From assembly GCF_028714775.1 (NCBI RefSeq), contig NZ_JAQTLS010000030.1, positions 1 through 32,224 of the forward strand: DNA of 32,224 bases. Reading direction: 5' to 3'. Position 1 is the stretch's first letter. The number at the start of each line of letters is the position of its first letter. The translations under genes and the position numbers were made by a program. The notes under the pieces are model-generated. The model was given only the letters and a program-made list of their open reading frames with translations. It did no database searches and was not told where the DNA came from. The DNA comes from Thiothrix sp. GTDB lineage: Bacteria; Pseudomonadota; Gammaproteobacteria; Thiotrichales; Thiotrichaceae. Positions 1 to 32,224 of the stretch are shown here, one piece after another.

Positions 1-300
1 AGCGGGGCAGACCTGAGCGGGGCAGACCTGAGCGGGGCAGACCTGAGCGGGGCAGACCTGAGCGGGGCAGACCTGAGCGGGGCAGACCTGAGCGGGGCAA
101 ACCTGAGCCGGGCAAACCTGAGCGGGGCAGACCTGAGCCGGGCAAACCTGAGCGGGGCAAACCTGAGCTGGGCAGACCTGAGCGGGGCAGACCTGAGCGG
201 GGCAGACCTGAGCGGGGCAGACCTGAGCGGGGCAAACCTGAGCTGGGCAGACCTGAGCGGGGCAAACCTGAGCGGGGCAGACCTGAGCCGGGCAGACGTG
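1..300 (+). repeat. Tandem array of 15-bp units, 20 copies
   Basis: The unit AGCGGGGCAGACCTG is repeated head to tail 20 times with no length change. Substitutions are almost confined to two positions. One is the first base of codon 2 (GGG, CGG or TGG, giving Gly, Arg or Trp). The other is the first base of codon 4 (GAC or AAC, giving Asp or Asn). The last unit has GTG for CTG. Such near-identity at DNA level, including synonymous sites, indicates recent expansion by slippage or unequal recombination. The array runs off the left edge, so its real copy number is unknown. Confidence 0.97.
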
Positions 301-519
301 TTTAGTGTTTCAGCATCAACTGCTACAAGTAATTACATGATTTTCATGACAAGTACGCATATAAAAATTGGATTCCAATTCCACGAGATAAAAGAGTGGT
401 TTTCATTCGATGATGAAAAAATACTTGAAATGGATTCAAGTCGTGCTCTCAAATTCTGGAGAAAATGGAAAGGAATTCTTGTGCAAGTAGCTACTGATAA
501 CGGGTGGTATCAGCCGTGA
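1..519 (+). CDS. Pentapeptide repeat protein, 5' end outside the window
   Basis: Frame 1 is open from the first base. It reads twenty consecutive pentapeptides ([20 protein letters not shown], last one SRADV) through base 300, then a 73-residue non-repeat tail ending at TGA 517-519. The pattern A(D/N)LSX is the classic pentapeptide repeat, which folds as a right-handed four-sided beta-helix; twenty units would give about five turns, and the array continues upstream. The tail ([10 protein letters not shown]..., then a Trp- and Lys-rich end) matches nothing I recognise. The true start is off-window. An internal GTG at 298 would give only the tail and is not a convincing start. The stop overlaps the next gene (GTGA). 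Known family members include gyrase-protecting DNA mimics, but nothing here fixes the function. Confidence 0.85.
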
Positions 520-791
520 AAGCATCAACTCTAATCAACTACTGGTTCAACGCAGTAAAAAGCGAAGGAAAAGGTAAGTGCCAGCAAGTAGCCGAGATCG
601 GAAACAAGGCGGGAGTTCACCAAAATACTATTTACAGGCTTTTGAACATTGGTAACGCGAACGTCTCAACGCTTGTTCAGTTACTTGAGGCCACAGGATA
701 CAGTTTGCAGATTGTTAATATTGAAACAGGTCGCACTGCTGAGGTAGAAGCAGCTATGCGAGAATTATTAACACCGGAGCGGAATACATGA
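516..791 (+). CDS. Small HTH DNA-binding protein (Xre/antitoxin-like)
   Basis: A 91-residue protein starting at GTG 516, chosen because it forms a GTGA overlap with the upstream stop; a GTG at 504 would add four residues. Residues about 25-65 ([12 protein letters not shown], then [19 protein letters not shown] and ATGYSLQIV) have the helix-turn-helix spacing of Cro/CI-type and HigA-like regulators: a helix, a turn at the Gly, a recognition helix with Q-NTIYRLL, and a trailing hydrophobic strand. The gene sits in a tight run with its neighbours (GTGA upstream, ATGA downstream). It could regulate the shared palindromic promoters of this prophage, but nothing in the sequence proves that. No toxin partner is evident. 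Confidence 0.6.
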
Positions 792-1153
792 CTAAAGAAG
801 AATCAATTAAAAAGTCAATTCTTATTTGGAGTTGGCTTTACGAAAATCCTAAAATAAAAATCGGCAAGGATAGATTCAGGATTTCTGAAAAGATTCATGC
901 GTATATAGCGCTGGGACTTGATGGAGACGATGCTGATTGTCCGTTGTGTGAGTATGTGAATAGCCGTAATAGCACATGTGATTTTTGTCCAGCACATGGA
1001 TTATGGGGTACAGATAATGCAATGTGCCAGACTGATAGAGATAGCCCTTGGAATAAGTGGCGGCTCAATGGAACTGAGGAAAAGAAGAAGCAATCCGCCG
1101 GAGAGATGGTAGAGCTTCTTGGTCATGCGCTTGCCCGTTTGTCAGAAATGTAA
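788..1153 (+). CDS. Cysteine-rich phage protein, probable zinc binder
   Basis: A 121-residue protein starting at ATG 788 with an ATGA overlap onto the previous gene. Residues about 50-80 hold CPLC, then CDFCPAHG, then a further Cys, a pattern seen in many small phage proteins of unknown role that probably bind a metal. The N-terminus is Lys-rich with a Trp-containing helix and the C-terminus (GEMVELLGHALARLSEM) is a plausible amphipathic helix. No enzyme motif is visible. Its stop codon lies inside the palindromic operator that begins at 1149, so transcription entering from the left runs straight into the next promoter. Confidence 0.6.
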   Translation: MTKEESIKKSILIWSWLYENPKIKIGKDRFRISEKIHAYIALGLDGDDADCPLCEYVNSRNSTCDFCPAHGLWGTDNAMCQTDRDSPWNKWRLNGTEEKKKQSAGEMVELLGHALARLSEM

Positions 1154-1190
1154 AACAAAGATTTACAAATATTAGTGAATCTGGAATAAT
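1149..1190 (+). promoter_or_regulatory. Promoter P1 with palindromic operator over the -35 box
   Basis: The 19-bp palindrome TGTAAAACAAAGATTTACA (1149-1167) ends in a -35 box TTTACA (1162-1167). After 17 bp comes -10 AATAAT (1185-1190), followed by ACAC. The same 19-mer and the same spacing recur at the 14.1-kb minus-strand promoter, and a one-mismatch copy occurs at 3.19 kb. A dyad covering the -35 element is a typical repressor site. It drives the gene starting at 1235. Confidence 0.75.
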
Positions 1191-1234
1191 ACACAAATCG
1201 GACAACAACAACGAAGGCAAAAGAGGTATCAACC

Positions 1235-1459
1235 ATGTCACCAGAAGTTAAAGCGAAGATCGCAGCAGCGATGAAAGAAATGCAGGAATCAGACGCAAAG
1301 CGCAACGCAAAAAATGAAAGCATGAAGCTGCACATGTCGCCAGAAAGAAAGGCTGCAATTGCACGGACTGAGCAAAAGGCCATTGAACTAGCAAAGTTCA
1401 ATGCGCAGCGCCATGACTACACGTCTTGCGATAGAAAGTTATTCATAAGCAAAATGTAA
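1235..1459 (+). CDS. Small basic protein, unknown function
   Basis: A 74-residue Lys-, Ala- and Met-rich protein with two related openings, MSPEVKAKIAAAMKEMQ and MSPERKAAIARTEQKA (residues 1 and 34), which look like a short internal duplication of a helical unit beginning MSPE. It is preceded by the shared leader AAAAGAGGTATCAACC directly before ATG 1235, and by promoter P1. No family recognised. The strong promoter and ribosome site argue that it is translated. A nucleic-acid-associated or regulatory role is possible from its charge but not demonstrated. Confidence 0.6.
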   Translation: MSPEVKAKIAAAMKEMQESDAKRNAKNESMKLHMSPERKAAIARTEQKAIELAKFNAQRHDYTSCDRKLFISKM

Positions 1460-1471
1460 AAAACCATCTTC

Positions 1472-1497
1472 CAGTGCAGTTATAAACTGCTGCACTG
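1472..1497 (+). terminator. Hairpin between genes, possible terminator
   Basis: CAGTGCA (1472-1478) pairs with TGCACTG (1491-1497), with an alternative inner stem around TATAA. It lies between the stop at 1459 and the start at 1532. The T-run that follows (TTTTT, near 1506) is about nine bases from the stem, so termination would be inefficient. It may instead protect or attenuate the mRNA. Confidence 0.35.
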
Positions 1498-1531
1498 TGA
1501 GAAAGTTTTTAACCACGACGGAGTATATAAA

Positions 1532-1963
1532 ATGCAAGCACTTGCTACAGTAAATTTGAAAAGCATCCCGAATCTTGATGAGGCCAAAGAGGATGTTGTT
1601 TCAGTCGGGTCTGAATACTGGACACCAGAAAACGTTGGTGAATCTAAGCGCGGCTTCGTGCTTGGAATCGAAGTACAACGCCATGAACGCCAGAGCGATG
1701 ACACAAAATCAACTGGTGAAGTTGATATGATCGAATTGCCGTGTGTCGTTTTTGCAGAACAAACCAAGGAAGGTTTTAAGCAGTATTCAAACGGCTCCAA
1801 GCGCCTTGTTGCTATGATTAGCGACGGCGTTACTTCAGGTCGCATCAAGTACGGCGAAACCCCGCTACAGATCAAGTATGCAGGTAAGAAGAAAAACAAA
1901 ACCAATGCGTTCAAATCTGACGCTTGGGATGTTCGCACGCTGATTATCCAAGCCGCTGCATAA
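1532..1963 (+). CDS. Phage protein, candidate single-strand DNA-binding or annealing protein
   Basis: A 143-residue protein starting at ATG 1532 after ACGGAGT. It alternates beta-like and charged stretches; the C-terminal part (TPLQIKYAGKKKNKTNAF, then WDVRTLII) resembles the last strands of an OB-type fold with a basic loop, suitable for nucleic acid binding. I do not recognise a named family. Its stop overlaps the exonuclease start (TAATG), so the two are co-translated. Phage recombination exonucleases are usually paired with a single-strand DNA-binding or annealing partner, which is the main reason for this guess. Confidence 0.45.
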   Translation: MQALATVNLKSIPNLDEAKEDVVSVGSEYWTPENVGESKRGFVLGIEVQRHERQSDDTKSTGEVDMIELPCVVFAEQTKEGFKQYSNGSKRLVAMISDGVTSGRIKYGETPLQIKYAGKKKNKTNAFKSDAWDVRTLIIQAAA

Positions 1964-2817
1964 TGGTTCCTCTAACATCCTTGTCAAGCCTTCCTCTTCT
2001 GGGGGAGGCGCTGGAAAGTGAGGAAATCCAAACGAGGGAACATGAATGGCTTAAGCAGCGGCTCGGTAAGTTCACCGGGTCGGAGTTTCACCGCCTGATG
2101 TCAGATGGTCGTGTTAATTTTAAGGAAAAAATTACCGTGTCCGGCGCTCGCGGCTCTTACGTTGTTGATATTGACGGAAAGCAGCAAGAGGCAAGTCTAT
2201 CAGCAACAAAGGCAGCGGCAAACGACTGGATTAAGTCATGGAAGGCGGAAGAGGCAAAGTCTAGGCTTTCTGTTGGAGCTGAATCCTACGTACTGGAAAA
2301 AGCTGCTGAAATGCTGGCTAGCATTGACCTTGATGGTTATGTTTCGCCTGCAATGATGTGGGGAAAGGAATACGAAGCAGAAGCCATTCAGTTCTTTGCT
2401 GATCGCACCGGGATTAATCCGTACATGACAGGTGATAGCCAAGAGTTAATCCTATCTGCGTGCGGTAACTACGGTGTAACGCCTGATGGACTAATAGGGA
2501 TGCACTCTGGCCTTGAGGTTAAATGCCCGCAGTACAATACGCACATTAAGTACTTGCTGATGCGCGTCCTTGATGACTTTAAGGAGTTGTGCGCTGATTA
2601 CTACTGGCAAGTGCAAGGATGCTTGCTTGTAACAGGGCGCGAGGAGTGGGAGTTCATTTCTTACAATCCAACGTTCAAGGACGATGAGCACAAAATGAAA
2701 CGTTTAGTAATTCCGCGTGTTGAACATGACATTGCAAGGCTTGAAAAGAAAGTTCAGCTTGCTATTGAAATGCGGGATGGTGTTTTAAATTCGTTGAAAA
2801 CCAACAAATTAAAATAG
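1963..2817 (+). CDS. YqaJ-family recombination exonuclease
   Basis: A 284-residue protein. The frame is open 13 codons further upstream, but ATG 1963, overlapping the previous stop as TAATG, is the natural start. Motifs in order match the lambda-exonuclease/YqaJ nuclease fold: KQRLGKFTGSEFHRLM (about 31-46), the helix with acidic residues GKEYEAEA (134-141), the metal aspartate in TPDGLIG (173-179), LEVKCP with the E-x-K pair (184-189), and YWQVQGCLLVTG (214-225). These enzymes chew one strand of double-stranded DNA ends to start phage homologous recombination. The 60-residue stretch between the first and second motifs is longer than in compact members. Neighbouring small genes probably belong to the same recombination operon. 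Confidence 0.9.
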   Translation: MVPLTSLSSLPLLGEALESEEIQTREHEWLKQRLGKFTGSEFHRLMSDGRVNFKEKITVSGARGSYVVDIDGKQQEASLSATKAAANDWIKSWKAEEAKSRLSVGAESYVLEKAAEMLASIDLDGYVSPAMMWGKEYEAEAIQFFADRTGINPYMTGDSQELILSACGNYGVTPDGLIGMHSGLEVKCPQYNTHIKYLLMRVLDDFKELCADYYWQVQGCLLVTGREEWEFISYNPTFKDDEHKMKRLVIPRVEHDIARLEKKVQLAIEMRDGVLNSLKTNKLK

Positions 2818-2826
2818 GTGCAAAAA

Positions 2827-3120
2827 ATGAAAATCCCTAGAATTCCAATGTATATGTACTGCCACATGAGCAGGCCGAAAAGTCATGGAGGTAGCACTTA
2901 CATTTATCGAAATGACGAACTTGGCCTTAATCGCTGGAGCGACGCTAGCGGCTCAAAGTTTTACATAATGGAAATCTCAGAATCAGACGAATTCACGGAT
3001 GAAGATCAGGAAATAAAAATCCCTGCGCTTCCTTTAGTTTGGTTTGATACTCCAGAACAGCTTTTCTTGCGATTTCCAGAAATACTTGAAAAAGCAAACG
3101 AGTTGTACGCCTCTGGCTAG
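2827..3120 (+). CDS. Small hypothetical protein of the recombination operon
   Basis: A 97-residue protein. ATG 2827 is preferred because an AGGTG ribosome site lies just upstream; a GTG at 2818 would add three residues. Composition is acidic in the middle (SESDEFTDEDQEIKIP) with a C-terminal helical region (FDTPEQLFLRFPEILEKANELYA). No domain recognised. It starts nine bases after the exonuclease stop and is the last gene before a strong terminator, so it closes this operon. Confidence 0.55.
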   Translation: MKIPRIPMYMYCHMSRPKSHGGSTYIYRNDELGLNRWSDASGSKFYIMEISESDEFTDEDQEIKIPALPLVWFDTPEQLFLRFPEILEKANELYASG

Positions 3121-3146
3121 ACGACTTAAGCGCTTGAAACAACAAC

Positions 3147-3173
3147 AAGCCCGGAACTACACCGGGCTTTTTC
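3147..3173 (+). terminator. Rho-independent terminator
   Basis: AAGCCCGG (3147-3154) pairs with CCGGGCTT (3162-3169) around a 7-base loop and is followed by T residues. It ends the recombination operon before promoter P2. Confidence 0.9.
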
Positions 3174-3191
3174 ATGTCCGTTCGTCTTATA

Positions 3192-3233
3192 TGTAAAACT
3201 AAGATTTACACCATTCATGTTTTTCGGTAATAT
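3192..3233 (+). promoter_or_regulatory. Promoter P2 with the same palindromic operator
   Basis: TGTAAAACTAAGATTTACA (3192-3210) differs from the P1 operator by one base. -35 TTTACA (3205-3210), 17 bp, -10 TAATAT (3228-3233). Transcription would start near 3240, leaving a leader of about 140 bases before the gene at 3384 in which I see no other convincing element. Confidence 0.72.
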
Positions 3234-3383
3234 CTCCACATGCACAACGCCACGCGCACGCAGCAATCAGGAAGATTGTGACCAGTCGTGACAACGGAAG
3301 ACTGGGAATGTTGATAGGAACAAGAAGCAGCGCGGCACGAAGTCTTAGCGGAATGTGCGTATTAACCAAAGAGGTATCAAACC

Positions 3384-4364
3384 ATGCAAGATGTAAAACT
3401 AGAAGGACGTGCAAAAGTATTTGCAGATATTGTAGAACGTGAGGTGATTAAGGCTGTAGCTGCTGAACGGGCAAGAGTTGAAAAGGTTGCCAAAGCTATG
3501 ATTGATGAATCAATGATTGAAGTTGAAAATCCTCCAAAAAGCAAGGTTGCTAACCTTGCGAAAAGAACAGGAACCGTTTTTGCCATTGGCATTGCAACGG
3601 CTGTAACAACGGTTGCCATACTCCACACTTGGGATGCCGTTGAATCAGGCTGGAACCCGCTAGGTTTTGGCGGAAAGGCTGAAGCTGTTGCTGACACAAA
3701 GCAGATCGGAAAAGGCGGAACAGTTGACTCGCCAAAGACAGACTACCGAGAAGAACTGCTTACCAGTGAACAGCGCAATGCGGCGCGTGATGTTGCACAA
3801 GGCCGGTCTGCATCTGTTTTGCCAATGTCATCGGTAGTTTCGACGACAATTGCAGCGACTTCAAGTAGTGATTCAAAGCCAGCATCAGCACGAGCAGCAC
3901 AAGTACGAGAAGAAGCACCAGCGCAAGTTCTAAAGCGCGGAGAAAAGCCAGCGCCAGAACAAGCGAAGGTTTCCACGCATGGCGCAAATAAAGGAAGCCA
4001 TGCAGGCAGCAAGCAAGCCCAGCAGCAGGCAGCAAAGGCTAGCGACAAGCAAGAACCGCTAGCATGGGATGGCTGGGCAAAGATCGCGCCAGATACGGCA
4101 GCAAAGCCAGTTTGGGAAACGGCGTATATCGACAAAGGAGCAGGAACGCTTGCTGAGCGCATCAAGCAAAACAAAAGCGACAAGGGAACCTACGGGTACA
4201 AGCCAACAAGCACGGAAGGCCGCAGCCTAGAGTCAGAATATAAGCGTCTTGGTGAGGCGAAGTTTTGCAGAGATCACGCAAAGGAAGCGTCATGGTTTTG
4301 TTCTGGAGCAGAAAGCGCAGAAGTTCATATGTACGACAGAGCAACAGTCGTGGCAGGTCGTTAA
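3384..4364 (+). CDS. Single-pass membrane protein with long Ala/Lys/Gln linker
   Basis: A 326-residue protein starting at ATG 3384 behind the shared CAAAGAGGTATCAAACC leader. Residues 1-60 are a charged cytoplasmic-type segment. About 62-81 (TGTVFAIGIATAVTTVAIL) form a membrane helix. Residues about 120-230 are a low-complexity Ala-, Ser-, Gln- and Lys-rich stretch suited to spanning the periplasm. The C-terminal region contains two Cys (FCRDHAKEASWFCSG) that could form a disulfide. No family recognised. It is followed after two bases by the secreted lysozyme-like gene, suggesting that the pair acts together at the cell envelope, perhaps in lysis or in modifying the host surface. Confidence 0.65.
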   Translation: MQDVKLEGRAKVFADIVEREVIKAVAAERARVEKVAKAMIDESMIEVENPPKSKVANLAKRTGTVFAIGIATAVTTVAILHTWDAVESGWNPLGFGGKAEAVADTKQIGKGGTVDSPKTDYREELLTSEQRNAARDVAQGRSASVLPMSSVVSTTIAATSSSDSKPASARAAQVREEAPAQVLKRGEKPAPEQAKVSTHGANKGSHAGSKQAQQQAAKASDKQEPLAWDGWAKIAPDTAAKPVWETAYIDKGAGTLAERIKQNKSDKGTYGYKPTSTEGRSLESEYKRLGEAKFCRDHAKEASWFCSGAESAEVHMYDRATVVAGR

Positions 4365-4366
4365 CC

Positions 4367-5203
4367 ATGTGGCGTATATGGACAATGGCAGCGTTCGGCA
4401 GCGTCGGAGTTGCCCAGTACCAAGGATTGCCGATTGCTGACGGTTTTGCGCGTGCTGTTCAGAATTCTGCGGTTGCTGTTCAGAAAGACGATGCTGAGTA
4501 CTTTGAGCGCGGAATACAAAGCGCTGAACGCTTGCTTAGCACGGTGTTCGGCGCTGGTGAGCTTGAGTACAGCCTAATTCCTCCATCAGCCTATGACAGC
4601 CCTGTGCCTGATTCTGTCCGGCATGGCGCATCAAGTGAAACGCTGGCTATGTTGGTGCACATCGGAGAATCGCGGCGTAGGGGGTACAACGACTATAACC
4701 GTGGCAGTGATAAATGTCGTGGCAGTAACGCGGCAAACATCGCGCTTACCGACATGACATTTGCTCAGATCGCGGCAAAGCAACGCCTTCCGCGCTGTCA
4801 CCCGCAAAAGTTTCTTGCCGTTGGCAGGTATCAGGACATTGACGTTACCCGTGCTATGCGTGCGCTGAATATCAAGCCGTTCTACCGCTACACCGAGGCA
4901 ATGCAAGATGCCGTCTTTGCTTATTACCTGACGCAAAGCAAGCAGCCGATGATTGCCCACTACATCCGCACTGGCAAAAACTTGCGCGGCGCTGGTCACG
5001 CGATGGCGGCAGAGTGGGCAAGCATACAAAGCCCGCTTAAAGGCCGGGGGCTGTACGACGGAAAAGGCACAAACAAGGCGCACATCAAGGCGCTTCGCGT
5101 TGTCGAGGCGCTGCAACGGGCGCGGCTTACTTACATCGCACAACGAAAGGACGGGGCTAATGACCAAGCGGCCTACGCTGTTGCTGTTGGCATAAAGTCA
5201 TGA
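4367..5203 (+). CDS. Secreted lysozyme-like muralytic enzyme
   Basis: A 278-residue protein. ATG 4367, two bases after the previous stop, is chosen because it creates a short hydrophobic leader (WTMAAFGSVGVAQ); the frame is open upstream but overlaps the previous gene. The middle carries the layout of a phage lysozyme/transglycosylase-like domain: HIGESRRRGYNDYNRGS with a candidate catalytic Glu, then LTDMTFAQIAAKQ, then FLAVGRYQDI, a helix ending in MQDAVFAYYL, and AAEWASIQSP followed by GRGLYDGKGTNKAHIKAL. This order (E-YN-RG, T-EI--Q, AVGRYQ, QD, EWAS, GxGxN-AH) is what I know from phage lysozyme-like proteins. It would cut peptidoglycan glycan strands. A second, unrelated cell-wall enzyme lies at 6075. 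Confidence 0.65.
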   Translation: MWRIWTMAAFGSVGVAQYQGLPIADGFARAVQNSAVAVQKDDAEYFERGIQSAERLLSTVFGAGELEYSLIPPSAYDSPVPDSVRHGASSETLAMLVHIGESRRRGYNDYNRGSDKCRGSNAANIALTDMTFAQIAAKQRLPRCHPQKFLAVGRYQDIDVTRAMRALNIKPFYRYTEAMQDAVFAYYLTQSKQPMIAHYIRTGKNLRGAGHAMAAEWASIQSPLKGRGLYDGKGTNKAHIKALRVVEALQRARLTYIAQRKDGANDQAAYAVAVGIKS

Positions 5204-5346
5204 ATGGGTTGCAATTCGCGGCGCGGTTTTTCTTGGGGCTATGCTGTCGTGATTCAAAAAAGATAAGTTCCCGGCTAAAACAGATAAAAGCCGCCGAACT
5301 AAGGAATGAGATATTGAAACAATGCAAGGAGTTAAATAAAAAATGA
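5200..5346 (+). CDS. 48-residue protein, coupled to both neighbours
   Basis: ATG 5200 overlaps the previous stop (ATGA) and its own TGA 5344-5346 overlaps the next start (ATGA). The product begins with a short hydrophobic stretch (LQFAARFFLGLCCRD) and continues as a Lys/Glu-rich helix (SRLKQIKAAELRNEILKQCKEL). The hydrophobic start with paired Cys, followed by a charged helix, faintly recalls small lysis or spanin-type proteins, but there is no clear lipobox. The double ATGA coupling is the main evidence that it is a gene. Confidence 0.5.
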   Translation: MNGLQFAARFFLGLCCRDSKKISSRLKQIKAAELRNEILKQCKELNKK

Positions 5347-5747
5347 GCAAGGTTAATTTTGACGCAGTTCAGATCGCTGGTTTTATTGGTGTTACGCCAG
5401 CAACAGTATTCAGGATGGTTTTGCGCGGTGATTTTCCGAAAAGCACGGAGAAAAGTTGTAGCGGCGGTTTCATGTGGGGCGCTGATGTTTTCAAGGCGTG
5501 GTCTGACAGCAATCCGCACTGGTTCACCAAGGTTTCAGCGGGTGACGTTCAGGCGCTTGAAGCCTGCAAAATACTTGGCGCATCAATGCCAAAGCTGTAC
5601 CGAATGATTAAAAGCGGTGCTGTTCCTGCCCCGTCACTGGCGCGGCGTGCCGGAGGAAGAGGGATGTACGGCGGGCTTGTGAAGGTCTGGAGGCGTTCGG
5701 ATATTCAGGGGATTGCAAAAAAAGAAGAGGTGAAACATGCGGCATAA
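5343..5747 (+). CDS. Tandem HTH DNA-binding protein (two excisionase/MerR-like units)
   Basis: A 134-residue protein starting at ATG 5343, with AAGGAG about 12 bases upstream. Two similar halves are visible. Residues 6-60: VQIAGFIGVTPATVFRMVLRGDFP, then a wing, then ADVFKAWSDSNP. Residues 72-125: ACKILGASMPKLYRMIKSGAVPAP, then a wing, then VWRRSDIQGIAKKEE. Each half has the winged helix-turn-helix layout of AlpA/excisionase-type proteins (helix-G-helix with a following R/K-S/G-A-hP turn and a final W-xx-D/E helix). Such proteins bind DNA in excision, regulation or packaging-site recognition. Two tandem units in one chain suggest binding to a two-part site. The specific role is not visible. 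Confidence 0.6.
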   Translation: MSKVNFDAVQIAGFIGVTPATVFRMVLRGDFPKSTEKSCSGGFMWGADVFKAWSDSNPHWFTKVSAGDVQALEACKILGASMPKLYRMIKSGAVPAPSLARRAGGRGMYGGLVKVWRRSDIQGIAKKEEVKHAA

Positions 5748-5943
5748 TGTAAAGCAGATAATCATATCGTTTGATCGCTGGATGCGTAAACGTGTTTACG
5801 GAAACGCGCACGGGGTTCAGGCAGGCGCTTACGACGCAAGGCTACTTGAGCTTGCAGAGGATTACGCAATGGATATTGAAGAGCCTGACATGCACGGGTT
5901 TGGTGATTTTGTGCCACGCCCTGAATACAGGCTGTCTCGTTAA
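5737..5943 (+). CDS. Small hypothetical protein
   Basis: A 68-residue protein starting at ATG 5737 behind AAGAAGAGG and overlapping the previous gene by 11 bases. It is mixed-charge (ISFDRWMRKRVYG, then LLELAEDYAMDIEEPDMHGFGDFVPRPEYRLSR) with no recognised motif. It is the last gene before the terminator at 5997. Confidence 0.5.
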   Translation: MRHNVKQIIISFDRWMRKRVYGNAHGVQAGAYDARLLELAEDYAMDIEEPDMHGFGDFVPRPEYRLSR

Positions 5944-5996
5944 TCCTATAGAAAGTATTGCGCACAACTATTAAGCACGCATACCGTGAAACAGCA

Positions 5997-6019
5997 GGCC
6001 GGGAACTCCCCGGCTTTTT
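5997..6019 (+). terminator. Rho-independent terminator
   Basis: GCCGGG (5998-6003) pairs with CCCGGC (6009-6014) around AACTC and is followed by TTTTT. It separates the regulator genes from the lysis cassette. Confidence 0.88.
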
Positions 6020-6044
6020 GTTGTGCGTAAACCTTTGCTATACT
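6016..6044 (+). promoter_or_regulatory. Possible promoter of the lysis/packaging operon
   Basis: A -10-like TATACT (6039-6044) lies 30 bases before the start at 6075, just after a terminator, where a promoter is expected. The -35 is poor (TTTTGT at 6016 with 17-bp spacing), so this may need an activator. No further promoter is obvious until 12.5 kb, making it a candidate late promoter. Confidence 0.35.
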
Positions 6045-6074
6045 TGCTTTAATCTTTTTGGACAGGATAAGACC

Positions 6075-6764
6075 ATGAACCCTATCGACAGCCTGAAAAC
6101 ACAAATCCTATCCGGCGCTGTTCGCCATGCCGTTGGGTGGATTGGCGCGGCGCTGGTTGCCCGTGGCTACATTGGAGGCGTTGACCCTGCAATGGTCGAC
6201 CAGATCGCTGGCGCTATCATGATGGGCGCATCTTTGGTTTGGTCAGCGCGTGACAAGATCGTTAAGGCTGACGCGGTGAAGAAGGTTGATGTTCCGGCAG
6301 AGCCAGAAACGCCGTTTGATACACCAGAGGCAGAACCAGCGGCTGAGTTCAGCAAGGGATTCTTCTTGTCAGAACGAAGCAAGGCAAACCTTGATGACGT
6401 TCATCCATCGCTTGTGAGGGTAATCACCGCTGCAATTGTCGCATCACCGGAAGACTTCACGGTGATCGAAGGGAAGCGCACAAGAGAACGCCAGCTTGAG
6501 CTTTACAACGCAGTTCCACGGCGAACATGGACGCTGAACAGCTTGCATCTCGAACAGCCTGATGGTTTTGGGCACGCCGTAGACTTGGCAATCATCGAAA
6601 ACGGAAAGGTTGTTGATGATTTATCACGGTACGAAGCAATAAACGCCCATATCCAGCAAATAGCATTCAAGCTAGGAGTTGGTGGAATTGAGTGGGGCGG
6701 AGACTGGAAGCAGCGCGACGGCCTGCACTGGCAGATAAAGACGGGGGCGGGTAATGCTAAGTAA
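6075..6764 (+). CDS. Holin-like domain fused to M15 peptidoglycan peptidase
   Basis: A 229-residue protein; ATG 6075 follows ACAGGA and is preferred over an open upstream extension. Residues about 1-63 (VRHAVGWIGAALVARGYIGG, then DPAMVDQIAGAIMMGASLVWSARDK) match the layout of short Pam3-gp28-type putative phage holins: two hydrophobic helices with a Gly-Asp-Pro loop. A Pro/Glu/Ala linker (72-92) leads to an M15 L-alanyl-D-glutamate/D-Ala carboxypeptidase-like domain: EGKRTRERQLELY (132-144), SLHLEQPDGFGHAVDLA (156-172) with H158 and D170, and DGLHWQ with H218 as zinc ligands. The segment between H158 and GHAVD is about five residues longer than usual. It would cut stem peptides of peptidoglycan during lysis. 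The fusion could tether the enzyme to the inner membrane. Confidence 0.78.
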   Translation: MNPIDSLKTQILSGAVRHAVGWIGAALVARGYIGGVDPAMVDQIAGAIMMGASLVWSARDKIVKADAVKKVDVPAEPETPFDTPEAEPAAEFSKGFFLSERSKANLDDVHPSLVRVITAAIVASPEDFTVIEGKRTRERQLELYNAVPRRTWTLNSLHLEQPDGFGHAVDLAIIENGKVVDDLSRYEAINAHIQQIAFKLGVGGIEWGGDWKQRDGLHWQIKTGAGNAK

Positions 6765-6996
6765 AACACTAAAAGCGCTTGGGCTTGCCCTGTTCCTATT
6801 CGGAATATCTTTGCAGTCAAAGGCCGCATGGAACCAGCAACAAGAATGTAGCGGTGGTCATGATGTTGCTTGGCTTGTTCTTGTTGCTGTTTGCGCTTCT
6901 GTGCTGGTTGTTTCTGCATCAATTGCAGCTATCGTCTTCATGCGCCATGTGTCGCACCGTGACTACATTGCACGCAAGCGTAACCATCCGCGATAA
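6754..6996 (+). CDS. Small membrane protein of the lysis cassette
   Basis: An 80-residue protein starting at ATG 6754 inside the end of the peptidase gene. Residues 6-22 (LKALGLALFLFGISLQS) look like a signal peptide or first membrane helix ending near SKA. Residues 38-62 (VAWLVLVAVCASVLVVSASIAAIVF) form a second helix, and the tail is basic (RHVSHRDYIARKRNHPR). Its position between an endolysin and a holin, and its two-helix topology, suit an antiholin, holin or inner-membrane spanin. No named family seen. Confidence 0.55.
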   Translation: MLSKTLKALGLALFLFGISLQSKAAWNQQQECSGGHDVAWLVLVAVCASVLVVSASIAAIVFMRHVSHRDYIARKRNHPR

Positions 6997-7042
6997 AACG
7001 GCAATGCCCAACAACTACATAAAAAACAGGGGATTTGCGCTT

Positions 7043-7312
7043 ATGCAGCACAATAACGGTTTTAGCATCGTGGGCGCGTTCCTTTCTGGTTTCGGGTCTA
7101 TCGTTGTCTATTTTGAGCAAAACACCGGGTTTATTCTGGCGATTGTTGGCGTCCTGTCTTGGGTGTCCGGGGTGTATTTCCAGCGGCGCAAGGACAGGCG
7201 AGACCATGAGCGGCATGAGATGGAGCGAGCAGAACACCGACATCGCATAAAATTGCTTGAGCTTGGGCAGTACGTGGAAAGAGGGAATAATGATGGCGAC
7301 GGCGAGGGATAA
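7043..7312 (+). CDS. Class II-type holin
   Basis: An 89-residue protein. ATG 7043 is preferred because AGGGGA lies nine bases upstream, although the frame is open back to 6779 and in-frame ATGs at 6860 and 6863 would add another hydrophobic helix. Residues about 7-40 contain two membrane helices (GAFLSGFGSIVVYF and GFILAIVGVLSWVSGVYF), followed by a strongly charged tail (QRRKDRRDHERHEMERAEHRHR). This is the typical organisation of small phage holins, with helices then a charged cytoplasmic C-terminus. It would form the membrane lesions that release the endolysin. Its end overlaps the terminase small subunit. Confidence 0.65.
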   Translation: MQHNNGFSIVGAFLSGFGSIVVYFEQNTGFILAIVGVLSWVSGVYFQRRKDRRDHERHEMERAEHRHRIKLLELGQYVERGNNDGDGEG

Positions 7313-7556
7313 GACAAGCGCCATGATTGACGGTGTGCTTGATGTGTTTTATCGGATTGTGCTTGATGACAATGCCCCTGCAAGCGCCCGTGTATCTGCC
7401 GGGAGGGAAATCCTTGACAGGGCAGAGGGAAGGCCAAGGCAAACCGTTGAGGCAACAGTAAAGGACGAGCGCCAAAGCAAATACGGTGAAATAGCGCGTA
7501 AAATCAGGTTAGAGCAATTGGAGTTATTGCCTAAAAGCGGAACAGATGAATTATGA
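7290..7556 (+). CDS. Terminase small subunit-like protein
   Basis: An 88-residue protein starting at ATG 7290 behind GAGGGA, overlapping the holin end by 23 bases and the large subunit start by 11. The core NAPASARVSAGREILDRAEGRPRQTVE is the helix-plus-GRPRQ signature I know from small proteins encoded directly before phage terminase large subunits, thought to bind the packaging start site. It is shorter than full terminase small subunits, so it could be a partial or atypical form. Confidence 0.65.
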   Translation: MMATARDKTSAMIDGVLDVFYRIVLDDNAPASARVSAGREILDRAEGRPRQTVEATVKDERQSKYGEIARKIRLEQLELLPKSGTDEL

Positions 7557-8940
7557 AGATATGGAACACTTGCAGGGCGACTTCCAAGCCTATGTAAAGT
7601 ACATTTTTCACGCGACAAAGGGGCGTGAATTCCGCTGGAACGAACATCACACGGTAATTTGTAACGCGCTAATGCGGGCATTTGCTGGAATATCGCCACG
7701 CCTGATACTGAACTTGCCACCGCGCTTTTCAAAGACCGAACTCGCCGTTGTAAGCTTTGCTTCTTGGGCGCTTGGGATAAGCCCGGATGCTGAATTTATC
7801 CATGCCTCATACAGTTCTGTGCTTGCGGCAAACAACTCGTACAACATCCGCTCAGTGATGCAGCACGAAGCATACAGGGAGGTTTTCCCAGATTCGCAGT
7901 TACAGGACGACAGCAAGGCTAGGCACTGGTGGAAAACAGCAAATGGAGGTGTTTTTTACGCTACCGGGGCGGAGGGTACTATTACCGGGTTTGGTGCTGG
8001 GAAGGTAAACGCTGACGGCTTTGGCGGTGCGCTACTGATTGATGACCCGCACAAGGCGCTTGAAGCAAAGCGTAGCGAGGCTAGCAGGAAGGCGGTAATA
8101 GATTGGTTCCAAGGAACAGTAGAAACGCGGCTTAACTCCCAAGAGACGCCGATAATCCTGATTATGCAACGGCTGCATGAAGAGGATTTGAGCGGGTGGC
8201 TACTTGGTGGAGGAAATGGCGAGCGCTGGGAGCATGTGAGCTTGCCAGCGATAAAGCCTGACGGTTCCGCGCTATGGCCTGCAAAGCTTGGCATTTCAGA
8301 ATTGCATAGGATGCAGGCCAGCAAACCCTATGATTTTGCAGGACAGTACATGCAGCGCCCGGTTCCGATTGGCGGCGGCATGGTCAAGGATGCGTGGTTT
8401 TCTGACCGTTACAAGATGATTCCGCCGCGCGTCATCCGTGTTGTACAGTCGTGGGACTCTGCCCAGAAGGATAAAAAGGAGCGCAACGACCCGTCAGTAT
8501 GCACAACGTGGGCAGAGTGCGCAGACGGGTACTACCTGCTTGACGTGTACCGTGATTGGCTTGAGTACCCGGCATTAGAGCGGGCGGTGAAAGATCAGGC
8601 TGCAAAGCACAAGCCTAACGCGGTACTTGTCGAAGATAAGAGCACAGGGCAAAGCATAATCCAGCAAGCGCGGGCAGGAAGCCTTGGAAATATCCCGGTA
8701 ATCGGAATTGAGCCAAAAGGCGACAAGATAGACCGCCTTGAGCGATGCACCGGGCTTATGGAATCTGGGCGCGTGCGGCTTCCAGAATCGGCACAATGGA
8801 TTTCAGACTACACCAGCGAATTAACAACCTTCCCGATGGCTGTACATGATGACCAAGTTGACAGCACCAGCCAAGCGCTTAACTGGATGCGTGACAACTC
8901 TGGGCGGGCGTATGCATCATCTGGGCATCGTCGGTATTAA
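7546..8940 (+). CDS. terL: Phage terminase large subunit
   Basis: A 464-residue protein, full length for this family. The ATPase part has an adapted Walker A (LNLPPRFSKTE, 55-65), a C-motif-like HASYSS (86-91), and Walker B ALLIDDPHK (162-170). The nuclease part has three acidic clusters of the RNase H-like fold: SWDSAQK (D304), LVEDKSTG (E363) and HDDQVDS (D435/D439). It cuts concatemeric phage DNA and pumps it into the prohead. The start at ATG 7546 lies inside the preceding small-subunit gene, as usual for coupled terminase pairs. Confidence 0.95.
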   Translation: MNYEDMEHLQGDFQAYVKYIFHATKGREFRWNEHHTVICNALMRAFAGISPRLILNLPPRFSKTELAVVSFASWALGISPDAEFIHASYSSVLAANNSYNIRSVMQHEAYREVFPDSQLQDDSKARHWWKTANGGVFYATGAEGTITGFGAGKVNADGFGGALLIDDPHKALEAKRSEASRKAVIDWFQGTVETRLNSQETPIILIMQRLHEEDLSGWLLGGGNGERWEHVSLPAIKPDGSALWPAKLGISELHRMQASKPYDFAGQYMQRPVPIGGGMVKDAWFSDRYKMIPPRVIRVVQSWDSAQKDKKERNDPSVCTTWAECADGYYLLDVYRDWLEYPALERAVKDQAAKHKPNAVLVEDKSTGQSIIQQARAGSLGNIPVIGIEPKGDKIDRLERCTGLMESGRVRLPESAQWISDYTSELTTFPMAVHDDQVDSTSQALNWMRDNSGRAYASSGHRRY

Positions 8941-8983
8941 TCTGTAAACTAAAGCATATTCTCCACATAAAAGAAAATCACCC

Positions 8984-10564
8984 ATGAAATTGATACCAAG
9001 ACCATTCAAGCTGCTACCTGATAAGTGGAGAATTTTCAACTTGGGCGGGAAGTCTGAACAGAAGCCAGATCGGGCAAGTCCGGCAGGTGGAAACCTTGCG
9101 GAAGATTACAGCGTTGACGGAATTATCAGGTGGTTTGAGCGTTTCAAGTATGTTGACGAGGTTCTTGCAAAGGCCGGGTTATCCGTTGATGACCTTGAAA
9201 AGTTGCTTGACGATGATGAAATAGCTAGCGCATGGGAAAAGCGCACGCTGGCAGTTGAGCAGCGACCATGGAGCATTTCAGACCCAGAATCGGAAATTTC
9301 AATATTCGTATGGAGCCAACTAAAGCCACATTATGCGGCGCTTGCAGGTGAGTTCCTTCGATCGGTTTTGTATGGCCTGTCATGCCCTCAGATCACATAC
9401 AAGCAAGTCGGAAAGCAATGGCACATCAGCCACTACACACCGAACGTTACCCGCTCTTTTTCGGTTGATAGCTCAGGTGCTGTTTACGTGTACATCAACG
9501 GGCAGGAAGTCGGTATCAACCAAAACGACACACTACGCCTAAAATTTTTCCCTGTACTCCACCGGCGCACGGCAAAAAAACCCGCTGGCACTGCGCTGCT
9601 TTCCAGTCTTTACTGGGTTGCCCTGCTGCGGACAAACACATGGGAGTTTTGGGCGCGGTTCCTTGAGCGCTTTGGCTCCCCGCTATTGCTCGGGAAGGCC
9701 GCACTTGGAACAACCAGCGACGGGAGAAGTTCTATTGATGCAATGGCGGACATGCTTGCCGGAGCTGTTAATTCAGGCGTTGCTGTTATTGGAAATGACG
9801 AGGACGTTACCGCTATAGGCAGCACTGGAAATGGTGAGGCTTTCAACTCAGCACAGGACAAAATAAACGAGCGCATACAGCGGCGAATCCTTGGGCAGAC
9901 GCTCACCAGCGGAACCCAAGGCGTAGGAAGTCAGGCGCTTGGAACCGTGCACAACGATGTGAGAAACGAAATCGTTGCATCTGACGTGTCGCTTATCCTT
10001 CCAGCGCTGCAATCACTTGTCAATGCACTGGTGGAGATCAACTACCCCGGCAAAGAGCCGCCAACGATTAGTATTGAAACTGGCGCATCACTCAGCAAAG
10101 ACAGGGCAGACCGCGATAAGTTGCTATACGACACCGGGGTTAGGTTCACCAAGGATTACTACATACGGGCTTACGACCTTGAGGCAGAAGACATTGAGCA
10201 AGTCACAGAAAACACCAGCGGCGCGGCGTCGGCAATGCTACAGGCTGATAAAGGCCGGACGCTGGCAGCAACTCAAGGCTTTAAGCTGTCAGCCGGACAA
10301 CAAGAAAAAATTGTCCAAGGACAGCAAGAGCTTGACCGACTAGCGGACGAAGCAATAAAGGCTGCTGGATCACCAGTTGATTACGAAGCACTGAAAGCCG
10401 TTGTTCTGTCGGCAAAGAACCCTGACGATCTAGCGGAAAAACTAGCTGGTTGGTACGAAACAACACACCCTGAAACGCGCTATGTTGATGCACTCGGGGC
10501 GCTGATGTTTGCGGCTGATATTCACGGGTACGAAGTTGCAGAAGAGGGCGCAAGCGATGAATAA
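8984..10564 (+). CDS. Portal protein, Mu gp29 (DUF935) type
   Basis: A 526-residue protein starting at ATG 8984. It shows the course of Mu-type portal proteins: an early region (about 45-100) with YVDEVLAKAGLSVDDLEKLLDDDEIASAWEKR and EQRPWSI, the central HRRTAKKPAGTALLSSLYWV and WARFLERFGSPLLLGK (about 192-235), GSTGNGEAFNSAQDKINERI, then ILGQTLTSGTQGVGSQALG, and a C-terminal region after DRADRDKLLYDTGVRFTKDYY. It forms the ring at the packaging vertex through which DNA passes. It is separated from terL by 43 bases with no clear terminator, so it probably lies in the same transcript. Confidence 0.9.
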   Translation: MKLIPRPFKLLPDKWRIFNLGGKSEQKPDRASPAGGNLAEDYSVDGIIRWFERFKYVDEVLAKAGLSVDDLEKLLDDDEIASAWEKRTLAVEQRPWSISDPESEISIFVWSQLKPHYAALAGEFLRSVLYGLSCPQITYKQVGKQWHISHYTPNVTRSFSVDSSGAVYVYINGQEVGINQNDTLRLKFFPVLHRRTAKKPAGTALLSSLYWVALLRTNTWEFWARFLERFGSPLLLGKAALGTTSDGRSSIDAMADMLAGAVNSGVAVIGNDEDVTAIGSTGNGEAFNSAQDKINERIQRRILGQTLTSGTQGVGSQALGTVHNDVRNEIVASDVSLILPALQSLVNALVEINYPGKEPPTISIETGASLSKDRADRDKLLYDTGVRFTKDYYIRAYDLEAEDIEQVTENTSGAASAMLQADKGRTLAATQGFKLSAGQQEKIVQGQQELDRLADEAIKAAGSPVDYEALKAVVLSAKNPDDLAEKLAGWYETTHPETRYVDALGALMFAADIHGYEVAEEGASDE

Positions 10565-10727
10565 CCAGCAACAGGAGACGCAGGTAGTGCCAGTAACAAA
10601 CAAAACGGCGGTTGCCTTCGGGTTCCTGTTCCTGTTCATGAATCGCTTTTCGTGGTGGTTTGGTACGGTGTTCGGTGCTATCTCTGCAATTAAGGTATCA
10701 GGGTTACTTCCGGGGTTATTCCAATGA
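10557..10727 (+). CDS. Small hydrophobic protein between portal and minor head genes
   Basis: A 56-residue protein; ATG 10557 lies within the portal end and the stop at 10727 overlaps the next start. After a polar N-terminus (NNQQQETQVVPVTNK) it is mostly hydrophobic (TAVAFGFLFLFMNRFSWWFGTVFGAISAIKVSG), consistent with one or two membrane helices. No family recognised. A membrane protein is unusual in this place. Overlaps on both sides support translation. Confidence 0.55.
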   Translation: MNNQQQETQVVPVTNKTAVAFGFLFLFMNRFSWWFGTVFGAISAIKVSGLLPGLFQ

Positions 10728-12541
10728 GCGTTGCTGATTTGCTGGATAGCCTTCCACGGCGCAAAGTAAAGCTGCCGGAAGACTACTATGACACGCGAGC
10801 AACGGCGGCGCGTGACTTGGCCTTTACGGTGTCTGGCGTGCACCAGCTTGATGCTGTACAGGCCGTGCTTGATAGTCTTGATGCCAATATCAAGGCCGGT
10901 GGCTCGTTCAAGGACTGGAAAAAGCAGATTTCCGAAACTGGCGAAATGGCAACTTTCCCTGAACACCGCAAAGAACTGGTATTCAGGAACCACGCGCAAA
11001 CGGCATACGCCCACGGAAAGTGCAAAAACTTTGAAGACCGCAAGGATACCCGGCCTTACCTGATGTATTCGGCTGTTGGAGACAGCAGGACACGACCAGC
11101 ACACCAGCGTCTTGACGGGGTTATTCGTCCGGTTGGTGATGCGTTCTGGCGCGAGAATATGCCACCTAACGGGCACAATTGCATTCTCCCCGGAAATAAA
11201 ATACAGGGAGAATTTGAGATAGGTCTAAAATCCTTCTATTCTGGAAAAGCCGTAAAGATTTTTGCTTCTAGCGGAAGAACGCTTACCGTCACGGCGAATC
11301 ACCCCGTATTGACCGGGCGCGGATGGATTGCGGCGAAGGAGGTCAAGGCAGGCGACAAGCTTCTCAGTTACAGCGGGATAGTTGATTCCTGCACGCTCCC
11401 CGTCGTAAATAATGATAACCCTCCATCCTTTGTTGAGGATGTTTTCAAGTCTCTCAGTCGTTATGCTTTTGGAACTTGCGATAGGTCTTCTTTCGAGTTC
11501 CACGGCGACGCGAATCTCAGGAAAGGCGAAATCTACGTTGCTGGATTCAATAGCGTACTGATGGATGGGTTTAAGCCCTGCAATAGTCATGGCATTAAGC
11601 AACTGGTATTCGTGCTTACTAATACTATGAGCATTATTCGTTCCAGAATAATTCATAACAGTATTAGCCTTTCTTTTCTTAACGTCCGCGCTATTTATCG
11701 GAAGTTGCAATCCGTTTTTGGAAAGTATCCGCTTAACCTCGCCAGTGCTACATCCACATTTGTTGGCAATGCTTGTGCTTCCTCCGTTGGATGGATTTGC
11801 GTACATGCCGATAATAACAGACTCCCTTTCAGAGTCCCGCGCATCTGCCGCCTTCCATGCAGCCGAACACTGCCGTTCAACGCCGCCTTCTCTCTTCTTA
11901 ATTTCATACCACTTAATGGTTTCAGACTCGCTTTGAGTCCTTCTTTTAACTCCATTCGCTCTTATTATTCTGGCTATGGTACTTCTGCTCTTTCCTGTTC
12001 TTTTGGCTATAGAGTTCTCGCTTTCGCCAGAAATATAGGCATCAGCTATGGAAATATCATCGCTAGAGTTTGCTGCTTTTTTAGGGAGGATTCTGTTTCT
12101 AGTGGAAACGCCAGCATCCCTAAGGAGTCGCCTGAACAAACAATCACTGATTCCATTCTCGCTAAGCAGTTTTCCGACGGGGTAGCCGGAAACGTATTTA
12201 TTGATTATGCTATCGGAGTTATTGACTTCTCTTATAGTGGGCATGTTTATGATTTCCAAAGTAAAAACGGCATTCTGTGCGTAAACGGAATTATAACACA
12301 TAATTGCAGGTGTAGTGTAATTAGCCTTACAGAAAAGCAGGCAAAAGCGCGTGGAGGAGTGACAGAAAACCCTGAAAACGGGGCTGATGCAGGGTGGACT
12401 TATTCGCCATGTGCGGACAGAACCAAGGGCGAAGAGCAAGCAATCCAGCGCAAGGCCGAAACCTATCACCAGAAGTTGCTCAAATTTTTCGATGGACTGC
12501 TTGCCGGGCTTGCTGCTGTTCGTGCTATGTTCGGACAGTAA
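10724..12541 (+). CDS. Minor head protein (Mu gpF / SPP1 gp7 type) interrupted by an intein
   Basis: A 605-residue continuous frame. Residues 1-152 and 528-605 are the mature protein: helix-rich start, FRNHAQTAYAHGKCKNFED, YLMYSAVGDSRTRPAHQRLDG, then WRENMPPNGHN joined to CRCSVISLTEKQA. PPNGHNCRCSV is the hallmark of phage Mu gpF-like head morphogenesis proteins, which sit at the portal and help capsid assembly or DNA injection. Between Asn152 and Cys528 lies a 375-residue intein. After splicing the product would be 230 residues, close to the minimal size of this family. The insertion sits exactly in the most conserved motif, as inteins usually do. Confidence 0.9.
   Translation: MSVADLLDSLPRRKVKLPEDYYDTRATAARDLAFTVSGVHQLDAVQAVLDSLDANIKAGGSFKDWKKQISETGEMATFPEHRKELVFRNHAQTAYAHGKCKNFEDRKDTRPYLMYSAVGDSRTRPAHQRLDGVIRPVGDAFWRENMPPNGHNCILPGNKIQGEFEIGLKSFYSGKAVKIFASSGRTLTVTANHPVLTGRGWIAAKEVKAGDKLLSYSGIVDSCTLPVVNNDNPPSFVEDVFKSLSRYAFGTCDRSSFEFHGDANLRKGEIYVAGFNSVLMDGFKPCNSHGIKQLVFVLTNTMSIIRSRIIHNSISLSFLNVRAIYRKLQSVFGKYPLNLASATSTFVGNACASSVGWICVHADNNRLPFRVPRICRLPCSRTLPFNAAFSLLNFIPLNGFRLALSPSFNSIRSYYSGYGTSALSCSFGYRVLAFARNIGISYGNIIARVCCFFREDSVSSGNASIPKESPEQTITDSILAKQFSDGVAGNVFIDYAIGVIDFSYSGHVYDFQSKNGILCVNGIITHNCRCSVISLTEKQAKARGGVTENPENGADAGWTYSPCADRTKGEEQAIQRKAETYHQKLLKFFDGLLAGLAAVRAMFGQ
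11180..12304 (+). other. Intein coding segment in the minor head protein
   Basis: Residues 153-527. It begins with Cys153 (CILPGNKIQGEFEIG, block A). Block B is LTVTANHPVLTGRGWIAA with the TxxH pair T190 and H193, followed by KAGDKLL. It ends with block F/G (GHVYDFQSKNG, then CVNGIITHN) and the C-terminal His526-Asn527, followed by Cys528 as the +1 nucleophile. All residues needed for Cys-type protein splicing are present. Between about residues 226 and 504 the plus-strand translation has no endonuclease motif and looks like antisense-derived filler rich in Ser, Phe, Arg and Cys. That stretch is the complement of a minus-strand nuclease gene. Confidence 0.93.
11225..12244 (-). CDS. Homing endonuclease-like protein (three HTH units plus Vsr-like nuclease), antisense within the intein
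   Basis: A 339-residue protein; ATG 12244 follows GGAAATCATAAAC. The frame is open further upstream to 12544, but that part is antisense of the extein and not protein-like. Three similar HTH units: about 12-47 (IINKYVSGYPVGKLLSENG, then FRRLLRDAGV), 64-101 (IADAYISGESENSIAKRTG, then STIARIIRANGVKRR) and 143-181 (GSTSIANKCGCSTGEVKRIL). The C-terminal domain (208-285) resembles the Vsr/EDxHD branch of PD-(D/E)XK nucleases: SKHEYQLLNAM with E212, NVDFAFPEIRVAVELE with D238, E249 and E251, then ERLENILNKGWRVIIIYD. The start codon is the complement of intein codon His507 and the stop of Leu168, so the gene lies wholly inside the intein. It probably cuts intein-free alleles to spread the element. 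Activity is not provable from sequence. Confidence 0.82.
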   Translation of the reverse strand: MPTIREVNNSDSIINKYVSGYPVGKLLSENGISDCLFRRLLRDAGVSTRNRILPKKAANSSDDISIADAYISGESENSIAKRTGKSRSTIARIIRANGVKRRTQSESETIKWYEIKKREGGVERQCSAAWKAADARDSERESVIIGMYANPSNGGSTSIANKCGCSTGEVKRILSKNGLQLPINSADVKKRKANTVMNYSGTNNAHSISKHEYQLLNAMTIAGLKPIHQYAIESSNVDFAFPEIRVAVELERRPIASSKSITTERLENILNKGWRVIIIYDGERAGINYPAVTEKLVACLDLLRRNPSAPGQYGVIRRDGKRSSARSKNLYGFSRIEGF

Positions 12542-12545
12542 CAAA

Positions 12546-12568
12546 AAAGCCGGGATTTCCCCGGCTTT
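12546..12568. terminator. Bidirectional terminator between convergent operons
   Basis: AAAGCCGGG (12546-12554) pairs with CCCGGCTTT (12560-12568). On the minus strand the stem is followed by six T, and on the plus strand by TTT-C-TTT, so it can stop both the head transcript and the leftward exported-protein operon. Confidence 0.88.
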
Positions 12569-12574
12569 CTTTCG

Positions 12575-12796
12575 TCACCCTCCAACAATGACGCTTGTTT
12601 TCTTTCCCGAATAAACGGTAACGTTCCTTGTCACTCCGTTAATAACAATCCTGTAGTTGCCCGGTTCGGCACTGAATGCCCCACTATGTTCGGTTTTGCA
12701 CTGGACATTGCCGGATTCACTATACAGGCACACTTCGACTGGCTTGAGCGCAGGGCTTGAACCAATAACCAGCGCATAAAGGATTACCCCATGCAT
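12575..12796 (-). CDS. Small exported protein, Cys-containing
   Basis: A 73-residue protein. ATG 12796 overlaps the upstream stop as TAATG; a GTG at 12805 would add three residues. The N-terminus MHGVILYALVIGSSPA is a short signal-like hydrophobic segment. The rest looks like a small beta-sandwich (VEVCLYSESGNVQCKTE, then AEPGNYRIVINGVTRNVTVYSGKK) with two Cys that could form a disulfide. It is the last gene of the leftward operon. No family recognised. Confidence 0.55.
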   Translation of the reverse strand: MHGVILYALVIGSSPALKPVEVCLYSESGNVQCKTEHSGAFSAEPGNYRIVINGVTRNVTVYSGKKTSVIVGG

Positions 12797-13098
12797 TATT
12801 TGCACTCCGTAGGGTTGCAGTGAACAACCTCTTTAATGCCATTCACGCCCAAGGTAAACACGTACTCACCTTGGCGGCGCGAATCGACGGCACAGGTAAA
12901 ATCGGCGTTTTTATCGTAACCGCGCTTTACAAGCTCTTGACGAAGGTCGAGTTCATAAACGCCACATTTCCCGGTAATATCTTCTGCATGTGCCTTTGAT
13001 GCTACGGCAAAGTAAGCAACCAGCAGAGCGACGATAATAATAGTGTAACCAGCCTTGCGATTTGCTGATTTTTCAATTTTATTTGCTTGATTTTCCAT
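12796..13098 (-). CDS. Exported or membrane-anchored small protein
   Basis: A 100-residue protein; ATG 13098 sits behind the shared leader CAAAGAGGTATCTAAA, which fixes the start against an open extension to 13152. Residues 1-18 are basic and polar, 19-41 are hydrophobic (IIIVALLVAYFAVASKAHA) ending in a signal-peptidase-like AHA, and the mature part EDITGKCGVYELDLRQEL... carries three Cys. It is co-transcribed with the gene at 12575. Function unknown. Confidence 0.6.
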   Translation of the reverse strand: MENQANKIEKSANRKAGYTIIIVALLVAYFAVASKAHAEDITGKCGVYELDLRQELVKRGYDKNADFTCAVDSRRQGEYVFTLGVNGIKEVVHCNPTECK

Positions 13099-13146
13099 TT
13101 TAGATACCTCTTTGATTAGTGATTTAGTTAGTGGGTTATTCCCGTT

Positions 13147-13170
13147 CCGCACACTTCCTAAAATGTGCGG
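13147..13170. other. Intergenic hairpin
   Basis: CCGCACA (13147-13153) pairs with TGTGCGG (13164-13170) over a 10-base loop. It lies between two leftward genes and lacks a T-run on either strand, so it is more likely an mRNA stability or processing element than a terminator. Confidence 0.45.
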
Positions 13171-13181
13171 TTAGGATTAAC

Positions 13182-13358
13182 TCAAATCTTTGTTGCTTTT
13201 CCGTTTTCTACTTTCAATTTCAAAAGCATTTCAAAAATATCTGTTTTCTTGTCTGTAACAAAATCCTGACAAGTATTATCAGGTTCGCAGTGCACCTCAT
13301 GCTTGTAATTTGCAGCAGGGTACAGCGTAAGCGCGTATGCAAGAGCTATTGCGTTCAT
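13182..13358 (-). CDS. Short exported-type protein
   Basis: A 58-residue protein. ATG 13358 is chosen because GAGG overlaps the upstream TGA (TGAGGCAACAATG), implying coupling; the frame is open to 13433 but inside the previous gene. MNAIALAYALTLYPAANYKHE has a weak hydrophobic leader, followed by EVHCEPDNTCQDF with two Cys seven residues apart and a Lys-rich end. It may be a secreted, disulfide-bonded peptide. No family recognised. Confidence 0.45.
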   Translation of the reverse strand: MNAIALAYALTLYPAANYKHEVHCEPDNTCQDFVTDKKTDIFEMLLKLKVENGKATKI

Positions 13359-13365
13359 TGTTGCC

Positions 13366-13662
13366 TCAGATCGGGTAGCAGACAGGACGACCAACAACGA
13401 ATTCACAGGTAATGAAAGCCTTATCTCCGTCATTCATTGTTACCTTGCAAGTTGTTTTATCTTCGCTACCCTCAAGGCGTGATGCGCTGCATGAAACTTC
13501 CTTGATGTTCTTGCCGCCGTAGAATTCTGCTGCAATTGCAAGAGCGCGTTCTTTGATCTTTTCGGCGCTGCTTTCTGCATGTGCTGTCGAAGAGCCAAAA
13601 GCTACGGCGAAGATTGCGATTGCAGCAGCAATGGCAAGTGCGTAATGAGCTAGTTTATTCAT
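13366..13662 (-). CDS. Secreted small protein with Sec signal peptide
   Basis: A 98-residue protein starting at ATG 13662 behind CAAAGAGGTATCAAGCC. A clear signal peptide (MNKLAHYALAIAAAIAIFA, then VAFGSSTAHA) ends at AHA-ESS. The mature part (about 69 residues) contains three or more Cys (VSCSAS, TTCKV, ITCEF, PVCYP), suggesting a disulfide-stabilised periplasmic protein. Its leader and signal cleavage region closely resemble those of the next upstream gene, so the two may be distant duplicates. Function unknown. Confidence 0.65.
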   Translation of the reverse strand: MNKLAHYALAIAAAIAIFAVAFGSSTAHAESSAEKIKERALAIAAEFYGGKNIKEVSCSASRLEGSEDKTTCKVTMNDGDKAFITCEFVVGRPVCYPI

Positions 13663-13718
13663 GGCTTGATACCTCTTTGTAACCACGGTGTTTTAAACCG
13701 TGGCTGTTTTGTTGTTGG

Positions 13719-14000
13719 TTATTGGTTGCACTGGCCTTTTACGGTAACACGGCTTTTGTAAGTAGCCATGCTATTAGGAGCTTCATATGAAACATCAGTT
13801 TCAACATAACCGGGTTTTGATGGAGTTGTATTACTAATTTCAACTATTACGATTTTTGAAGTAGGAACACGGTGCTTTGCCGCAAGCGCTGTTTTAATGC
13901 TGTTACCGTCTGCCTTGCATTCTCCGGCATGTGCTGAACCAGTGCTTGCCAATACTGCAAGGCCGAAAAGAGCGAATAAGAAAGTTGCTGTAAATTTCAT
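13719..14000 (-). CDS. Secreted small protein with Sec signal peptide
   Basis: A 93-residue protein; ATG 14000 follows the leader CAAAGAGGTATCAAGCC, identical to that of the gene at 13662. Signal peptide MKFTATFLFALFGLAVLAST ends at AHA-GEC. The mature part has two Cys at its ends (GECKADG and KGQCNQ), fitting one disulfide that ties the chain together, with beta-like strands between (SKIVIVEISNT, YVETDVSYEA, YKSRVTVKG). It is the first gene after promoter P3. Such secreted cargo genes in prophages often alter host surface or fitness (morons), which is inference here. Confidence 0.65.
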   Translation of the reverse strand: MKFTATFLFALFGLAVLASTGSAHAGECKADGNSIKTALAAKHRVPTSKIVIVEISNTTPSKPGYVETDVSYEAPNSMATYKSRVTVKGQCNQ

Positions 14001-14069
14001 GGCTTGATACCTCTTTGTGAACGTTAGTTGTTTTGGCTTCGTGCCGTGTTTGTCGTCCTGATGTGGTGT

Positions 14070-14111
14070 ATTATTCACGAAAGCCGATAACGTGTAAATC
14101 TTTGTTTTACA
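14070..14111 (-). promoter_or_regulatory. Promoter P3 (leftward) with palindromic operator
   Basis: Read on the minus strand, TGTAAAACAAAGATTTACA (14111-14093) is identical to the P1 operator. -35 TTTACA (14098-14093), 17 bp, -10 AATAAT (14075-14070), then ACAC as at P1. It drives the exported-protein operon. Confidence 0.75.
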
Positions 14112-14128
14112 CAACCAGACAAAAGGTA

Positions 14129-14157
14129 TTATCAAGAAATGCGCACAATGCTATAAT
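14129..14157 (+). promoter_or_regulatory. Rightward promoter, divergent from P3
   Basis: TTATCA (14129-14134), 17 bp, TATAAT (14152-14157), placed 26 bases before ATG 14184. The promoter is divergent from P3, with 17 bp between its -35 box and the P3 operator, so one bound regulator could affect both. Confidence 0.65.
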
Positions 14158-14183
14158 TGCATTTTAATCAATAGGTTATCGAA

Positions 14184-14468
14184 ATGTGCGAGACAGAAAA
14201 ACAGATGTTCAAGCCGGGTGATGTCGTTTTTACTTGGTACTCCACCAGCAAGCGCAAGATGGTTGTGACAAAGCACAGAATTACCACTGTGGCGGCAAGC
14301 CATAGGCGTACAAACCATTATCACCTTCCAGATTATTGCGGTCAGTCTCCGTATGGCTACACCATCAATCCGCCGTTCTCTAAGGATGGTGGCTGGATAG
14401 ATCAGGCGTGGTTTTCATCAAGCCAGCAAGAGGCAAAAGGCGCTGCACTGGCCTTAATGGATAAATAG
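14184..14468 (+). CDS. Small hypothetical protein
   Basis: A 94-residue protein at ATG 14184. It contains FKPGDVVFTWYSTSKRKMVVTKHRITTVAA, a small SH3-like beta-barrel type of opening, then a His/Pro/Gly-rich middle and a final helix (SSQQEAKGAALALMDK). The pattern GDVV-h-hhh-kHrI-tv suggests a compact nucleic-acid- or peptide-binding barrel, but I recognise no family. It is likely a separate short transcript from the TATAAT promoter upstream. Confidence 0.55.
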   Translation: MCETEKQMFKPGDVVFTWYSTSKRKMVVTKHRITTVAASHRRTNHYHLPDYCGQSPYGYTINPPFSKDGGWIDQAWFSSSQQEAKGAALALMDK

Positions 14469-14470
14469 GT

Positions 14471-14499
14471 TTTACATAGAATAGAGTATTGTCATACAC
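14471..14499 (+). promoter_or_regulatory. Weak candidate promoter with operator half-site
   Basis: TTTTACAT with TTTACA at 14471-14476 repeats one arm of the operator, but the second arm is missing and the -10 at 17-bp spacing (ATACAC) is poor. It lies upstream of the small HTH gene at 14534. Confidence 0.25.
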
Positions 14500-14533
14500 T
14501 ACCAGCACAAGACAACACAAGAGGTACTATCAC

Positions 14534-14746
14534 ATGAAATTTCCAGAAGTAAGAAAAGCACTTGAAATAATTTCCGGCATAAACGGTCGCGGCTCCATCG
14601 TTGAGGCATCGAAGCGGCTAAATGTGTCCGGGGCAACAACCAAGCGGTGGACTTGCTACGGCCTCCCGCGTGAATGCGTTGTTGATGTTTGGATTGCAAC
14701 CGGGAAGAAGATCAGCATAGAGAGGCTTGCGACTGAAGCGGTGTAG
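14534..14746 (+). CDS. Cro/YdaS-like HTH regulator
   Basis: A 70-residue protein; ATG 14534 follows CAAGAGGTACTATCAC, a variant of the shared leader. Residues 7-60 (KALEIISGINGRGSIVEASKR, then LNVSGATTKRW and GLPRECVVDVWIATGKKIS) have the helix-turn-helix and trailing R-C-V/I-I-x-TG layout of Cro-like YdaS proteins, which bind operators as small dimers. The size and the ending ATGKKISIERL fit well. It is a good candidate for the factor binding the palindromic promoters nearby, by position only. Confidence 0.65.
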   Translation: MKFPEVRKALEIISGINGRGSIVEASKRLNVSGATTKRWTCYGLPRECVVDVWIATGKKISIERLATEAV

Positions 14747-14765
14747 GGTTTCAGGCAAAAAAAAC

Positions 14766-14792
14766 GCCCGATACGGCTGGAACCGTTCGGGC
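14766..14792. terminator. Hairpin terminator, best oriented leftward
   Basis: GCCCGATACGG (14766-14776) pairs with CCGTTCGGGC (14783-14792) with one bulge. Eight A precede it on the plus strand, so the minus strand reads stem then about eight T. On the plus strand the downstream side is only TAATTT. It lies after the HTH gene and before the replication-type gene. Confidence 0.65.
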
Positions 14793-14825
14793 TAATTTGA
14801 ATAACGTATAGGAGATAATATTACC

Positions 14826-15833
14826 ATGATGAACAGAAATTCTTCAAACCTTTTGATAAACGAAAACCCACTTATTGTACTGCCTTCGCTTGCTGTCCGC
14901 GTTGGGCTAAACGAGGCACTGATATTGCAACAGGTTCACTACTGGATTGGGAACCCAAAGGCAGGGATTGTAATGGATGGGAGGAAGTGGGTGTGGAATA
15001 CGATAGCCGAATGGAGTGAGCAATTCCCGTTCTGGGGTGAAAGGACAATCAGAAGAGCTATCAAGTCAGCGACAGATCAGGGGTTCCTGCTGATTGGTCA
15101 CTATTCAAAAAACAAAGCAGACCGCACAAATTACTACAGCATAAATTATGAAAAACTTAACAATCAAGATGCTAAGTCATTGATTAATAACATTCGGTCA
15201 AGTTGTCCAGACCATGAGGACAAAATGGCCTCACCAACAGGACAAAATGGCCTCACCATAAGGCCAAATTGTCCTCATGTATATACAGAGACTTCTTCCA
15301 GAGATTACACAGAGACTACGGCAGAGATTTGGGGAGCGCCCGCCGAAAACCAGCAACAAGAGCCACAACAGCAGGCGCAGGCGCAACCAGAAAAACAGCC
15401 TGCTACGCAGACTGCCCCGGTTTTGGATGGTGAGGTTATCAGTTTTGCAAAACATCGCGGAACGGAAGGCGGAAAGCACGCAAGCAATCCTGTCTGGAAA
15501 GCCTACGCCCAAGCCTACGCCGCACGCTACGGGAAAGAGCCGCTGGCAACAAAGCGGGCGGTATCGGCAGTCGGCAGACTGGTTGGATTGGTGAATGGTG
15601 ATGAACAGTTGGCGGCTGACATCGCTGGATTTTACCCAACGCACAACGGCGAGTACTACCTAAAGCGCGGTCATGACATCGCGGTGATGCTGGCGGACGT
15701 TGAGAAATTGTACATGGAAATGGAAACCGGGCGGACAATCACCGCAACATCAGCGCGGCAGACCGACCGTAGCGCCGGGAACCTTGGTGCATTGCAGGAA
15801 GCACTACGAAGGATTGATAGCGGTGCAGCGTAA
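14826..15833 (+). CDS. Phage replication protein with N-terminal winged helix
   Basis: A 335-residue protein; ATG 14826 (or 14829) follows TAGGAGAT. Residues about 8-132 (LLINENPLIVLPSLAVRVGLNEALILQQVHYWI, GRKWVWNTIAEWSEQFPFW, ERTIRRAIKSATDQGFLLIG, KADRTNYYSINYEKL) are the winged-helix N-terminal domain common in phage replisome-organiser proteins. A Gln/Pro-rich linker (about 178-200) leads to a C-terminal helical region (WKAYAQAYAARYGKEP, then AGFYPTHNGEYYLKRGHDIAVML). Such proteins bind the phage origin and load helicase. It is oddly placed inside the head gene region rather than with the recombination genes. Confidence 0.7.
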   Translation: MMNRNSSNLLINENPLIVLPSLAVRVGLNEALILQQVHYWIGNPKAGIVMDGRKWVWNTIAEWSEQFPFWGERTIRRAIKSATDQGFLLIGHYSKNKADRTNYYSINYEKLNNQDAKSLINNIRSSCPDHEDKMASPTGQNGLTIRPNCPHVYTETSSRDYTETTAEIWGAPAENQQQEPQQQAQAQPEKQPATQTAPVLDGEVISFAKHRGTEGGKHASNPVWKAYAQAYAARYGKEPLATKRAVSAVGRLVGLVNGDEQLAADIAGFYPTHNGEYYLKRGHDIAVMLADVEKLYMEMETGRTITATSARQTDRSAGNLGALQEALRRIDSGAA

Positions 15834-15843
15834 ACGAACCACG

Positions 15844-16002
15844 ATGACCAAGGCGGCGTTTTCTGGATCGTTGATAAGCCAACGTAGCGGCTACCAGCGC
15901 GGAGCTATTCTAGGGCGCTCTGCTGCATTCCACGTATGCTTTACTTCACCAAAAATCGGGGTTATGATTTACTGCATCGAATGTCAGAACGGCAACAGCT
16001 AA
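15844..16002 (+). CDS. Possible small protein
   Basis: A 52-residue frame from ATG 15844 (a GTG at 15823 would add seven residues) that ends at TAA 16000-16002, directly abutting the protease start. It contains SQRSGYQRGAILGRSAAFH and ends IYCIECQNGNS with a CxxC-like pair. It fills an otherwise empty 170-base gap. No family and no strong ribosome site, so coding is uncertain. Confidence 0.35.
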   Translation: MTKAAFSGSLISQRSGYQRGAILGRSAAFHVCFTSPKIGVMIYCIECQNGNS

Positions 16003-16890
16003 ATGTCAGGCACAATTTTCCTTTCCTCAAGTTTCTCCCTCGCTGACTCCTCTGGTACGGCAGCGGCAGGTTCTAACGAGCCTGCCAATGCTTTTAATGG
16101 GGTGGCCTATACTGGCGGGGTTGTTAACCTCTGGGGTGATAGCAGTGTTTTTGATCTGTCTGGAATTGAGTATAACGACAAATTAGCGGCGCTGGTTAAT
16201 CACGACCCAAACCAGCGGGCAGGCGTTATTGACCAAATCGCGGTTAGCAATCAGATCGCAATCAGCGGGAAATTCCTCACCACTTCGCACGGCTCAACTG
16301 TTCAGGCAGAAAGCAAGGAAGGGTTTCCTTGGCAAATGTCAATCGGCGTGCAGCCGCGTAGCTATGAGATTTTGCGCGAAGGCTCCACCATCGTTAATGG
16401 TCAGGCGGTAAGTGCCCCGGCATACATCTACCGGAACAACACAATCACAGAAATCAGCTTTGTCCCGGTTGGCGCTGACACAAATACAACTGCATTTGCC
16501 CTATCTGGCATCCAAGAAATTAACAAAACGGCGGACAAGTCAAACATGAGCGAACAAGCACCAGATTACGCGGCGCAGACTTCTGCAAAAGATGCTGAAA
16601 TTACCGCGCTAAAGGCACAACTGCAATCAGCACAAGAAAACGCCCGCAAGCAAGAAATCAAACAGCTTGAGCAAACGGCTGGCATCCAGCTTTCAGAAAC
16701 AGAAAAAGCGTTCCTACTGCCGCTGAATGCCGAACAGTTTGCAACATCCGTGCAACTCATGAGCAAGGCAGCAGCCAAGCCAAACACAGATGGGCTAAGC
16801 AAAGATTTTAAACTTGATGGCGGCGCATCTGGTAAATCACAGTTAAGCGCCGGGCAGTCACTTATCGAAAAAGCAAAAGGGGCTAAATAA
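16003..16890 (+). CDS. Prohead protease with C-terminal scaffold-like region
   Basis: A 295-residue protein at ATG 16003. The first 165 residues carry the herpesvirus/HK97-type protease triad layout: H67 in ALVNHDPNQRAG, S113 in KEGFPWQMSIG, and E150 in NNTITEISFVPVGA. Residues 180-235 are a Gln/Ala/Glu-rich coiled coil (AEITALKAQLQSAQENARKQEIKQLEQ), typical of a fused scaffolding segment removed during maturation. It processes the prohead before DNA packaging. The end overlaps the decoration gene start (TAATG), continuing the operon. Confidence 0.85.
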   Translation: MSGTIFLSSSFSLADSSGTAAAGSNEPANAFNGVAYTGGVVNLWGDSSVFDLSGIEYNDKLAALVNHDPNQRAGVIDQIAVSNQIAISGKFLTTSHGSTVQAESKEGFPWQMSIGVQPRSYEILREGSTIVNGQAVSAPAYIYRNNTITEISFVPVGADTNTTAFALSGIQEINKTADKSNMSEQAPDYAAQTSAKDAEITALKAQLQSAQENARKQEIKQLEQTAGIQLSETEKAFLLPLNAEQFATSVQLMSKAAAKPNTDGLSKDFKLDGGASGKSQLSAGQSLIEKAKGAK

Positions 16891-17231
16891 TGGCTACCAT
16901 CGAAATGACAGATAAACGGCTTAGTGAAGTCGTCCGCTATGAAGAGCCAGTTTCCCTTTATTCGCGTGATTATGGGAAGGCCGCTACTGAAATAAAAGTT
17001 GGCGACCTGCTAAAGATCGCTGCAAACGGTGATGTATCAGTTATCGCGGCAGCAGACACCCCTAGCGCCGTGGCAATCTACCAAGCTGAAAGCGACAACG
17101 CAGTAACCTACATTGCGCGTCATGCAATCGTGAATTCGGCTGGCATTAACTACCCGGATGGTTCAACGGCTGACCAGAAAAAGGCAATGATTGCAGGGCT
17201 TAAGGCGGCTGGCATCCTTGTTCGTGACTGA
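16890..17231 (+). CDS. Head decoration protein (lambda gpD type)
   Basis: A 113-residue protein, the usual size for gpD-like proteins. It has the lambda-D-like course EPVSLYSRDYGKAATEIKVGDLLKI, then AVAIYQAESDNAVTYIARHAIVNSAGINYP, and the terminal KKAMIAGLKAAGILVRD. Trimers of such proteins bind the outside of the expanded capsid and stabilise it. Its stop overlaps the next start as TGATG, and the next frame opens with a cadherin half-domain. The protein itself carries no cadherin sequence. Confidence 0.85.
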   Translation: MATIEMTDKRLSEVVRYEEPVSLYSRDYGKAATEIKVGDLLKIAANGDVSVIAAADTPSAVAIYQAESDNAVTYIARHAIVNSAGINYPDGSTADQKKAMIAGLKAAGILVRD

Positions 17232-18346
17232 TGCAAGACAACAAATACGACATCGAAGTAACTGCAACTGACAATGCCGGAAATTCAACAACACAGGAAA
17301 TTACCGTAACAGTTACGGACATTTGGGAAGGCAATTATATGTTTGAAACAAATCCATTTAGCCCGTATTCGGCGCATGAAATCAGCACGGCGATTAACAT
17401 CATGCCAGTGCGTTACGGTTATCTCACCAAATCCGGCCTGTTCCGCAATAAAGGACTGACGGGGCGCGTTGCAATTGTTGAAGAAAATGAAGGGACGTTC
17501 CGCATTTCAGAGGCAAAGCCAGTAGGTTCTCAGGGTCAGGCTGTTGAAGGCTCAAATCGCCGTATTCGCACGTTTGCGGTTCCTCACTTCCCGCATGATG
17601 ATCACATTGCCCCGGCTGACGTTGAAGGCTTGCGCCGCTTCGGTGGCAACACCCAAGAATCAGTTACAGAATACCTGAACGAGCGTTTGCAGCAACACCG
17701 AACTAAGCACGAAATTACCCTTGAATACCTCATGATAGGGGCACTTAAGGGGCAAGTAATGGATGGCGGAGGAAGAGTTGTTGCTGATCTCTGGGCAGAG
17801 TACGGCGTAGCAGCACAAACAATGAACTTCGTGCTTAACAACTCGGCTACCAAGGTGCGTACAAAGGCCGTTGAGCTTTCCCGAAAAATTGAGGACGCCC
17901 TGATGGGTGACACTAAAAGCGGTATCGAGGTTCTATGTTCGCCAGAATTCTTTGATGCACTGATTGAACACGGGTCTGTGCACGCGGCATACACAGCAAC
18001 CGCAAGCGCTCCCGGAATGATCGCAGAAGACTTGCGCAATGTAGGATTCAAGTTCGGCGGCGTGACGTTCAAAGAGTACCGGGCATCAGCACCGAACGCG
18101 GCTGGCGCTCAAACTAAATTCATCGAAGCAGGAAAAGCCCGCGCTTACCCGCTTGGCACAATGGATACGTTCAACCTGTACGCTGCACCGGCAGACTTCA
18201 ACGAAACCATTGGCACACTGGGGCAACTGTATTACGGCAAGGTCGAGCCAGCAAAGTTCAATCGCGGCTACGACCTGCATAGCCAGTTTAACCCGCTTCC
18301 AATCTGCTTGCGTCCTAAATCCCTGTTTGAGTTGAGCGTGCAATGA
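17231..18346 (+). CDS. Major capsid protein (lambda gpE type) with N-terminal cadherin half-domain
   Basis: A 371-residue frame. Residues 37-371, from Met37 (ATG 17339, with GGGAAGG seven bases upstream), form a complete lambda-E-like capsid protein: MFETNPFSPYSAHEIS, YGYLTKSGLFRNKGLTG, FAVPHFPHDDHI, TLEYLMIGALKGQVMDG, FKEYRASAP, and the C-terminal FNRGYDLHSQFNPLPICLRP. The first 36 residues (NKYDIEVTATDNAGNSTTQ, then EITVTVTDI) are the last two strands of a cadherin-like repeat, matching those opening the genes at 19585 and 20497. Two starts are therefore plausible: TGATG-coupled 17231 (long form) and 17339 (core form). A mix of both would give capsids with some extended subunits. Confidence 0.88.
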   Translation: MQDNKYDIEVTATDNAGNSTTQEITVTVTDIWEGNYMFETNPFSPYSAHEISTAINIMPVRYGYLTKSGLFRNKGLTGRVAIVEENEGTFRISEAKPVGSQGQAVEGSNRRIRTFAVPHFPHDDHIAPADVEGLRRFGGNTQESVTEYLNERLQQHRTKHEITLEYLMIGALKGQVMDGGGRVVADLWAEYGVAAQTMNFVLNNSATKVRTKAVELSRKIEDALMGDTKSGIEVLCSPEFFDALIEHGSVHAAYTATASAPGMIAEDLRNVGFKFGGVTFKEYRASAPNAAGAQTKFIEAGKARAYPLGTMDTFNLYAAPADFNETIGTLGQLYYGKVEPAKFNRGYDLHSQFNPLPICLRPKSLFELSVQ

Positions 18347-19581
18347 TTCCAGTACTTAAAAACCAAGTTGTTGCGACAGATCAGGGTATAGGCGACTACT
18401 TAGGAACTGGCACGTCAATCAGTAATGATGGAACTGTGCTTGTGGTTGGCGCTCAGTTCTGGGAGGGGGCAACATCAAACCAAGGTGGCGTTTACACGCT
18501 TGATAAGGTTAGCGGATCATGGGTTCAGCGCGGTTCTGTTTTGACGGCAGCAGACCCGTCTACAAATGCAGGATTTGGCATTAACGTTTCCATCAGTGGA
18601 AACGGGCTTGTTCTTGCTGTTGGCGCGAAGTATTGGGCCACTGATACATCATCGGCGAAAGGCGGCGTGTACATTTTTGACAAGTCAGGGACATCATGGG
18701 TTCAGCGCGGGGCTATCCTTACGGCATCTGATGCGGCATCTGGTGATACTTTTGGCGCTGCCATTGCACTCAGTTATGACGGAGCGGTGCTTGCGGTTGG
18801 TGCTTCGTTCTGGGAAGGAACGGTAACTGACCAGGGCGGCGTTTATACATTTGACCGCTCAGGTAGCACATGGGTTCAGCGCGGTTCCGTGCTAGTAAGC
18901 CCAAATGCAGCAACAGGCACAAATGACCAGTTTGGTGCTGGACTTGGCATTAGCTCTGACGGAAATGTACTTGTTGTTGGCGCTGCTTACAGAGATGGCA
19001 CTTATTCAAATCAAGGAAGCGTTTACACGTTTGATCGCTCAGGTAGCGCATGGGTTCAGCGCGGTTCTGTGCTTTTGCCGCCAGACTTGGCGGCTAGTAT
19101 GATTTTTGGTCTTGGCGTTTCAATCAGCCCGGATGGTCTTACGCTGGCGGCATCTTCAAGGGGATACACAGGCACGGCAAGCGCACAAGGGTGCGCATAC
19201 ATATTTGGTAAGTCAGGGGCATCATGGGTGCAGCGAGGAAGCCGCATAATTTCTCCATCACCATCTTCAAATGGGTGGTTTGGATACTCATTGGCGCTTT
19301 CTGGCGTTAAAACGCTAGCAATTGCATCACCGAAGCCATCAGCAACCGGGATTATTGAAGAGTTCCTTCTGAACTACGAGCCAGTCTATGCCGGGCAGAT
19401 CACGCTATCAGCACCAGAAAATCAAACATCAGCCGGTACGGCGGTATTCAGCGACCCTGAGGGAGACGCAATGACATACGCACTGTCTGGCGCTGACGCA
19501 GATAAATTCAATATTTCAACTAACGGGGCTTTGACGTTCAAGGCCGCGCCAGACTACGAATCACCAACAGACCAAGGTTAA
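18343..19581 (+). CDS. FG-GAP-like beta-propeller protein ending in a cadherin half-domain
   Basis: A 412-residue protein with an ATGA overlap onto the capsid gene. Residues about 10-330 consist of about six blades of roughly 55-60 residues with the recurring pattern FGxxVSISxDGxxLAVGAxxW, QGGVYTFDRSG and WVQRGSVL, an FG-GAP/integrin-alpha-type propeller. Residues about 345-412 are the first part of a cadherin-like domain (AGQITLSAPENQTSAGTAVF, DPEGDAMTYALSGADADKFN, LTFKAAPDYESPTDQG). It stops at TAA 19579 before the last two strands. No signal peptide, consistent with a virion component; propellers of this kind often bind surface ligands. It is in the same reading frame as the next two genes. 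Confidence 0.75.
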   Translation: MIPVLKNQVVATDQGIGDYLGTGTSISNDGTVLVVGAQFWEGATSNQGGVYTLDKVSGSWVQRGSVLTAADPSTNAGFGINVSISGNGLVLAVGAKYWATDTSSAKGGVYIFDKSGTSWVQRGAILTASDAASGDTFGAAIALSYDGAVLAVGASFWEGTVTDQGGVYTFDRSGSTWVQRGSVLVSPNAATGTNDQFGAGLGISSDGNVLVVGAAYRDGTYSNQGSVYTFDRSGSAWVQRGSVLLPPDLAASMIFGLGVSISPDGLTLAASSRGYTGTASAQGCAYIFGKSGASWVQRGSRIISPSPSSNGWFGYSLALSGVKTLAIASPKPSATGIIEEFLLNYEPVYAGQITLSAPENQTSAGTAVFSDPEGDAMTYALSGADADKFNISTNGALTFKAAPDYESPTDQG

Positions 19582-19584
19582 ACA

Positions 19585-20493
19585 ATGGCAGCTTTAGACA
19601 ACTCATACGCCGTAACGGTAACGGCAACAGACAGCGCTGGTAATGCCACGCAACAGGCGGTAACGGTAGCGGTAACGAGCGTGAACGAAAGCCCGTTATT
19701 CACTAGTTCTGCTTCTTTTTCGGCGGCTGAAAATGGCACAAGTGTAGGCACTGTTGTTGCTACTGACCCGGATGGCGGCGCTATCAGCTATAGCATTGTC
19801 GGCGGCACTGACGCGGCTAAGTTTGCAATTAGCGCCGCTGGTGGTGTGCTTACGTTTGTTTCCGCCCAAAACTACGAAGCGCCGGGCGACGCAGATGCAA
19901 ACGGCATCTATGCAGTAACGGTGCGGGCATCGGATGGCGCTAACACCACCGATCAGGCTATCTCAGTAACGCTGACAAACGTCAACGAATCGCCTGTTAT
20001 TGGCGCTGGCGCATCACAAAGCATAGCGGAAGGCGGCACGGCTGTAGCCAACATTGCGGCGGCAGACCCAGAAGGCGCTGGAATGACATACGCGATTACT
20101 GGCGGGGCTGATGCTGCCAAGTTCGCCATTGATGCAGGCGGCAACCTATCGTTCCTCGTGTCTCCTAACTACGAATCGCCGTCTGATTCTGACGGAAACA
20201 ACGTGTACCAAGTCACGGTTTCGGCATCTGATGGCACTAACACCAGCGTCAAGGCGATGGCTATTACTGTCACCAATACCAACGAAGCCCCAGATATTAC
20301 CAGTGGCGGCGAGTTCAGTATGTCAGAAGGTGGCACTGCCGTTGGCACTGTTACCGCAGTAGACCCTGAGGGTGATGCAATCACCTTTACCATCTCTGGC
20401 GGCGCTGACGCGGCTAAGTTCGACATCAACCCAACTACCGGGGCTATCTCGTTCAAAGTTGCACCTGACTTTGAAAACCCAACTGATGCATAA
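19585..20493 (+). CDS. Cadherin-like repeat protein with a half-domain at each end
   Basis: A 302-residue protein starting at ATG 19585, one codon after the previous in-frame TAA. Order: back half (LDNSYAVTVTATDSAGNATQ, then VTVAVTSV), two complete cadherin-like domains of about 97-100 residues (NESPLFTSS... and NESPVIGAG...), and a front half (NEAPDITSGGEFSMSEGGTA to FKVAPDFENPTDA). Acidic loops (DPDGG, DPEG, EAPGDADANG, ESPSDSDGNN) fit calcium sites between domains. CAAGG eight bases before the start may serve as ribosome site. It looks like a spacer between the propeller protein and the virion, and either end lacks part of a domain that a neighbour encodes. Confidence 0.75.
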   Translation: MAALDNSYAVTVTATDSAGNATQQAVTVAVTSVNESPLFTSSASFSAAENGTSVGTVVATDPDGGAISYSIVGGTDAAKFAISAAGGVLTFVSAQNYEAPGDADANGIYAVTVRASDGANTTDQAISVTLTNVNESPVIGAGASQSIAEGGTAVANIAAADPEGAGMTYAITGGADAAKFAIDAGGNLSFLVSPNYESPSDSDGNNVYQVTVSASDGTNTSVKAMAITVTNTNEAPDITSGGEFSMSEGGTAVGTVTAVDPEGDAITFTISGGADAAKFDINPTTGAISFKVAPDFENPTDA

Positions 20494-20496
20494 GCC

Positions 20497-21339
20497 ATGG
20501 CAGGCGATAACGCATATGAACTAATTGTAACCGCCTCGGATTCGTCCGGGGCAGAGACAAGCCAGCAAATCATTGTAACCGTAACTAACACAAAGGAGCC
20601 TACTGAAATGGCTGAATCTACCGTAATTGACACCGCTGCGGTGTCCAACGCACTCGTTAACGATCTTACCTTGGACAGCATGGCAAGCGTTGTAACTGCA
20701 CTGGCGACGGCTGCAAACAACGCTGACGTTGCAAATAAGGCTGAACTGCAAAACCAGATCACAACCCTGCAAACAGAAATGGACGCCGTTCAATTGGCGG
20801 CTGAACGTCTGGAAAACTATGAACTTGGTCAAGTCGAAGCAATCCTGCAACAACTGGTATCAAGCGACGGCTTCCAGTCTTTGCTGCAATCCGCAACCGT
20901 CATGGTTAATGGCTCTGCAATGACGCTTGAAAGCGTTCTGAACAGCGTTATCAATGCGCCTAAGGTTGCCTCTTGGGACTTCACCCGCGACACCGCAGGT
21001 ATGATCACTGGTGTAATGGCTAACCTGACGGACAGTTCGGTTGCCAACATGACCGTTGCAAAAACAACTGTCGATGCTGGCCTTCCTACCGAATTCGACC
21101 GCTATACCTTCTCCCAAGCTGATTGGGCTGGCAAAGGTTTTGCAGGTCAATTCGACGTTGAGCTGATCGCTAAGGACATCGACTTTGGCGGTGTGTTTGG
21201 CTTGGGTTCCATCGGCTTTGGCGTTGACATCAAAAAACAGGGCAACTTGGTGTTTGCAATCAACGGTACTGCTGCTGGCGCTGCTGCAACTGTTGTTGTA
21301 CCAGACGCAAACGCAGACGGCGTTATCGGCAATCCGTAA
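20497..21339 (+). CDS. Head-associated protein with N-terminal cadherin half-domain
   Basis: A 280-residue frame, opening one codon after the in-frame TAA of the previous gene. Residues 1-34 are a cadherin back half (GDNAYELIVTASDSSGAETS, then QQIIVTVTNT). Met38 (ATG 20608) has the strong ribosome site AAAGGAG and begins a 243-residue core: MAESTVIDTAAVSNALVND, a coiled coil (ELQNQITTLQTEMDAVQLAA), then a Gly-rich beta region (IDFGGVFGLGSIGFGVDI) to PDANADGVIGNP. The core family is not recognised; position suggests a capsid or head-fibre component. As with the capsid gene, a long and a core product are both possible. Confidence 0.68.
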   Translation: MAGDNAYELIVTASDSSGAETSQQIIVTVTNTKEPTEMAESTVIDTAAVSNALVNDLTLDSMASVVTALATAANNADVANKAELQNQITTLQTEMDAVQLAAERLENYELGQVEAILQQLVSSDGFQSLLQSATVMVNGSAMTLESVLNSVINAPKVASWDFTRDTAGMITGVMANLTDSSVANMTVAKTTVDAGLPTEFDRYTFSQADWAGKGFAGQFDVELIAKDIDFGGVFGLGSIGFGVDIKKQGNLVFAINGTAAGAAATVVVPDANADGVIGNP

Positions 21340-21394
21340 CCCATCTTGATGGCTATGTTTCCCCGGCTAAATGCTGGGGAGACCAAAGGGAAGC

Positions 21395-21673
21395 ATGAAA
21401 ATACGAACTCAACATTTAGGCCGGATTGCATTTGATGCAGACGTTATAAGCCAAGAACCGGAAGAAATAGCGGGATTCTTTGCCGCAATCAGGTTTTTGC
21501 CTTATGCCGTTGAACCGATTATCCAGAACGGAACCGTGGACTACATGGGTTATTCACCGGAATTTTCCGAAATACCCGTAGGTGGCCTTGTCCCAAGATA
21601 CTCGGCAAATACAAAGGCCGGAACGGTTGCAAAAGAGGGGCTTAACTTCACCAAGGTGGTGAAAAATGCCTAA
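21395..21673 (+). CDS. Small head protein, unknown function
   Basis: A 92-residue protein; ATG 21395 is chosen because AAAGGGAAGC lies directly upstream (an upstream ATG at 21371 lacks this). MKIRTQHLGRIAFDADVISQEPEEIAGFFAAIRFLPYAVEP has an alpha/beta pattern, followed by YMGYSPEFSEIPVGGLVPRY. No family recognised. Its position between capsid and connector genes suggests a head completion protein. It overlaps the next gene by eight bases. Confidence 0.55.
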   Translation: MKIRTQHLGRIAFDADVISQEPEEIAGFFAAIRFLPYAVEPIIQNGTVDYMGYSPEFSEIPVGGLVPRYSANTKAGTVAKEGLNFTKVVKNA

Positions 21674-22406
21674 CTTCATTGATACGTCTGCTGTTGCAGC
21701 GGCGCTTGATGACAATGCGGATGCCATTGCATTACGCGAGGCAATACTTACGCTTGCTCAGGCAATGCAGGGCAGTCATGACGCGCTTGCTGACCAGCTT
21801 CAAACACTGCAAACACTTGTCCCCGGCGCTGATGGGATTGCCGGGGTAATCCGCGAAATTGAAACGGCGCTAGGTCTGCGTGACGATCAGGCCAGCGGTA
21901 TCAGTTATTGCACCCCGGTTGGGATGTTGCGCTACGGTGCTGCTGAACTTGCCCAACGAAGCGTAAACGCTGACGAAACGATGGTTAGCCCTGATCTGTT
22001 GCGCAGGTACATTACTGGCGCTGATATGTCAGGCGATGGTGCACAGGACGTTGAAAATGCCATCCTCTCTTATTGGAGCATTGCCCAAGCATTAGGAGAA
22101 TCAACGCGGGAAATTGACCGTTACCTTTGCTCGGTGGCAACCGTGCCGCTGGTAACTGTTCCAATGGAAATACGTGATATTTGCTGCCGCATAGCACGCT
22201 ACAGGCTTGCCCGTTATGAGACTGGCAAGGAAGATGAAAGCCGCGTGTACCGTGACTATAGGCTTGATATTGCATATTTGCGCGATGTGTCAACTGGAAA
22301 AGCGGCGGTTAATGGATTGAACAATACCTCAGCGGGTAATTCCGCCTTCCGTGGTTACGCTGTCATCGCGCCCACGGCTATTTATAACAAGGGTTTGCGT
22401 GGCTGA
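21666..22406 (+). CDS. Head-tail connector protein, Mu gp36 (DUF1320) type, with N-terminal extension
   Basis: A 246-residue protein. The C-terminal half (from ADETMVSPDLLRRYITGAD and ENAILSYWSIAQALGES to ICCRIARYRLARYETGKEDESRVYRDYRLDIAYLRDVSTGK) is the conserved Mu gp36-type connector region, with the diagnostic RY-LAR/Y-RD-AI/YLRDVS-GK ending. The first 100 residues are an additional helical segment (AVAAALDDNADAIALREAIL) not found in the short family members. It joins the neck below the portal. The next gene starts at a GTG within its last codons. Confidence 0.78.
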   Translation: MPNFIDTSAVAAALDDNADAIALREAILTLAQAMQGSHDALADQLQTLQTLVPGADGIAGVIREIETALGLRDDQASGISYCTPVGMLRYGAAELAQRSVNADETMVSPDLLRRYITGADMSGDGAQDVENAILSYWSIAQALGESTREIDRYLCSVATVPLVTVPMEIRDICCRIARYRLARYETGKEDESRVYRDYRLDIAYLRDVSTGKAAVNGLNNTSAGNSAFRGYAVIAPTAIYNKGLRG

Positions 22407-22857
22407 AATCCGCGTAACAATTCCCAACATTCCCGGAATATCCGAACGCGATATACAGGGGATTTTGGAAGAAGGTGGAGACGCAATAATAAATGTTGCA
22501 CGACTATCTTTCGTTGATGCCTCAACGCCAACTGGAGAAAAGTGGCCTGCACTTTCAGAGGTTACGATAAAGCGGCGCAGGAATGGCAGTGATAAGCCAT
22601 TGCGTGATACCGGGGTGTTAATGAATAGCCTGCAATCTTTTGTGCAGGGAAACACTGCGCACATCGGTAGCCACTTGATTTACAGCAATATCCACAACTA
22701 CGGCGGAATGGCTGGAAGAGGAAGGAAGGTGAAAATTCCGCAACGTCGGTATATGCCAGACCCTGATAATTTGCCGAATGATCTGACTGAGGAACTTCAA
22801 GAAATAAGCGTTAGGCGGTTAATGTCTGCATTCGGCGGCGCGGCGCAAAGGGGTTGA
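22399..22857 (+). CDS. Virion morphogenesis / tail completion protein (Mu gpG type)
   Basis: A 152-residue protein. GTG 22399 with AAGGG upstream is preferred, since the frame further upstream lies inside the previous gene. The course EEGGDAIINVARLSFVDASTP, EKWPALSEVTIKRRR, LRDTGVLMNSLQSF, ASHL-like HIGSHLIYSNIHNYGG and IPQRRYM is the classic pattern of phage virion morphogenesis proteins (W-P-L---T---R, L-d-TG-L--S, Y---H--Gg, iP-R-f). It completes the head-tail junction. Confidence 0.85.
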   Translation: MAEIRVTIPNIPGISERDIQGILEEGGDAIINVARLSFVDASTPTGEKWPALSEVTIKRRRNGSDKPLRDTGVLMNSLQSFVQGNTAHIGSHLIYSNIHNYGGMAGRGRKVKIPQRRYMPDPDNLPNDLTEELQEISVRRLMSAFGGAAQRG

Positions 22858-22858
22858 C

Positions 22859-23236
22859 GTGATAGCAGAAATTGAGCTTGAAATAGTAGAAAAACTAAAG
22901 GCTAAAATGGGCGCTGTCCATGTTGAGGCTTTTCCAGATAGCCCAAAAGATTACAACCTGATGCACAATAATGGTGCGGTTCTTGTGGCATATAAGGGTA
23001 GGGTAGTTGAAGAGGTTACAGATTGCGGGCTTGAATCGAATGAGCTTGAATTTGTTGTTTCGTTCCTGTTCCGCAACCTTCGCAAGCGTGATGCGCATCA
23101 GGGCGTATATGGCGCTCTTGAGATTGCTCAGGCATCGCTAAAGGGATTTGCAAAGCTACATTCTGAAAAGTTCACAGATTTTAATAACGGGGTCTGGGAG
23201 TATGCCCAGCTCTACCGCGTAAACAAGATAGGGTAA
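22859..23236 (+). CDS. Mu gp37-type tail terminator protein
   Basis: A 125-residue protein starting at GTG 22859, one base after the previous stop. Features: IELEIVEKLKAKMGAVHVEAFPD, then NGAVLVAYKGRVVEE, then LEFVVSFLFRNLRKRDAHQGVYGALEIAQASLKGF and a C-terminal WEYAQLYRV. This fits the gp37/minor tail terminator group in phages that also have gp36 and gpG. It follows the gpG-like gene as in Mu-like neck clusters. Confidence 0.75.
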   Translation: MIAEIELEIVEKLKAKMGAVHVEAFPDSPKDYNLMHNNGAVLVAYKGRVVEEVTDCGLESNELEFVVSFLFRNLRKRDAHQGVYGALEIAQASLKGFAKLHSEKFTDFNNGVWEYAQLYRVNKIG

Positions 23237-23242
23237 ACCATC

Positions 23243-24220
23243 ATGGCAATTGTCAAGCTATCGGAAAAAAACAAGGTTCTCCATTTCCAGAGAGAGGTTA
23301 CGGAAGGGACTGAAGTAGCCCAAACAGCGACCAGCGTAATCCTTACGCAAAACCTGCAAGCTACCATTGGCGAGGGCGACACGCAGACCGACGAATACGA
23401 CGGCACGGCAGGCCGGGATAACCCAGTATCAACGGGCAATATGCGCAACTCGTTTGCCTTTGATATGCCAGTTACGCTTTCCGGTACGGCTGGCACTGCC
23501 CCGGCACTCGGAGCTGTCCTGCAAGCGTGCGGGTTCAAGGAAACCATCACCGCCGCAACAAGTGTGAAGTACACGCCAGAGGCTCTTGGCGCAATCAAGT
23601 CAGGGTCAGTAACAATGCGCCGTGACCTCGGCACAGGATTTGACCTCTGGTACAAGACAAAGGCGGCGAAGGGTATCCTTGGCATTGAAATCAAGGCAGG
23701 CCAGCGCCCTAAGTTCAAAGTTTCCAACCTTGTTGGCGACTATATTGAGCCGTTGCGCTCTGCAAACGGCACAATCAGTCCGACCAACTACGGTACACAG
23801 AAGACGCTTGTTTGCGACACGGCAAGCCCTGATTCCGTTGTAACTGCAACCCTGAACGGCAAGGCTCTTTGCTTGGATTCTTTCTCTTGCCAGAACCTTA
23901 GTGGCCTTGACTTGCAGCGCTTCACGTCCATGTGTACTGGGTTTACCGTGGCTAATCCAGCAACGCCAGAAGCAACCATGACGGCGGTAATGCCTGACTG
24001 GTCAGCAGACTTCAACCCATTCCAGTACGGGCGCACTGACGGCGCTGTAAAGCGGTATGCACTGGTTATCGACTTGGGCACTGTTGCGGGCAAAAAGGTA
24101 AGGCTTGAAGTGGCAGAGTGCCAACCAGTAAACCCCAAAGAATCGTCACTTACTGGCGGTGTACTTGGCTTTGAAATGGGCTTGCGGTTGCTTTCTGATG
24201 TTCAAATCACATTCAGCTAA
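23243..24220 (+). CDS. Major tail tube protein
   Basis: A 325-residue protein at ATG 23243. It opens MAIVKLSEKNKVLHFQREVTEGTE and contains a beta-rich course with FDMPVTLSGTAGTAPALGAVLQACGF, a pattern typical of siphovirus tail tube proteins, then GILGIEIKAGQRPKFKVSNLVGDY and a C-terminal ECQPVNPKESSLTGGVLGFEMGLRLLSD. It would stack as hexamer rings along the tail. The position just before the chaperone and tape measure genes supports this. The overlap with the next gene is 23 bases. Confidence 0.8.
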   Translation: MAIVKLSEKNKVLHFQREVTEGTEVAQTATSVILTQNLQATIGEGDTQTDEYDGTAGRDNPVSTGNMRNSFAFDMPVTLSGTAGTAPALGAVLQACGFKETITAATSVKYTPEALGAIKSGSVTMRRDLGTGFDLWYKTKAAKGILGIEIKAGQRPKFKVSNLVGDYIEPLRSANGTISPTNYGTQKTLVCDTASPDSVVTATLNGKALCLDSFSCQNLSGLDLQRFTSMCTGFTVANPATPEATMTAVMPDWSADFNPFQYGRTDGAVKRYALVIDLGTVAGKKVRLEVAECQPVNPKESSLTGGVLGFEMGLRLLSDVQITFS

Positions 24221-24428
24221 TGACGACCTTCAATGGTTCCGGGTGTACTGGCAAGCTGGTCAGTACACCCATGCCGGTGAATGGATTAACGGCGGCGGTA
24301 GCGGTTCTATGGTCATCTTCGCGCAGAACCAAGCGCAGGCACGCGGGTTTTTCCAAGAGCGTGCAAGCGGGCGGAGGATTACTTCATGTGACCAATTCAC
24401 CCCGAAACCCGGAATAATTTGCAGCTAG
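24198..24428 (+). CDS. Small protein overlapping the tail tube gene
   Basis: A 76-residue frame from ATG 24198, in a different frame from the tail tube end. The sequence DDLQWFRVYWQAGQYTHAGE, then GSMVIFAQNQAQARGFFQER and ASGRRITSCDQF has normal codon choice and a compact alpha/beta look. A competing frame at 24220-24417 has an unlikely composition. No family recognised. It lies between the tail tube and chaperone genes. Confidence 0.5.
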   Translation: MFKSHSANDDLQWFRVYWQAGQYTHAGEWINGGGSGSMVIFAQNQAQARGFFQERASGRRITSCDQFTPKPGIICS

Positions 24429-24455
24429 ATTTTAAACACAAAAGAGGTATTTACC

Positions 24456-24806
24456 ATGACAGCACCAATCCTTCGTGGCAAAAAAGCAGAAATAAAATTG
24501 CCAGTGGTTGCAGAGTTCCCAGACTGCGTTGACAAATTCACGGCTGTTTTCAAGCGCGGCAATAAAGAAGCATTCAGGGAGTGCATGGAAAAACGCAATG
24601 AATGGACAATTTCCGATGCACTTGAAGAGTGGCTTATTCGTGTCGAAGACTTGACCGACGAAAATGATAATCCTGTGACAATGGACAAGGCTGAAATACT
24701 TCCCGTCATTATTTCAGACGTTACCTACTCGCAGGCCACAATGTCCGCGTGCTGGGATGCAATCGGGAACCACAAGCTACAAGAGCAGCAACGCTTGGGA
24801 AACTAA
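24456..24806 (+). CDS. Tail assembly chaperone, lambda G-like
   Basis: A 116-residue protein; ATG 24456 follows the shared AAAGAGGTATTTACC leader. ILRGKKAEIKLPVVAEFPDCVDKFTAVFKRGNKEAFRECMEKR is followed by a helical region ISDALEEWLIRVEDLTDEND. Size, position before the tape measure gene and the terminal frameshift site match the lambda G chaperone. It binds the tape measure protein and recruits tail tube subunits; it is not part of the finished virion. Confidence 0.75.
   Translation: MTAPILRGKKAEIKLPVVAEFPDCVDKFTAVFKRGNKEAFRECMEKRNEWTISDALEEWLIRVEDLTDENDNPVTMDKAEILPVIISDVTYSQATMSACWDAIGNHKLQEQQRLGN
24797..24803 (+). promoter_or_regulatory. Programmed -1 frameshift site GGGAAAC
   Basis: In the zero frame the codons are TTG GGA AAC TAA, so the heptamer G-GGA-AAC sits in the canonical X-XXY-YYZ phase immediately before the stop. 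A one-base slip back reads into the downstream frame (CTA ACC CAT). The layout equals the lambda G/GT site GGGAAAG. Confidence 0.82.
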
Positions 24807-25171
24807 CCCATGCCGGGTATCTTTGGGCTGGCGGTGGTGATCCAGATATAGTTGATAGCGAGGCAATTGCAGAATTGCGTAGCCTTGGCCTTAATGAAGA
24901 AGCAGACGCCCTATCAGGTGAAATAGGGAAGTCCGAATACTACATCTGGCCTGAAAATTGGTCGGCATGGGAGTTTTTCAACGAACTGTCAGACCAATGG
25001 CTTTTTGCTCCAATGGGCGGTGCAATTGGCCTGAACGGTTCAGTGGTTCTCGACTACGTTAAACTCGGCGGAATGAAAGGAAAAAAGGCGCAGGCCATTT
25101 ACCAAGACATCCGTCATATTGCATCTGGCGCGTTATCAGCGTGGCGCGAAAAATCGAAGGATAACCAGTAA
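24803..25171 (+). CDS. GT-type chaperone extension, made by -1 frameshift
   Basis: Reading after the slip gives 122 further residues (LTHAGYLWAGGGDPDIVDSE, EYYIWPENWSAWEFFNELSDQW, GLNGSVVLDYVKLGGMKGKK, YQDIRHIASGALSAWREK), so the fusion is about 238 residues. The extension resembles the DUF1799-type T domain found in this position in Mu-like siphoviruses. An independent start is unlikely, as no ribosome site or ATG fits. The stop overlaps the tape measure start (TAATG). Confidence 0.75.
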   Translation, partial: LTHAGYLWAGGGDPDIVDSEAIAELRSLGLNEEADALSGEIGKSEYYIWPENWSAWEFFNELSDQWLFAPMGGAIGLNGSVVLDYVKLGGMKGKKAQAIYQDIRHIASGALSAWREKSKDNQ

Positions 25172-28100
25172 TGGGCGCAAGCAACCTTATCGTAAAACTG
25201 CGATTGATCGCCGAAAGCAAAGAGCTAAGGGCGGGGCTTGACGATGCACGCGACGGCCTGAATAAGTTCAAAGCTGGAGCTGAAAAAGCTGGTGATTCCG
25301 TGTCTGCTAGCTTTGCAAAAATCGGAAGCGCTGCCGCATCTGCTGGGCTTGCAATTGGCGTGGCGTTTTTGGCTGGAACTGTTGCGGCAACAAACGACTT
25401 GCTAAAACTGAATGCTGAACTAAGCACCCTATCTGCAACCCTTAATGTCTCGCGTGAAAACCTCCAAGTATGGCAGATCGCGGCGCAGTCTGTCGGCATG
25501 TCGGGCGACCAGATTTCAGAGGTTTTCAAGGGCGTAAATGAAAGGCTTGGTGAGTTTGCATCCAATGGAGGCGGTGAAGCACTAGACCTCATCAAGCGCC
25601 TAAAGCTCGACATAAACGACCTGATTGCAATGTCGCCAGACCAAGCCTTGCTTAAAATAATGGATGCAATGGGCAAGGCCACGGATATGTCACAAGGGGA
25701 AAAGACGTTCCTCCTTGAATCCCTTGCTGATGACGCATCACGCCTGCTACCACTACTCGAAAACAACGCAGCAAAGCTTGACGCAATCCGCGAACGCGCC
25801 AGCACAAACCTTGTCATCATTACTCCAGAACAACAGGCATTGCTGGATAGCGCCAATGTAAAAATGACAGAGATCGGCAGCAGCCTTGACGGGCTGTCAA
25901 CTCAGGCCGGGATTGCCGGGGCAGCGCTGGTTAATGCGTTTGGGGATGATGCAGCAAGCGCCATAGACAGCATGGCGCTGATGGTGCAGGACTTGCCGGG
26001 AATCGTTGAGCAGACAGTCGGGGATATGGCGGCTTCGTGGGAGTACGCAACATCTGGCGGTGAAGATGCGTTCTCGGCACTTGGCGACTATGCCAGCGAA
26101 TTTGCATCTTTTGCAGTTGATTCTTTTTCCTATGTTGCTGATGGCGCAAGGATGGCATTTACATATTTCCCGGTAATTGCAAGAACCGCTTTTGACCTTG
26201 CAATATCATACGGTGACGCTTGGTTAAATGAGGCTATGGCTGTATGGGACGACTTCAAGGGTTCGTCAAACTTGGCCTTTGCATCCTTGCTTGAATACGC
26301 GAAAAGTGGTTTTGTCGGTATGGCGAATGCTGGCGGGGTTGCAATTGCTTGGCTGATAGACAAGCTGGCGACGTTTGCGCAGTCGGCAGCAGCAACATTC
26401 TCTGCAATGTCCGATGTTCCCGGATTTGAGGCGATGGCAAGCGGGGCTGCTTCTGTCGCTGGCAAGCTATCAGGCATGGCTGATTCAGCGCGTAGTGCTG
26501 GTTCTTCTGTTGCTGGCTCGTTTGATAGCGCCATTGCAAGCCTACGGGCGTCTGGCGCAGAGGCAAAGGCAAGCGCTGATAATCACCGCAGGCTGGCAGA
26601 TGAGGCGCGTAACGCTGGCAAAGAGTCGGTAAAAGCCGCTTCTGATTTTATCCAGACCAAGGAAAGCCAACGCGCCATCAATGCCCAGATCAGGGAAGAG
26701 AACCAAGAGTTAGGAGGTCTTGCCGCTGGCATGGACAAGGCTGGCGGTGCTGCAAAGAAGTTCCATGTCAATCAGGACGCGGTGAACAAGGCTTTAGCTG
26801 GCGGCGCAGGCAGTGCAGGCAAGGCCAAAGAAGCGAAGAGCGAGCTTGAAAAGCAAACGGAAAAGGTAGCCAAGGCATACGAAGACGAACTAAAGGCGCT
26901 CAAGCTCAAGAACAGCGAACTGACCCAGACCGGGGAACAGTATTACCTGTCAACGCTGGCCTCCAAGGATTTCACCAGCGCTATGCAGAACGAAGCCGGT
27001 GCGCTGCACTATGGAAACACCATCCTTGAAGAGCGCAAGAAGCTGATGGAAGAGGCAAACAGCGTAAAGCTGAACCCCGTTGAACAGTACAAGGAGAAGC
27101 TAAAGCAGGACGGTGTTAATCCGGGAGACGCCGGGGAACTTGCCGCACTGAAACAGGCGAACATCCAAGACAAGATCACCAAGGAGCTTGAAAAGCAGCA
27201 GCAGAAGGCAAAACTTACCGCCGATGAATACCGCAAGTGGGAATTGGCGCAGGAAGGTGTATCTGCTGAATTCGCTGGGCAGGCGCTAAGCCAAGAAAAG
27301 CAGATCGACGCGCTTGAGAAGCAAAAGGAGCTTGCCAATGACATCAAGGAAGGGCTAACGAATGCCCTGATGGATGCCGCCGAAAGCGGGTTCAAGTCTT
27401 TCAAATCGCTTTCTGACTGGCTCAAGGACACCTTCAACAACATGGTGTTGCGCCCTGTCATTCAGGCGATTTCAGGCGGCATTGTTGGCTCGCTGTTCCC
27501 CAGCATGGCAAGCGCCAATGGGCTGTTCAATGGCACTGCTGGCGGCGCTGGTGGTGGTCTTGGTGGGATACTGCAAATGTTCACAGGGAACAGCTTCGGA
27601 AGCGCCATATCGACAGGTGCAAACGCGCTTGGAGGTCTCGGCGGACTGTTCAGCAATGCCGGTTCAGCGTCGAATATGTCCTATGGCCTTGCCGGGATTG
27701 CCGGGAGCCTGTTCGGGAACCTGATTGGCGGGAAAAATGCTGGTATCGGCGGCGGTCTTGGGGCAACCATTGGAACGGCAATACTTCCCGGTATTGGTTC
27801 CGTTGTTGGTGGCTTGCTTGGGTCTCTGGTTGGCGGGCTGTTCGGCGGGGAAGTTACCACCACGGGAAATGCTATCGACTTGGGTTACAACGGAAAGAGC
27901 GGCGTAACCGGGCGACAGTCAACGACCAAGAAAGAAGATGGCGGCTGGTTGTTCGGTGATAGCACATGGACAGAATACAGCGGGCTTTCCGGTGACTTCA
28001 CCAGCAAAATGAACACGGCATTCGACGCGATGGAAAAAGACATCGTAGCGAAGATGAACGCCCTGAAAGAGCTTGGCCTAAATGTCGGTGGTGATGCGGC

Positions 28101-29184
28101 GCAATCTGTGCTTGATGGTCTTACCATCGGAATGTCTCACCTTGACCTTACCGGAAAGACGCAGGAACAGCAGCAGGCGCTTATTGACAAGTGGTTCAGC
28201 GGCATAACAGACAAGATGTATTACGCGGTACTGGCTAACGAGAAAAACGGCGTTACAGATACCAGAAGCGACGGCTACGGCGCGATGATGGGCGTCAGGT
28301 CGATAGTTGCAGAGAAGAAGACTGGGGAAAACTTTTCAACCGCATTTTCCCGTGTAATGGCTGAATACACGACCGTATCCGGGGCATTTGGCAAGCTGGA
28401 TTTGTCACTTGGAAAGCTGGTAGGAAGCTCAGTAAGAGCCGCCGATAACTTGGTTGAAATGGCTGGCGGCCTTGATAAATTTGCAGCATCAGCGGATTAC
28501 TACTACCAGAACTTCTTCACAGATCAGGAAAGAAACCAGAAGGAAACAGATGCCGCCAATAAGAGCCTTTCGGCATGGAACAAAACGCTAGGGCTTTCTG
28601 GCGAAAAGGCCATAGACACCAAGGACGAATTCCGAAAGTACATCGAAAGCCTTGATCTGACGAAGGAGACCGGGCAGAAGGCATACACAGAGGCGATGAA
28701 GTACGCTGGCTCAATTGTTACGGTAACAGGCGGGCTGGCTGCGGCAAACTCGCTACTGAACCCAACAGTTTCATGCTTGGTTGCCAAGGACATTGTAAGC
28801 AGCATCCCTAAGTATGACGTTGGTTCAGACTACATCAAGACCGACCAGACGGCGCTAATCCATCAGGGGGAAATGATCTTCACGGCAAGCCAGTCTTCAA
28901 GCATGAGGGAAAATATTGTAAAGGTAATGTCAGCCCTTGCAAGATCGGCAAGCGCTACCGGAAATCAGGCTGCAACAGGCAGGCAATCAAGTACGCTTGA
29001 TGATAAAATTCAATCACTTATTTCAGAGAATCAGGCAATAAGAGGAATTCTATCTGCAATTCTCGGGGACATGAACCTTAACGCTGTTGATGCCCACAAC
29101 CAGAGAACAGAAACAAACAATATCCTTTCTGTAGCAAAAGCAGCAGGCGCATTTAAGTCTAAAATAGCTAGTGGTTTCGCATGA
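25171..29184 (+). CDS. Tail tape measure protein
   Basis: A 1337-residue protein, the longest in the window. Residues about 1-60 are Ala- and Lys-rich helical, and 45-65 is hydrophobic (AAASAGLAIGVAFLAGT). The region 80-250 has the common tape-measure pattern (NVSRENLQVWQIAAQSVGMSGDQISEVFKGVNERLGE is one part; TPEQQALLDSANVKMTEIGS another). The middle is coiled-coil, and hydrophobic Gly-rich segments lie at about 760-900 (IGGKNAGIGGGLGATIGTAI, LPGIGSVVGGLLGSLVGGLF), probably inserting into the host membrane. The C-terminal part holds SDYIKTDQTALIHQGEMI, a motif seen in many tape measure ends. It sets tail length (about 1300 residues implies roughly 200 nm) and helps DNA entry. Confidence 0.9.
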   Translation: MGASNLIVKLRLIAESKELRAGLDDARDGLNKFKAGAEKAGDSVSASFAKIGSAAASAGLAIGVAFLAGTVAATNDLLKLNAELSTLSATLNVSRENLQVWQIAAQSVGMSGDQISEVFKGVNERLGEFASNGGGEALDLIKRLKLDINDLIAMSPDQALLKIMDAMGKATDMSQGEKTFLLESLADDASRLLPLLENNAAKLDAIRERASTNLVIITPEQQALLDSANVKMTEIGSSLDGLSTQAGIAGAALVNAFGDDAASAIDSMALMVQDLPGIVEQTVGDMAASWEYATSGGEDAFSALGDYASEFASFAVDSFSYVADGARMAFTYFPVIARTAFDLAISYGDAWLNEAMAVWDDFKGSSNLAFASLLEYAKSGFVGMANAGGVAIAWLIDKLATFAQSAAATFSAMSDVPGFEAMASGAASVAGKLSGMADSARSAGSSVAGSFDSAIASLRASGAEAKASADNHRRLADEARNAGKESVKAASDFIQTKESQRAINAQIREENQELGGLAAGMDKAGGAAKKFHVNQDAVNKALAGGAGSAGKAKEAKSELEKQTEKVAKAYEDELKALKLKNSELTQTGEQYYLSTLASKDFTSAMQNEAGALHYGNTILEERKKLMEEANSVKLNPVEQYKEKLKQDGVNPGDAGELAALKQANIQDKITKELEKQQQKAKLTADEYRKWELAQEGVSAEFAGQALSQEKQIDALEKQKELANDIKEGLTNALMDAAESGFKSFKSLSDWLKDTFNNMVLRPVIQAISGGIVGSLFPSMASANGLFNGTAGGAGGGLGGILQMFTGNSFGSAISTGANALGGLGGLFSNAGSASNMSYGLAGIAGSLFGNLIGGKNAGIGGGLGATIGTAILPGIGSVVGGLLGSLVGGLFGGEVTTTGNAIDLGYNGKSGVTGRQSTTKKEDGGWLFGDSTWTEYSGLSGDFTSKMNTAFDAMEKDIVAKMNALKELGLNVGGDAAQSVLDGLTIGMSHLDLTGKTQEQQQALIDKWFSGITDKMYYAVLANEKNGVTDTRSDGYGAMMGVRSIVAEKKTGENFSTAFSRVMAEYTTVSGAFGKLDLSLGKLVGSSVRAADNLVEMAGGLDKFAASADYYYQNFFTDQERNQKETDAANKSLSAWNKTLGLSGEKAIDTKDEFRKYIESLDLTKETGQKAYTEAMKYAGSIVTVTGGLAAANSLLNPTVSCLVAKDIVSSIPKYDVGSDYIKTDQTALIHQGEMIFTASQSSSMRENIVKVMSALARSASATGNQAATGRQSSTLDDKIQSLISENQAIRGILSAILGDMNLNAVDAHNQRTETNNILSVAKAAGAFKSKIASGFA

Positions 29185-30629
29185 TATACGATTCATTTGT
29201 ATCTTGGATGAAGGACAGAAGCAGGGATTCACACAGGGTTATTCTTGCTTCTGTCGAGTTCCCATATATTGGTAAAATTCTACGCTATTCAAACATGCCA
29301 TTTACAAATAGATATGGAAGCTATTCAGATGACTGGCTTACTGAGTATCCAATTGTTGATAGCAAGCTAGGAGAAACAAGTATTTCAACATCTTTTAAGG
29401 CTAAAAACAACAATAAAGAAAATATGTTTCTTCTTCAGAATGAATACGGGATATTAACAGTATCAACATTTGACGAAACTGAAAACGACCCGGCTAATGT
29501 TGATAATGTATGGTTTATATACCAAGGCTCACTTTCAGAAATAATAGATTCTGGTGGTGGAGTTTTTGAGTTCAGGTCAAACTCGTCTCTTCAGGGTTCA
29601 ACGCAAAAAGAGTTTAATAGGGATAGGACGTTATTCAACTCGATAAAGGCAAGGGTTCCTGTGTGCGCAGGAAAGCCGCTTAATACAACACCTGAGTTTG
29701 TAATGACATCTAGCGGATATTACTACTACTGCTATAGCCACACACCGGCGGCGGTGGCTGCACCAGCACTGCGCATCAACGGGATAGCAAAGGCCGCTAC
29801 AAACTCAAACCTAGCAAGCTCATGGGTAGGGTTTAATACAATGCCCTCTGGCCTTGTAACTGCCGACGCTAACGTTTCAAGCATCGGAACTGTGAAGACG
29901 GCATTTGAACATTTTGCGCTTCAGGCAAACATACCACTAATAAAATTCACAGGACTAACTCCAACCCAATTGGGCTATGAAATAGGGTTCTACAGCCCGT
30001 CAGCAGATACGCTTACCCATGCCCAAGTTCTTGAGGCTCTAGCAGCATCATGCCACTGCCACCTATCAGCAACAGAGACCGGGGCAGTTAACGTTGTATC
30101 GCTATCAAACGACAACACCAGCGATATTGAAATAACAGATCACGACGTTATTGATGGAACCATTAAACACGTTTCAACAGTTCCTCCAAAAAAAGAAGTT
30201 CGCGTTAGATACGGGAAGAACTGGTCTGTTCAAGGCTCAGATAAACTATCGACGGGGGCAGATATTTCAAAGTATTCAAAGGAATGGCTTTATGTTGGCG
30301 GAGTAAATACGCTTCTTGATACTGGGACAGCCGAATTCCTGAATAATTCATCGGAAGACAATGAAATATCAATTGATACTCTACTGATTAATGCAGCAGA
30401 CGCAACAACTGAGCTAAACTACTGGCTAGATAGAATGAGCAAAACAAAGTTTGTTTACTCCATGGATGTTTATTTGCTTGGTCATTATTTATATGTAGGA
30501 AAGCGTGTGAAGCTTAATCTATCTGAGTTCAAAAACGCTGATATATATGCCGACGTTGTTCGCATAATAAAAGATTCTGGAAGTTATGTTTCAACAATAG
30601 AGGTTCTTTTTTCATGGCAAGGTGTCTAA
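29181..30629 (+). CDS. Distal tail/baseplate protein
   Basis: A 482-residue protein with an ATGA overlap on the tape measure gene. It begins MIYDSFVSWMKDRSRDSHRVILASVEFPYIG, then beta-rich segments (VEFPY, ISTSFKAKNNNKENMFLL), VFEFRSNSSL, and CHCHLSATETGAVNVVSL. The position directly after the tape measure points to a distal tail or hub subunit, but no named family is clear to me. Base composition appears more AT-rich than in neighbouring genes, suggesting a different history. Confidence 0.55.
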   Translation: MIYDSFVSWMKDRSRDSHRVILASVEFPYIGKILRYSNMPFTNRYGSYSDDWLTEYPIVDSKLGETSISTSFKAKNNNKENMFLLQNEYGILTVSTFDETENDPANVDNVWFIYQGSLSEIIDSGGGVFEFRSNSSLQGSTQKEFNRDRTLFNSIKARVPVCAGKPLNTTPEFVMTSSGYYYYCYSHTPAAVAAPALRINGIAKAATNSNLASSWVGFNTMPSGLVTADANVSSIGTVKTAFEHFALQANIPLIKFTGLTPTQLGYEIGFYSPSADTLTHAQVLEALAASCHCHLSATETGAVNVVSLSNDNTSDIEITDHDVIDGTIKHVSTVPPKKEVRVRYGKNWSVQGSDKLSTGADISKYSKEWLYVGGVNTLLDTGTAEFLNNSSEDNEISIDTLLINAADATTELNYWLDRMSKTKFVYSMDVYLLGHYLYVGKRVKLNLSEFKNADIYADVVRIIKDSGSYVSTIEVLFSWQGV

Positions 30630-31426
30630 TACTATCTCCTAAAAATGTTATAACCGGAATTCCTCTAAAGGCATCTGAATCATACCTATCAACAATCGAA
30701 AAGCTTAAGCGCGACTACCGTGGTGCTTGGCATGTTCAGGCGTGGAGCGCTGGTTACTTCACCATTTATGGCTCTCTTGCTGACGCCGACGCTGATTTGA
30801 TCGCTGATACGTTCGCGCTTACACGTCACGGCCTACCAGATGGTGCAACGGTAAGATTGCGGCTGTACGCTGCTGTATTTGCCCAAGGAACGGTTCCAAG
30901 CGGGACGCCTGCTTATGATAGCGGAACGCTTCCTGCATCAACATCGGGGCTTTATTCCAGCGGAACGGCAGACTGGTTTGTTAAGTCAGTAACACCAGTA
31001 ACATTCAAGTCATTCGCGCTCACTGTTTCAAGCCTTCCGGCGTCTGGGCGGGCAAATCTTTTCTCGCTATTCATGGGGCTTGATATTGGCCTAACCGCAG
31101 GGTTTGGGTTCAACGCCACGTTCAGGCAGGTTGACGGGACTGAGTTCGCACGCACAGTGTCAGGCGGAACCGTGGTGAAGAAGTACGGGGCTATCACCAG
31201 AGTCATGACAATGCCGCTTGAACTGCTATCTGGTGATGACAGGGGCAAGCTGTCTGATGCTGAACGCAACTACAGAAGCAATGCATGGTTTATGTGTGGA
31301 TACCCGTCAGGTGAAAACTGGCAGAAGCTTGAATACACGTTTCTTGGGTTGCCGGAGACAAACGGGTACGGAAGGTCAGGGCATGGCGCTTACAACACGT
31401 CAACGCTGATACTTCGTGAAATTTAA
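30614..31426 (+). CDS. Tail tip protein, unknown family
   Basis: A 270-residue protein; ATG 30614 overlaps the previous gene by 16 bases. The beta-rich course (RGAWHVQAWSAGYFTIYGSL, ATVRLRLYAAVFAQG, FKSFALTVSSLPASGRANLF, MGLDIGLTAGFGF, WFMCGYPSGENWQKLEYTFL) resembles a jelly-roll-like or tail-tip domain protein. It is the last gene before the prophage end, whereas siphovirus tails usually need further genes, so the tail cluster may end here or the remainder may have been lost. Confidence 0.5.
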   Translation: MARCLILSPKNVITGIPLKASESYLSTIEKLKRDYRGAWHVQAWSAGYFTIYGSLADADADLIADTFALTRHGLPDGATVRLRLYAAVFAQGTVPSGTPAYDSGTLPASTSGLYSSGTADWFVKSVTPVTFKSFALTVSSLPASGRANLFSLFMGLDIGLTAGFGFNATFRQVDGTEFARTVSGGTVVKKYGAITRVMTMPLELLSGDDRGKLSDAERNYRSNAWFMCGYPSGENWQKLEYTFLGLPETNGYGRSGHGAYNTSTLILREI

Positions 31427-31488
31427 TTGCCATAAACTTGCCATAATGAAGACGATCATAGACGGTTTCAGACGATTCTTGTCATAAA

Positions 31489-31520
31489 AAAGCCCGATAA
31501 GTTATTAATTTATCGGGCTT
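31489..31520 (-). terminator. Rho-independent terminator of ssrA
   Basis: AAGCCCGATAA (31490-31500) pairs with TTATCGGGCTT (31510-31520) over a 9-base loop. On the minus strand the stem is followed by a T-run (bases 31490 down to 31485). It lies immediately 3' of the tmRNA. On the plus strand it can also end the tail transcript. Confidence 0.92.
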
Positions 31521-31524
31521 TATC

Positions 31525-31889
31525 TGGTGGAGGCGGCGGGGATTGAACCCGCGTCCGCAAATCCTCCATTTGAAGGCTACTACATGTTTAGTCAGTCGTT
31601 TGTTTAACCCGATTGCCGCCAACTGACAGGCTGCTCACGGGCTGTCCCAATACTGTTTAGTGGTTTGGCCTTGGGCGAGCCTCCCGCACGATCTTATGAT
31701 TGGATGATGCCTGAATATTCGTACTGCATAAGCACAGTAGCGATCAGACAGCTATCTACCGGTTATTAAGCGGCGAGAGCGTAAGAGTCGTCGTTTGCGA
31801 CTATTGTTTGTGACTAGTGTTTAAGTGGTCACCACATCCACTACATGCTCCCCAAACTTTGTGATCCACGTCGAAGCCAAGTCGCCCCC
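31525..31889 (-). ncRNA. ssrA: tmRNA (10Sa RNA)
   Basis: 365 nt on the minus strand. The 5' end GGGGGCGACTTGGCTTCGACG pairs with the 3' end CGCCTCC-ACCA to form the acceptor stem; the T-arm GGTTCAATCCC is present and CCA is encoded. The tag frame (31798 down to 31766) reads Ala-Asn-Asp-Asp-Ser-Tyr-Ala-Leu-Ala-Ala then TAA TAA. It rescues stalled ribosomes and tags the unfinished proteins for proteolysis. Its 3' end faces the prophage; ssrA 3' ends are common phage integration sites. Confidence 0.97.
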
Positions 31890-31921
31890 GAAAGTGTGTC
31901 CAAAAATCCGCTGGATGCGCG

Positions 31922-31950
31922 ATTATATGCTCTGACCCCAACATTGTCAT
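31922..31950 (-). promoter_or_regulatory. ssrA promoter
   Basis: On the minus strand, -35 ATGACA (31950-31945), 17 bp, -10 TATAAT (31927-31922). It lies about 32 bases before the mature 5' end, leaving a short leader removed by processing, as known for tmRNA precursors. Confidence 0.85.
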
Positions 31951-32224
31951 GCAGTTCCGTCAAGCGGTTAGTACATCAGTACAATCCCTGTCATTTTCTC
32001 ACAGTGTGAAGGATTCACTGCTGAGCAGGCAACGTGCATTTTTCGACTTTTCAACGTAATATTCCTTCCGGTCACTACTCGGGCCGGGCAGGAATATAAC
32101 GAGGGTGTAGAAAAACCCGAATCTGATCATCCCATCCAGACCGGGCAGTCATTTTTTTGAACGCCCCACACGGCTGGGAGGCACTCTCACCATTGCCGGA
32201 CTCCGGCTTCCCCGTAACGCCCTG
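31951..32224. other. Host intergenic DNA upstream of ssrA, no gene seen
   Basis: No reading frame longer than about 30 codons with a plausible start is visible on either strand, and no RNA gene is recognised. It contains short G+C-rich inverted segments but no clear terminator. It is probably host chromosome between ssrA and its neighbour. Confidence 0.6.

Follow-up and report, generated by a model that had tools for sequence, protein, structure and literature searches.

Our analysis indicates that the Mu F-like minor head gene in the window (the whole 32,224-nucleotide stretch of Thiothrix sp. DNA that was analysed) very probably carries a mobile intein that has its homing endonuclease on the opposite strand, as a separate gene whose own expression signals lie in the splicing domain. 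This reading is based on the anatomy of the locus, family-wide nesting of the two genes, selection on two strands, locked codons, start and ribosome-site signals, enriched promoter-like sites and exact empty sites. The locus probably represents a new class of bidirectional inteins, carried by phages of at least two bacterial phyla, in which the splicing element occupies one strand and the homing endonuclease the opposite one, the promoter, ribosome-binding site and start codon lie in the splicing blocks, and a FHGD/VAVE motif is locked on both strands.

In the mechanism that we propose, the plus strand would yield a head protein precursor from which the intein would excise itself by splicing. 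The minus strand would be transcribed and translated into a nuclease with helix-turn-helix (HTH) DNA-binding units and a Vsr/I-Bth0305I-like catalytic domain, using a putative start codon and ribosome site that are the reverse complement of block F, with promoter-like elements upstream. The nuclease would then specifically cut the ..N|CRC.. site of head genes that lack the intein, and repair would copy the intein and the nuclease gene together into the cut gene, completing homing. Since the expression signals lie inside the splicing blocks, the insert could bring its own expression wherever it lands.

If the bidirectional reading is true, this would be among the best-supported long-lived sense-antisense pairs in which both products are conserved. 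The many lineages of one conserved antisense pair would make the long-term stability of sense-antisense coding testable, as well as the sharing of one conserved motif by two proteins on opposite strands and the use of a splicing domain as a portable promoter and ribosome-binding site. A further lesson of the locus is that mobile-element genes are overlooked when only the annotated strand is read, and the family is a potential source of tools, namely new site-specific nucleases and inteins.

Two genes on opposite strands of the head gene

The initial annotation had placed an intein in one unbroken plus-strand head-gene frame, and the open reading frame, which is stop-free, the Pfam matches and the splicing residues all confirm this (Table 1). 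Precursor residues 47-153 match Phage_Mu_F (PF04233, E 6e-19), and the PHROG match is to a minor head protein (E 1e-45). The intein spans C153 to N527 of the precursor and is followed by C528; C1, T38, H41, H374-N375 and C+1 are all present, and the CRC of the head protein motif ..N|CRC.. comes right after the junction. T38, H41, G48, C1 and N375 were invariant among 57 aligned inteins, the rows of which were chosen partly by C1 and the terminal Asn (the window copy and 56 of 68 candidates, six with a wrong Cys and six near duplicates being dropped). The intein splicing model matched precursor residues 172-527 at E 2e-4 and 21.7 bits, below its cut-off of 35.8. The top Foldseek matches of the AlphaFold2 (AF2) intein model were inteins (E 0.004 upward; target TM 0.28-0.39 for the first ten). 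Block pLDDT exceeded 90 over most splicing parts and was below 50 at residues 69-77, 126-168, 183-215 and 217-323. The model suggests a splicing fold made of intein residues 1-64, 81-100 and 335-375, with 100-122 less sure, while about 200 middle residues seem to be largely a shadow cast by the antisense gene.

Table 1. Features of the head gene locus (window positions)
Feature	Position	Strand	Remarks
Mu F-like minor head protein precursor with intein, 605 aa	10724..12541	+	Phage_Mu_F, PHROG
N-extein, 152 aa, end ..PPNGHN	10724..11179	+	
Intein, 375 aa, C1 to H374-N375	11180..12304	+	residues, splicing model, AF2, Foldseek
Intein block B TVTANHPVLTGRGW, T38/H41	11285..11326	+	opposite C-terminal tail of the nuclease gene
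Intein block F GHVYDFQ	12239..12259	+	His355 codon CAT = antisense ATG
Intein block G NGIITHN, C-terminal splice junction	12284..12304	+	
C-extein, 78 aa, starts CRC	12305..12541	+	
Antisense homing endonuclease gene (predicted), 339 aa, ATG to TAG	11225..12244	-	codon-on-codon register with intein
Vsr/DUF559-like nuclease core, residues 210-305; E212, D238, E249	11330..11617	-	
HTH unit 1, nuclease residues 10-43	12116..12217	-	AF2 model
HTH unit 2, nuclease residues 61-96	11957..12064	-	HTH_58, AF2 model
Possible HTH unit 3, nuclease residues 159-176, low confidence	11717..11770	-	AF2
Start codon ATG of antisense gene	12242..12244	-	reverse of His355 CAT, block F
Shine-Dalgarno-like stretch TTTGGAAA, weak here	12253..12260	-	
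Extended -10 promoter-like element TGTTATAAT	12290..12298	-	opposite the I-I-T codons of block G
Dual-coded motif: plus FHGD (intein 107-110), minus VAVE (nuclease 246-249)	11498..11509		

The minus-strand open reading frame lies wholly inside the intein, as had been claimed; an alternative upstream TTG start would extend its product to 439 aa. Pfam matched this product to HTH_58 (E 4e-7) and DUF559 (E 0.002; 18.4 bits, cut-off 20.6). The AlphaFold2 model (mean pLDDT 83.8) was confident for two helix pairs, residues 10-43 and 61-96, and for the alpha/beta core. Thus, two of the three HTH units described in the initial annotation stand, whereas the third was modelled with low confidence (block mean pLDDT 46-69); its region is mostly gapped in 16 aligned relatives. 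In Foldseek, I-Bth0305I and Vsr ranked first (E 0.013-0.042, probability 0.98-1.00, target TM 0.53-0.56; 3r3p, E 0.013 and probability 0.99; 1vsr, E 0.023 and probability 1.00), with all E values above 0.001 for the nuclease and intein models. A family profile of 111 members matched 3hrl, an endonuclease-like protein (9e-8), and I-Bth0305I 3r3p (2e-5), neither of which was matched by the window protein alone as query. These profile and structure matches support the proposed Vsr-like nuclease domain, and we conclude from the models that the minus-strand protein is a predicted nuclease with a Vsr-like catalytic fold. Relatives, moreover, keep the intein centre mainly as minus-strand protein, so neither outcome named in the initial annotation as refuting it was observed.

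Of the acidic residues, D238 and E249 were invariant in the 111 family members and E212 was present in at least 90%. Position 253, a candidate for the His of the xHD motif, is His in 71 of the 111 and Arg in the window. The GGxWH consensus of the family is absent from the window copy, which may be a weak one, given its short Shine-Dalgarno-like stretch, a Phe in place of the usual Leu, and Arg253.

Nesting and selection among relatives

Homologues with the same nested layout, which the initial annotation had proposed to look for, proved numerous. The nuclease was nested antisense in exact codon register in 188 of the 194 loci examined (189 found via the nuclease and five via the intein), and in all 188 the opposite frame was open across the whole nuclease domain. 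Two of the remaining six were free-standing behind an uninterrupted MuF gene, and four were other proteins sharing an HTH. Three free-standing nuclease homologues lie directly behind an uninterrupted MuF gene; the intein frame contains 2, 3 and 12 stops in these, in contrast to none in the nested loci. The host proteins interrupted at the same kind of junction were MuF, minor capsid 2, VG15 and, once, dCMP deaminase. Four of ten host-gene pieces tested (L163, L169, L176 and L190) had no Pfam match. The carrier phages come from at least two bacterial phyla, with hosts as given in the records. Judged from these sequences, the layout is that of a widespread family, found in numerous phages of distant relationship, and not of one invasion.

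Nuclease alignment A1 matched mostly DUF559- or HTH-type stretches in 63 and then 398 genomes; clear long matches were limited to the window and G281 (in the 398, with at most six candidates per genome scored). When 369 genomes were searched with intein profile A6, again scoring up to six candidates in each, the window alone gave a full-length match, and thus no close relative of the intein that lacks the nuclease was found in those genomes. Viral contigs were scanned with the smaller nuclease alignments A2-A4, and scanning them with the window intein gave no relative.

Substitutions in 32 non-overlapping pairs were used to measure selection on each strand. The minus-strand ratio was 0.99 (0.92-1.06) for the N-extein and 1.02 (0.93-1.12) for the 58 codons that precede the nuclease stop; it was 0.59, 0.41 and 0.48 over the nuclease tail, core and HTH part, 0.71 (0.54-0.91) in block F/G, and 0.92 (0.81-1.09) in the C-extein. 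The plus-strand ratio over the same segments was 0.45, 0.39, 0.45, 0.56, 0.82, 0.27 and 0.56; the 0.82 opposite the HTH part denotes weak constraint, the plus ratio having no minus-only control region. Both translations entered the scoring of the codon alignments, and this could have favoured the two frames; the same scoring yielded minus ratios near 1 in the exteins. Within these comparisons, the ratios show purifying selection on the minus strand only over the nuclease. On the plus strand, selection extends over the extein, the splicing blocks and the nuclease-side end of the overlap. Since the relatives are not independent, Fisher p values overstate the evidence.

The antisense frame might be a by-product of codon bias or of complementarity to conserved residues, the intein being the sole gene, but we regard this as exceedingly improbable. 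High-GC loci generally have long antisense frames in the lists of open reading frames, and certain plus motifs have mirror images in the minus frame. However, at the codon usage of this prophage's genes, the 26 Leu and 44 Ser codons opposite the minus gene would be free of antisense stops with a probability of 3e-8, and the longest in-register antisense run is 438 codons here as against 53-102 in seven other window genes. Moreover, minus-strand constraint is confined to the nuclease, the family of the minus protein matches nucleases in profile and fold, and free-standing homologues exist by themselves. A chance frame is ruled out by the 3e-8 estimate together with the nesting at 188 loci, the minus-strand selection and the free-standing homologues.

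The converse reading, in which the minus gene is real and the plus-strand centre a relic, so that the intein does not splice, the head gene is broken in carriers and the plus frame has simply yet to close, is very improbable in our view. The plus ratio opposite the HTH part and the low-pLDDT stretches of the intein model agree with it. In contrast, the invariance of the five splicing residues (in rows chosen partly by two of them), the plus ratios of 0.27-0.45 in the splicing blocks and N-extein, and the plus frame intact at 188 loci but interrupted in the free-standing homologues favor an intein that has been maintained.

Start signals and the dual-coded motif

As read from the aligned loci, the putative start codon, ribosome site and promoter-like signals of the antisense gene fall opposite the C-terminal splicing blocks, in their reverse complement. 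Block F was unreadable in 10 of 156 loci, and 28 of the 146 readable ones had no start in it. The block F His codon was CAT in 99 of 114 cases, compared with 210 of 522 in the N-extein background, and the Leu codon was CTC in 93 of 108 (22.1 expected). At least four Shine-Dalgarno bases were present in 100 of the 118 loci whose start falls in block F, as against 5 of the 28 without.

Promoter-like elements occur just upstream of the antisense start, opposite block G in many loci. Synonymous shuffling was applied to 81 loci, the other 37 of the 118 being dropped as their upstream sequence was missing. Sites matching at least 11 of 12 positions numbered 9 (0.8 expected), those matching all 12 numbered 5 (0.1 expected), and TGnTATAAT with 8 of 8 matches was found 13 times (1.0 expected). 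Sites of at least 9 of 12 occurred in 30 of 70 loci, compared with 1.9 expected from N-extein segments. A general promoter scan of the window gave no excess (3 found, 3.4 expected). The signals near the start would allow the antisense gene to be transcribed and translated.

Codon choice is also locked in the dual-coded motif. Ala247 is GCC in 105 of 106 cases (background, 534 of 1326), Val248 is GTG in 94 of 94 (83 of 766), and Val246 is GTC in 64 of 64 (353 of 766), so that the plus strand reads Gly, His and Asp. Two free-standing homologues have VAIE with a plus reading of LDRD or LDGD, and the motif pattern finds no counterpart in the third. Given the locked codons and the two homologues without FHGD, it is unlikely that plus-strand FHGD is a mere shadow of the nuclease. 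Part of the overlap, namely block B versus the nuclease tail and FHGD versus VAVE, looks truly dual-coding.

These twelve nearly invariant bases could instead owe their conservation to a role as a DNA site, in binding or regulation, and not to two proteins, which we consider quite improbable, since the variation is of the coding type: GTC/ATC keeps the plus-strand Asp, GTG/ATG the plus-strand His, and GAA/GAG the minus-strand Glu. The VAIE of the two free-standing homologues, with LDRD or LDGD opposite, also speaks against a DNA site, although the cases are few and LDGD retains Gly-Asp.

Related systems and mobility

In canonical inteins, the endonuclease, of the LAGLIDADG or HNH type, is an in-frame domain of the intein chain. 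The present element resembles them as a putative self-splicing insert at a conserved site of a conserved gene, with a splicing fold and an endonuclease expected to spread it; in contrast, its endonuclease lies outside the intein chain and has a gene and a start of its own on the antisense strand. The nuclease is on the minus strand, and the plus-strand intein matched no endonuclease family in Pfam, which sets aside a canonical in-frame domain. Because intein endonucleases are assumed to be in-frame, a whole family concealed in annotated head protein genes has largely escaped recognition.

Known EDxHD (Vsr-like) homing endonucleases reside in introns or are free-standing between split intein halves. 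Our nuclease shares with I-Bth0305I and the EDxHD endonucleases the catalytic fold, the conserved E, D and E and, as a family consensus, GGxWH; however, it is nested antisense in a continuous intein, and the one unbroken plus frame rules out a split intein or fractured gene. The claim that no example of this arrangement had been described stands within the literature searched, in which we recognised no description of an antisense endonuclease gene in an intein; one pertinent 2025 preprint lies outside that scope. Gosselin, Arsenault and Gogarten have reportedly, going by a title, treated actinobacteriophage inteins with a 'non-canonical architecture', and these may include Gordonia phage MuF inteins of the antisense-nuclease kind.

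In the ShiLan-type insertion, an HNH endonuclease is encoded on the same strand as the host gene but in a different frame, with no splicing domain and no ribosome-binding site detectable by its authors (PMC11855218). Both systems hide a homing endonuclease in another frame and leave the host gene open, whereas ours is on the opposite strand, Vsr-like, inside an intein and equipped with conserved start signals. The opposite strand and the splicing domain rule out an insertion of the ShiLan type.

Among the 40 best of 334 records considered in a joined-extein search, 23 P. aeruginosa phage records, some of them duplicates of one phage, matched without a break across the joined extein at 97.6-100%, and in 14 the match ended at the junction, the N-extein being 100% identical. 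The P. aeruginosa phages JBD44 and CF23a have the exact DNA join AAC|TGC, with a flank identity of 87-100%. Only two empty relatives of the window copy were found in its genus, at 40-45% identity. Phage Snoke carries the intein, and its relative Bas73 lacks it, with a contiguous extein match of 89.9%. In Mallos, Vibrio 2.117.O, Osiris and Halfdan, whose joined-extein match ends near the junction, there was no nuclease of the antisense family.

The distances of the nuclease, splicing part and extein correlate about equally (0.74-0.75), which fails to separate intein mobility from vertical descent. These correlations are what vertical descent would give and, with the missing GGxWH motif of the window copy, would suit a nuclease that no longer homes, has another role such as the exclusion of rival phages, and sits in the intein by chance. 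We consider this improbable and favor a homing nuclease, as the same kind of junction is filled in all four host proteins and the three free-standing members adjoin an uninterrupted MuF gene. Furthermore, among P. aeruginosa phages with near-identical head genes, the insert is present in some and absent in others.

Anatomy of the nested locus

The Mu F-like head protein occupies the first 152 residues of the 605-residue frame (PF04233, E 6e-19), and terminase, portal and major head proteins close by place the gene in a phage head module. In the AlphaFold2 model of the intein (57-row alignment), residues 1-64, about 81-100 and 341-375 were of high confidence and residues 101-120 of middling confidence (block means 60 and 75), while pLDDT fell below 50 at residues 69-77, 126-168, 183-215 and 217-323; the leading Foldseek matches were inteins (E 0.004 upward). 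Small minus-strand ORFs, several with signal-peptide-like starts by eye, cluster behind the head gene (window 12575-14135); the three checked had no PHROG match.

Features of the window and free-standing relatives of the nuclease (L131, L226 and L295 are loci of other phages or viral contigs)
Feature	Position	Strand	Remark
Mu F-like head protein precursor	10724-12541	+	single open frame, 605 aa
Intein, Cys153 to Asn527 of precursor	11180-12304	+	intein splicing model, score under cut-off
Antisense nuclease gene, 339 aa	11225-12244	-	open reading frame
Perfect TGTTATAAT	12298-12290	-	45 bases ahead of antisense ATG
Free-standing nuclease	L131 2306-3226
Free-standing nuclease	L226 2950-3633
Free-standing nuclease	L295 1330-2223		Acinetobacter phage BUCT629

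The open minus frame is not due to chance: the probability of a stop-free minus frame was 3e-8 under the codon usage of the same prophage, and the in-register antisense run reached 438 codons at the nuclease locus versus 53-102 in seven other genes. In the AlphaFold2 model of its product (mean pLDDT 83.8), residues 10-43 and 61-96 form helix pairs, residues 159-176 a third one of low confidence, and residues 210-305 the nuclease core; I-Bth0305I and Vsr took the top four Foldseek places (E 0.013-0.042). A profile of 111 relatives (the window protein and 110 of 115 non-redundant proteins, from 139) matched 3hrl (9e-8), the CRISPR-repeat-binding HTH structure 2lvs (4e-7), I-Bth0305I 3r3p (2e-5) and, weakly, Vsr 1cw0 (0.4). 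Pfam assigned REase_MTES_1575 to 67 of the 111 and DUF559 to 18, and D238 and E249 were invariant in all. The window nuclease does not have the GGxWH stretch found in the consensus of its family, so its activity is uncertain. A second profile match in the same genome (contig C31, 27174-27473, E 2.5e-6) covers the nuclease part only.

Nesting and selection on both strands

The arrangement recurs widely. Phage records were matched by tblastn with the window nuclease (33), the window intein (107) and two distant relatives (92 and 121). In the nine nuclease-match and five intein-match regions inspected, the sole annotated feature covering the nuclease was the opposite-strand gene, labelled head gene, minor capsid or hypothetical protein. 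Elsewhere, depositors entered the antisense ORF as a hypothetical protein, complete in phage PK1 and partial in vB_StyS-sam. For Salmonella phage PK1 (L297 1108-1917), the depositors annotated the antisense ORF alone; for Escherichia phage Snoke (L294), they listed the intein and not the antisense gene.

Scans of viral contigs with three nuclease sub-alignments gave at least 178 loci (80 of 120 kept in the second scan), and L001-L016, eleven found via the nuclease and five via the intein, brought the set to 194, a redundant set comprising 156 distinct nuclease DNAs with the window counted. The opposite strand was open over the entire nuclease domain, in codon-on-codon register, in 188 of the 194. 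The six non-nested loci were the free-standing L131 and L226, L143, which encodes an HNH protein (PF01844, E 1e-5), and L151-L153, whose three proteins share nothing but the HTH stretch with the nuclease family and have no recognised nuclease domain; the HTH module may be exchanged between endonuclease types. Among 189 rows (188 nested loci and the window), a strict N|C.C splice junction occurred in 153, a strict N-terminal Cys pattern in 114, and both in 93.

Selection was measured in 32 non-overlapping pairs out of 214 comparable ones (identity 66-96%). By plus-strand codon position (1, 2, 3), the pairs differed per site by 0.295, 0.224 and 0.545 in the N-extein (the host-protein part ahead of the intein), by 0.415, 0.173 and 0.291 across from the HTH part, and by 0.314, 0.107 and 0.241 across from the nuclease core. 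The minus-strand conditional ratio was 0.99 and 1.02 ahead of the nuclease gene, 0.59, 0.41 and 0.48 inside it, 0.71 across splicing blocks F/G and 0.92 past the gene; minus-strand selection falls on the nuclease gene. The plus-strand ratio was 0.45 and 0.39 ahead of the gene, 0.45 at its tail (opposite block B), 0.56 at the core, 0.82 at the HTH part, 0.27 across block F/G and 0.56 past the gene. In 20-codon windows, it started at 0.40-0.46 (first 60 codons of the overlap), was 0.51-0.74 as far as codon 139, and 0.73-1.08 thereafter. Therefore, about 60 codons, perhaps 120, are dual-coding, and the remaining intein centre is mainly a shadow of the antisense gene.

Codon choice is locked where nuclease residues 246-249 (VAVE) and intein residues 107-110 (FHGD) share twelve bases. 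The first codon was GTC or ATC in 106 of 107 relatives with Val or Ile, Ala was GCC in 105 of 106 (background 40%), the second Val was GTG in 94 of 94 (background 11%), and Glu was GAA in 92 and GAG in 19, so that the plus strand reads F/L-H-G-D. Intein Gly109 and Asp110 are present in at least 90% of 57 inteins, and the variation seen in these codons is mostly silent or conservative on either strand. The same counts gave no comparable lock at nuclease D238, N236 or Y235. L131 and L226, both free-standing, have VAIE at this motif, with LDRD or LDGD on the plus strand; the BUCT629 gene had no match to the motif pattern. The plus frame opposite L131, L226 and BUCT629 contains 3, 2 and 12 stops, respectively.

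Expression signals within the splicing blocks

Read in reverse, block F (usually G-H-V-Y-N/D-L-Q/E) gives TTGGAGGTTATAAACATG or a variant. It was readable in 146 of the 156 distinct loci, and a start codon lay opposite its first residue in 118 (99 ATG, 15 GTG, 4 TTG). Among start-bearing loci, block F Leu was CTC in 93 of 108 (22.1 expected, sd 3.8) and His was CAT in 99 of 114. At least four properly spaced Shine-Dalgarno bases were found in 100 of the 118 loci with this start versus 5 of 28 without. In L203 and L219, Thr-Ser replaces Leu-Gln, yet GGAGGT persists on the antisense strand, as would be expected if the ribosome site were more important than the block F residues.

Promoter-like sites were also enriched in the 81 of 118 start-bearing loci with sufficient upstream sequence. 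Compared with synonymous shuffles, sites scoring at least 9/12 numbered 33 versus 10.4, at least 11/12 9 versus 0.8, and 12/12 5 versus 0.1; perfect TGnTATAAT upstream of the start occurred 13 times versus 1.0. The -10 end lay 26-28 or 45 bases ahead of the start in 26 of the 33 loci scoring at least 9/12, and a cruder test against N-extein segments found sites in 30 of 70 versus 1.9 expected. The -35 of the window antisense gene is poor and its Shine-Dalgarno sequence weak, and a general promoter scan of the window did not rise above chance.

Mobility, novelty and host genes

Empty sites accompany the filled ones. Among the best 40 of 334 records for a joined P. aeruginosa extein query, 23 were contiguous at 97.6-100%, with some phages represented twice, and 14 had a 100% identical N-extein with the match ending at the junction. 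JBD44 and CF23a DNA differ by an 807-base insert with an exact join, flanked by 87-100% identity per 100 bases (100% and 98% in the junction-adjacent bins). For the window, its genus yielded only two empty sites, both distant. We infer that the intein would splice out of the head protein precursor, that the antisense gene would be transcribed from inside the intein, that its product would cut at ..N|CRC.., and that the entire insert would then be copied during repair.

The function, that of a homing intein, is known; the architecture, as far as tested, is new. No description of an antisense endonuclease gene inside an intein was found in the literature searched; PMC11855218 cites a preprint on non-canonical intein architecture in actinobacteriophages, which may cover part of it. 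The nearest case, described in PMC11855218, is the ShiLan element, an out-of-frame HNH gene within a methylase insertion that has no splicing domain; the ShiLan gene lies on the same strand, whereas the antisense nuclease lies on the opposite strand inside an intein.

The free-standing genes of L131, L226 and BUCT629 are convergent with, and immediately behind, a complete MuF gene (fused to portal in L131), which may represent an earlier state of the nested arrangement. Of ten host-gene pieces, five encode head proteins from three Pfam families (MuF, minor capsid 2, VG15), one encodes a dCMP deaminase, and four had no Pfam match. The deaminase gene (PF00383, E 5e-11) lies in virus Rctr197k (L015 2165-3517), where its annotation is head morphogenesis protein; it carries an antisense-nuclease intein of the same kind, placed by eye at the PCxxC zinc motif.
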